A stretch of 41,722 nucleotides of DNA from Myxococcales bacterium (GTDB lineage: Bacteria; Myxococcota; Myxococcia; Myxococcales; JAKAPL01). Below the pieces are notes generated by a model. It made no database searches. It was given only the letters and a program-made list of their open reading frames with translations, and was not told the DNA's origin. Both the position numbers and the translations under genes were made by a program. Below, one piece after another: positions 1 through 41,722 of the stretch (the stretch's first letter is position 1; every line of letters begins with the position of its first letter). The stretch is taken from the NCBI GenBank assembly GCA_021783235.1, contig JAJXUD010000037.1, positions 1-41,722 on the forward strand, in the 5' to 3' direction.

Positions 1-36
1 GCCAAGGTACGGACGTCGGGCGGAACCTGAGACTCG

Positions 37-82
37 GGCATGTGGCCTCCTTGCGGTGATGATAACCGCAAGGCCTCATGCC
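37..82. other. Extended hairpin upstream of the TonB operon
   Basis: GGCATG (37-42) pairs with CATGCC (77-82), and CCTTGCGGT (49-57) pairs with ACCGCAAGG (65-73) around a 7-base loop, with two further G-C pairs between the stems. No run of T follows on either side, so it is not a textbook intrinsic terminator. It could end transcription from a gene left of the window, or be an operator. The stem is read directly; its role is unknown. Confidence 0.45.
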
Positions 83-87
83 GTGGC

Positions 88-127
88 CACCGAAATCTGC
101 ACCCCTAACTTCGGTGACGTGCACCCC
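88..127. promoter_or_regulatory. Candidate operator: inverted repeat plus two direct repeats
   Basis: CACCGAA (88-94) and TTCGGTG (110-116) form a perfect 7-bp inverted repeat. TGCACCCC occurs at 98-105 and again at 120-127, a 22-bp offset, or about two helical turns. Both motifs lie just upstream of the TTGACA element at 144, a usual place for a regulator of an uptake operon. No known regulator motif is recognised. Confidence 0.3.
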
Positions 128-143
128 AGAGGCATCCGTTCGA

Positions 144-172
144 TTGACAAGCGAACGGGCGGCGCGCAAACT
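144..172 (+). promoter_or_regulatory. Sigma-70-like promoter of the TonB uptake operon
   Basis: A perfect -35 TTGACA (144-149) is followed after 17 bp by CAAACT (167-172). Exactly 6 bases separate the -10 from the GTG at 179, so transcription would begin at or next to the start codon and the first gene would be leaderless. The -10 matches TATAAT at only three positions; support comes mainly from the perfect -35 and the spacing. Confidence 0.5.
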
Positions 173-178
173 TCGCGC

Positions 179-451
179 GTGATTCGTCGCGTCCAGAGCG
201 CGCTGCTCCTCGGCGTCTTTCTCGCCGTGCTGACCGCGTCGGCGCGACACGACCACTTCGAACAACCGGACGGGTGCCAGGCTGCCGCCTGCGTCCTCTG
301 CAGCGGCGCGGTCGCCACGGCGCCAGGCGCCGCCGTGCTGGCCGAGGCCCCGGATCTGCCGCGCGAGACCGCGCGGTCGACCCCGGAGGATCCGCCGCTG
401 CCGTACCTGCGCAAGCTCGACCACTCGGGCGGCGCGCCGCCGCGCGCCTGA
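179..451 (+). CDS. Small His/Cys-containing membrane-anchored protein, first gene of the TonB operon
   Basis: About 90 residues. An N-terminal hydrophobic helix (VQSALLLGVFLAVLTASA) is followed by an exported segment with RHDHFEQ, then Cys residues in the pattern C-x4-AC-x2-C, and a Pro-rich tail. Short exported His/Cys proteins of this look (DUF2946-like) often precede metal-related TonB receptors, so a metal-linked role is possible but inferred. The open frame reaches back to 56, but the GTG at 179 is preferred because it sits 6 bases after a good promoter. It lies 99 bases ahead of the preferred receptor start. The family is not firmly recognised. Confidence 0.5.
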   Translation: MIRRVQSALLLGVFLAVLTASARHDHFEQPDGCQAAACVLCSGAVATAPGAAVLAEAPDLPRETARSTPEDPPLPYLRKLDHSGGAPPRA

Positions 452-550
452 GTCTCCGCGCGAAATCCCCGAAGAATTCCTCGCCCGATGCGCTCGACGA
501 GCGTGCGGGCGTCCACCTCTCCGCCCTCCAGGCAGTCCTTCGTGGCCGCG

Positions 551-3085
551 ATGCGCGTCCGGTTTCATCCCCGCCGCCTGCTGCTCCCCGCCCTGGTCCT
601 GGGACTCTGCCCGCGCGCCCTGGCCCAGGACGCCGGCGCGCCCTCCCCTCCGCCGCCCCCCGCGGAAGAGGACGCCGGCACGCGCCTTTCGCCGACGGCC
701 GGGCCAGACGCCGGCGCGGCACCAGTGCGTCTCGCGCCGGCCCAGGACGCAGGCCTCCCGCTCCCGCCGCCACCCGCGCCCACCTTTCGCGTGACCGGGT
801 CGGTGCACAACCCGCTCTACCAGCCGCTCGGCGGCGCCACCGTGGTCCTCACCGACCCTGCCGGAAAGACGCTCGCCGAGACCCGATCGAGCGGCCCGGG
901 CGACTTCGCGTTCCCGCCGGAGCCCCCGGGCTCGTACCTCGTCCGGACGACCTCGCCCGGCTTCACGCCCTCGCTCCTCGCGATCGATCTCGGCCCGAAG
1001 AGCGAACCGCTCGACGTCATCCTCGCGGCAGAGACCTCCCGCTACGTCGTCGAGGTCCACGAGCAGCGGGTCGCCCAGCCCTCCCGCACCGGCGCGAGCG
1101 TCCAGGTCGTCAGCCGCAAGACGCTCGAGGATCTTCCCGGCGGCAACGAGCGCGACCTCGCGACCGTGCTCACCACCCAAGCGGGCTTCGTCTACGACAG
1201 CTTCGGGGCGATCCACGCACGGGCGAGCCACGCCGACATCCAGTACCAGGTCGACGGGGTTCCGCTGCCGACCGGCGCTGCAGGACAGTTCGCGACCACC
1301 ATCCCGACCCGCCTCGTCCAGAGCCTCCAGGTGATCACGGGGGGACTGCCGGCCGAGTACGGCGACCAGCTCGCCGCGGTGATCGACATCACGACCCGCC
1401 ACGGGACGGGCAAACCAGAGGGGGAGGCAACGATCGAGTACGGCAGCTACCAGCACGTCCAGCCGGCCTTCGACTTCTCGACGGACGTCGGGCGGGCCAG
1501 CGTCTTCGTCGGCGGCAACTTCCTCTCGACCGACCGGGGCCTCGATGCGCCGGCCGTTTCGCCGATCCTGCACGACCAGCTGCTCGAGGGCTCGGCCTTC
1601 AGCCACGTCGACTACCTGCTCTCCGACAAGGACCGCCTCGAGCTGTTCGCGAACTACCTGCAGAACCGCTACCAGATCCCCATCGACCCGACGGTGCAGC
1701 CGCTCTCGGACGGACCGGCGGGGTCGGTGCGCGGCCCGGACGTCTACGGCAACCCCCCTCCCCCCTTCGTTCCGTACGGCGCGAACCCGACCGAGAGCGA
1801 GCGAGATGCCTTCGTCTCCCTCTCGTACGTCCACACCTATGGGGCGAACGAGCAGCTCCAGCTCTCTCCCTACGTGCGCGACTCCTACGGCGACCTGCTC
1901 TGCGACCCGGCCGGCTCGCTCGGGCCGACCGCCGACCCGGGATCCACCTGCGCGGATGTCTCGCGCGAGATCCTCCATGAGGGCGGAGTCGCGAACTTTT
2001 CTTTCGGCGGCGGCCACCACGCCTTCAAGACGGGGCTGCTCTTCGACGAGGCCCAGAGCCGCGTCGGCTACTCGGAGTACTTCCGAAACGACGCCTCACC
2101 CGAGGGCGGGGCTGACCCCTCGCAGACGGTGATGGGCGAGGACGACACCACGATCACGCTCGCGGGCGCCTACTTCCAGGACAAGATGACCTTCGGCAAG
2201 CTGACGGTCTTCCCCGGCGCCCGCTTCGACCTCTTGCAGGCCAGCTTCCCGGGCTCGGGCCTGGCCCCGGCCTTCATGGCCGGCCCGAGCCTGCGGCTCG
2301 GCGCCTCATATGCGCTCACCGAGGATCTCGTCCTCCACGGCTTCGCCGGCTGGCTCTGGCAGCCGCCCTCGGTGCTCGACGCCCCCATCGCGGCACGCGT
2401 GCTCGTCCCCGGCCTCGCCGGACAGGCGATCCCCTTCGACATCCAGCCCGAGCAGGACTGGTACGGCGAGTTCGGCGTCGCCGATCGCTTCTGGCGGCGG
2501 CTCACGGCGAGCGTGACGCTCTGGGGCAAGCTCACCAAGAACCAGCTCGACGACATCACCGTCGGCAACACGCCCCTGCTCGCGAACTACAACTTCCTGC
2601 GCGGCCGGGCCGCCGGCCTCGAGCTCGCCGGCAATGGCGATCTCAACTCGCACCTGAGCGGCTTTGCGAACCTGAGCTGGGAGATGGGCCAGGGCCAAGG
2701 GATCTCGTCGGCGACTTACCTCTTCACGGCGGCCGAGCTCGCGAATCAGCAGTGGCAGACGCTCGACCACGTGCAGAGCTGGACCGCCAACGCCGGACTG
2801 GACCTCCACGACACGAGCGGCGCGAACCACGCCTCGGCGCTGTTCAACTACGGCAGCGGCCTGCGCACTGGCGAAACGAACGAGTTCAACGTGCCGCCCC
2901 ACGCCACCATCGACGTCACGATCCGCCACCGCTTCGACATCGCGCTCCACCCCGAGGTGGCGATCGACGTCATGAACCTCTTCGACGAGATCTACGCCTA
3001 CCGGATCGCCAACGGCTTCGTCGGCTCGAGCTACGGGCCGCTCCGCCAGGTCGACCTGCGGCTCTCCGTCCCCTTCGGAGCCTGA
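551..3085 (+). CDS. TonB-dependent outer-membrane receptor
   Basis: About 844 residues. The order is: signal peptide ending at ALAQ, an Asp-Ala-Gly/Pro-rich linker, a carboxypeptidase-regulatory-like beta domain (about 75-150; GSVHNPLYQPLGGATVVLTD), a plug domain (about 170-290; LPGGNERDLATVLTTQAGF, YQVDGVPLP, ITGGLPAEYGDQ), then a barrel ending in a strand with terminal LRLSVPFGA. The protein should import a ligand across the outer membrane using energy from the ExbB-ExbD-TonB proteins encoded just downstream. An upstream in-frame ATG at 488 would add 21 residues before the signal peptide, so 551 is preferred. The ligand cannot be read from the sequence; plug plus regulatory-like domain fits the OmpA-related or SusC-like receptor groups. 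Confidence 0.9.
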   Translation: MRVRFHPRRLLLPALVLGLCPRALAQDAGAPSPPPPPAEEDAGTRLSPTAGPDAGAAPVRLAPAQDAGLPLPPPPAPTFRVTGSVHNPLYQPLGGATVVLTDPAGKTLAETRSSGPGDFAFPPEPPGSYLVRTTSPGFTPSLLAIDLGPKSEPLDVILAAETSRYVVEVHEQRVAQPSRTGASVQVVSRKTLEDLPGGNERDLATVLTTQAGFVYDSFGAIHARASHADIQYQVDGVPLPTGAAGQFATTIPTRLVQSLQVITGGLPAEYGDQLAAVIDITTRHGTGKPEGEATIEYGSYQHVQPAFDFSTDVGRASVFVGGNFLSTDRGLDAPAVSPILHDQLLEGSAFSHVDYLLSDKDRLELFANYLQNRYQIPIDPTVQPLSDGPAGSVRGPDVYGNPPPPFVPYGANPTESERDAFVSLSYVHTYGANEQLQLSPYVRDSYGDLLCDPAGSLGPTADPGSTCADVSREILHEGGVANFSFGGGHHAFKTGLLFDEAQSRVGYSEYFRNDASPEGGADPSQTVMGEDDTTITLAGAYFQDKMTFGKLTVFPGARFDLLQASFPGSGLAPAFMAGPSLRLGASYALTEDLVLHGFAGWLWQPPSVLDAPIAARVLVPGLAGQAIPFDIQPEQDWYGEFGVADRFWRRLTASVTLWGKLTKNQLDDITVGNTPLLANYNFLRGRAAGLELAGNGDLNSHLSGFANLSWEMGQGQGISSATYLFTAAELANQQWQTLDHVQSWTANAGLDLHDTSGANHASALFNYGSGLRTGETNEFNVPPHATIDVTIRHRFDIALHPEVAIDVMNLFDEIYAYRIANGFVGSSYGPLRQVDLRLSVPFGA

Positions 3086-3088
3086 CCC

Positions 3089-3298
3089 ATGCGACTGCGC
3101 CTGCTCGCCTCGCTCCTCCTCGCGCTCCTCGGCACGGTCCCCGCCTGTGGCAGCGGCCTTGCCGGCGACACGGGCCAGCCAATCCCCGGCCAATGGTGGC
3201 CCTGGGTCTGCCCCGACGGCGGCCTCGCGCCCGACGCCGGCTGCCTGCCCCCCTGCCCCGGCAACGGGGACGGCGGAACCGATGCCGGCTGTTCCTAG
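3089..3298 (+). CDS. 69-residue lipoprotein of the TonB operon
   Basis: Starts three bases after the receptor stop, so it is co-transcribed and probably translationally coupled. The N-terminus is a lipoprotein signal (RLLASLLLALLGTVPAC, lipobox V-P-A-C). The short mature part contains PGQWWPWVCPDGG and four more Cys residues in Pro/Gly/Asp-rich sequence. No family is recognised. Position between receptor and ExbB suggests an accessory part of the uptake system, perhaps at the inner face of the outer membrane, but this is inference. ORF boundaries and lipobox are clear. Confidence 0.75.
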   Translation: MRLRLLASLLLALLGTVPACGSGLAGDTGQPIPGQWWPWVCPDGGLAPDAGCLPPCPGNGDGGTDAGCS

Positions 3299-3319
3299 AC
3301 GATCCCGAAGGAGATGCTC

Positions 3320-4000
3320 ATGAACTCCCTGCCAATCCCCGGCCTCGACCTGCTCGAACGCGGCGGCGTCATGATGATCCCGCTCGCCGTCGCGGCGCTG
3401 GTGGCGCTCGTCATCGGCCTCGAGCGCGCCTTCGTCTTCCAGAAGGCCGCCATCACCAAGGCGGACGCCCTGCGCGAGAAGCTCAAGGCAGCCATCGCGC
3501 GCGAGGGGAGGCTCGGCGCCGTGAGGCTCCTGCGCGGCGAGAGCGGCGCGCTCGCCCGGGTGCTCCTCGCGGGGGCGAGCGCGACGAGCCGGCCGCACGC
3601 GGAGGCCGCGATGCTCGACGAGGGCCGGCTCACCCTCATGGAGCTGGAGCGGGGTCTCTCCGCGCTGGACACGGTCATCACGCTCGCCCCCCTGCTCGGG
3701 CTGCTCGGCACCATCACGGGCATGATGGGGTCGTTCCGGCTGCTCGCGGGGACCGGGGTGGGGCACCCGCGCGCGGTGACGGGCGGAATCGCCGAGGCGC
3801 TCATCGCCACGGCGACCGGCCTCGTCATCGCGGTCGTCACCCTGCTCTTCCACAACTGGTTCCAGGCCCGGCTGCAGCTCGTCGAGGCAGAGATCGACGT
3901 GCACGGCGACCTGATGCTGCGGCTGCTCGAGGATCCGGCGGCCGCCCGCGCGACGCCCGAGCCGCCCGCGGGCGCGGCGGCCCGGGTGGTGGAGGGCTAG
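3320..4000 (+). CDS. exbB: ExbB/TolQ-family proton-channel subunit
   Basis: About 226 residues with the MotA/TolQ/ExbB layout: a first membrane helix near the N-terminus (GVMMIPLAVAALVALVIGL), a long cytoplasmic loop, and two helices near the C-terminus (LDTVITLAPLLGLLGTITGM; ALIATATGLVIAVVTLLF). The LAPLLGLLGTITGM signature is typical. With ExbD it forms the inner-membrane proton motor that energises TonB. The start at 3320 is chosen over the ATG at 3314 because AAGGAG (3308-3313) sits 6 bases upstream of 3320 and directly abuts 3314. Followed by exbD after 3 bases. Confidence 0.92.
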   Translation: MNSLPIPGLDLLERGGVMMIPLAVAALVALVIGLERAFVFQKAAITKADALREKLKAAIAREGRLGAVRLLRGESGALARVLLAGASATSRPHAEAAMLDEGRLTLMELERGLSALDTVITLAPLLGLLGTITGMMGSFRLLAGTGVGHPRAVTGGIAEALIATATGLVIAVVTLLFHNWFQARLQLVEAEIDVHGDLMLRLLEDPAAARATPEPPAGAAARVVEG

Positions 4001-4003
4001 GCC

Positions 4004-4459
4004 ATGCGGCTCCGGGCGAAGCGGCAGAAGCGGAAGGTCCGGATCGAGATCATCCCGATGATCGACATCATGTTCTTCCTGCTCGTCTTCTACATGGTCA
4101 CCTCGCAAGCGATCGCCCAGCAGCAGGGGCTCGGCGTCGAGCTGCCGCAGGTCGCCCAACCCGGTGAAACCGCCGCCGCCGAGGTGACGCTCTCGATCGA
4201 CGCGAAGGGGACGATCTTCGTCAACGACCAGAAGGTCGAGCCCTCGGACGAGGCGGCGGCCGTCGTCCGGGCGATGGCGAAGAACCCACAGGGGCTCCTC
4301 GTCGTCCGAGCGGACAAGCACGTCGAGCACGGCAAGGTGATCGCCGCCATGGATCAGGCCCGGCAGGCCGGGGTGCGCCGCTTCGCCATCGCCGCCGAGC
4401 TCGGCAGCGACCCGACGGGCGCGGCGGCCGCCGCGTCGGCGGCGGGAGGCGCTCCCTGA
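4004..4459 (+). CDS. exbD: ExbD/TolR-family proton-channel subunit
   Basis: 151 residues: a short basic cytoplasmic start, one membrane helix with the motif IPMIDIMFFLLVFYMV, and a periplasmic ExbD domain (about 45-135). Asp21 in PMIDIMF is the expected proton-carrying residue of the ExbB-ExbD channel. An Ala-rich tail ends at the stop, which shares three bases with the proposed CTG start of tonB. Length and motif fit the family well. It acts with the ExbB encoded 3 bases upstream to drive the TonB system. Confidence 0.92.
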   Translation: MRLRAKRQKRKVRIEIIPMIDIMFFLLVFYMVTSQAIAQQQGLGVELPQVAQPGETAAAEVTLSIDAKGTIFVNDQKVEPSDEAAAVVRAMAKNPQGLLVVRADKHVEHGKVIAAMDQARQAGVRRFAIAAELGSDPTGAAAAASAAGGAP

Positions 4460-5208
4460 GCGCGAGGCTGCCAAGCTGGCTGCCTCGACGGCCGCCGCGT
4501 GGAATCGCCCTCGCGGGGGCGATCGCGCTCGAGGGCGCCGCTCTCGCGCTGGGCGCCCGCGCGCTGCACGGCCCGTCCGCCGATCCACCACCAGCCCGCC
4601 AGGCGCCCCCGGCCCCCATCGAGGCGAGGCTCGCCCCGCCACCGCCGCCACCAGCTCCGCCGGCGGTGAAGCCCATGCCGCCGAAGCCGGCGGGCGGCCG
4701 CCACGGCGTCCACCTGGTCGCGAAGCCGACGGCGCCACCCCCGCCCGAGGCGAAGCTCGGCAAGACCCCTCCCAAGCCCGGCGACAAGACCGCCGCCCCG
4801 CCGCCACCCGCCACCCAGAACGTCACCTCGGCCGAGCCCTCCGACCCGAATGGCGCACCCGGCTTCGGCAAGGGCGCGCAGGGGCAGGGCCGCGGCAAGG
4901 GGCCACCCGCGCGGGCGCCCAGGCCACCTCCGCCGCCGGAGAACCGGCCGCCGGAGGTCGTCGACCACCCGACGCCCGTGCTCCCTGCCGACCTCCGGGC
5001 CGAGGAGTTCCGCGGCCAGGCGCTCATCCTCTTTCTGGTCGACGCCGAGGGCAACGCGAAGCCCCACCTGCTCCAGAGCACCGGCAATGCCCAGGTCGAC
5101 GCGCTCGCGCTCGACGCCGCGCGGCGCTGGCGCTTCAAACCCGCCCTCCAGGAGGGCAAGCCGACCCCTGCCCAGATCCAGGTGGAGCTCGCGATCAGCG
5201 TCGAGTGA
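4456..5208 (+). CDS. tonB: TonB energy-transducing protein, apparent CTG start
   Basis: About 250 residues: an N-terminal membrane anchor (RGIALAGAIALEGAALALGA) after a basic stretch, a long Pro/Lys-rich periplasmic spacer, and a TonB C-terminal domain (about 175-250; VLPADLRAEEFRGQALILFL, ARRWRFKPA). It would carry energy from ExbB-ExbD to the receptor. The first ATG in frame is at 4666, which would remove the anchor. Upstream the frame stays open but holds no ATG, GTG or TTG near the anchor. CTG at 4456 overlaps the exbD stop and has GGGAGG (4444-4449) 6 bases before it, the best start available. A mutated or mis-sequenced ATG/GTG is the alternative. Confidence 0.82.
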   Translation: MSARLPSWLPRRPPRGIALAGAIALEGAALALGARALHGPSADPPPARQAPPAPIEARLAPPPPPPAPPAVKPMPPKPAGGRHGVHLVAKPTAPPPPEAKLGKTPPKPGDKTAAPPPPATQNVTSAEPSDPNGAPGFGKGAQGQGRGKGPPARAPRPPPPPENRPPEVVDHPTPVLPADLRAEEFRGQALILFLVDAEGNAKPHLLQSTGNAQVDALALDAARRWRFKPALQEGKPTPAQIQVELAISVE

Positions 5209-5284
5209 ACGGGCCCCGCCGTCTCGCACACGGGCGCCCCCTCCCGTCAGCGCCAGCCCCCCGGCTCGAGGCCTCCCGGGGCCG

Positions 5285-8170
5285 CTACCGCAGTGCGTAC
5301 AGGTTGCCGTCGTCGGCCGCGAAGTAGACCGTGCCGTCGCTCCCGATGGCTGGCGACGAGTTGACCGGCTGCCCGACGTTAAACTTCCACTTGAGCTGCC
5401 CGCTCTGCCCGTCGATCGCGTAGAAGTTGCCGTCGGTCGAGCCGACGAAGACCGTGCCGTCGCCGCCCACGGCGGGCGAGCCGAGCACGAGGCCCGTCGG
5501 GAAGCGCCAGCGCTGCGTGGCGTTCCCTTGCCCCGAGGACGGCGGGTCGAAGGCGTAGACGCCGTCGAGGTAGCCCATCACGAGGCCGCCATCCCCGAGC
5601 GCCGCCGGCGAGGAGTAGCCCACGGTCGCCGAGTGGTACTTCGAGACGTATGGCGCGGCCGGCGGCACCATCGACGGCAGCTGCATGCCCCAGTCCTGCC
5701 CGCCGGTCTGGAGGTTCACCCCGACGATTCCGCCGACCACGTTCGAGCAGCTCGTGTCGTAGCCCGAGAACTGCACCACCGCGTCATTCCCGAGGATGAG
5801 CGGCGAGCCCTTGCTGTCGTTCTCGCAGCTCTGGCCCTTCGCCGCCCAGCCGGTCGTCATCTGCCCGTTGCCCGTCTTCATGCCCCAGAGCTGGTTGCCC
5901 TGCGGGTCGAACGAGACCACGAAGCCGCCCCACGAGAAGACGCTCTGGCTCGTGTCCGTCAGCGCCCCCGAGAAGCTCTCCACGTGGGCCGGCTGCTGCG
6001 TCTCCTTGGCCGACCACTTCAGCGTCGGGGCGCCGCTCTGGATCCCCGTGTAGGCGTCGCAGCCGGGCTGGTCGTCATCGAAGAGGTAGAGCACGCCGTT
6101 CGCATCGAGCCCGGGGCAGGTGTCGAAGCCGTCGTTGATCTTGAAGCTGCCGCACTGATCCACGCAGCTGCTCTGGCCGGAGGCGTCGAAGGAGCAGGGA
6201 CAGGTCGTGCCGCCGACCGCCTGCACACCCGACCAGAGGATGCTCCCGTTCGCCCCGACGTGGAAAAATTCCGGGTAGCTCGTCTGCTCGCCACCGCTCA
6301 TCAGGAAGATCGACCCGTCCGCGACGATGGTCGGTGTCGCCTCCTGCGCCGAGTTCTCCGGTCCCGTCACCGGCGTCGACCAGATCGTGCTTCCCGAGGG
6401 CCCGTCCACCGCCACGAGCTGCCCCGCCCCCGGCGGCTGATTCTGGTAGACGTTGTTGATGTTGTAGCTGCCGAAGCCCAGCATGTAGACGACGTCGTCG
6501 CCGCTGTTCGCGTCCTTGCCGATCGCCGGCGAGTGGATGTAGGTCGCGAGCTCCCCGGGCGCCCCCACCGGCGCGCCGAGCGACACCTTCCAGGCCACCT
6601 TCCCCTGATTTCCGCTCGTGTCCGCCGTCGTGTAGCCCGTGTTCGCGTTGTCGTGGTGCCACTTCGGCCAGGCGGTCGCCGCGTAGGCCGGGTTCTGCTC
6701 CGCGGCCGTGAGCGGCACCTTGATGGCCGGCAGCAACGGGTCGCTCGTCTGCATCGACAGATCCGCGTTGCGCTGCAGCGGCGGGGAGCCGTTCGCCGGC
6801 GCGAAGCTCACCGTCAACGCCTGCGACTGGCCGGGGCCGAGCGCGAGCTGCGCGACCGCGCCCCCGGCCAGCGCGAACTCGTTGTAGGCGTCGTTCGGGT
6901 TCACGTCGATCCCCGAGAGCACGCAGGTCGACGGGCCGTTGTTCGCGAGCGTCACCGTCTTCTGCGCCGTCCTGCCCGACAGCACGGTTCCGAAGGCGAC
7001 CTGCGGCGGCGAGGCCGTCACCTGCTGGCACGGGCTCCCCGAGGCCCCGGAGGTGATCGGCAGCTGCGCCGTCTTCGCGAGGCTCCCGACCGAGTAGGGG
7101 ATCAGCGCCACGTCGTTCACCGTGCTCTGCGCCGAGGGAGCCGTGTAGGTGACGAGGAAGTAGGCGCTCGCCGGACTTCCGCCGGGCGTCAGCGCCGCCG
7201 GCCAAGGCGAGGCGGCGAAGCTCGCGTCGGTCGGCGTCAGGGTCAACCCGGCCGTCCCGTTCTTGAGCGACGGCGGCGCGGTGAGCGTGGCCACGAGCGG
7301 GTTCTGGGCGCTCGCGGGTAGCCCGGTGGCCGTCACCACCACGTGCGCCGTGGTCGGCTGGCCCGCCGGCGGCTGGTTGAACTGGACGTAGGGCTGGTTC
7401 GTGTCCTGGTCCATCACCACGAGCTGCGTGTCCACCCCCGTCCCCGTCAGGGCGACCGTCACCGGCGCGCAGCCGTCGCAGGCCGCGATCGAGAGCTGCG
7501 CCTGCTCCGCCTGCGTCGCTGTCGGCGCGAAGACCACGCTCACCGTGAACGAGGTGCCCGGGGCCACGTTCGCCTGCGGCCCGCTCGGCGTCGCCTGAAA
7601 GTCGCCGCCCGGCGGCGTCACCGTGATCGTCTCCGCGGCCGACGATCCGTTCGTCACCGTCACCGTCTGCGGCGCCGACTGGGTCTGGACCTGCACCTCG
7701 CCGAAATCGAGCTCGCTCGGCGTCACCGAGACCGAGTACGAGAACGAGCTGCCCGTCAGCGTCACCGGGTAGGCCGGCGTCTCACCCGAATCCGTCGCGA
7801 GGGTCAGGGTCGCCTGATGGCTCCCGTCGGACTGCGGGGCGAACGTGACCGTCATCGCGACGCTGGCCCCCGGGAGCAGCGAGACCTTCCCCTGCGGCAG
7901 CGCCGCCACGAAGCTCGCGTCGCCCTTCACCGTGGCCGACAGGAGCGTCAGCGGCCCCGCGCCGCCGTTCGTCACCGTGAGCGGCTTCTGGTGGGTCGTC
8001 CCCGTCCCCACCGTCCCGAAGTCCATCGGGTTCGGCGCGGCCTCGGCGAGCCCGTCGACCGCCTTGAGACCGCCGCCACCCGGGCCACCGCCCGCGGTGT
8101 GCTTGCAGCAGCCCGCGGCGGCGAGCGCCATGGAGAGGGCCAGGATCCAGCTCGAACGCGTCGGGGTCAT
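5285..8170 (-). CDS. Large surface lipoprotein: ASH-type domains plus PQQ-like beta-propeller
   Basis: 961 residues. The lipoprotein signal ends at MALAAAGC (Cys21). At least three choice-of-anchor D/ASH-like beta-sandwich repeats follow, each beginning with an FG-x-V motif (MDFGTVGTG near 50, LDFGEVQVQ near 155, VAFGTVLSG near 395). Residues about 495-961 form a PQQ-like propeller with repeated blades (SPAIG, VYFAADDGNLYAL, VFVGSTDGNFYAIDGQSG). Several Cys pairs in the propeller (TCPCSF, SSCVDQCGSF) suggest disulfides. Last gene of the sigma-controlled chain; its ATG overlaps the previous stop (8167-8170). Such proteins are usually scaffolds or binding proteins on the outer surface; no enzyme activity can be claimed. 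Confidence 0.85.
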   Translation of the reverse strand: MTPTRSSWILALSMALAAAGCCKHTAGGGPGGGGLKAVDGLAEAAPNPMDFGTVGTGTTHQKPLTVTNGGAGPLTLLSATVKGDASFVAALPQGKVSLLPGASVAMTVTFAPQSDGSHQATLTLATDSGETPAYPVTLTGSSFSYSVSVTPSELDFGEVQVQTQSAPQTVTVTNGSSAAETITVTPPGGDFQATPSGPQANVAPGTSFTVSVVFAPTATQAEQAQLSIAACDGCAPVTVALTGTGVDTQLVVMDQDTNQPYVQFNQPPAGQPTTAHVVVTATGLPASAQNPLVATLTAPPSLKNGTAGLTLTPTDASFAASPWPAALTPGGSPASAYFLVTYTAPSAQSTVNDVALIPYSVGSLAKTAQLPITSGASGSPCQQVTASPPQVAFGTVLSGRTAQKTVTLANNGPSTCVLSGIDVNPNDAYNEFALAGGAVAQLALGPGQSQALTVSFAPANGSPPLQRNADLSMQTSDPLLPAIKVPLTAAEQNPAYAATAWPKWHHDNANTGYTTADTSGNQGKVAWKVSLGAPVGAPGELATYIHSPAIGKDANSGDDVVYMLGFGSYNINNVYQNQPPGAGQLVAVDGPSGSTIWSTPVTGPENSAQEATPTIVADGSIFLMSGGEQTSYPEFFHVGANGSILWSGVQAVGGTTCPCSFDASGQSSCVDQCGSFKINDGFDTCPGLDANGVLYLFDDDQPGCDAYTGIQSGAPTLKWSAKETQQPAHVESFSGALTDTSQSVFSWGGFVVSFDPQGNQLWGMKTGNGQMTTGWAAKGQSCENDSKGSPLILGNDAVVQFSGYDTSCSNVVGGIVGVNLQTGGQDWGMQLPSMVPPAAPYVSKYHSATVGYSSPAALGDGGLVMGYLDGVYAFDPPSSGQGNATQRWRFPTGLVLGSPAVGGDGTVFVGSTDGNFYAIDGQSGQLKWKFNVGQPVNSSPAIGSDGTVYFAADDGNLYALR

Positions 8171-8466
8171 GACGGCTTCACCTTCAATCCGGCCGCCGTC
8201 CAGGCCCGCGCCTCGACCGCCAGGACGGCGGCCTCGTCGTGGACCTGGCGGGCGACCGAGGTCGCGAGATTCCGGACGAACTCGAGCGAAGCGCCCTCGT
8301 CGCCGGCGAAACGAAATAGCGTGGCCGGGAGCCGGAAGCGAGTCCCATCCTCCCGCTTGATGGTGCCGGAGAAGCCAGCCCGCCTCATCTCGAGCTTGAG
8401 CCGATCGAGGGCCCCCTCGCCTCCCTCGCCGGCCCGCAGCTCGACGCTGACCAGGTAGGCGGCCAT
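8167..8466 (-). CDS. Uncharacterised 99-residue protein, faintly GhoS/ferredoxin-fold-like
   Basis: 99 residues, starting within a TGATG overlap with the upstream phosphatase and ending in an ATGA overlap with the lipoprotein gene. There is no signal peptide, so it stays in the cytoplasm although its neighbours are exported. The layout (YLVSVELR strand, helix with LDRLKLEMRRAGF, strand after GTIKREDG, RLPATLFRF, then a helix) resembles a small alpha/beta ferredoxin-like fold. The D-G-x-x-x-x-LP segment recalls the GhoS/DUF2622 group. That similarity is from memory and weak. No toxin-like partner is next to it. The coupling to both neighbours makes the gene itself likely real. Confidence 0.65.
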   Translation of the reverse strand: MAAYLVSVELRAGEGGEGALDRLKLEMRRAGFSGTIKREDGTRFRLPATLFRFAGDEGASLEFVRNLATSVARQVHDEAAVLAVEARAWTAAGLKVKPS

Positions 8467-9443
8467 CAGCCTGCCGTCTGCTGGCCCGCCGGCGTCACGG
8501 AGAACTGGATGCCGGAGGGGGCGTTGGAGGAGTAGTCGTACTGCTGGACCGAAAGCGTGCCGTCGCTCGCCCGGGTGACGATGGCGAAGCCGTAGGTCGA
8601 CCCGTTGTAGCTGCTCATCGGCGCCCCGCCGTTGCCCACGATGAGCTCCCGATAGTCGCAGTTGCAGTAGCTGCCGCTCCCGCCCGCGGCCGGGTGGTCG
8701 TACTCGTGCGAGTGGCCGACGAGCAGGAGCGTGTACGGGTGCTTCGCGAGGATGGCGTCGCTGGGCCCGACGCCCGGCGCCGTCGTGGCGCTCGACGGCT
8801 CGTGCCGCACCACGAAGGTGTAGCTGGTCTCCGGAGAGAGCGCCTGGTCGAGCCAGCTCGCCTGCGCGTCGTCCCAGGCGTTCGCGGCGACGACCACGAT
8901 CTTGGCGGTCCAAGAGCCGTCCGCCGCCTGGAAGGGGATCGAGTAGTAGGGCTGGGACTGGCCGATGGGGCCGAGCATCTGCCGCTCGAACTCCGTCAGG
9001 TTCGTGGTGAGGCCGTCGACGTTCCCCTGGCCGCAATTCGACTTCGTGTAGCCATTGCACTCGTGGTTGCCCATCGCGGGAAAGATCGGACCGGAGAAGA
9101 GCTTCATCGCCGAGGCGTAGTCGCCGATCTGGATGGCGGCGTTCCCGTTGTTCGAGGTGTACTGGTAGTCGCCGGTCGCGACGACGAAGGCGGGCCTCGG
9201 CGAGAGCGCCTCGAGATCCTGATAGATCTTCGTGATGACCTCGGTCGGGTAGCCGGCGTTGTCGTCCGGGTTCGCGGGCCGGGTGTCGCCGACCACCGCG
9301 AAGACGAGATCCTCGAGCTTGCCGCCCGTCGGCGCGAGAGTGGTGGGCGCGCCGCCGGCGTCGGGGCTCGATCCCGCGGCCTCCGGTCGACCGCACGCTG
9401 CGAGGGCCAGGCTGGCGGCCAAGAGAGCGATCGGCTTCTTCAC
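8466..9443 (-). CDS. Purple-acid-phosphatase-like metallophosphoesterase lipoprotein (GDxxY type)
   Basis: 325 residues from GTG. Lipobox LAAC places the anchor at Cys17. Calcineurin-like/PAP motifs occur in order: GDTR (52-55), GDYQY (91-95), GNHE (125-128), VVRHE (211-215) and GHSHEYDH (243-250). The first motif lacks the His of ordinary GDxH phosphoesterases, while GDxxY, GNHE, VxxH and GHxH match purple acid phosphatases, where Tyr binds Fe(III). It should hydrolyse phosphomonoesters or related bonds outside the inner membrane; the substrate is unknown. The GTG overlaps the preceding stop (GTGA, 9440-9443), and a GAGGAGG-type site lies just upstream. It is a paralogue of the protein at 9763-11196. 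Confidence 0.87.
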   Translation of the reverse strand: MKKPIALLAASLALAACGRPEAAGSSPDAGGAPTTLAPTGGKLEDLVFAVVGDTRPANPDDNAGYPTEVITKIYQDLEALSPRPAFVVATGDYQYTSNNGNAAIQIGDYASAMKLFSGPIFPAMGNHECNGYTKSNCGQGNVDGLTTNLTEFERQMLGPIGQSQPYYSIPFQAADGSWTAKIVVVAANAWDDAQASWLDQALSPETSYTFVVRHEPSSATTAPGVGPSDAILAKHPYTLLLVGHSHEYDHPAAGGSGSYCNCDYRELIVGNGGAPMSSYNGSTYGFAIVTRASDGTLSVQQYDYSSNAPSGIQFSVTPAGQQTAG

Positions 9444-9766
9444 GGGCTCCTCCTCTTCTTTTGGGCGGGCGTCGAGAGCGGTGCCCCCTCGCTCCAGGCC
9501 TCCCAGAGCAGGCGGACGAGCGGCGTGGGGCTCGCGAGGCAGCGGGGACAGAGGTTCTGGCGCAGCGCCCCGGGCGCGCCGCCGCGAAGCGACCGGGTCT
9601 GGACCGAGAGCCAGCCTCGCTCCCGCAGATCCAGCGTCCGAGAGGCGCTCGAGCGGCGCATCGTCGGCGCCGGCGCGCCGCAGGCGGCGCAGTAGTCCGC
9701 GACGCGCGGGGCTCCGGCGGCGGATGGTGAAGGTCGACGGGGCATTTCGTGGGCCTGTGGGATCAT
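9440..9766 (-). CDS. Small CxxC...CxxC protein between two phosphatase genes
   Basis: 108 residues with two CxxC pairs: YCAACG (Cys26, Cys29) and CPRC (Cys73, Cys76). This looks like a zinc-ribbon-like metal site. The ends are basic (MPRRP and QKKRRSP), and no export signal is seen. Its ATG overlaps the stop of the upstream phosphatase (ATGA, 9763-9766), and its stop overlaps the GTG of the next one (GTGA, 9440-9443). These tight junctions are the main evidence that it is a gene. A role in nucleic-acid or protein binding is possible; no family is recognised. A later ATG (residue 8) would break the overlap. Confidence 0.6.
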   Translation of the reverse strand: MIPQAHEMPRRPSPSAAGAPRVADYCAACGAPAPTMRRSSASRTLDLRERGWLSVQTRSLRGGAPGALRQNLCPRCLASPTPLVRLLWEAWSEGAPLSTPAQKKRRSP

Positions 9767-11196
9767 TGCGCGGGCTGACCGGAGGGCGTGACCACCACGG
9801 TCGCGCTCGGGTAGCTCGGACCGTTGCTCTGCCAGTCGAGCTCCTCGCAGACGATGTCGCCGTCGCCGCGCTGACCGCAGATCACGTAGCCGTAGAGGCC
9901 GCTCGGGATCTGCGCGCCGCCGATGCCGACGACCAGCTCGGATGAGCCGGGCAGCCAGCGGTAGGTGTGGTCGTGGCCGGTCAGAAGGAGAGTCCGGGGA
10001 TGCGCCTCGAGGATGGCGTCGGAGGCGGAGCAGCCCGCGCACTCGCCGTCGTCGTAGTCCGGCTCGTGCCGGACGACGAAGGTGTAGGTCGTGGGGCTCG
10101 AGAGCGCCGCATCGAGCCAGGCGGCCTGCTTGCCGTCCCACGCGTTCGCCGCGACGAAGACGAGCTTCGCGGTCCAGGGGGCGCTCGGATCGTTCGAGCC
10201 GATGGCGATCTGGTAGTAGGGCGTCGAGGACTGGACGCCCGCGCCCTGGTTCAGGATCCGGGTGAGGAAGGCCGTGTAGTTCTCGGTGACGCCGTCCGTG
10301 GCTCCCGGGCCGCAGTTCGAGTCGGTGTAGCCCGTGCACTCGTGGTTCCCCATGGCGGGGAAGAGCTGGCCCGAGAAGCTCTGGGCAGCCTGGAGGTAGA
10401 GCGAGGCCTGGGGCGCGGCCTGCCCGTGGCCTGGCTGGGCGAACATGTAGTCGCCCGTGGAGACGACGAACTCGGGCCGCGGAGAGAAGTCTTCGATGTC
10501 TTGGAAGATCCGGGCGGCGACGGCGACCGGGTAGTTTCCGGTGTCGTCGGGGTTCGCGGGGCGCGTGTCGCCCACCACGCCGAAGAGGAGCCGGCTGACC
10601 GAGCCGCCGCGCGGCCCGACGCTCCCGGTGGGCGTCGGCACGACGACGGTGATTCCACCGCTGCTACCGCCTCCGGTCGCGCCGCCGCTGCTGCCGCCGC
10701 CCGACCCTCCGCTTCCCGCGCAGGGATCGCTCGCCGAGCACTGGCAGGTCGAGAGATCGCAGAACCAGTTGCCGTAACAGCCCTGCCCTCCGTGGCAGCA
10801 GTCGGGCTGCCCCGAAGGATCCGACCGGCAGGTCGGGTGGCCGGAGCCGCTGGCGCACGGATCGGTGGGCGAGCAGTCGCAGCTCGACAGGTCGCAGAAC
10901 CAGCCGTCGTAACAGCCGTAGCCGCCCAGGCAGCAGTCCGGGACGTCGGACGGATCCGAGTGGCAGCGGCCGCCGCTGCTGCTGCCGCCGCTGCTGCCGC
11001 CGCTTCCGCCGCTCGTGCCACCGCTCGCCTGGCCACCCGCGGTCGAGCCGCCCGTTCCCGCGCCACCGCGGGCCACCAGGAGATCGTTCGTGCAGGAGAC
11101 GAGGAGGGCCATGGTGGCGAGCGCGAAGAGAGGGCGGGCGAAGCTCGGGCGGAGGACGTCCCGTGGTGATTGCCCCCAGTCGGTCGAATCCGTCAT
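9763..11196 (-). CDS. Phosphatase-like lipoprotein with two 8-Cys modules (GDxxF type)
   Basis: 477 residues. An N-terminal stretch leads to a lipobox LVSC (Cys35). Gly/Ser-rich linkers then flank two Cys-rich modules (78-114 and 123-159). The C-terminal half is a metallophosphoesterase domain: GDTR (209-212), GDYMF (248-252), GNHE (283-286), VVRHEP (374-379), GHDH (407-410). It is a paralogue of the enzyme at 8466-9443, but Phe replaces the Tyr of GDxxY, so the Fe-tyrosinate ligand of purple acid phosphatases would be absent. Expected on the cell surface or in the periplasm. It overlaps the anti-sigma stop (ATGA, 11193-11196), so its supply is tied to the sigma factor operon. Confidence 0.87.
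   Translation of the reverse strand: MTDSTDWGQSPRDVLRPSFARPLFALATMALLVSCTNDLLVARGGAGTGGSTAGGQASGGTSGGSGGSSGGSSSGGRCHSDPSDVPDCCLGGYGCYDGWFCDLSSCDCSPTDPCASGSGHPTCRSDPSGQPDCCHGGQGCYGNWFCDLSTCQCSASDPCAGSGGSGGGSSGGATGGGSSGGITVVVPTPTGSVGPRGGSVSRLLFGVVGDTRPANPDDTGNYPVAVAARIFQDIEDFSPRPEFVVSTGDYMFAQPGHGQAAPQASLYLQAAQSFSGQLFPAMGNHECTGYTDSNCGPGATDGVTENYTAFLTRILNQGAGVQSSTPYYQIAIGSNDPSAPWTAKLVFVAANAWDGKQAAWLDAALSSPTTYTFVVRHEPDYDDGECAGCSASDAILEAHPRTLLLTGHDHTYRWLPGSSELVVGIGGAQIPSGLYGYVICGQRGDGDIVCEELDWQSNGPSYPSATVVVTPSGQPAQ
10720..10965 (-). repeat. Tandem copies of a 37-residue 8-Cys module
   Basis: Two copies in the phosphatase-like lipoprotein (residues 78-114 and 123-159) share identical Cys spacing: C-x9-C-C-x5-C-x5-C-x4-C-x-C-x5-C. 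They also share the core motifs SDPS, DCC, G-C-Y and WFCDLS. They look like compact disulfide-bonded knots, each followed by a Ser/Gly linker. The conserved spacing with varied linking residues suggests an old internal duplication under selection. No named domain is recognised. Confidence 0.8.
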
Positions 11197-11987
11197 GGAA
11201 TTTCGGCGAGGCCCGCGCGCAACCCCGGCAGGCTGAGGCTCCCCGGGAACTCCGTCTCGAGCCGACCGAGCGCCTGGAGCGCCTCGTCCCGCCGCCCGGC
11301 GACGGCGAGCGCCTGGATCCGAAGACTCTCGCGCTCCTCGATGAGCGCCCCAGCGGGGAAGGAGCGGGCGTGCCGGTCGAGCGCCTCGAGGGCGTCCACC
11401 GGATCCCGGCGCAAGAGCGCCGTCCGGGCGATCTCGAGGATCTCGCGCTCGGCCGCGACCGAATCGGCCCCCGGAGGAGCCGCCGGCCGGGCAGGAGCCG
11501 CCGCGGGCGGAGGAGCCGCGGGCGCCAGGGCCGCCGCCTCGAGGCGGCCCTCCGGCGGGCGCTTTGGGGCGCGGCGACGCACGGCTGGCTGTCTTGGCGA
11601 CGGGAGGATGGCGGGCCGGGCAGCCACGGGCGAGCGGGCCTCGACGAACAGGGGGGGCGGGCTCTCGACCGGCCGAAGGAGCTCTCGCGCGCTCGCGACC
11701 GCTGGAGCCGGAGCCGCCGCCGGCCGAAGGCGCGCCGCCTCGAGGCGGGCGCCGAGGCCTCCGCCGAGCCCAAGGCCGACGAGGCCCACCGTGAGCCGGT
11801 GGCGAAAGAGCAGCGCGAACCGCCGACCCAGGCTCGCCGGCGAGGAGAGCCCCGGCAAGACGACCGGGAGGACGGCGAGCTGTCCCGCGATCCGCTCGCT
11901 CGCGTCATCGGGAATCGGCAGCGGGCTGCGCTCGCGATCGAGCAGCGCCTGCAGCTCTCCCGGGAGCTCTCCCGGCAGCGGCGTCAT
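11193..11987 (-). CDS. Probable membrane anti-sigma factor with TPR-like C-terminus
   Basis: 264 residues. A short cytoplasmic part is followed by one membrane helix (about 60-80; LTVGLVGLGLGGGLGA), an Ala/Pro/Arg-rich exported linker, and a helical C-terminus (about 180-264; ILEIARTALLRRDPVDALEA, ALAVAGRRDEALQALGRLE) that reads like one or two TPR repeats. The gene starts in the sigma factor stop codon (ATGA, 11984-11987), the usual position of an anti-sigma partner. The zinc motif HxxxCxxC of ZAS anti-sigma factors is absent, so the call rests on position and topology. It would hold the sigma factor until a signal reaches its outer domain. Confidence 0.65.
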   Translation of the reverse strand: MTPLPGELPGELQALLDRERSPLPIPDDASERIAGQLAVLPVVLPGLSSPASLGRRFALLFRHRLTVGLVGLGLGGGLGARLEAARLRPAAAPAPAVASARELLRPVESPPPLFVEARSPVAARPAILPSPRQPAVRRRAPKRPPEGRLEAAALAPAAPPPAAAPARPAAPPGADSVAAEREILEIARTALLRRDPVDALEALDRHARSFPAGALIEERESLRIQALAVAGRRDEALQALGRLETEFPGSLSLPGLRAGLAEIP

Positions 11988-12535
11988 CGCTCGCCTCGGG
12001 CGAGCCGCCGAACGGCGACCGCGAGCTCGGCCCGGCCGAGGCGAAGCCGCGAGTAGGCGGTGTTCAGCGGAATCCCCAGCGCCTCGGCGATCTGGGGGAC
12101 GGCGACGCCGTCGATCTCGTGGAGGATCAGCACGCTGCGCCGCTCCAGCTTGAGCTGGCCGAGAGCCCGGACGAGCAGCGCCCGGGCCTGCCGGTCGGCG
12201 AGCTCCTCGTCCGCTGGGCGCCCACCGTCCTCCAGCTCGGGAAGCTCCCCGCCAACCTCACGGCGACGGCGCCACCAGCGCTGGTGGTGGCCGGCCACCC
12301 GGGCGGCGATTCCGAAGAGCCAGGGCCGGAGGGGACGGGCGGGATCGTAGCTCGACAGCCGCCCGAGGGCGACGATGAAGACCTCGTGGGTGAGATCCTC
12401 GAGGTCGGCGGCGGCGACGCCGAGGCGCCGCAGCGAGTTCCAGACGTACTCGCCCTCGGCCCGGTAGAGGGCGTCGGGCGTGAGGGCCTTGCCAGGAGGC
12501 GCGACATTCCGAGAGGTGGTTGCCCGCGGCGCCAT
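11984..12535 (-). CDS. ECF-family RNA polymerase sigma factor
   Basis: 183 residues. Region 2 covers about 25-95 (YVWNSLRRLGVAAADLEDLT, EVFIVALGRL, RPLRPWLFGIAARVAGHHQR); region 4 covers about 115-180 (LGQLKLERRSVLILHEID, VPQIAEALGIPLNTAYSRLR). There is no region 1 or 3, as expected for an ECF sigma factor. It directs transcription of a regulon in response to envelope or surface signals. The next gene overlaps it and is the likely anti-sigma. A beta-barrel-like gene lies 7 bases upstream on the same strand, so the sigma gene may be read from a promoter beyond 13.55 kb or from one inside that gene. Confidence 0.92.
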   Translation of the reverse strand: MAPRATTSRNVAPPGKALTPDALYRAEGEYVWNSLRRLGVAAADLEDLTHEVFIVALGRLSSYDPARPLRPWLFGIAARVAGHHQRWWRRRREVGGELPELEDGGRPADEELADRQARALLVRALGQLKLERRSVLILHEIDGVAVPQIAEALGIPLNTAYSRLRLGRAELAVAVRRLARGER

Positions 12536-12542
12536 GGTTCCG

Positions 12543-13550
12543 TCAAAAAAGCTGGAGGAGCCCCGAAACGGTGACCGCCCCGGCGAGCGGCGGGGTCGTG
12601 AACGCGAGGCTGTCCCCGACGAGGACGTTCTCCCGGGTGAGCGGCGAGAGCAGATCCAGGGAGCCCCGCAGCGAGAGCGGCCCGGCGACGGGGAGGTCCA
12701 CGAGCCCGCGGGCTCCCGCGGCCGCGAAGAAGCCGGTCCGCAGCAGCGCCCCCGGAAGCTGCGACCCCTGCGCGGCCTCGGCGCCGAGCTGGAGGAGCGC
12801 GCAGATCCCCCAGCCGCCGAAGCGGCGGCAAGGGGCGAGCTCGCCCACCTCGAGCCCGGTGGCGACCGCGCCGCCCTCGAACGGGCGAGAGGACATCTGG
12901 TCCGACCGGCCGTCCAGGACGAGCCCCCAGGCCGGCCAGCGCAGCTCGGCCTCGAGCGCGAAGCCGATCGCGCCCGTGGGGGCAGCCCCGAGCGAGCCGA
13001 CGACCCCCGCCCCCGCGAAGAGCTGGGGCCCAGCGCCGACCTTTGGGGGCGGGGCGGGGCTCTCCGGCTCGGCGATCGCGGGCGCAGGCTCCGCGGAGGC
13101 CTCTGGGGCCGGCAGCCGGGGCACGAGCACGCTCCGGGTCAGGCCAATCGGATCGAGCGCGTTGCCGGCGGCGAGCGCGAGGTCGTTCGTCAGCTCGCGG
13201 CACTGCCCGGCGGGCCCCGAGAGGATCCGCTCGCCGAGGAGCTTTCCAGAGGCGTCGCGGAGCGCGAGCCGCGCGACGACGCTCGTCCCCTCGCGCCGCA
13301 GCTCGAGCTCGACGACCCGGTCGGGCGGCTCGGCGCTCGAGGGATCGAAGGGATCGCGGCCGAGGAGCGCCGCGATCCCGTCCTCGAGCGACATCGGCTC
13401 GACGCAGCCCTCCGCACCCGGCCGCGACGTCACCTCGAGACGGGCCCGGCCCGAAGACGCCGGCGGCACCGCGGCCCCGAGCAGGAGCGACAGACTCGAA
13501 AGCGCCAGACGGTCGAGCGCGCGGAACGCCACGCGGTCGGGCAATAGCAC
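12543..13550 (-). CDS. Exported protein with beta-barrel-like C-terminus, head of the sigma chain
   Basis: 335 residues from GTG. A hydrophobic leader (LALSSLSLLLGAAVPPASS) suggests export. Residues about 35-140 form a mixed domain (RARLEVTSRPGAEGC). A Pro/Ala/Glu-rich linker follows, and residues about 185-335 have alternating short strands (GAIGFALEAELRWPAWGLVL, PLSLRGSLDLLSPL) ending in Phe, as in outer-membrane barrels. Proteins of this outline are common before or after ECF sigma genes in myxobacteria. It ends 7 bases before the sigma gene start. It may be the sensor or target of the system; function is otherwise unknown. Confidence 0.7.
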   Translation of the reverse strand: MLLPDRVAFRALDRLALSSLSLLLGAAVPPASSGRARLEVTSRPGAEGCVEPMSLEDGIAALLGRDPFDPSSAEPPDRVVELELRREGTSVVARLALRDASGKLLGERILSGPAGQCRELTNDLALAAGNALDPIGLTRSVLVPRLPAPEASAEPAPAIAEPESPAPPPKVGAGPQLFAGAGVVGSLGAAPTGAIGFALEAELRWPAWGLVLDGRSDQMSSRPFEGGAVATGLEVGELAPCRRFGGWGICALLQLGAEAAQGSQLPGALLRTGFFAAAGARGLVDLPVAGPLSLRGSLDLLSPLTRENVLVGDSLAFTTPPLAGAVTVSGLLQLF

Positions 13551-13651
13551 GGAAGCCCTCTCCCGAGCCAGGCGCCCCCCCCCGCGAGGCTCGACGGGAA
13601 CCGGGGTTCGCGCTCGAGGATCCGCGGCCGGAAGAAAGAGCGCGCCTCCGG

Positions 13652-13680
13652 TTGCGGGCGGGCGGAAGCTTCCCTACGAT
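13652..13680 (+). promoter_or_regulatory. Promoter candidate for the DUF6178-like gene
   Basis: TTGCGG (13652-13657), 17 bp, then TACGAT (13675-13680). The ATG at 13692 follows 11 bases later, so the mRNA leader would be about 5 bases. No ribosome-binding site precedes the ATG, which agrees with a leaderless or near-leaderless message. The match to the consensus is moderate. Confidence 0.35.
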
Positions 13681-13691
13681 GCGTCCCCCCG

Positions 13692-15344
13692 ATGGCCTCG
13701 ATCAGCGACAAGCCCCAGCCCGCCGTCACCCTCTCGCCGCGGGAGCAGCTCGAGGCCTGGACGCAGTCGGACGACGGCGGCAAGCGGCTGCGGCGCGTCC
13801 CGCCCGACGAGCTCTACGCCTACATCCGCGAGGTCGGCCTCGCCGACGCCACCGAGGCGGTGAGGCTGGCCTCGGCCGAGCAGTTCCGCTCCCTCGTCGA
13901 TCTCGACGTCTGGCGCCGCGACCGACCCGACACCGGGCGGCTCCTCGGCTGGCTCCGGGCGGCCCGCGGATCCGGCGGCCCGCGCTACCTCGCGAAGCTG
14001 CGCAAGCTCGACGTCGAGCTCTTCGAGCTGCTCCTCAAGGAGCGGCTCCTCATCCATGACCTCACGCAGGAGCCCGAGCCGGCGACCGGACGGCGTGAGC
14101 CCTTCCAGACCTTCGACGGCTACTTCCTCGTCGAGCTCCCCGACGACCCGGTCGAGGCGAACGCGCTCCGCCAGCTCGTCACCGATCTCTACGCCGAGGA
14201 CGCCCAGTACGCGCAGCGTGTCCTCACGGCCGTCCGTTGGGAGCTGAGCTCCGACCTCGAGGAGCATGCCTACCGCTGGCGCAGCGCGCGGCTCGCCGAC
14301 CTCGGCTTCCCGCCGCTCGAGGAGGCTTCCACCCTCTACGCCCGGGCCGAGCCGAGCGCGCCGCTGCCGCCCGCCTCCCTCCCCGAAGCGCCCCGCTCCC
14401 TCCCCGTGCTCGCCGAGACGGCGCCCGACCTCCTCCGGCGCGCGCTCGCGCTCCTGCCGCCGGCCGACTCGGGGCGCGTCCAGGCCGGGCTCGTCGTCCT
14501 CGCGAACCAGGCGCTCGTCGCCGACGGCGTCGATCCGGGCGACCCCGCCCGCGCCCGCGAGATCCTCGATCGCGTCCAGGCGACTCTCGCGCTCGGCCTC
14601 GCTGAACTCTCCCACGGAGATGCCGCGCAGGCGGCGCGGCTGCTCGTCGAGGCCGCGCTCAAGCGGATCTTCCAGATCGGCTTCACCGCCACCCTCAAGA
14701 TCCAGTGGGCCGCCGAGCGCGCCCTCTGGGCGGCGCCGCTCCGCTTCCCGCGCGCGAACGTCGCCTGCCTCGACGCCCCCGACCGCGCCGTCTTCGCGGC
14801 GGTGCGGCGGCGCCGGCCCCTCTACCCCGGCGTCCTCGAGGCCCCCGGGGCGCCGGACCGCCCGTTCCGCACCCCGCTCGACGTCGCCGCGGCGCGCGTC
14901 GCCATCGAGCAGGCCCAGCGGAAGGCGCGGCTGCTCGTCGCCGCTGGCGTCGATCCCGCCGAGGCCGAGCCGCGCTTCTCGCCCTACTCGAGCCTCTACC
15001 CGCTCGGCGAGCTCGGCCCGAGCGACCTCTTCCTCTGCGCCCTCGCCCGCGAGGCGGCGGGGGCCGGCTGGCGGGTCGCGCCGCTCACGCCCCACGAGCT
15101 CTCCTCGGCGATCGCCGCGATCTTTCCCGAGGGCGGCCCCACGCCCCGCGAGTCGATCGCCGAGCGGGCCCGGGAGCGGCTCGAGCGAGCCCGCGCCTCG
15201 GTGGAGGACGCGCAGCCCGAGCTCGCGCGCGAGTTCTGGGACCGGTGCGCCCGCCGGCTCGAGGACGAGGTGGGACGCTTCGTCGCGGCCCACGCGCCGC
15301 TGCCGCCCGTCTCGCCCTTCAAGGTGGTCCCCGAGGAGCGGTAG
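13692..15344 (+). CDS. DUF6178-like protein
   Basis: 550 residues, soluble, with no signal peptide or membrane helix. Features are a helical N-terminal part (LSPREQLEAW, VPPDELYAYIREVGLADATE), the segment LFELLLKERLLIHDL near 115, and a C-terminal part with LYPLGELGPSDLFLCALARE. The overall sequence resembles DUF6178 proteins known from former deltaproteobacteria, which have no established function. That family call is from memory. The gene stands alone: divergent from the sigma chain and convergent with the glycosyltransferase at 15377. Codon bias is strong, so the reading frame is secure. Confidence 0.7.
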   Translation: MASISDKPQPAVTLSPREQLEAWTQSDDGGKRLRRVPPDELYAYIREVGLADATEAVRLASAEQFRSLVDLDVWRRDRPDTGRLLGWLRAARGSGGPRYLAKLRKLDVELFELLLKERLLIHDLTQEPEPATGRREPFQTFDGYFLVELPDDPVEANALRQLVTDLYAEDAQYAQRVLTAVRWELSSDLEEHAYRWRSARLADLGFPPLEEASTLYARAEPSAPLPPASLPEAPRSLPVLAETAPDLLRRALALLPPADSGRVQAGLVVLANQALVADGVDPGDPARAREILDRVQATLALGLAELSHGDAAQAARLLVEAALKRIFQIGFTATLKIQWAAERALWAAPLRFPRANVACLDAPDRAVFAAVRRRRPLYPGVLEAPGAPDRPFRTPLDVAAARVAIEQAQRKARLLVAAGVDPAEAEPRFSPYSSLYPLGELGPSDLFLCALAREAAGAGWRVAPLTPHELSSAIAAIFPEGGPTPRESIAERARERLERARASVEDAQPELAREFWDRCARRLEDEVGRFVAAHAPLPPVSPFKVVPEER

Positions 15345-15376
15345 CAGGCGGTTCGCTCCGCCGCCCGGCCCTCCTC

Positions 15377-16501
15377 TCAGCCCTCGAGAACCGTGCGGTA
15401 GGCCGCGAGCGTCTCCTCGGCGCAGCGGCGCCAACTGAAGCGCGCCGCCCGCTCCGGACCCCGCTCGCGAAGCGCCTTCGAGCGCGCCCCGTCGGAGAGG
15501 AGCTTCGAGATCGCCCCCGCGAGCGCGTCCGCGTCGCCCGCCGGCACCAGCTCGGCGGCGGAGCCCAGCACCTCGCGGTGGGCTGGCAGGTCGCTCGCGA
15601 CGACCGCGGCGCCGGCCCTCAGCCCCTCGAGCGGCGGCAGCCCGAACCCCTCGGCGCCCGACGGGCAGACGAGCAGCTCGGCGCGAGCCACGAGGGCGTG
15701 GAGCCGCTCCTTCGAGACGTGGCCGAGGATCCGAACGTCGAGGCCGCGCCGTCGCAGCCGCTCCACCCGCTCGACGATGGCCTCCGACCCGAACGCCTGA
15801 CCGCCGACGAGCGCGAGGCAGAGCCCGCGCGCCCCCTGCAGCCGCTCGAAGGCGTCGAGCAGCACCCCGAGGTTCTTCCGAGCGTCGAGCGCGCCGATGT
15901 GGAGCAAGAACGGGCGGTCGAGCCCGGGCCCCCCGGCGAGGGCGGTGGCCCGGTCCGGCGCGTGGTCCGCCCCGAGCCTCGTCACCGCGGCCACCGGAGC
16001 GGCGGGGAACCGATCGAGCAGCTCGGCCCGAGTCGCCTCGCTCACGCAGAGCACGGCGTCGGCGATCGCGAGCGATCGCGCGAGCCAGGCGGCGAACTGG
16101 AGCCGGTAGGGGCGCGAGACGGTCTCCGGGCGCGAGAGCGGGATGAGGTCGTGAACCGTCAGGACGAAGCGGATCCCGCGCGGCTTCACGAGCGGCAGCG
16201 CGAAGTTGCAGACGCCGTGGAAGAGCGCGGGGCGGCCGGACGCGAGGAGCGAGGGGACCTCGCCGACCATCCAGAGGGTGCGCGAGGCGACCGAGCGGGG
16301 CGCGTGATCGACGCCCCCGGGGAGGGCCCGCCGCTCGCCGCCGATCAGCCAGAGCGCCTCGCGCGCCGGCCCCGACGCGAGGGCGCGCGCGAGCTCGACC
16401 GTGTAGAGGCCGATGCCGGAGGTCCGCGCCCCGGCGAGCGACGTATCGAGCGCGAGACGACCCGGCCGGGACGCTCGCCGGGACGCCGCCGCGCTTGACA
16501 C
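15377..16501 (-). CDS. GT4-family glycosyltransferase
   Basis: About 374 residues with a GT-B fold. The N-terminal domain begins LALDTSLAGARTSGIGLYTV and includes LTVHDLIPLSRP; the C-terminal donor domain has LHIGALDARKNL (about 195-206), VCPSGAEGFGLPPLEGL (about 290, the E-x7-E motif) and DLPAHREV. It transfers sugars from nucleotide-sugar donors, probably to a polysaccharide or lipid carrier. The start GTG at 16501 is inferred: the frame runs further back, but that part overlaps the divergent gene. Only 33 bases separate the two starts. Conserved donor motifs make the family call solid; donor and acceptor are unknown. Confidence 0.87.
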   Translation of the reverse strand: MSSAAASRRASRPGRLALDTSLAGARTSGIGLYTVELARALASGPAREALWLIGGERRALPGGVDHAPRSVASRTLWMVGEVPSLLASGRPALFHGVCNFALPLVKPRGIRFVLTVHDLIPLSRPETVSRPYRLQFAAWLARSLAIADAVLCVSEATRAELLDRFPAAPVAAVTRLGADHAPDRATALAGGPGLDRPFLLHIGALDARKNLGVLLDAFERLQGARGLCLALVGGQAFGSEAIVERVERLRRRGLDVRILGHVSKERLHALVARAELLVCPSGAEGFGLPPLEGLRAGAAVVASDLPAHREVLGSAAELVPAGDADALAGAISKLLSDGARSKALRERGPERAARFSWRRCAEETLAAYRTVLEG

Positions 16502-16523
16502 ACCTGCCGCCGGGGCCCAGATT
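16495..16523 (+). promoter_or_regulatory. Promoter of the double glycosyltransferase gene
   Basis: A perfect TTGACA (16495-16500) and, after 17 bp, CAGATT (16518-16523). The ATG at 16535 lies 11 bases beyond, giving a leader of about 5 bases. The -35 overlaps the GTG start of the divergent glycosyltransferase (16499-16501), so polymerase bound here would cover that start. The -10 is weak (3 of 6). Confidence 0.45.
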
Positions 16524-16534
16524 TGCGCCCCTCG

Positions 16535-18922
16535 ATGCGCTTCCACAGCCTCCTCCCGAGCTTCAAGCCTCACGACGCCACCGGCTCGATCGCCAGCGAG
16601 TTCCGGGGGCTGCTCCGCCGCCTCGGCTGCGAGTCCGAGATCTTCTCGCCCGACATCCACCCGGATCTCCGCCACCTCGCGCGGCCCTCCGCGGAGCTCG
16701 CCTCCGCGGTCGCGCCCGCCGACGCGCTACTCTACCACCACGGCATCGCCTCCGAGCTGGTGCCGCTGCTCTCCTCGCTCCGCTGCCGGAAGGTCCTCGC
16801 CTACCACAACGTCACGCCCGCCCGCTTCTTCGCGCCGTTCGATCCCGCGGTGGCCCGCGCCCTCGAGGACGGCCGCCTGCAGCTCGCGGCGCTCCGCGAT
16901 CAGGTGGACGCCGCCGTCTGCTTCAGCGAGTACTCGGCGAGCGAGCTGCGGGAGGCCGGCTTCCCCCGCGTCTCGGTCGTGCCGCCTCCCCTCGAGCCGT
17001 GGCGAGTCGTCCACCCGGGAGACGAGCGGCTCTACCGCCGGCTGTCGGACGGACCGACGAACCTGCTCTTCGTCGGCCGCGTCGCGCCGAACAAGCGGAT
17101 CGAGGATCTCATCGACCTCGCCCTCCTCTTGAACGCCCGCAAGCCCGCCCGGCCCGTCCGGCTCGTCGTCGCGGGCCCGACCCAGAAGGCCTCCGACTAC
17201 TTCCGCATGCTCGAGCGACGGGCGGCTCCGCTCGGCAAGCGGGCGCTCTTCCTGGGCGCCCTCAGCCAGCACGAGCTCTGCGCCTGCTACCGCGCCGCGC
17301 ACCTCTTCGTCTCGATGAGCGAGCACGAGGGCTTCGGGCTGCCGCTCTGCGAGGCCATGGCGGCCGGCGTGCCGGTGATCGCGTTCGACGGCGGCGCCGT
17401 CCGCGAGGCGCTCGGCGGCGCGGGCGTGCTCTTCTCGCCGAAGAGCCTGCCCCACGTGGCGGCGCTCTGCGAGATCCTGCTCGACGACCCGGTGCGGCGC
17501 CGCCGCATCGTGGAGGCGCAGAAGCGGCGCGCCGCCCAGCTCGGTCCCGAGCGGACGCTGCCGCCGTTCGCCGAGGCGCTCGCGCCGCTCCTCCCCCCGG
17601 CGCCGCCGGCCCGCCGCCCGGCCCGGGCCCGCCCCCGCGTCGCCTTCGTCGTCCACCGCTACGGCGCCGAGCTGGTGGGCGGCGCCGAGCGCCACTGCCG
17701 GAGCATCGTGCAGCGGATGGCCCGCCACTGGGACGTCGAGGTGCTGACGACCTGCGCGGCCGACTACCTCAGCTGGGCCAACGCGCTGCCGCCCGGGGTC
17801 TCCTCGGACGGCCCGGTCCCGGTCCGCCGCTTCCCCAGCGTGCGGACGCGCGAGATGCGCTCGTTCAACGCCCTCTCGGGCAGGATGTTCGGCCGCGCCC
17901 AGGAGCGGCTCGAGGAGGAGCGCTGGCTCGCCGATCAGGGGCCCGACTGCCCCGCCTTGCTCTCGTTCCTCGCCGAGCAGCGGACGGCTTACGACGGCTT
18001 CGTCTTCTTCACCTACCTCTACGCCCCCACGGCGCTGGGGCTGCCGATCGCGGGCAAGCGCGCGCTCTTCGTGCCGACCGCCCACGACGAGCCGCCGCTG
18101 CGCTTCGGCCTCTACCGGCAGACGTTCGCCGCGCCGGCGGCGATCCTCTTCAACACGCCCGAGGAGCAGGCGCTCTGCGAGGGGCTCTTCGAGCTGCCGG
18201 GGGTCCACCGCGAGGCCGTCGGCATCGGCGTCGAGCCGCGGCCCGGCGATCCCCAGGCCCTCAAGGCGAAGCTCGGGCTGCGCGGCGACTACCTGCTCTA
18301 CCTCGGCCGCATCTGCGCCGGAAAGGGGCTGCGCGACCTCGTCGCGGCCCACGCGCTCCTGCGCAAGCGGCTCGGGGCCCAGGCGCCGGCCCTCGTGCTC
18401 GCGGGGACGAACGAGCTCGGCCTCACCGAGCGGCCCGGCGTCTTTCTGCCCGGCCCGATGGACGAGGCCCAGAAGTGGGATGCCCTCGGCGGCGCGGCGG
18501 CGATCGTCGTCCCCTCCGCCCTCGAGAGCCTCTCGCTGCTCGCGCTCGAGGCCTGGAGCGCCGGAAAGCCCGTGATCGTCAACGGTGAATCCGCGGTGCT
18601 CGCCGGCCAGTGCCGCCGCTCCGGTGGAGGCCTCTCGTACCACGGGCTCTCCGACTTCGCGGAGCAGACCGCGAAGCTGCTGCAGGACGACGACCTCCGG
18701 CGGAAGCTCGGGCAGGCCGGCCAGGGCTACGTCGCCTCGCACTACCGCTGGGAGCGGATCGAGGAGCGCTACCAGCGGATCCTCGCGGAGCAGGTGATGG
18801 ACCGGACCGGGGGAGCCGCGCGGCAGCCGCCCTCCCGTTCGCGCGCGGGGGGCCCGGGCTCCCGCGGTGGCCGCCGCGGCGTCGTCCGCGCGAACGGGCT
18901 TCACGAACGGGAGGCGCCATGA
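16535..18922 (+). CDS. Fused double GT4 glycosyltransferase
   Basis: About 795 residues made of two complete GT-B units. Unit 1 (about 1-345) has LLFVGRVAPNKRIEDLIDLA and SEHEGFGLPLCEAM. A Pro/Ala/Arg linker follows (PPAPPARRPARARP). Unit 2 (about 369-755) has HRYGAELVGGAERHCRSI, LYLGRICAGKGLRDL and VPSALESLSLLALEAW. Both carry the E-x7-E donor motif, so the protein may add two sugars in succession during surface polysaccharide synthesis. The ATG at 16535 follows a strong -35; an upstream TTG at 16523 is less likely. The tail is basic and disordered. The next gene starts inside its stop codon. Confidence 0.88.
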   Translation: MRFHSLLPSFKPHDATGSIASEFRGLLRRLGCESEIFSPDIHPDLRHLARPSAELASAVAPADALLYHHGIASELVPLLSSLRCRKVLAYHNVTPARFFAPFDPAVARALEDGRLQLAALRDQVDAAVCFSEYSASELREAGFPRVSVVPPPLEPWRVVHPGDERLYRRLSDGPTNLLFVGRVAPNKRIEDLIDLALLLNARKPARPVRLVVAGPTQKASDYFRMLERRAAPLGKRALFLGALSQHELCACYRAAHLFVSMSEHEGFGLPLCEAMAAGVPVIAFDGGAVREALGGAGVLFSPKSLPHVAALCEILLDDPVRRRRIVEAQKRRAAQLGPERTLPPFAEALAPLLPPAPPARRPARARPRVAFVVHRYGAELVGGAERHCRSIVQRMARHWDVEVLTTCAADYLSWANALPPGVSSDGPVPVRRFPSVRTREMRSFNALSGRMFGRAQERLEEERWLADQGPDCPALLSFLAEQRTAYDGFVFFTYLYAPTALGLPIAGKRALFVPTAHDEPPLRFGLYRQTFAAPAAILFNTPEEQALCEGLFELPGVHREAVGIGVEPRPGDPQALKAKLGLRGDYLLYLGRICAGKGLRDLVAAHALLRKRLGAQAPALVLAGTNELGLTERPGVFLPGPMDEAQKWDALGGAAAIVVPSALESLSLLALEAWSAGKPVIVNGESAVLAGQCRRSGGGLSYHGLSDFAEQTAKLLQDDDLRRKLGQAGQGYVASHYRWERIEERYQRILAEQVMDRTGGAARQPPSRSRAGGPGSRGGRRGVVRANGLHEREAP

Positions 18923-19338
18923 GCCGGTTCGAGCTCTCGGGCGAAGGGGTCGACGAGGCGCTGCGCGACGAGATCGTCCAGCGGGCCGGCAGCGAGGTGG
19001 CGGCCGCGCCCGAGGCGGCGCCCCCCGCCTCCGTGCCCACCGACCTCTTCGGGCAGCTCCTCCGATCGCTCTCCGAGAACGCCGATTCGGCCCAGGGCTT
19101 CCCGCCGCAATCGCACCGGTCGTTCGGCGGCGCCGTGGTCGCCGCGAAGCGCGGCTTTCGGCTGGCCTTCCAGCCGTTCATCAACGACGCGCTCGCCCGC
19201 CAACGCGCCTTCAACCAGCGGCTGCTCGACGCCCTCGCGGCCATGCGGGCCGAGCAGCTCGAGATCTCGACTCGGCTGGAGCGGCTCGAACGGAAGCTCG
19301 AGGCCCCCTCGAAGACGCGTCGGAGCCGCCGGGGCTGA
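18919..19338 (+). CDS. Small coiled-coil protein of glycan clusters
   Basis: 139 residues. The start ATGA overlaps the glycosyltransferase stop, with GGGAGG (18910-18915) upstream. The sequence has FGQLLRSLSENAD, PPQSHRSFGGAVVAAKRGFR, PFINDALARQRAFNQRLLDA and a C-terminal coiled coil (LEISTRLERLERKLE). This SHR...KR...FN...L pattern is familiar as the N-terminal segment of larger methyltransferase or glycosyltransferase proteins in polysaccharide clusters. Here it stands alone and ends after the coiled coil, so it may be an adaptor or a shortened form. The comparison is from memory. Confidence 0.65.
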   Translation: MSRFELSGEGVDEALRDEIVQRAGSEVAAAPEAAPPASVPTDLFGQLLRSLSENADSAQGFPPQSHRSFGGAVVAAKRGFRLAFQPFINDALARQRAFNQRLLDALAAMRAEQLEISTRLERLERKLEAPSKTRRSRRG

Positions 19339-19368
19339 GGGCTGGTGAGGCGCCTCGTCGACCAGCCC
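19339..19368 (+). other. Stem-loop directly after a stop codon
   Basis: GGGCTGGT (19339-19346) and ACCAGCCC (19361-19368) form a perfect 8-bp stem with a 14-base loop, beginning at the base after the TGA of the coiled-coil gene. No T-run follows. It may protect the 3' end of the glycosyltransferase mRNA or slow polymerase. Confidence 0.45.
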
Positions 19369-19384
19369 GTGGCCCGCCGGGGCC

Positions 19385-19410
19385 CCTCCTCCGCTCCGCG
19401 AGGGAGGAGG
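19385..19410 (+). promoter_or_regulatory. Hairpin that would hide the ribosome-binding site
   Basis: CCTCCTCC (19385-19392) is the exact complement of GGAGGAGG (19403-19410) across a 10-base loop. GGAGGAGG is the only Shine-Dalgarno sequence before the small membrane protein at 19423 (12 bases to the ATG). When folded, ribosome access to this gene, and perhaps to the moeA-cyclase genes behind it, would be reduced. It may be a simple thermometer or a site for a binding protein. Confidence 0.4.
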
Positions 19411-19422
19411 TAGCTCCGCCCC

Positions 19423-19689
19423 ATGGTCGACCCCGCCTGGTTCTGGCTGCTGCTCGGGACGGGGCTCGTGGCCGTCGGCCCGGCGCTCGCCTGCGCGGAC
19501 GAGCCCATGGCTGGCCCGCCGCCGCTCGATCACCCGGCCGTCCTCGCGGGCGCCCTCGTGGGCGCGGGGCTCGGCGGCCTCGGTTCGGGAATCCTCTACC
19601 AGGTCTATCCGAGCGAGCTGCTCTGGGCCTCGGCGCTCACCGGCGCGGTTTTGGGGGCGCTGGCGACCGCCTGCGCCCTCTGGTATTGA
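19423..19689 (+). CDS. Small integral membrane protein upstream of moeA
   Basis: 88 residues with three hydrophobic segments: FWLLLGTGLVAVGPALAC, VLAGALVGAGLGGLGSGIL and LLWASALTGAVLGALATACA. Gly-rich helices suggest tight packing or oligomers. No family is recognised. It ends 6 bases before moeA and so probably belongs to the same transcript. Its ribosome-binding site lies in a hairpin. Confidence 0.6.
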   Translation: MVDPAWFWLLLGTGLVAVGPALACADEPMAGPPPLDHPAVLAGALVGAGLGGLGSGILYQVYPSELLWASALTGAVLGALATACALWY

Positions 19690-19695
19690 GCGCCG

Positions 19696-20922
19696 ATGGC
19701 CTCCGCCGAGCCGCTCCTGTCGGTGCAAGAGGCGCGCGCGCGAGTTCTCGCCGCGGCGGTGCCCCTCCCCGCCGAGCGGCTGCCCATCGAGTCCTGCCTG
19801 GGCAGCGCGCTCGCCCAGGATCTCGTGGCCGACCGGCCGCTCCCCGCCTTCGACAACTCCGAGGTGGACGGCTACGCGGTCCGGGCCTCGGATCTCGCGG
19901 GGGCGCTGCCGGACCGGCCCGTCTCGCTCCCGGTCGCCTTCGAGCTGGCCGCCGGCGAGGGCGCGGTACGGCGGCTCGAGGCCGGGCGCGCGGCCCGCGT
20001 CTTCACGGGCGCGCCGCTGCCCCCGGGCGCCGACGCTGTCGTCATGCAGGAGCGCGTTCGCCGCGAGGCAGGGCGGGCGATCTTCGAGACCGCCTGCGAG
20101 GCCGGCCTCGGCGTGAGGCGTGCGGGCGAGGACGTCGCGGCGGGGGCCCGCGCCCTCGAGGCCGGGTCGACGGTCGGCCCCGCGGAGATCGCCCTCGCCC
20201 TCGCGCTCGGATCCACCGACCTCTCCGTCCACCGCCGGCCGTCGGTCGCCATCGTGACCACCGGCGACGAGCTCTTCGATCCGGGCGAGGCGTTGCCGCC
20301 CGGCGGCATCTTCGATTCGAACGGCCCGGCGCTCGCCGCCGCCGTCCGCGCCGCCGGGGTCACGATCCTCGGTCGCCACCGCGCGAAGGACGACCCCGCC
20401 GCCCTCTGGGCCGCCCTCGAGCGCTGCCGCGGGGCCGATCTCGTCCTCACCGTCGCGGGCGTCTCCGTGGGCGAGCGCGACTACGTCCGCGCCGCGCTCG
20501 AGGGGCTCGGCGCCTCGCTCGACTTCTGGCGGGTGGCGATGCGCCCGGGCAAGCCGCTCGCCCTCGGCCGCTGGGGGAGGGTCCCGATCCTCTGCCTGCC
20601 CGGAAACCCGGTCTCGTGCCTCGTGACCTTCGAGCTCTTCGGCCGGCCGCTCGTGCGAAGGCTCGCCGGCCACCGGGAGGTCGAGCGGCCGCTCGTCGAC
20701 GCCGAGCTGTCGGCCGCCGTCCGCAAGCCCGCCGACCTCGCGTTCTTCTGCCGCGGCCGCTGGGAGGACGGCCGCTTCACCCCCGCGCCGAAGCAGGGCT
20801 CGGGCATCCTCACCTCGCTCGTCGGCCAGAACGGGCTGGCCGAGATCCCACCGGGGCCTTCGGAGCTGCCGGCGGGAAGCCGGGTCCGGGTACGGCTGCT
20901 GGGCGTGCCCGAGCTCTCGTGA
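19696..20922 (+). CDS. moeA: Molybdopterin molybdenumtransferase MoeA
   Basis: 408 residues. MoeA inserts molybdenum into adenylylated molybdopterin, the last common step of Mo-cofactor synthesis. Family motifs are FDNSEVDGYAVRASDL (about 55-70), FTGAPLPPGADAVVMQE (about 100), VTTGDELFDPGEALPPGG and FDSNGPALAAAV (about 190-215), VSVGERDYV, and RPGKPLALG with LPGNPVSCLVTF (about 285-315). The length matches the usual 400 or so residues. No other Mo-cofactor gene is in the window. The stop overlaps the GTG of the cyclase gene (GTGA, 20919-20922), so the two are translationally coupled, an unusual pairing. Confidence 0.94.
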   Translation: MASAEPLLSVQEARARVLAAAVPLPAERLPIESCLGSALAQDLVADRPLPAFDNSEVDGYAVRASDLAGALPDRPVSLPVAFELAAGEGAVRRLEAGRAARVFTGAPLPPGADAVVMQERVRREAGRAIFETACEAGLGVRRAGEDVAAGARALEAGSTVGPAEIALALALGSTDLSVHRRPSVAIVTTGDELFDPGEALPPGGIFDSNGPALAAAVRAAGVTILGRHRAKDDPAALWAALERCRGADLVLTVAGVSVGERDYVRAALEGLGASLDFWRVAMRPGKPLALGRWGRVPILCLPGNPVSCLVTFELFGRPLVRRLAGHREVERPLVDAELSAAVRKPADLAFFCRGRWEDGRFTPAPKQGSGILTSLVGQNGLAEIPPGPSELPAGSRVRVRLLGVPELS

Positions 20923-23153
20923 GGGAGCGACTTCGCCGCTGGGCGACACCGAGCGCGTTCGGGCTGTCGCTCGGGATTGCCCTCGGCTGCTGCGCGATCC
21001 GCTGGGCGGGGCGCGAGGGCTCGGCTGGAAGCCTCCCCGTCCTCGCGACGCTCGAGCGGGCGCTCTACGATCTCCACTTCCGGGAGCGCGTCTTGCTCGG
21101 GCAGGGCCAGGCGCCGACCCACGTCGTCGTCATCGCCGAGGACGAGCGCTCCGTGCAGAAGGTGGGCCGCTGGCCTTGGCCGCGGGCGGTCTACGCGACC
21201 CTGATCGACCAGCTCACCGCCGCCGGGGCGAGCGCCATCGCGATGGACGTCGCCTTCCTCGACCGCTACGAGCAGGACGGAGGCGGCGAAGAGGCGCTCG
21301 CCCAGGCGGTGGCCCGCTCCGGGAGGACGGTTCAGTCGTTCATCCTCCTCGGAAGCCGGGAGGTGGAGCAGCTCACCGCCGCCGATCGGGAGGCCCAGCT
21401 CGACCGAATCGCGAAGGGCGCCACGAGCCCGCCCTCGATCGCCCGGCTTCTGCCCAGCGGGGTGGAGAGCTTCCGGCCGGCCGCCGTCGAGGCAGCCGGG
21501 CTCTACGAGGCGCCCGCGGTGGACGCGCCGCTGCCGGCCATCGCGCAGGCCGCGAGCTGGTTCGGCTACTTCAACGCCATCCCGGATCCCGACGGCGTCA
21601 TCCGCTCCGTCCCGCTCGTGGGGCAGGCGGGAGGCCGCTTCACCTTCCCGTCGCTCGAGACCGCCGCCGTCGCCCTCGCCTGCGGCGCCGGCCTGCCCTC
21701 GTCGATTCTGCCGCTCGTCACCGAGGGAGGGCGCCTCGCCGAGGTCCAGATCGACTGCGCCGGCTCACGGCGGTTGCGCGTCCCGGTCGACGGCGCCGGC
21801 CGGCTGGCCCTCGACTTCTCGGTTCCCTGGCGCCAGCTGCCGCGGCTGAGCGCCGTCGACGTCGTCTCCGGCCAGTTCCCGCCGGAGAGCGTGCGCGGTC
21901 GGGTCGCCGTGGTGGCCGCCACGGCCGAGGGGACCTTCGACCTGCGCAGCACGCCGCTCGACAAGAACGTCCCCGGCGGCGTCACCCACGCGACCGCGGT
22001 CGAAGAGATGCTGACCGGCCGTTTCCTCACCCGGCCCGACGGGCTCGTGATCCTCGAGCTCGCCTGGCTGCTCGCCGCCGGGCTCCTCTTCGGACGCCTC
22101 TTCGCGACGGCGCCCCTCGGCCTGTCGACCGCCGGGCTCGCGCTCGGCGGAGTCGGCTTCCACGCCCTCTCCTACGTCGCCTTCGCCCACGGCCTCGACC
22201 TCTGCTCGGCGCTGCCGGAGGTCGAGCTCGCCCTCCTCTTCCCCACCGCGCTCGGCTTCCGCTACCTCACCGAGGAGCGTGAGAAGCGGGCGATCCGGCG
22301 CGCCTTCCAGCACTACCTCACCGGCTCGGTGATGGACGCCGTGCTGGCCGATCCCTCGCGGCTCAAGCTCGGCGGCGAGAAGCGCGAGCTCACCGTCCTC
22401 TTCTCGGACATCCGCGGCTTCACCGGCCTGAGCGAGAGGCTGGCCCCCGAGGCGCTCGTCCAGCTCCTGAACGAGTACCTGACGCCGATGACCGAGATCG
22501 TCTTCGCCAACGGCGGCACGCTGGACAAGTACATGGGCGACGCCATCATGGCCTTCTTCGGCGCGCCGGTCGACCAGCCCGACCATGCGCTGCGCGCCTG
22601 CCGCGCCGCCTGCCAGATGCTCGAGCGGCTCGCCGAGCTGCGCCTCCGCTACGAGGCCCAGGGACTCCCGCCGATCGAGATCGGCATCGGGCTCTCCACC
22701 GGCCCCATGGTCGTCGGCAACATGGGTTCGAGAGACCGCTTCGACTACACCGTGATGGGCGACGCCGTGAACCTGGGCTCGCGACTCGAGGGGGCGAACA
22801 AGCTCTACGGCACCCGCATCCTCGCCTCCGAGAGGACCTTCGCGGCCGTGCGCGGGCAGGTGAGCGCCCGGGAGATCGACCTCGTCCGCGTGAAGGGCAA
22901 GCACGAACCGGTGCGCGTCCACGAGATCCTCGCCGACCGCCCGGGAGAGGCTCCGTTCGTCGCGCCGTTCGAGCGCGGCCTCGGCCTCTTCCGGCAGCGG
23001 CGCTGGGACGAGGCCCGGGCGGCCTTCGAAGAGACCCTCGCCTCGCGGCCCGAGGACGGCCCCGCGAAGCTGTACGTCGCGAGGTGCGAAGCGATGAAGG
23101 CCGCTCCCCCGCCGGTGGAATGGGGCGCGGTGTACACGATGGAGACGAAGTGA
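20919..23153 (+). CDS. CHASE2-adenylate cyclase
   Basis: 744 residues from GTG. An N-terminal helix leads to a periplasmic CHASE2 sensor (about 40-350; VVVIAEDERSVQKVGRWPWP, FGYFNAIPDPDGVIRSVPLV), then membrane helices (about 372-445) and a class III cyclase domain (about 485-670). The metal-binding Asp residues are in LFSDIRGF and YMGDAIMAFFGAP. The ATP-selecting residues Lys and Asp are in TLDKYMGD and TVMGDAVNL, so it should make cAMP. A short TPR-like tail follows (LGLFRQRRWDEARAAFEET). Translation is coupled to moeA through a GTGA overlap. An external ligand read by CHASE2 would control cAMP level. Confidence 0.9.
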   Translation: MRERLRRWATPSAFGLSLGIALGCCAIRWAGREGSAGSLPVLATLERALYDLHFRERVLLGQGQAPTHVVVIAEDERSVQKVGRWPWPRAVYATLIDQLTAAGASAIAMDVAFLDRYEQDGGGEEALAQAVARSGRTVQSFILLGSREVEQLTAADREAQLDRIAKGATSPPSIARLLPSGVESFRPAAVEAAGLYEAPAVDAPLPAIAQAASWFGYFNAIPDPDGVIRSVPLVGQAGGRFTFPSLETAAVALACGAGLPSSILPLVTEGGRLAEVQIDCAGSRRLRVPVDGAGRLALDFSVPWRQLPRLSAVDVVSGQFPPESVRGRVAVVAATAEGTFDLRSTPLDKNVPGGVTHATAVEEMLTGRFLTRPDGLVILELAWLLAAGLLFGRLFATAPLGLSTAGLALGGVGFHALSYVAFAHGLDLCSALPEVELALLFPTALGFRYLTEEREKRAIRRAFQHYLTGSVMDAVLADPSRLKLGGEKRELTVLFSDIRGFTGLSERLAPEALVQLLNEYLTPMTEIVFANGGTLDKYMGDAIMAFFGAPVDQPDHALRACRAACQMLERLAELRLRYEAQGLPPIEIGIGLSTGPMVVGNMGSRDRFDYTVMGDAVNLGSRLEGANKLYGTRILASERTFAAVRGQVSAREIDLVRVKGKHEPVRVHEILADRPGEAPFVAPFERGLGLFRQRRWDEARAAFEETLASRPEDGPAKLYVARCEAMKAAPPPVEWGAVYTMETK

Positions 23154-23188
23154 GGCCGGCCCCGGGCGAGCGGTGGGCGCTCGCTCGG

Positions 23189-23746
23189 CTACTTCACGAG
23201 CTTGCTGATCGCGCGGAACTCGTCGGTGCCGGCGCGGCCGGTCAGGTCGAAGAGGACGGTCTCGGTGCCGGTGATCGTGCCGCCGGCCTGCCGCATCAGA
23301 TCCAGGCCGACCTGCCAGTTGGCCCGGCTGCGGGAGAGGACGGCGTCCGCGGCGACGAAGGTGCGCAGCCCCCGCTCCTCGAGGTCGCGGACCGTCTGGA
23401 AGACGCAGACGTGGGTCTCCATGCCGCAGAGGACGAGCTGCTCCCGCCCCTCGAGCCCCCGCTCGATCTCGGGCACGCAGCAGGTGAAGACGAGCTTCTC
23501 GACCGGCTTTCCCGCTGGCCCGATGGCCTCGCGGATCGGGCCCACGGTGGGGCCGAGCCCCTTCACGTACTGCTCGGTCCAGAGGATCGGCACGCCGAGG
23601 ATCTTGGCGCCCTCGACGAGCCGGACGCAGTTCTTGACGACCTGATCGAGCTCGGCGGGCGGCATGGCGGCGGCGAGCCGCTCCTGCACGTCGACGACGA
23701 GCAGCGCGGCGCGAGCGCGGTCGAGCCGAAAGCGGGCGGGATCCAT
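23189..23746 (-). CDS. Isochorismatase-like cysteine hydrolase
   Basis: 185 residues. Cysteine hydrolase family with the expected triad: Asp19 in LLVVDVQE, Lys84 in KPVEKLVF, and Cys114 in LCGMETHVCVFQT. The substrate may be an amide or a vinyl ether; isochorismatase itself is only one member of the family. It begins in a TGATG overlap with the thiamine-diphosphate enzyme, so both come from one transcript, which suggests linked metabolic steps. It is convergent with the cyclase gene, 35 bases away. Confidence 0.87.
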   Translation of the reverse strand: MDPARFRLDRARAALLVVDVQERLAAAMPPAELDQVVKNCVRLVEGAKILGVPILWTEQYVKGLGPTVGPIREAIGPAGKPVEKLVFTCCVPEIERGLEGREQLVLCGMETHVCVFQTVRDLEERGLRTFVAADAVLSRSRANWQVGLDLMRQAGGTITGTETVLFDLTGRAGTDEFRAISKLVK

Positions 23747-25395
23747 CACAGCGCGTACCCCATGGCGCCCGAGGTCATGGGCGCCTCGGGATCGAGCGCG
23801 ACGTCCACGCAGGCGACGGTGCCGGAGGCGAAGGCGCGGTCGAGCGCCCCGGCGAGCTGCTCGGGCCGGTCGACGTGCTCGCCGTGGCCGCCGAACGCCT
23901 TCACCACCTCGTCGTAGCGGACGGGCGCGAGCGCGGTGGCGGGCGAGCGCTCCGCGCCGAACATCCCGAGCTGCGGCAGCCGGATCTGCCCCCAGGCGGC
24001 GTCGTTGCCCACGACCGCCACCATCGGCAGCCGGAAGCGAACGGCGGTCTCGAAGTCGAAGCCGTTGAGGCCGAAGGAGCCGTCCCCCTGGATGACGAGC
24101 ACCGGCCGGTCGGGGTGGACGACCTTCGCGGCGAGCGCGAACGGCGCGCCCACTCCGAGGCAGCCGAGCGGCCCCGGATCGAGCCAGCGACCGGGCCGAT
24201 CGACCTCGATGACCTTCGCGGCGATGGCGACGAAGTTGCCCCCGTCGGCGACGAAGGTCGTGTCGCCCGCCCGCTTCGCCGCGAGCGAGATCTCGCGGGC
24301 GACCCGGAAGTGGTGCAGCGGCGCCTGGTCGCTTTGGCAGAGCGGCTCGAGCTTGTCGCGCTTCGCCTTCTCCTGGGCCCGCAGCCGCTCGAGGTGGCCG
24401 CGGCGCGCCGCTGCGCCCTTGGGGAGCGCCGCCGCGAGCGCCTCGAGCGCGAGCCGCGCGTCGGAGGGGATGCCGACGTCGACGGCCCGGTTGCGGCCGA
24501 TCTCGGCGGGGTCGATGTCGAGCTGCACGAGCTTCGCGCCGGCCGCGAAGCTCTCGCCGTAGCCGAGCCGGAAGTCGAGCGGCGTCCCCACCACCACGAC
24601 CACGTCGGCCTCCGAGAGCGCCTCCTTGCGGGTCTGCTGGAAGAACGAGGGGTGGCCCGGCGGCAGGCAGCCGCGCCCCGCGCCGTTCAGGTAGATGGGG
24701 AGCTCGGCCCGCTCGCCCAGCCGGCCCAGGGCGTCCGAGGCGTCGTCCCACCAGATCGAGCTGCCGGCGATGACGGCCGGCCGCTCGGCCCGCTCGAGCA
24801 GCGCGGCCGCGGCCGCGATCGCCTTCGGATCCGGGGCCGCCCGCACGCGGGTCCGGTAGCCCTTGGGCAGCGGCGCCTCGGCCTCGTCGAGCTCGGCCAT
24901 CAGCGTGTCGAACGGCAGCTCGAGGAAGACCGGGCCGGGCCGGCCGGAGAGCGCCACGCGGAAGGCGCGGGCGAGGTAGGAGGGGATGAAGCGGGCCTCG
25001 GGGATCCGGTCGGCCCACTTGGTGATGCGCAAGAAGAGGTCGACCTGCTCGATCTCCTGCAGCGAGCCCTTCCCCGCGTTGAAGGTGGGCGCCGCGCCGC
25101 CGAGCAGGATCATCGGGCTGTTCGCCGCGTAGGCGTTCGCGACCCCGGTGAGCGCGTCGGTGACGCCCGGGCCGGCGGTGACCACCGCGACGCCGACGCC
25201 GCGGGTGAGCCGCGCGTACGCGTCGGCGGCGTGGGCGGCGCCCTGCTCGTGCCGGGTGTCGACGATCCGGATCCCCTCGTCCACGCAGCCCGCGTAGATG
25301 GGGGCGACGTGGAGCCCGGAGAGGGTGAAGATGGACCGAACCCCCTCTTCCTTCAGCATCCTCGCGACGAGTCGGCCTCCGCTGACGTTCGCCAT
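23746..25395 (-). CDS. Thiamine-diphosphate enzyme, acetolactate synthase/2-hydroxyacyl-CoA lyase type
   Basis: About 549 residues with the three-domain layout of acetolactate-synthase-like enzymes. Catalytic Glu50 is in DTRHEQGAAHAADAYAR. The middle domain includes YLNGAGRGCLPPGHP, recalling oxalyl-CoA decarboxylase and 2-hydroxyacyl-CoA lyase. The C-terminal ThDP/Mg motif runs from GDGSFGLNGFDFETA to GNDAAWG. It would make or break C-C bonds next to a carbonyl. The start at 25395 has GGAGG 5 bases upstream; a GTG at 25407 is possible. There is no small regulatory subunit gene nearby, so biosynthetic IlvB is less likely. Confidence 0.85.
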   Translation of the reverse strand: MANVSGGRLVARMLKEEGVRSIFTLSGLHVAPIYAGCVDEGIRIVDTRHEQGAAHAADAYARLTRGVGVAVVTAGPGVTDALTGVANAYAANSPMILLGGAAPTFNAGKGSLQEIEQVDLFLRITKWADRIPEARFIPSYLARAFRVALSGRPGPVFLELPFDTLMAELDEAEAPLPKGYRTRVRAAPDPKAIAAAAALLERAERPAVIAGSSIWWDDASDALGRLGERAELPIYLNGAGRGCLPPGHPSFFQQTRKEALSEADVVVVVGTPLDFRLGYGESFAAGAKLVQLDIDPAEIGRNRAVDVGIPSDARLALEALAAALPKGAAARRGHLERLRAQEKAKRDKLEPLCQSDQAPLHHFRVAREISLAAKRAGDTTFVADGGNFVAIAAKVIEVDRPGRWLDPGPLGCLGVGAPFALAAKVVHPDRPVLVIQGDGSFGLNGFDFETAVRFRLPMVAVVGNDAAWGQIRLPQLGMFGAERSPATALAPVRYDEVVKAFGGHGEHVDRPEQLAGALDRAFASGTVACVDVALDPEAPMTSGAMGYAL

Positions 25396-25422
25396 GACGG
25401 CCTCCACGCTCCACGCTAGACT
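25394..25422 (+). promoter_or_regulatory. Promoter for a leaderless GTG gene
   Basis: ATGACG (25394-25399, 4 of 6 to TTGACA), 17 bp, then TAGACT (25417-25422, 4 of 6). The GTG at 25429 follows after exactly 6 bases, so the transcript should begin at the start codon. The -35 overlaps the start codon of the divergent ThDP enzyme, linking the two genes. Two near-identical CCACGCT copies (25404-25410, 25411-25417) lie in the spacer. Confidence 0.45.
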
Positions 25423-25428
25423 GCGTGA

Positions 25429-26955
25429 GTGGCGCGGAGCCTAGCAGAAGAAAGATTCCACGTCTGGCTGGAAGCGCTCTCCGGTCCCGACCGGCTCGCC
25501 CTCTCGGAGCGGTACCGGGCGCTCTCGCTCTGGGGCGGCCTCGGCAAGCTCGAAGCCGACGGCCAGCTCCGGCCGATCGCGCCCGCGCTGACCGCGGCGG
25601 TCGAGCCGATCGCGCGGCTCGAGGAGCGCTCGAGGCGGGCCCACGCGCTCCTGTCGGCGGTGGTCAAGGCCGCGCGCTACTTCCTCGGCGGCGAGGGTCG
25701 GCCGCTCGCGGACCAGGTCTTCCAGGGGCTCTCCCCCTGGGAGCGGGAGCTCTGCGAGACGACCTGGCGCGCCGCCGAGGCCGTCGCCATCGCCCGCGTC
25801 GACCTCTTCACCGACAGCGCGGGCGTCGACCGGCCGCTCGAGATGAACGCCACCATCCCCGCCATGGAGGGCTACTCGGACGTCGCCGCGCAGGCGCTCC
25901 TGCGGGCGGTGGGCGAGGCCCGCGGGATCGAGCGGGCGGCGATCGACCAGCTCTGCCGCGAGAACGGCAGCAACGTCGACGACCTGCGCCGCTCGCTCGT
26001 CGCCCACTACCGGCGGCTCGGCGGCGCGGGCGACCGGCCCTCGGTGGCCCTCGTGGCGCGCGCGGGCGACCCTCAGAGCCCCGAGCTCGCGGCCATCGCG
26101 CGCGGCTTCGCGCAGGCGGGGCTCGAGGCGCTGCGCTGCACCCCGGATCAGATCGGCCTCGACGCGCAGGGGCGAGCGACCGTCGTCGGCCGCCCCATGG
26201 ACCTCCTCTACCGGCACCTCTTCGCGCGCCGCATCGATCCCGAGAGCGCCCTCGGCCGGATCGTCCGGGAGCCCGAGCGGCACCGGCTCCTCAACCCGGT
26301 CAACTCGCAGCTCGAGGTGAAGGCGCTCTTCGCCGAGCTCTCGCGCGCCGCCGCGGATCCCGCCCTCGCCCGGGCGATGGGGCTCGACGAGCGCGAGCTC
26401 GACGCGGCCGCGCGCGCCCCCTGGTCGCGCCGCCTCGTTCCCGGCCCCGCGACCGGCCCCGGCGGCGAGGCGCTGGACGACCTCGTCGCCTTCGCGAAGG
26501 CCCACCCGGGCGACCTCGTCGTCAAGCGGAGCTGGGGCTACGGCGGCACGAGCGTGGTCATCGGCGACGACCTCGACAGCGCGGAGGGACAGGCCCGGGC
26601 CCGCGACGTCGCCGGGAGGAGCGGCGGCGACCCGGTCTCGTGGGCCGAGGTCGTCCGCCGCTGCGCGGGCAACGGCGGCTTCGTCGTGCAGGCCCGAGTG
26701 GAGCTCGCGACCGAGCGGCACCTCGTGGCGATGGAGGGCGGCCCGCGCTGGATCGACTGGTACGTCGACGTCTCCGCCTACACGAACCTCGGCGTCGCCG
26801 AGGCGCCCGGCGGCGGCGTGCGGCGCGGCTCGACCGGGCGGGTCGTCAACATCGTCGGCGGCGGCGGGCTCGTGCCGATGATCGCCGAGCCCGTGATGGA
26901 GAAGCTGCTCGGCCGGCCGCCGGCAGGGGCAACGGACGGGAGGGGCGCGGGGTGA
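25429..26955 (+). CDS. ATP-grasp-like protein of unknown substrate
   Basis: 508 residues, cytoplasmic. Motifs suggest a (possibly permuted) ATP-grasp ligase: LEMNATIPAMEGYSD near 140, NPVNSQLEVKALFAEL near 285, VVKRSWGYGGTSVVIG near 365 (Lys plus Gly-rich loop for ATP), VVQARVEL near 420, and a C-terminal Gly-rich NIVGGGGLVPMI. Such enzymes join a carboxylate to an amine using ATP. No specific family is recognised. No Shine-Dalgarno precedes the GTG; the promoter lies 6 bases upstream. The divergent hydrolase and ThDP genes may share its regulation. Confidence 0.65.
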   Translation: MARSLAEERFHVWLEALSGPDRLALSERYRALSLWGGLGKLEADGQLRPIAPALTAAVEPIARLEERSRRAHALLSAVVKAARYFLGGEGRPLADQVFQGLSPWERELCETTWRAAEAVAIARVDLFTDSAGVDRPLEMNATIPAMEGYSDVAAQALLRAVGEARGIERAAIDQLCRENGSNVDDLRRSLVAHYRRLGGAGDRPSVALVARAGDPQSPELAAIARGFAQAGLEALRCTPDQIGLDAQGRATVVGRPMDLLYRHLFARRIDPESALGRIVREPERHRLLNPVNSQLEVKALFAELSRAAADPALARAMGLDERELDAAARAPWSRRLVPGPATGPGGEALDDLVAFAKAHPGDLVVKRSWGYGGTSVVIGDDLDSAEGQARARDVAGRSGGDPVSWAEVVRRCAGNGGFVVQARVELATERHLVAMEGGPRWIDWYVDVSAYTNLGVAEAPGGGVRRGSTGRVVNIVGGGGLVPMIAEPVMEKLLGRPPAGATDGRGAG

Positions 26956-27104
26956 CGGCCGTTCGAGCTCCGGCAGACGGTCCGACCTGCGCTCGAAGAG
27001 GTGACAGTCCCACCCTCGCGGCGCCATGAACGGAGCATCCGGCGCCCGAGACCGGTCGCGCCGGACACGACCGACTCCCGAAGGGTCTGAACCGACGGGA
27101 TCAG

Positions 27105-27426
27105 CGCCTCGACGGGTTCGATGAGAGCCTCCACGGCTTCGACGAGAGGCTGAACGGGGTGCGAACCGAGGCTCTCGTCGGACCCATCGAGGCTCCAATC
27201 GAACCCGTGGAGGCTCTCATCGGACTGTGCAGAGCCACGAGCAACTCGTCCAGCCTCTCATCGAACCCGCGCAGGGCCACGGGCTACCCGTGCAGGCTCT
27301 AAACCAGCCCGTGCAGGGCCATTAGAAGTCGGATCAGGCTCTGTTCCTACCCGTTCCGTTCAGGCGCCGTTCCAACTCGATCAGCGGCTGCGGCAACCCG
27401 TCGAGGCGCCGTGACGCTCTGCGCAG
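27105..27426. repeat. Degenerate 21-bp tandem array, 15 units
   Basis: Fifteen successive units, twelve of them 21 bp and the others 24, 20 and 26 bp. Most end in CAG or GAG and continue with GCTC or GCC. Unit 7 contains ACGAG-CAA-CTCGT and unit 9 ACGGG-CTA-CCCGT: perfect 5-bp arms with 3-bp centres at the same position of the unit, differing by a compensated base pair. Read on the minus strand most units begin with a Leu codon (LVEAVEA, LIEPVEA, LDELLVA), but in-frame stops and frame breaks prevent a continuous protein. It overlaps the 3' end of the gene at 27334-27987. No gene is seen in 26956-27104. Confidence 0.8.
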
Positions 27427-27987
27427 CCGCACGGGCCAGCGGTCGTCGTCGACGTGCCCCTGGACGTGCTCGCCCACGTCGAGCTTCTCAGAGGAGCGCG
27501 GGCGACCTACCTCTCGAAGCCCCATCTCCACAGCCCGCTTGGGGTCGGGAGGCTTGGTCACGTCCGCGAGCCACAGCCCTTGCCGCTCGAGCCAGGGGCG
27601 AATCCTCACCTCCCGCTCCTCCCAGCCGAGGCAGCGGTCGACGTGCGGAGAGTCGCTCCAAACCCAGACTTCGAGCTCGGGCTCGATCACGACCACATCC
27701 GACCAGCCGTCCCCCCCGAGGCGCTCCCGGAGGCTCGCCTTCATTGCGGCGGCGTCATCAGACGCGCCATCCCACGCTCGATCAAGAACCACGAGCGCGT
27801 GCGAGTACGATGTCCGCTGGTCCCGCAGAAAATCGGGAGCCTCGCGAAAGCAACCTGGGTCCCGGCGAGGGTGAACCCAGATGTCCGCTTGCACCGGGCG
27901 AGTGTGAAGCGCCTCCGGGCGTTCCAGAAGGGCGCCGACCGTCGCCTCCATGTTCTTGTCGGCCACGAGGCACACCAGATCCTTCAT
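27334..27987 (-). CDS. MAD4/DUF4276-like defence-associated protein
   Basis: About 217 residues. The start ATG has GGAG 7 bases upstream and overlaps the TGA of the relic before it (ATGA, 27984-27987). Motifs are KDLVCLVADKNMEATVGALL, IWVHPRRDPGCF, YSHALVVLDRAWDG and VVVIEPELEVWVWSDSPHVD. The acidic residues in VADKNME, LDRAW and EPELEVWVW recall TOPRIM-like DUF4276 proteins and the MAD4 component of methylation-associated defence; the name is from memory. More codons end in T or A than in neighbours (CTT, GTT, TTT, GAT), consistent with transfer. The C-terminus runs into the 21-bp array and may be altered there. Confidence 0.6.
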   Translation of the reverse strand: MKDLVCLVADKNMEATVGALLERPEALHTRPVQADIWVHPRRDPGCFREAPDFLRDQRTSYSHALVVLDRAWDGASDDAAAMKASLRERLGGDGWSDVVVIEPELEVWVWSDSPHVDRCLGWEEREVRIRPWLERQGLWLADVTKPPDPKRAVEMGLREVGRPRSSEKLDVGEHVQGHVDDDRWPVRLRRASRRLDGLPQPLIELERRLNGTGRNRA

Positions 27988-28103
27988 CCGAGGACTCCAC
28001 TTGCGAACAGGGTCCCCAGATCGACCCCGCCCTTCCACCCCTTGAGACTCGGGTGTTCGTCGCCCCGCACGATGGCGGTGGCACCGTCAAGCCCACGGGC
28101 AAA
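27984..28103 (-). pseudogene. 3' relic of the gene that preceded the MAD4-like gene
   Basis: Forty codons ending in TGA, read as FARGLDGATAIVRGDEHP then SLKGWKGGVDLGTLFASGV. The stop shares ATGA with the next gene, a normal operon junction. The frame is open slightly further upstream but has no convincing start, and the codons there lose protein-like character. It looks like the C-terminus of a deleted partner. In MAD-type loci an AAA ATPase gene precedes MAD4, but this 39-residue piece cannot prove that identity. Confidence 0.5.
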
Positions 28104-28189
28104 GCAGAGTCTGCCCGGAGGTCGGACCGGTTGGCAGCGTTCGGATCGTAGGCAAGCCACCCTCGCCCGTGAAGCGCTTGGCGGCTCAC
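28104..28189 (-). pseudogene. 5' relic of a gene starting in a GTGA overlap
   Basis: GTG at 28189 overlaps the TGA of the previous relic (GTGA, 28186-28189) and is followed by about 25 protein-like codons (SRQALHGRGWLAYDPNAANR). It then loses coherence and is out of frame with the relic at 27984-28103. A frameshift or an internal deletion would join the two; with a one-base shift they would make a gene of about 68 codons. Either reading leaves it broken as it stands. Confidence 0.4.
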
Positions 28190-28263
28190 CGCATCTCCCC
28201 GTCCACGAGCTTCACGACCTCGTTCCCGCGGTCGTCCACCACACAGGAAGCGAAGCTGATCTT
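28186..28263 (-). pseudogene. 3' relic of a further gene
   Basis: Twenty-six codons ending in TGA, with KISFASCVVDDRGNEVV followed by KLVDGEMR. Extended slightly upstream, about 27 of 30 codons end in G or C, against about 15 of 33 in the competing long frame, so this was once translated. No start lies in front of it; the HNH gene ends only 32 bases upstream. Its stop overlaps the GTG of the next relic. Confidence 0.45.
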
Positions 28264-28294
28264 CCGGGGAGGGTGGCGACAGACGTGCCATCTC

Positions 28295-29254
28295 TCAGCC
28301 CACGCTCGACCGCCGCTCGAACACGTTCTCGTTGTGCCACCGCAGCGCCGTCGGGTCCGGCCGGTCCTCCGAGCGCGTGGGAAGCGTGATCGAGCGGCCG
28401 TCGAAGGCGTAGTAGGTCTTGCCGTTCTCCCACTCGTCCTTCAGGCGGCGGCTCACCTCGAAGCGGCCTTCGGGGGTCACGGTGACGTAGCCGCGGTCGA
28501 AGAGCCGGTGGATGTCGGTGCGGAGGAGGAGGCCGTTCTGAACGTCGTGGGCGCCGCCCTCGGCGTAGCCCTGGATGTGGGCGACGTCGAGCACGGGGAG
28601 GGAGTGCTCGCCGCTGACGGCGCAGGCGCCGTGGTAGGCCTGGGTGACGGCAACGCGGAACGTCCCTTGTCCGAGGCGGGGGCGGACGAGGAAGGGCTCT
28701 CCGAAGCGCTCGCCGGGGGCATCGTAGCTCGCGGTGGGCTGGGCGGCGCGGATGGCGTTGGGGGCCTGGGCGCGCTCGAGGCACTCCTCCCAGATGCGGA
28801 GGCCCTCGCCTTCCGAGAGGTCGAGGCCCTTGCCGCGCACGATGTTCTTCTGGAAGTCGCTCGGCTCGGCCACCCAGTCGCCGTCGGCGAAAAACACGGG
28901 CTGGGAGATCATGAGGCAGCCGACGCGGTACTGACCTCCGAGCTCGGCACCGCTGCGAGCGCGGTACTTCTCGATGCGGCGGCACATCTCGTCGAAGGTC
29001 TCGGCGCCGTTGAGGCGACCGAAGGACTCCCAGGCCAGGGAGGCGGGGATGATCTCGTGGCGGGCGAAGAGGCCGAAGCCGGCGATGGCGTAGTGGGGCT
29101 TCTTCAGGCGGAAGAAGAAGGGCTCGCCAGGAGCGACGGCGCGGAAGGCCCCGCCGCCGGAGGGCTGCCAGAAGTTCACCTCGTCTGGGGGGGGGCGGAG
29201 GTCTCGAAGGAACGAGAACCAGTCGTAATCGGTATTGCCGATGAAGCCTTGCAC
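28295..29254 (-). CDS. HNH endonuclease with EVE/PUA-like N-terminus, probable modification-dependent restriction enzyme
   Basis: 319 residues from GTG. The N-terminal part (about 7-85; DYDWFSFLRDLRPPPDEVNF, GEPFFFRLKKPHYAIAGFG, IIPASLAWESFG) has the pattern of EVE/PUA-type domains that bind modified bases. The C-terminal part is an HNH nuclease: CAVSGEHSLPVLDVAHIQGY (His226), VQNGLLLRTDIHRLFDRG (Asn240, His249). The combination resembles EVE-HNH type IV restriction enzymes, which cut DNA with modified cytosine. Substrate is inferred. It faces the same way as the relics and the MAD4-like gene. A TACACT element lies 6 bases before the GTG and no Shine-Dalgarno is present. Confidence 0.8.
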   Translation of the reverse strand: MQGFIGNTDYDWFSFLRDLRPPPDEVNFWQPSGGGAFRAVAPGEPFFFRLKKPHYAIAGFGLFARHEIIPASLAWESFGRLNGAETFDEMCRRIEKYRARSGAELGGQYRVGCLMISQPVFFADGDWVAEPSDFQKNIVRGKGLDLSEGEGLRIWEECLERAQAPNAIRAAQPTASYDAPGERFGEPFLVRPRLGQGTFRVAVTQAYHGACAVSGEHSLPVLDVAHIQGYAEGGAHDVQNGLLLRTDIHRLFDRGYVTVTPEGRFEVSRRLKDEWENGKTYYAFDGRSITLPTRSEDRPDPTALRWHNENVFERRSSVG

Positions 29255-29260
29255 GAGGCG

Positions 29261-29266
29261 AGTGTA
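29261..29266 (-). promoter_or_regulatory. -10 element for leaderless HNH mRNA
   Basis: On the minus strand TACACT (4 of 6 to TATAAT) ends exactly 6 bases before the GTG at 29254, the same spacing as at 172/179 and 25422/25429. No good -35 is seen 16 to 18 bases upstream, so an activator or an extended element would be needed. Confidence 0.35.
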
Positions 29267-29312
29267 CCACTGGCGACTGAGCTACGATCTGGCTCCGGGA
29301 CGCTGGTAGTGG

Positions 29313-29546
29313 GTCAGTTTGATCCTACGGACAGCTGACGGTCCATACTTCGCAACTGAGTGCGCTCCGCAGGAGCTGGTGGGGCCCGACGGCAAGGTGA
29401 CGACGGTGGCCCCGTCGTCGCTCTCGCCGGCGCCCGCCACGAGCGGCGGGTCGGGGTCGAGCGGGAACGGGAGCACGGGCAGCGGCGGCGCCGCCCCCGC
29501 GACCCCGCCCCCGCCGGCCTCGGGCGGCACGCAGAGCGGCAACTAG
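29313..29546 (+). pseudogene. 3' stump of a truncated gene at the island edge
   Basis: The frame runs from after a TAG at 29307 to a stop at 29544-29546. The later part is clearly protein-like: CAPQELVGPDGKVTTVAPS, then a Ser/Gly-rich and Pro-rich tail ending GGTQSGN. There is no plausible start; the first residues before CAPQ are not coherent. It appears to be the C-terminal end of an exported protein whose front part was lost when the neighbouring island arrived or shrank. Its terminator (29584-29637) remains in place. Confidence 0.5.
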
Positions 29547-29583
29547 GCGCCGCGCAAGCGACCCAGCGGCCGCACGAAAGTGA

Positions 29584-29637
29584 GACGGCGGCCCCCCGGC
29601 GCGATCACGAGCGCCGGGCGGCCGCCGTCGTTTTTTT
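29584..29637 (+). terminator. Strong intrinsic terminator
   Basis: GACGGCGGCC (29584-29593) pairs perfectly with GGCCGCCGTC (29620-29629). An inner stem (CGGCGC/GCGCCG) extends the hairpin, and seven T residues follow at 29631-29637. It ends transcription from the left on the plus strand, from the truncated gene. It is the clearest Rho-independent terminator in the window. Confidence 0.88.
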
Positions 29638-29696
29638 GGGCGGGCCCCCGGGCGCGCCAGCAACGCTTCGTCCGAGGCCGGCCGCCGGCACGCCGC

Positions 29697-30881
29697 TCAG
29701 CGAGGGGCGAGTTCGAGCGCCCGCCAGAGGTACCAGCTCGCGACGCTCCGGTACGGGCGCCAGCGCTCGCCGTGTCGGGCGAGCTCCTTCGGCGCCGGCA
29801 GCGCCTCGAGACCAAACGTTTGGGCAAAGCCCTTGCGGACGCCGTAGTCGTCGACCGGGAGCACGTCGGGCCGCCCCAGCCGGAAGATGAGCAGCATCTC
29901 GACCGTCCAGCGGCCGATGCCCCGGACCCGCGTCAGCCGCTCGACGATCGCCTCGTCGTCCATCCGCGCGAGCTTCGAGAGCGGAGGGACCGTCCCGTCG
30001 AGCGCCTTCTCGGCGAGGTCGCGCAGGGCCGCGACCTTGGAGCCGGAGAAGCCGACGGATCGCAGCTTCTCCTCGGGGAGCCGCACGACGTCGCTCGGCT
30101 CGGGGAACGGCTTTCCGGGCACGAGCGCGCGGAAGCGGTCGAGGATGGTCTCGGCCGCCTTGCCGGTGAGCTGCTGGTGGGCGATCGACTGCGCGAGCGC
30201 GGCGAAGCTGCCGCTGGCCGCGTCCGGCCGCAGCCGGAACGGGCCCACCCGCCGCGCGAGCCGTCCGAGGACCGGGTCGGCGCGTCCCAGCCGGCGCACG
30301 GCGTGGGCCGCGTCGAAGGCGAGGCGCCCCCCGCCGTCGAAGAGCTGGCCCGCGTCGGCGCCCGGCGGACGGCGGAGGGCGACCCCCTCGAGCGCGAGGA
30401 GCCGGGCCTTGGTGCCGAGCCCGCCCGGCGCCGAGAAGCCGCCGGCGCCGTTCGCCGCGACGATCCGGTGGCAGGGGACGACCAGGGGGAACGGGTTCTT
30501 GGCGAGCGCCTGACCGACGGCGCGCGCGGCCCCGGGCGAGCCGGTCCGCTCGGCGAGCTCGCCGTAGGTGACGGTCCTCCCCGCCGGGACGGAGCGCGCC
30601 GCCTGGTAGACGCGGCGCTGGAATTCGGGCAGGCCGTCCATGTCGAGCGGGACGTCCTCGAGCCGCTGCGGGGCCCCGCCGAGGTGGGCCACGAGCTTCT
30701 CGATCGCCCGCGCGAGCTTCGCGGGCGGCCTCGCGGGCGTGCCGGCGAGTTCGCCCCGAAGGAGCCGCAGCGTCTCGGCCACGGTTCCCGACGGGAGCTG
30801 GATGCGGCGCAACCCTTTGTCCGTCCAGGCGATTCCCAGCGGGCCGAAGGAGGTCTGGACGGTGGCGATCGAAAGTTCCAT
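29697..30881 (-). CDS. Fusion of O6-alkylguanine methyltransferase and AlkA-type 3-methyladenine glycosylase
   Basis: 394 residues with two repair enzymes in one chain. Residues 1-170: Ogt/MGMT domain with GRTVTYGELAERTG and the acceptor cysteine in VVPCHRIV (Cys137). Residues about 185-394: helix-hairpin-helix glycosylase with SIAHQQLTGKAA, the hairpin VRGIGRWTVEMLL (about 319-331) and the catalytic Asp in LPVDDYGVRKG (344/345). It would repair both O6-alkylguanine and N3-alkyladenine, so it is an alkylation-response enzyme without the Ada regulatory domain. The frame is open upstream, but MELSIATVQTSFGPLG is a normal Ogt start. The ATG lacks a Shine-Dalgarno and lies 9 bases after a -10 element. 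Confidence 0.92.
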   Translation of the reverse strand: MELSIATVQTSFGPLGIAWTDKGLRRIQLPSGTVAETLRLLRGELAGTPARPPAKLARAIEKLVAHLGGAPQRLEDVPLDMDGLPEFQRRVYQAARSVPAGRTVTYGELAERTGSPGAARAVGQALAKNPFPLVVPCHRIVAANGAGGFSAPGGLGTKARLLALEGVALRRPPGADAGQLFDGGGRLAFDAAHAVRRLGRADPVLGRLARRVGPFRLRPDAASGSFAALAQSIAHQQLTGKAAETILDRFRALVPGKPFPEPSDVVRLPEEKLRSVGFSGSKVAALRDLAEKALDGTVPPLSKLARMDDEAIVERLTRVRGIGRWTVEMLLIFRLGRPDVLPVDDYGVRKGFAQTFGLEALPAPKELARHGERWRPYRSVASWYLWRALELAPR

Positions 30882-30889
30882 GGGAGCGC

Positions 30890-30919
30890 TAGAATAGCGG
30901 CCGATGAGGTCGCGTCCAA
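30890..30919. promoter_or_regulatory. Back-to-back promoter with overlapping -10 elements
   Basis: For the minus strand: TTGGAC (30919-30914), 17 bp, TATTCT (30896-30891), then 9 bases to the ATG of the repair fusion. On the plus strand the same bases read TAGAAT (30890-30895, 5 of 6), which could serve the lipoprotein gene at 30939 with a leader of about 37 bases. The shared core CTAGAATAG is near-symmetric, so both genes may start from one opened region. Confidence 0.45.
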
Positions 30920-30938
30920 CCGACGAGGAGGCCGCCCA

Positions 30939-32024
30939 ATGACCCGTTTCTACTCGCTGGTCGCCGCGCTTCTCTCGATGGGGGCCTGCGCCACGGCGCG
31001 GCCGGACGTCACGGTCCATCCCGAGGAGGCGGATCGGCTCGCCCCGACGGCGGCTCCGCCGAAGCAGGCCTGGGTGCCCGACGCCGAGGATCCACCGGAC
31101 GCGCCCGCCCACGACGCCTACTCGGCGGCGGAGTGCGAGCGCGAGGCGCGCCGCGCCTACGGCCGCGGGGAGACCCAGTGGGCATGGCGAGCCCTCCTCG
31201 CCTGCGGCGAGCGGCACGACTTCAACAGCCTCGAGCCGCTGCTCCACCCGCCCTGGGCCCGGGAGATCGCGAGCCACGGCGCCCAGGGCTACGAGCTCGT
31301 CGGCAAGATCCTCGTCCGCACCGGCCTGACGCTCGGCTTCGACCTGCGCCGGCTGCAGAACGCGGGGCTGCCGCTCCTGAGCCTCCGCCAGGTCACGGAC
31401 GATCCCGGGCTCGCCGACGGGCAGTACGTGCTGCTCAGGGCCCAGGTGGGCGCCCGCAAGGCGGTGGGCGGCCAGGAGCTCGTGGAGCTCTTCGAACAGC
31501 GACAGGAGAGCCACTTCGAGGGGATGGGACTCGGGGAGGAGGGCCAGGGCGGCGGTGGCGCCTTCAGCCCGGCGCAGATCAGCCGGATGGGCGGGGCCGG
31601 CGGGCTCGGCTACGGCGGCACGGGCTTCCTCGGCATGCCCTATGGCGGCGCGATGCCGATGGGGGCCGGGATGCGCGGCGGCCTCGTCGGACCGGGGCGC
31701 CCCTACTCCGGCTGGCCCGACGGCGCGCCGTACAACAACGACTACCGGGCCGTGGGTCCGGTCTACGAGAACGACACGATCGACAGCGGCCGCTCGGCGA
31801 TGCTCGATCTCGCCCGCTTCGACCCGCGGCTGACCCCGGGCGTCGACGTCGCGGTGCTGGCGCGGGTCGCCGGGAAGGCGACGCAGAACTCGCTCGGCGC
31901 GGTCTGCCGGCCGGGCAAGAGCGGCGACGCGGTCTGCAAGACGGAAGAGGTCTCGAGCGGCCCGATCCCGCGGCTGGTGCCGGTGAAGCTCTGGATCCTG
32001 GCGACGAACGAAGACGACGACTAG
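30939..32024 (+). CDS. Uncharacterised lipoprotein
   Basis: 361 residues. The lipoprotein signal ends at LLSMGAC (Cys17). The mature part has an N-terminal Pro/Ala-rich region, a helical segment (ECEREARRAYGRGETQWAWR), a mixed domain (LADGQYVLLRAQVGARKA, ELFEQRQESHF), a Gly/Met-rich low-complexity stretch (about 205-255; MPYGGAMPMGAGMRGG) and a C-terminal beta part (VDVAVLARVAGKAT, VPVKLWILATNED). GAGGAGG lies 7 bases before the ATG. No family is recognised. The low-complexity insert may be a flexible surface loop. Codon use matches the surrounding chromosome. Confidence 0.7.
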   Translation: MTRFYSLVAALLSMGACATARPDVTVHPEEADRLAPTAAPPKQAWVPDAEDPPDAPAHDAYSAAECEREARRAYGRGETQWAWRALLACGERHDFNSLEPLLHPPWAREIASHGAQGYELVGKILVRTGLTLGFDLRRLQNAGLPLLSLRQVTDDPGLADGQYVLLRAQVGARKAVGGQELVELFEQRQESHFEGMGLGEEGQGGGGAFSPAQISRMGGAGGLGYGGTGFLGMPYGGAMPMGAGMRGGLVGPGRPYSGWPDGAPYNNDYRAVGPVYENDTIDSGRSAMLDLARFDPRLTPGVDVAVLARVAGKATQNSLGAVCRPGKSGDAVCKTEEVSSGPIPRLVPVKLWILATNEDDD

Positions 32025-32056
32025 AGCGTCGGCCGTTGGGGCCCGCCGCGAACGAG

Positions 32057-32377
32057 CTACGGCTTCTCGAAGATCCGCAGCCGCTCCACGGGTTCGCCGT
32101 GCACGAGGTGCCGCTCGACGATCTCCGGGGCGTCGGCCTCGGTGACTCGCCCGTACCAGACGCCCTCCGGGTAGACCACCACGACCGCGCCGAACTCGCA
32201 GGCGTCGAGGCAGCCGGCGGCGTTCGCCCTCACCTCGCCGCCGAGGCCGCGCTGGCCGATCTCCGCCTTGAACCGGTCGCGCAGCGACTCCGAGCCCTTC
32301 TCCGCGCAGCAACCCTTCGGGTGGCCGGGCGGACGCCGGTTCGTGCAGACGAAGAGATGACGTTCGAATGGAGGCAT
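32057..32377 (-). CDS. Thioredoxin-like [2Fe-2S] ferredoxin
   Basis: 106 residues. The N-terminus HLFVCTNRRP and the Cys at 11, 23/24, 56 and 60 (KGCCAEKG, AAGCLDACEFG) match the thioredoxin-fold [2Fe-2S] ferredoxins of the Shethna/Fd5 type, followed by VVVVYPEGVWYGRVT, a typical core strand and loop. It carries single electrons in the cytoplasm; the partner is unknown. Divergence from the lipoprotein and separation from nrdJ by 170 bases of lower-GC, gene-free DNA give no operon context. Family assignment is reliable. Confidence 0.87.
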   Translation of the reverse strand: MPPFERHLFVCTNRRPPGHPKGCCAEKGSESLRDRFKAEIGQRGLGGEVRANAAGCLDACEFGAVVVVYPEGVWYGRVTEADAPEIVERHLVHGEPVERLRIFEKP

Positions 32378-32547
32378 GGGGAATGGCCGCCGTCGATGGA
32401 ACCTGGCTGCTCGATCGTTCGCTACTCGATCAGGGCACGAGGTTCCTGATGAGGAAGTCGCTTTCGCGTCGGGACAGAGACTGATTTCGTCTGCAATCCG
32501 TTCTTCCTTCTCGACGGCCGGTCAAGGCTACTTTAACCACTCGACGT

Positions 32548-35277
32548 TCAAGAACAACCCGAGGTCGACCCGCAGTTGGCGCACTTGTAGCAGGCGCCGC
32601 TGCGAACCATGATGCTCCCGCAGGTGTGGCACGGTGGCGCGTCGGTCTCCGACTGAATCGCGAAGGCCGGCGCGGGCATCCGGGCACCGGGCTGCGCGGC
32701 GGACCTGGCGTCGACCGCGGCCGGGAGCGATGGCGCCCCCTTCGCGGCCAGCTCGGGCAGGCTCTCCAGCTCCGCCGGCTGGGGCAGGAACTTGAGCGCC
32801 ATCCAGCGGAAGATGTAGTCGACGATCGACTTCGCGATCGGCAGCTGCGGATTGCCCGTGAAGCCGGACGGCTCGAAGCGCGTGTGGCTGAACTTGTCGG
32901 CGAGCACCTGCAGCGGGACGCCGTACTGCAGCGCCATCGAGATCGAGGTGGCGAAGCTGTCCATCAGGCCCGAGACCACCGAGCCCTCCTTCGCCATCAC
33001 GCAGAAGAGCTCGCCGGGCGTCCCGTCCTCGTACATGCCGACCGTCAGGTAGCCCTCGTGGCCGCCGATCGAGAACTTGTGGGTGATCGCCCGCCGCTCC
33101 TCCGGCAACCGCCGGCGCGCGGGCCGGGCCTCGACGGGCGCCGCCGACCTGCTCGTGTTGAGCGGCTGCGACCGCTTGCAGCCGTCCCGGTAGACGGCCA
33201 CGGCCTTGAGCCCGAGCTTCCAGGCCTCGAGGTAGGCCGCCTCGATGTCCTCGACGGTCGCCGTCTGCGGCAGGTTGACGGTCTTCGAGATGGCGCCCGA
33301 CAGGAACGGCTGGACCGCCGCCATCATCCGGACGTGGCCCAGGTAGTGGATGCTCCGCGTCCCCGACGCCGGCCGGAAGGCGCAGTCGAAGACCGGCAGC
33401 TGCTCCGGCTTGAGCTCCGGCGCGCCCTCGATGGTCTCGTGCTCGTCGAGCCAGGCGAGGATCCGCGCGACGGCCTGCGGCGAATAGCCGAGCCGCTCGA
33501 GCGCCGCCGGCACCGTCTGGTTCACGATCTTGAGGACGCCGCCCCCGACGAGCTTCTTGTACTTGATGAGCGCGATGTCCGGCTCGATGCCGGTCGTGTC
33601 GCAGTCCATCATGAAGCCGATGGTGCCGGTGGGGGCGAGCACGGTGACCTGCGAGTTGCGGTAGCCGTGCGCGCGTCCGAGCGCGAGCGCCTCGCCCCAG
33701 GAGGCGCGCGCCGCGAGGAGCAGATCGGGCGGGCAGAGGCCGTCCGGGATCCGCTGCGCGTGCTCACCATGCTTGCCGATGACGCTCAGCATCGGCTCCC
33801 GGTTCTCCGGGAAGCCTTCGAAGGGACCGGTCTGCTCGGCGATGCGAGCGCTCATGGCATAGGCCTCGCCGGTCATGAGCGCCGTGATGGCCCCCGCGTA
33901 GGCCCGCCCAGCCTCGCTGTCGTAGGCGAGGCCGCGCGACATGAGCAGGGCGCCCAGGTTCGCGTAGCCGAGCCCGAGCGGCCGGAAGCGGTGGCTGTTC
34001 TTCTCGATCGCCTCGGTGGGGTAGCGGGCGTTGTCGACGATGATCTCCTGCGCGAGCAGGAGCACGTCGACCGCGTGCTTGAACGCCTCGACGTCGAACT
34101 CCCCGTCGATGGTCCGGAAGTGCATCAGGTTCAACGACGCGAGGTTGCAGGCCGTATCGTCGAGGAACATGTACTCGCTGCACGGGTTCGAGGCGTTGAT
34201 CCGCGCCGTCGTCGAGCAGGTGTGCCAGTCGTTGATGGTGGTGTCGAACTGGAGCCCCGGATCGCCGCAGGCCCAGGCCGCCTGGGCGATCTCGCGGAAG
34301 AGCTCGCGCGCCCGGAGCTGGTCCATCGGGTGGCCGTCGGTCACGGCCCGGGTCGACCACTCCGCGTCGTCCCGCACCGCGCGCATGAACCCGTCGGTGC
34401 AACGGACCGAGTTGTTGGAGTTCTGGAAGAAGATCGAGGCGTAGGCCGGCCCGTTGAAGCTCGGGTCGTAGCCCGCGTCGATGAGCGCCCAGGCCTTCTT
34501 CTCCTCCTCGGCCTTGCAGCGGACGAAGTCGACGATGTCCGGGTGATCGGCGTTCAGGATCACCATCTTGGCGGCGCGGCGCGTCTTGCCGCCACTCTTG
34601 ATGACCCCCGCGAAGGCGTCGAAGCCCTTCATGAAGCTGACCGGCCCGGAGGCGTCGCCGCCGCCCGCGAGCTTCTCCCTGGACGAGCGGATGGGAGAGA
34701 GGTTCGTCCCCGTGCCCGAGCCGTACTTGAAGAGCATCCCCTCGGTGTGGGCGAGCTTCAGGATGCTGTCCATCGAGTCCTGCACGCTGTTGATGAAGCA
34801 GGCCGAGCACTGCGGCTGCTTCTCGACGCCGACGTTGAACCAGACCGGGCTGTTGAAGGCCGCCTTCTGCCGGACGAGCAGGTGCGTCAGCTCGGCGTGG
34901 AAGCTCTCGGCGTCGGCCTCGGTCGCAAAGTAGCCCTGGCGGCGTCCCCAGCCGGCGAGGGTGTCGACCACCCGCCCGATGAGCTGCCGGACGCTCCGCT
35001 CGCGCTCCGGCGTGCCGATGGGTCCGCGGAAGTACTTGGAGGCGACGACGTTGGTCGCGAGCATCGACCACGACTTCGGGATCTCGACGTCCTTCTGCTC
35101 GAAGACGGCCTTGCCGTCCTCGCCGGCGATGATCGCGGTGCGAAGCTCCCAGGCGACCTCGTCGAAGGGATGGACCCCCGGGGTCGTGAAGTAGCGGGGC
35201 ACGGCCACCCCGGCCATCCCGGCTGCCCGCTTCTTGCCGCCCGCTCGCTTGATCGCCTGCGTCTCCCGCACCTGCAT
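32548..35277 (-). CDS. nrdJ: Adenosylcobalamin-dependent (class II) ribonucleotide reductase
   Basis: 909 residues. It reduces ribonucleotides to deoxyribonucleotides with a B12 radical, independent of oxygen. Motifs: NSPVWFNVGV, QCSACFINSVQDSMD, YGSGTGTNLSPIRSS, the active-site loop NPCSEYMFLDDTACN and APTGTIGFMMDCDTTGIEPD. The C-terminus carries a zinc-type cluster (CHTCGSIMVRSGACYKCANC, then SGCS), part of the swinging-arm region of long NrdJ proteins. GAGGAGG lies just upstream of the ATG. No NrdR box or B12 riboswitch is seen in the 150 bases before it. A long NrdJ fits an organism that lives across oxygen gradients. Confidence 0.95.
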   Translation of the reverse strand: MQVRETQAIKRAGGKKRAAGMAGVAVPRYFTTPGVHPFDEVAWELRTAIIAGEDGKAVFEQKDVEIPKSWSMLATNVVASKYFRGPIGTPERERSVRQLIGRVVDTLAGWGRRQGYFATEADAESFHAELTHLLVRQKAAFNSPVWFNVGVEKQPQCSACFINSVQDSMDSILKLAHTEGMLFKYGSGTGTNLSPIRSSREKLAGGGDASGPVSFMKGFDAFAGVIKSGGKTRRAAKMVILNADHPDIVDFVRCKAEEEKKAWALIDAGYDPSFNGPAYASIFFQNSNNSVRCTDGFMRAVRDDAEWSTRAVTDGHPMDQLRARELFREIAQAAWACGDPGLQFDTTINDWHTCSTTARINASNPCSEYMFLDDTACNLASLNLMHFRTIDGEFDVEAFKHAVDVLLLAQEIIVDNARYPTEAIEKNSHRFRPLGLGYANLGALLMSRGLAYDSEAGRAYAGAITALMTGEAYAMSARIAEQTGPFEGFPENREPMLSVIGKHGEHAQRIPDGLCPPDLLLAARASWGEALALGRAHGYRNSQVTVLAPTGTIGFMMDCDTTGIEPDIALIKYKKLVGGGVLKIVNQTVPAALERLGYSPQAVARILAWLDEHETIEGAPELKPEQLPVFDCAFRPASGTRSIHYLGHVRMMAAVQPFLSGAISKTVNLPQTATVEDIEAAYLEAWKLGLKAVAVYRDGCKRSQPLNTSRSAAPVEARPARRRLPEERRAITHKFSIGGHEGYLTVGMYEDGTPGELFCVMAKEGSVVSGLMDSFATSISMALQYGVPLQVLADKFSHTRFEPSGFTGNPQLPIAKSIVDYIFRWMALKFLPQPAELESLPELAAKGAPSLPAAVDARSAAQPGARMPAPAFAIQSETDAPPCHTCGSIMVRSGACYKCANCGSTSGCS

Positions 35278-35428
35278 TGGTCTCCTCCTCTTTCTTAATA
35301 ACCGCCGGGGAAAGGCCGGCCTCGGGCGGGACCCGTCGTGCGCTCGCTCTGCCTCGATTGTCCCCGCCGCATCGTTGGAGGGACAGGTCTACCCGCCCCC
35401 TCTGACATCGGGCGCCGCCGCCGCGAAG

Positions 35429-35725
35429 CTAGCGTGCAACCCTTCGGAATCGCGAGGGCGCCGGCTCGGGGAAGCGCTGATCCGGGTGGAGCCGCTTCGC
35501 GCGATCCAAGAGCACGGGCTCGGATTCGACGTGCTCGGGATCGGGCAGGCAGCAGTCGACCGGGCAGACCGTCGCGCAGGCCTCCCGATCGTTGAAACCG
35601 ACGCACTCGGTGCAGAGCGCGGGGTCGATGACGAACAGCTCCTCGCCCTGCGAGATGGCGCCGTTCGGGCACTCCGGTTCGCAGGCGCCGCAGTTGATGC
35701 AGACGTCGGTGATGCGGGTCGCCAT
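35429..35725 (-). CDS. YfhL-type 2[4Fe-4S] ferredoxin
   Basis: 98 residues. Two clusters are marked by CINCGACEPECP near the start and by CTECVGFNDREACATVCPVD, where the extended spacing between the second and third Cys is typical of the YfhL group. A basic tail follows the Fe-S core. It is an electron carrier in the cytoplasm. It ends 151 bases before nrdJ begins on the same strand, so co-transcription is possible. No strong ribosome-binding site precedes the ATG. Confidence 0.9.
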   Translation of the reverse strand: MATRITDVCINCGACEPECPNGAISQGEELFVIDPALCTECVGFNDREACATVCPVDCCLPDPEHVESEPVLLDRAKRLHPDQRFPEPAPSRFRRVAR

Positions 35726-35779
35726 CGGGAGGTCTTCTAGCGAACCGCGACCGCCCCCGCAACGCGCCGCTGGAACTCG

Positions 35780-35983
35780 CTAGCTGACGCCCGCCACCTC
35801 TTCCTTCACGAGCTCCTCGTCGAGCCGCTCGCGAAGCCGCTGTAGCAGCCGCTCCTGCTCCTTGATCCGATCGCGCATCGGCTCGTTCTCGGTGCGGACG
35901 ACCTCGGAGCGAATCTCGGGGATCGTCCAATCGAGCAGCCGGAGGACCGCTTGCGCCTCGTCCGTGCTCAAATCGATTTTCAT
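35780..35983 (-). CDS. Small uncharacterised helical protein
   Basis: 67 residues: MKIDLSTDEAQAVLRLLDWT then a coiled-coil-like helix (RDRIKEQERLLQRLRERLDE). The ATG at 35983 has GGAG 7 bases upstream; the frame could extend to 36019 but that start lacks a site. No family is recognised; small proteins of this pattern occur in many soil bacteria. It lies between the ferredoxin and the KGG protein on the same strand. Confidence 0.6.
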   Translation of the reverse strand: MKIDLSTDEAQAVLRLLDWTIPEIRSEVVRTENEPMRDRIKEQERLLQRLRERLDEELVKEEVAGVS

Positions 35984-36076
35984 CGCAGCTCTCCGTGACC
36001 CCCAAGGACCGCCCCGCACCCCCTCTGCCTCCCCGGCGAACCGGAGAGACGGGGGAGGACGGGGCGTCGACGTTTC

Positions 36077-36379
36077 CTAGTGCTTCGCCATCCCCTTGCC
36101 CTCGTCGATCAGCTCGCGCACGCGCTGGCCGCCCTTGTGGCCGATCTCCGAATAGAAGCTGGGACCGCGGGTCCGAGACACCGTCTCGCCGCCGAGGCGC
36201 CCGAGCTCCCGGTAGCCCTCCGGCCCGAGCTGCACCTTGCGAGCCTCGCCGCCTTTCTCGCCCCCCTTGCGGCCGATCTCCGAATAGAACTCGCGTCCAC
36301 GCTCGCGGGCCACCTTCTCGCCGCCGAGGCGTCCAGCCTCCTGGACGGTCATCGACTTCCCGTGGGTCTTCATCGCCAT
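36077..36379 (-). CDS. KGG-repeat (Con-10/GsiB-like) stress protein
   Basis: 100 residues, hydrophilic and Gly/Arg/Glu-rich. Repeats of FYSEIGRKGGEKGG, GRLGGEKVARERGREFYS and FYSEIGHKGGQRV match the KGG motif of Con-10, GsiB and plant group 1 LEA proteins, which build up in desiccation, spores or general stress. The Met-Ala-Met start at 36379 has a G-rich site about 8 to 10 bases upstream; the open frame continues further but looks non-coding. Such a protein fits an organism able to dry out or sporulate. Function is by family. Confidence 0.85.
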   Translation of the reverse strand: MAMKTHGKSMTVQEAGRLGGEKVARERGREFYSEIGRKGGEKGGEARKVQLGPEGYRELGRLGGETVSRTRGPSFYSEIGHKGGQRVRELIDEGKGMAKH

Positions 36380-36523
36380 TTCGACTTCACCCCTTTCGCC
36401 CCGGCGCGTCTCTCCCCGCTGCCCGTGGCCCCCTCCTCCACTGACCTCGCAGGGGCGCCGGTCGCTCGACACTTACGGTAGCCATTCGACGGGTCCGAAA
36501 CAGACGGCAGGCCTGCTCGCGGC

Positions 36524-37492
36524 TCAACGGTAGCGATCGAGCGTCTTCTCGATCCGTTCGCGCGCCGCCTCGCTCAGCTCCGGCGGTCCCGCGATCTCGG
36601 CCGCCCCCGCGAACGACAGCATGAACGAAACCGTCCAGGCGTCGGCCGGGCCCGAGAGCGTGACCGACCCCACCTCGCGCCCCTCCCGCTCCACCGCGGC
36701 GGCGCCGAAGCGCTCCTCCGCGTAGCGCAGGACGCTCCCGCCCCGCAGCCGCAACCGCGGCCGCTCCTGCTCCTTGCCGGGCGGCGGCGGCTCGCCGGGG
36801 ACGCGCGGGCCCCGCCGCTCGGGGGGCAGCGGCTCGAAGGTCCGGCTCGTCGTCCGGGCCGAGCGGATCCGGTCCACCCGGAAGCTGCGGTCGTCGCCGC
36901 GGGTCAGGCAGAAGGCCGAGAGGTAGAAGTGGCCCTGCGCCCAGCGCAGCTCGCGCGGGCGGACCGGCCGCACCGTCACCTCGCCGCGGCTCTCGGCCCA
37001 GTAGTCGAGCTCGACCTCGCGCCGCTCGGCGATGGCCTCCCGCAAAAGCGCCGCCGCCTTCGCCTCGCCGGGCGGTCGCGCCACCGCGAAGCGGCCGAGC
37101 AGATCGCGGTAGAGCCTGAGCGCCTGCGGCGGCAGCGCCGCCTCGATCCGGCCGAGGGCCCGCGCGATCGCGCCGTCGTCCCCCTCGGCCATCCCCCGGG
37201 CCGCCGCCGCGAGCGCCAGCGCCTCGAGGGCCGTGAGCCTGGGCGGCCGCTCGAAGGCCTGGTCGAGCTCCACGTAGACCTTGCCGTCCTCGACCCGCAG
37301 GTCGACGCAGTCGTCGGGCGCGAACGGCGGTTGCCCCACCATGAGGAGAAAATCGAGCTCGCCGACGAGCTCTTCGGCGGGAAGCTGCAGGAAGGCCGCG
37401 AGATCCTCGAGCGGCACGCCCTGGTGATGCGCCACGTAGGGGACCAGGAGAAGGAGGCGGCGCAGCCGCTCGCGCAGATCCGGGCTCGCCAC
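36524..37492 (-). CDS. WYL-domain transcriptional regulator (second of a pair)
   Basis: 322 residues from GTG. An N-terminal helix-turn-helix-like region (RLRRLLLLVPYVAHHQGVPL, DLAAFLQLPAEELVGELDFL) is followed by a WYL domain (about 165-240; REVELDYWAESRGEVTVRPV, FYLSAFCLTRGDDRSFRVDR) and a WCX-type C-terminus. It starts 3 bases after the stop of a second WYL protein, the arrangement of PafB/PafC regulators of mycobacterial DNA-damage genes. WYL domains sense nucleic acids or other ligands. Regulation of DNA repair is possible but not shown; no proteasome genes are nearby. Confidence 0.87.
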   Translation of the reverse strand: MASPDLRERLRRLLLLVPYVAHHQGVPLEDLAAFLQLPAEELVGELDFLLMVGQPPFAPDDCVDLRVEDGKVYVELDQAFERPPRLTALEALALAAAARGMAEGDDGAIARALGRIEAALPPQALRLYRDLLGRFAVARPPGEAKAAALLREAIAERREVELDYWAESRGEVTVRPVRPRELRWAQGHFYLSAFCLTRGDDRSFRVDRIRSARTTSRTFEPLPPERRGPRVPGEPPPPGKEQERPRLRLRGGSVLRYAEERFGAAAVEREGREVGSVTLSGPADAWTVSFMLSFAGAAEIAGPPELSEAARERIEKTLDRYR

Positions 37493-37495
37493 GCC

Positions 37496-38611
37496 TCAGC
37501 CCCTCCCCCGCCGCCGGCCAGCCGCCGCCGCGAGCGAACGGCCCGCCGAGTGGCGCACGAGCAGATCCTCGAGGATCTCGCGGGCGCGAGCGCGCAGCTC
37601 GGGCGGGCCCACGATCTCCGCGCCGGGCCCGAGCGGCAGCACCGCCCGGAGGAGCGCGTCCCCGTCCGCGACGTCGAGCGCCAGCGTCACGCCCTTCTTC
37701 GTCTTGCCGGCGCGCCGGCTCCCCGCGAAGGTCCGGTCGGCGAGGAAGGCCAGGTCCGGGGAGAGCCAGAGCGTCGCCTCGATGGGCGCGTGGCGCGGGT
37801 ACTCCCAGGGACGCGCGACCGCGACCTTCGAGAGCTCGAAGTCCGCCGGGATCTCGTAGTCGGGCGAGCGCGGCTTCGACTCGTTCACCGACAGCTCGCG
37901 GATCCGGTCGACGCGGAAGCTGCGCTGGCCGCCGCGCAGGTGGCAGTAGCCCGCGAGGATCCAGCTGCCGTAGCGGTAGACGAGGCCGTAGGGATCGACC
38001 TCGCGCTTCACCCTCTCGCCCGACTGGAGGCTCTCGTAGACCAGGGTCGCCCGCTTGCGCGCCGCCACCGCCCCCGAGAGCGCCCCGAGGTGGCCCGCGA
38101 GCGCCTCCCGCCCCTCGCGCCCCGCCGCGGGCAAGAGCGCCTGCCGCGCCCAGTTGCGCGAGAAGCCCGGGTCGGACGGCGAGGGGCGCCCGCCCTTCGC
38201 CTTGCCCCTCCTTCCGGCCGAGGCCGACTCGTCCCCGGCGGCGAAGGCCATCTTCTTGAGCGCGTGGGCGAGATCGTCGCGAAACGGGAAGGCGTCCTCC
38301 GCGAGCGCCGACGCGCCGGCGGCGTAGAGGACCGCGAGCTCGTCGGGCCGCAGCCCGAGCTCCGGGAGGTAGTAGCCGCTCCGGTCGAGCTGGTAGCCGT
38401 CCTTCTCGCGCTCCTCCCCTTGCAGGTAGAGCAACGCGATGCCGAGCTCGAGCAGATCCGCCTTGTCCCGCTCGAACTTGCGGATGTTCGCCTCGGCGGA
38501 TCCCTGCGCGTAGTCCTCGGGGAACGCCTCCTGGATGTCCGCCCAGGAGACGACCTCCCGGGCGTTCAGGAAGAGGGCGACGAGATCGAGCAGACGTTCG
38601 GCGCGCTCCAC
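37496..38611 (-). CDS. WYL-domain transcriptional regulator (first of a pair)
   Basis: 371 residues from GTG. The N-terminal winged-helix segment (ERAERLLDLVALFLNAREVV, ADIQEAFPEDYAQGSAEANI) is followed by a WYL domain (about 180-250; KRATLVYESLQSGERVKREV, YRYGSWILAGYCHLRGGQRS) and a C-terminal WCX domain. The typical FRVDRIREL motif is present. It is the upstream partner of the regulator at 36524; together they resemble PafB-PafC. A TGCTAG-type element occurs far upstream, but no clear promoter is proposed. Confidence 0.87.
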   Translation of the reverse strand: MERAERLLDLVALFLNAREVVSWADIQEAFPEDYAQGSAEANIRKFERDKADLLELGIALLYLQGEEREKDGYQLDRSGYYLPELGLRPDELAVLYAAGASALAEDAFPFRDDLAHALKKMAFAAGDESASAGRRGKAKGGRPSPSDPGFSRNWARQALLPAAGREGREALAGHLGALSGAVAARKRATLVYESLQSGERVKREVDPYGLVYRYGSWILAGYCHLRGGQRSFRVDRIRELSVNESKPRSPDYEIPADFELSKVAVARPWEYPRHAPIEATLWLSPDLAFLADRTFAGSRRAGKTKKGVTLALDVADGDALLRAVLPLGPGAEIVGPPELRARAREILEDLLVRHSAGRSLAAAAGRRRGRG

Positions 38612-38674
38612 GTGCGGACACGACCCCCGGGAGAGGGAAACGCTGACCAGCCTAGCACTCGGCGCGCGCCCACG

Positions 38675-40387
38675 TCAGCCCCCGCGCCGCCGCTCCCGGG
38701 CGCCCGGGAGCTCGACGAAGAAGGTGGAGCCGCTGCCGACCGCGCTCTCGACCCGAACCGTGCCGCCCGAGGCCTCCACGATCCGCCGGACGATCCAGAG
38801 CCCCAGGCCGAGCCCAGGGAAGCTGCGGACGCTCACGGCGCGCTCGAAGCGGCCGAAGAGCCGCTCGCGATCCTCCGGGGGGATCCCGATTCCCGAATCG
38901 GCGACGACGAGCTGCGCGCGATCTCCCAGCCGCCCGAGCGAAACACGCACCGGCCGCCCCTCCCCGTACTTCACCGCGTTGCCGACCAGGTTCGTCACCA
39001 GCTCATCGATCCGGAAGCCGTCCCAGTCGCCGAAGACCGGCTCCGGCGCATCGAGCACGAGCTCGCTCCCCCCAAACGGGGGCTCCCGGAAGCGCTGCAC
39101 GACCTCGGCGACGAGCTCGCGCAGGTCGAGCTCCCGCGGCTCGAGCCGTAGCGGGCCCCCCGCGAGGAGCTGCGAGACGTCGAGGAGCCTCGCCACCAGG
39201 CTCTGCAGCCGGTCGACCTGCCGCCGTGCCGACAGCAGGCGCTCTTCGATCTGCCCGGGGGTGCCCTTCTGGCGGCGCGCCAGCTCCACCTGGATCTTGA
39301 GGGCCGTCAGCGGCGTGTTCAGCTCATGGGAGGCGATCGTCAGGAACTCGTCGCGCGCCGCCACCGCCTCCTGGAGCCGGTTGCGCGCCTCGGCGAGCTC
39401 GCGGAACAGCCTCGCGTTGTCCACGGCCAGGGCCGCCCGCGCCGCAAGCTCCTGCGCCCGAACCAGCTCCTTCGGCCCGTAGCGCCTCTCCCCGCCGGAG
39501 ATCATGAACGACAGGACGCCGATCGTCCTGCCCCGCGCCACCAGGGGGACGACCATCGCCGAGGCGACGCCGAGCCGCTCGAGCGCATCGAGGTGCGCGG
39601 GAGACTGCGCCAGCCGCGCCAGATCGGCGTGCGTCACCTCCGGGATCAGCCGTGGCTCGGCCGCCAGGTCGACCCGCGCCGCCTCCGGGCGATGCTCGGT
39701 GGGCGGGAAGCTCTCCGCGTACAGCCGCGCCAGATCGGCCTTTGCCGGATCCGCGTGGTAGACCGCCGTCCGCCGCATCGCCCCGCCCTCTCGCGAGGCG
39801 ACGGTGCACCAGTCGGCGATCCGCGGCACGGCGAGTCGGCCGATCCGGCGCAGGGTCTCGTCGAGGTCGAGCGACTCCCCGAGGAGGCGGGCCGCCTCGG
39901 CGAGGAAGGTCGCCCACTCGAGCGCCTCGCGATCGGCCGCGCGCAGGACGGTGAAGGTCTCGCCCACGGCCGCGGCCTCCCGAACCGCCGCCTGCAGCCC
40001 CGTGGCCGTCTGCCAGACGAGGAGGAGCGCGAGCAGCGCGAAGGCGGCCAGGCTCGCGGCGAGCAACGCCCGCCCCGGGGCGCCGAGCAGCTCGACCGAC
40101 CGACCCGAGGCGATGCCCACGGCGCCCACGAAGAGCGCCGCCGCGAGGGTGGCCGCGCCGAGGAGCCGGAGGCGGCGCCTCGAGACGTGCGGCAGCGAGA
40201 GGAGCGGCGCGAGCAGGGAGCAGAGCAGGAGCGCCGGAAAGAGCGGCGGCGCGAGGAGCACGGCGCCGCAGACGAAGGCCAGCGCCGCGAGCGACGCGGC
40301 GGTGGCCAGCGCCGCGAGCGGCGAGCGGCCGACGGCCAAGTCGAGCACGAAAGTGGCCAGCTCGACCGCCCCGAGGAGAAGGGCCAC
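38675..40387 (-). CDS. Membrane-bound GAF histidine kinase; true start probably further upstream
   Basis: 570 residues from the first usual start (GTG). Order: several membrane helices (1-130), GAF domain (about 155-330), HisKA with SHELNTPLTALK (His354), and HATPase with NLVGNAVKYGEG, DSGIGIPPEDRERLFGRFER and GLGLGLWIV. It would sense a ligand through GAF or membrane and autophosphorylate. The same frame stays protein-like for another 58 codons, adding a further membrane helix (AVGLAFGAVYLALGWSGS) before a TAA at 40613-40615, with no ATG, GTG or TTG. Possible starts are ACG at 40561 (AAGGGG 6 bases upstream) or CTG at 40501 or 40474. No response regulator is adjacent. Confidence 0.87.
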   Translation of the reverse strand: MALLLGAVELATFVLDLAVGRSPLAALATAASLAALAFVCGAVLLAPPLFPALLLCSLLAPLLSLPHVSRRRLRLLGAATLAAALFVGAVGIASGRSVELLGAPGRALLAASLAAFALLALLLVWQTATGLQAAVREAAAVGETFTVLRAADREALEWATFLAEAARLLGESLDLDETLRRIGRLAVPRIADWCTVASREGGAMRRTAVYHADPAKADLARLYAESFPPTEHRPEAARVDLAAEPRLIPEVTHADLARLAQSPAHLDALERLGVASAMVVPLVARGRTIGVLSFMISGGERRYGPKELVRAQELAARAALAVDNARLFRELAEARNRLQEAVAARDEFLTIASHELNTPLTALKIQVELARRQKGTPGQIEERLLSARRQVDRLQSLVARLLDVSQLLAGGPLRLEPRELDLRELVAEVVQRFREPPFGGSELVLDAPEPVFGDWDGFRIDELVTNLVGNAVKYGEGRPVRVSLGRLGDRAQLVVADSGIGIPPEDRERLFGRFERAVSVRSFPGLGLGLWIVRRIVEASGGTVRVESAVGSGSTFFVELPGARERRRGG

Positions 40388-40682
40388 GGCGACGAGCCGC
40401 CGCTCGGAGCCGCTCCAGCCGAGCGCGAGGTAGACCGCGCCGAACGCCAGGCCGACGGCCTGGGTCGCGCGCAGGAAGCGCCGGAACTGCCGCCGCCCCA
40501 GCTCCTCCCCGGGCCCGTCGGGCCGCCGGTCGCCTTTGGCGCTCTTCGAAACGGAATCCGTGGACGTCCCCTTGGCCGCTCGATCTCCCCGGTTCGAGCG
40601 AAAGCCCCGAGGTTATCACCTGGGCGGAGGCGGCTCCAGGCGAGACTGGCGCGCCGCCAGGGCGACGGACAAAGTCAGCTTT

Positions 40683-41018
40683 CCGCCCGTGGTCGGCGAC
40701 CATGCGCCCGTGGTCGGCGACCATGCGCCCGTGGTCGGCGACCATGCGCCAATGGTCCACGACCATGCGCCAATGGTCCACGACCATGCGCCAGTGGTCG
40801 GCGACCATGCGCCAATGGTCGGCGACCATGCGCCAGTGGTCGGCGACCATGCGCCAGTGGTCCACGACCATGCGCCAGTGGTCCACGACCATGCGCCAGT
40901 GGTCCACGACCATGCGCCAGTGGTCCACGACCATGCGCCCGTGGTCGGCGACTACGCGCCAGTGGTCGGCGACCATGCGCCAGTGCTCCACGACCGCGCG
41001 CCCGTGGTCGGCGACCGC
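40683..41018. repeat. Sixteen-unit 21-bp array, each unit holding a small palindrome
   Basis: Sixteen contiguous units of exactly 21 bp with a partial unit after them (to about 41036). Nearly every unit has the arms TGGTC and GACCA around a 3-bp centre that is either GGC or CAC, separated by an 8-bp spacer T-GCGCC-(CG/AG/AA). Units 4, 5 and 7 have 6-bp arms. The two centre types occur in runs (units 1-3 GGC, 4-5 CAC, 6-8 GGC, 9-12 CAC), so multi-unit blocks have probably duplicated. All frames stay open simply because 21 is divisible by three. It is unlike CRISPR: there are no unique spacers. Confidence 0.92.
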
Positions 41019-41143
41019 GCTCGTCGGCGACATCGCAACCCCTCGCGATCACAGGACGAAACGCTCCTTCGCAGAAAGTTGCCGCGCTTTTCGATCTTCC
41101 TGGCCCCTGTATCCATGAAGGCCGCAACAGAAGGCCGTGGCAG

Positions 41144-41200
41144 TCCAGGGCGCCGGAATGGGTCTTCAGCCGGGCAAGTCGAGTCGGCCGGCGCCCTGGA
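41144..41200 (+). repeat. 13-bp inverted repeat in the leader of the last gene
   Basis: TCCAGGGCGCCGG (41144-41156) and CCGGCGCCCTGGA (41188-41200) are exact complements with a 31-base loop. The structure ends 13 bases before the AAGGAG ribosome-binding site (41214-41219) of the gene at 41227. No T-run follows, so it is not an obvious attenuator. It may be an operator or a regulatory RNA hairpin. Confidence 0.6.
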
Positions 41201-41226
41201 TCAGGTACGGAGAAAGGAGAAAAACC

Positions 41227-41722
41227 ATGAACGGATTCAACAAGAAGGACGAGAAGGCGAAGCTCACCGCGGTCGTCAACGGGATTCACACGCTGCTCCC
41301 CGCGACCTCCCAGGTGACTCTGCTCGGGAAGGCTCTGCTGCCAGCACAACTGGCGCAGCTCTTCGAAGCGGCTCTGACGGCATTCAACGCCGTCACCGAC
41401 GCCAAGGCGGCGTACCAGGGCGCAGTACAGGCCCAGGATGCGTCGTACCAGGCAGCCCGACCGTTCTACCTGGCTCTGGAAAAGTACCTCCAGGCCTCGT
41501 TGGGCGAGGGTAACCCCATCCTCGGACAGTTCGGGTTCAGCACGGCTCAACGCCACGCACCGACCGCGGAGACCAAGGCGGCGGCAGCGGCGCGAGCCAA
41601 GCTGACCAAGAAGGTCCACGGCACCGACAAGGGGAAGCGCCAGAAGCTGGCGATCACCCCGGGTGGCAAGGGTGGGCTGGTCTACGTCGAGCCAGACGGC
41701 AAGCAGGTCCCGGGGTTGACCC
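41227..41722 (+). CDS. Uncharacterised cytoplasmic protein, cut by the window end
   Basis: 165 codons are visible and the frame is still open at the edge. AAGGAG (41214-41219) stands 7 bases before the ATG, one of the best ribosome-binding sites in the window. The sequence has a helical N-terminal part (DEKAKLTAVVNGIHTLLP, LAQLFEAALTAFNAVTDAKA), the segment ILGQFGFSTAQRHAP, and a basic Lys-rich part (AKLTKKVHGTDKGKRQKLAI). It resembles unnamed proteins of proteobacteria and planctomycetes with the same FGF...K-rich order; no function is known. Its codons are less GC-biased than the surrounding genes, and it follows the 21-bp array and a hairpin leader, so it may be acquired. Confidence 0.72.
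   Translation, partial: MNGFNKKDEKAKLTAVVNGIHTLLPATSQVTLLGKALLPAQLAQLFEAALTAFNAVTDAKAAYQGAVQAQDASYQAARPFYLALEKYLQASLGEGNPILGQFGFSTAQRHAPTAETKAAAAARAKLTKKVHGTDKGKRQKLAITPGGKGGLVYVEPDGKQVPGLT

Follow-up and report, generated by a model that had tools for sequence, protein, structure and literature searches.

A 21-bp repeat lattice with predicted protein-binding sites upstream of an uncharacterised gene family in Myxococcales

What might a row of short DNA units set exactly 21 bp apart be for, and is it tied to the gene beside it? The question is raised by a tandem array in the window (the whole stretch of 41,722 nucleotides analysed here, which is the entire contig C123 of a 4.58-Mb Myxococcales genome in 133 contigs). 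The array stands between a GAF/HisKA/HATPase sensor kinase gene with a strong codon pattern (38675-40387) and a gene truncated by the contig end (Table 1).

The window array and the element that carries it

Tandem Repeats Finder placed the array at 40684-41016, with a period of 21, 15.9 copies, 91% matches and a score of 477, the highest of all arrays in the window. The original prediction described sixteen palindromic sites spaced by 21 bp; the sixteen units and their period were confirmed, whereas only 13 of them, read in register, hold a perfect TGGTC-N3-GACCA, the imperfect ones being units 14 to 16 (GACTA; TGCTC..GACCG; GACCG). The same reading in register reproduced the blockwise alternation of unit centres between GGC and CAC. 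The palindrome itself, frequent as it is, barely outperforms shuffled versions of the unit (p=0.08) and is not what related arrays have in common. The genome-wide look for TGGTC-N3-GACCA arrays that had been proposed returned five of the window type (C123, which is the window, C47, C117, C125 and C131), so that the window array is not unique; outside arrays the motif is nearly absent, with about 17 scattered singletons. Another array, noted earlier at 27.1 kb for its similar geometry, turned out to be a true 21/42-bp lattice, although decayed and lacking a neighbouring family gene. It adjoins the 3' end of the gene 27334-28038 (- strand), for whose protein (MKDLVCLVADKNMEATVGALLER..) Pfam gave no match.

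Table 1. Coordinates of the features described in the window
Feature	Position	Strand	Remark
Decayed second 21/42-bp lattice	27108..27366 (about)	.	No family gene adjoining
Left terminal inverted repeat of the array element, CAGGGCGACGGACAAAGTC	40658..40676	+	Copies elsewhere in the genome
21-bp array of 16 units (unit CGCCAGTGGTCGGCGACCATG)	40684..41019	.	Extra decayed unit at 41020-41030
Promoter-like block TTGCCGCGCTTTTCG..TATCCATGAAGG, conserved	41078..41121	+	From leader alignment; directly downstream of the array
Structured 5' leader RNA	41116..41212	+	Long hairpin, arms 41143-41156 / 41188-41201
Internal end-like sequence GCCGGCGCCCTG	41187..41198	+	Serves the short C131 copy as right end
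Shine-Dalgarno region GGAGAAAGGAG	41209..41219	+	AAGGAG-type site at most paralogs
Family gene, ~185 aa judged by the C47 relative	41227..41722	+	Cut by contig end

The window-type arrays ride on an element with inverted ends. Exact copies of the left terminal inverted repeat were found in C125 and C131 and near copies in C47, C83, C7, C72, C109 and C128, while a reversed control pattern gave 0 matches; the long copies close on the right with GACTTTGCCGAGGCCCTG, which matches this repeat imperfectly in inverse orientation. The copies in C123, C131 and C47 open with CAGG(G/A)CGACGGACAAAGTC shortly ahead of the array, and C125 has a related left end further upstream of its array. On the 3' side of the array, about 165 bp are conserved and are followed by a whole or partial gene in C123, C47 and C117. 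Internal deletions occur among the copies. The C47 copy ends in GACTTTGCCGAGGCCCTG and has GGGGGCTCAG on either flank, and the C131 copy, gene-less and 463 bp long (CAGGGCG...CGCCCTG), ends in the internal end-like sequence and has GGGGTCGATTG on either flank; these flanks are apparent target duplications of 10-11 bp. The window copy stops at the contig end, so that no right end is visible for it. Besides, a piece of about 345 bp at C125:737-1080 (L031) combines the left end with the long-form right end around no array, and is apparently an internal deletion copy of the element.

The window-type copies are, in structural terms, non-autonomous inverted-repeat elements, since they have inverted ends and, in C47 and C131, apparent flanking duplications. 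This, in line with the original prediction of a possibly acquired gene, places a member of a multi-copy family on a mobile-type unit. The window type resembles MITEs and mobile insertion cassettes by its ends (CAGGGCG..), by the apparent 10-11 bp duplications in C131 and C47, by its several copies and by their internal deletions; it departs from them in that such ends came to light in window-type copies only and that no mobilising transposase was found in the assembly. The mobiliser is probably a multi-copy element with like ends, CAGGGCG(A/C)CGGACAAAGTC, which breaks the contigs C7, C72, C109 and C128 at their ends and also occurs at C83:16975-17098; its body and transposase are missing from the assembly. 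An ISAs1 transposase was considered for this role and rejected, PF13808 being absent from the genome.

The adjacent gene family and the period of its upstream arrays

The gene beside the window array has about 30 tblastn matches in its own genome. The family proteins measure about 150-230 aa and, as judged by pattern and alignment, are mostly helical with a low-complexity tail and a conserved basic motif, TxExKAxAAAKxxxTRxxRGTxGKxQK. No usable match was obtained in Pfam, NCBIfam, PHROGs, PADLOC or PDB, no DNA-binding fold was recognisable, and an AlphaFold model of the truncated window protein from its single sequence was poor (pLDDT 56). In a phylum-wide survey, members occurred in 5 of 195 genomes (G000, G099, G160, G105 and G114), all from one order; a scan of genome contigs added one family locus, in a metagenome-assembled genome that is apparently the same as G160, and plasmids, phages and IMG/VR held no relative of the members queried. 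Judged by these comparisons, the family is abundant and uncharacterised, and unmatched in the libraries searched. Its loci have no recurrent or conserved neighbour gene. An upstream gene is common to L103, L155 and L173, three family loci without clear lattices.

The arrays upstream of these genes are defined by their period. In four genomes, 28 arrays reach a length of 126 bp or more; all 28 have a period of 21 or 42, none has a period of 20 or 22, and identity at other lags stays at or below 0.50. By one fixed rule, an upstream array of period 21, 42 or 63 was called at 37 of 60 family loci (G000, 16/27; G099, 5/7; G160, 12/17; G105, 3/7; G114, 1/2), as against 0.25-2.8% of random windows (34/1200 in G000, 2/800 in G105 and 7/800 in G036, which lacks the family), and the control periods 19, 20, 22 and 23 scored 0-1 by the same rule; the period thresholds, like the palindrome test below, are our own choices, and fragmented assembly may have shortened some arrays. 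A lattice is undetectable at about 40% of the family genes. Each unit sequence belongs to a single locus or a small group of loci, and most units are unrelated by BLAST; in a by-eye alignment, the window and C112, whose proteins are 72% identical, have part of the unit in common (GCGACC...GCG). Taken over 20 arrays, palindromic cores are more frequent than expected (Fisher p 1e-3), and arrays without any palindrome are found in C112, C25, L130, L134 and C41. The exact period, and not the palindrome, is the invariant feature across related arrays. The lattices matched nothing in the libraries searched, and literature on 21-bp phased arrays in myxobacteria and kindred topics offered nothing relevant.

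A unit made of an array, a promoter-like block, a leader, a ribosome-binding site and the gene recurs in the five related genomes. At the place of the window's promoter-like block, other loci carry a TGTCACGCTTTTCG block or a sigma54-type site (TGGCAC-N5-TGC); the latter lies between array and gene at about a dozen paralogous loci and is not present in the window (p 0.89). Near-consensus sigma54-type sites were recorded upstream of family genes in G105 (L113, L118, L122, L131, L136), G099 (L121, L124, L130), G000 (L106) and G160 (L145, L174, L180, L181). The window leader folds with a z score of -2.55, and compensatory changes among seven leaders support 9 of 24 consensus pairs; in Rfam, the searched loci gave no leader match and array loci only sub-threshold ones. 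The covarying long-hairpin leader was seen at L090 (C112), L092 (C85), L100 (C39), L105 (C71), L112 and L117 (both in G099), as well as in the window. Most family members have a strong Shine-Dalgarno sequence, the context of which was used to set some of the gene starts.

Decayed and gene-less lattices

In the decayed arrays, all that is left is a motif of about 7 bp, repeated at exact 21-bp intervals over as many as 45 positions, while the spacers are randomised. In L176 (G160), CGGGGCA with one mismatch allowed has 33 matches, 29 of which fall in a single phase modulo 21, and the grid spans 45 consecutive positions. Identity is 0.46 at a lag of 21x30 and 0.50 at 21x1, against about 0.31 off phase; this array is unlike a plain duplication because similarity does not fade with distance. 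The same holds for L113 and L182, and some decay with distance is seen in L170 and L175. Codon bias might mimic a weak 21-bp signal, since 21 is divisible by 3; the off-phase lags 3, 6 and 9 stay at background in most arrays, L150 excepted. At 10.5 bp per turn, 21 bp make two turns of the helix and 42 bp make four. A spacing that is kept while the spacer sequence is lost is what phased protein-binding sites would predict, and it suggests that selection acts on helical phase and outlasts the sequence itself.

Lattices number in the dozens in the window's genome, many of them next to a family gene, but they also exist without it. A scan of 1.23 Mb of G000 gave 38 tandem regions; 21 of these have a period of 21, 42 or 63, many of them with no family gene, against 1 of 16 in 0.4 Mb of G105 and none in 0.4 Mb of G036. 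In the quarter of the genome scanned, 4 of 13 gene-less lattices resemble a gene-linked type (L191 and L185, 89% over 600 bp; L189 and L096-L097; L201 and L099; L214 and L184), so that several lattice types exist both next to the gene and as further copies apart from it; the other nine have no match among the gene-linked types examined. Two gene-less 21/42 lattices, L241:15074-15796 and L243:19376-20000, are 72% alike, and a gene-linked relative was not found for them. Conversely, the leader and gene of L102 are 95% identical to those of L101, yet L102 has no lattice, and this locus together with the lattice-free share of the family indicates that the gene can do without a lattice. Lattice and gene are separable modules. 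Sister loci (L096/L097, L098/L099) differ in both copy number and unit sequence, and lattices evolve more quickly than genes.

What the lattices might be

On this sequence evidence, we lean towards reading the array as a helically phased lattice of predicted sites for a cooperatively assembling, sequence-specific DNA-binding protein, set directly ahead of the promoter that serves the gene for a small, uncharacterised helical protein. With all sites facing the same side of the helix, protomers could touch and polymerise, as they do at plasmid iterons or ParR/parC, and the resulting nucleoprotein patch could control the adjacent gene and perhaps group lattices of the same type. Most speculatively, the binder would be the product of the adjacent gene or a coevolving partner, each paralog having its own address sequence. 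The adjacent gene product is our favoured candidate for the lattice binder, which would require rapid coevolution since lattices outpace genes; common descent of the lattices would explain part of the common period. A broader scheme, possible but doubtful, is a paralog-specific address system in which each family protein would recognise its own lattice of two-turn pitch, the dispersed gene-less lattices being other targets, with dozens of mutually blind pairs per genome. If the neighbours do bind, one genome would naturally contain many protein-DNA lattice pairs orthogonal to one another, and these could serve to study the evolution of specificity and the organisation of chromosomes by arrays. 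Whether or not there is cognate binding, an abundant unnamed gene family is tied to a defined cis element.

Phased protein sites of an iteron-like or centromere-like kind were among the four options first offered for the array, and they are the best supported of these, although the partner genes of either system are lacking. Plasmid iterons adjoin rep genes, and those of RK2, P1, F, R6K and pPS10 (17-22 bp, Rep-bound) resemble the lattices as direct repeats near two turns with repeated sites; the lattices differ in being chromosomal, in reaching 45 units and in having sequences private to many loci. As for a Rep initiator with winged-helix domains, the adjacent gene is unmatched in Pfam, NCBIfam, PHROG and PDB. 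Some 30 gene copies and the gene-less lattices are spread over many contigs, and no paralog matched a plasmid or phage, which does not correspond to a plasmid-type replicon. Having neither Rep nor replicon, the lattice is not an iteron origin. Shifting iterons by half a helical turn relative to one another abolishes their cooperativity (PMC4980987), and each ParR family binds its own parC direct repeats (PMC9426499). ParR/parC systems (R1, pSK41, C. perfringens) are like the lattices in having direct repeats upstream of a gene, of 20 bp in pSK41, with sequences proper to each family; unlike them, the lattices belong to chromosomal, multi-copy, single-gene units in which no ParM, ParA or ParR homologue was recognised. 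No ParMRC or ParABS partner gene emerged either, the loci having no recurrent neighbour and the gene itself being unmatched. The lattice is therefore not a Par centromere, and its site geometry is like that of iterons and Par centromeres.

The main rival, which we regard as unlikely, takes the lattice for an enhancer whose many sites bind an activator of the adjacent gene (e.g., a sigma54 enhancer-binding protein), with regulators that differ from lattice to lattice and a gene product that does not bind. Lattices do lie upstream of promoter-like blocks, and at about a dozen loci upstream of TGGCAC-N5-TGC, as sigma54 upstream activating sequences do and as such promoters, which need upstream activators, would demand; this applies to only part of the family, other lattices lacking such promoters. 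However, 10 to 45 sites are far above the usual number for an activator, the sequences are private to their loci so that a separate activator would be needed for each, TGGTC-N3-GACCA is scarce outside arrays, and many G000 lattices have no family gene, one of them being located between convergent genes.

More improbable still is a neutral or selfish minisatellite, spread by a mobile element and unequal exchange, in which the period would be inherited and the units homogenised locally. The variation between sister loci, the missing array of L102, the array-only copy L191 and the window-type element with its inverted ends and target duplications would suit it, and bacterial minisatellites and VNTRs are likewise tandem and variable in copy number. 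In the lattices, though, the period is locked at 21/42 rather than drifting with the unit sequence, and the grid outlives that sequence: a short motif stays on an exact 21-bp grid for up to 45 positions between random spacers, similarity in the clearest decayed arrays is independent of distance, periods of 20 or 22 do not occur among the 28 arrays, and away from family loci G105 has few such lattices, the scanned 0.4 Mb of G036 having none. The neutral minisatellite, named in the original prediction as one of two findings that would speak against functional sites, thus fits poorly.

Another of the original options, a row of small transcribed RNA hairpins, one per unit, is very improbable: the enriched palindromic cores would agree with it, but several arrays have no palindrome, the covarying leader RNA begins downstream of the array, and hairpins would give no reason to expect an exact 21-bp grid. 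Finally, translation of the array as a heptapeptide-repeat protein or N-terminal extension, the other such finding, can practically be discounted despite the divisibility of 21 by 3 and the open frames of several arrays (e.g., the - strand ORF 39324-41033 of the window), because a codon-position effect is seen in 0 of 28 arrays (lowest p 0.11), the old array L176 has stop codons in all six frames, and the ORF overlaps, in another frame, the sensor kinase gene with its much stronger codon pattern.
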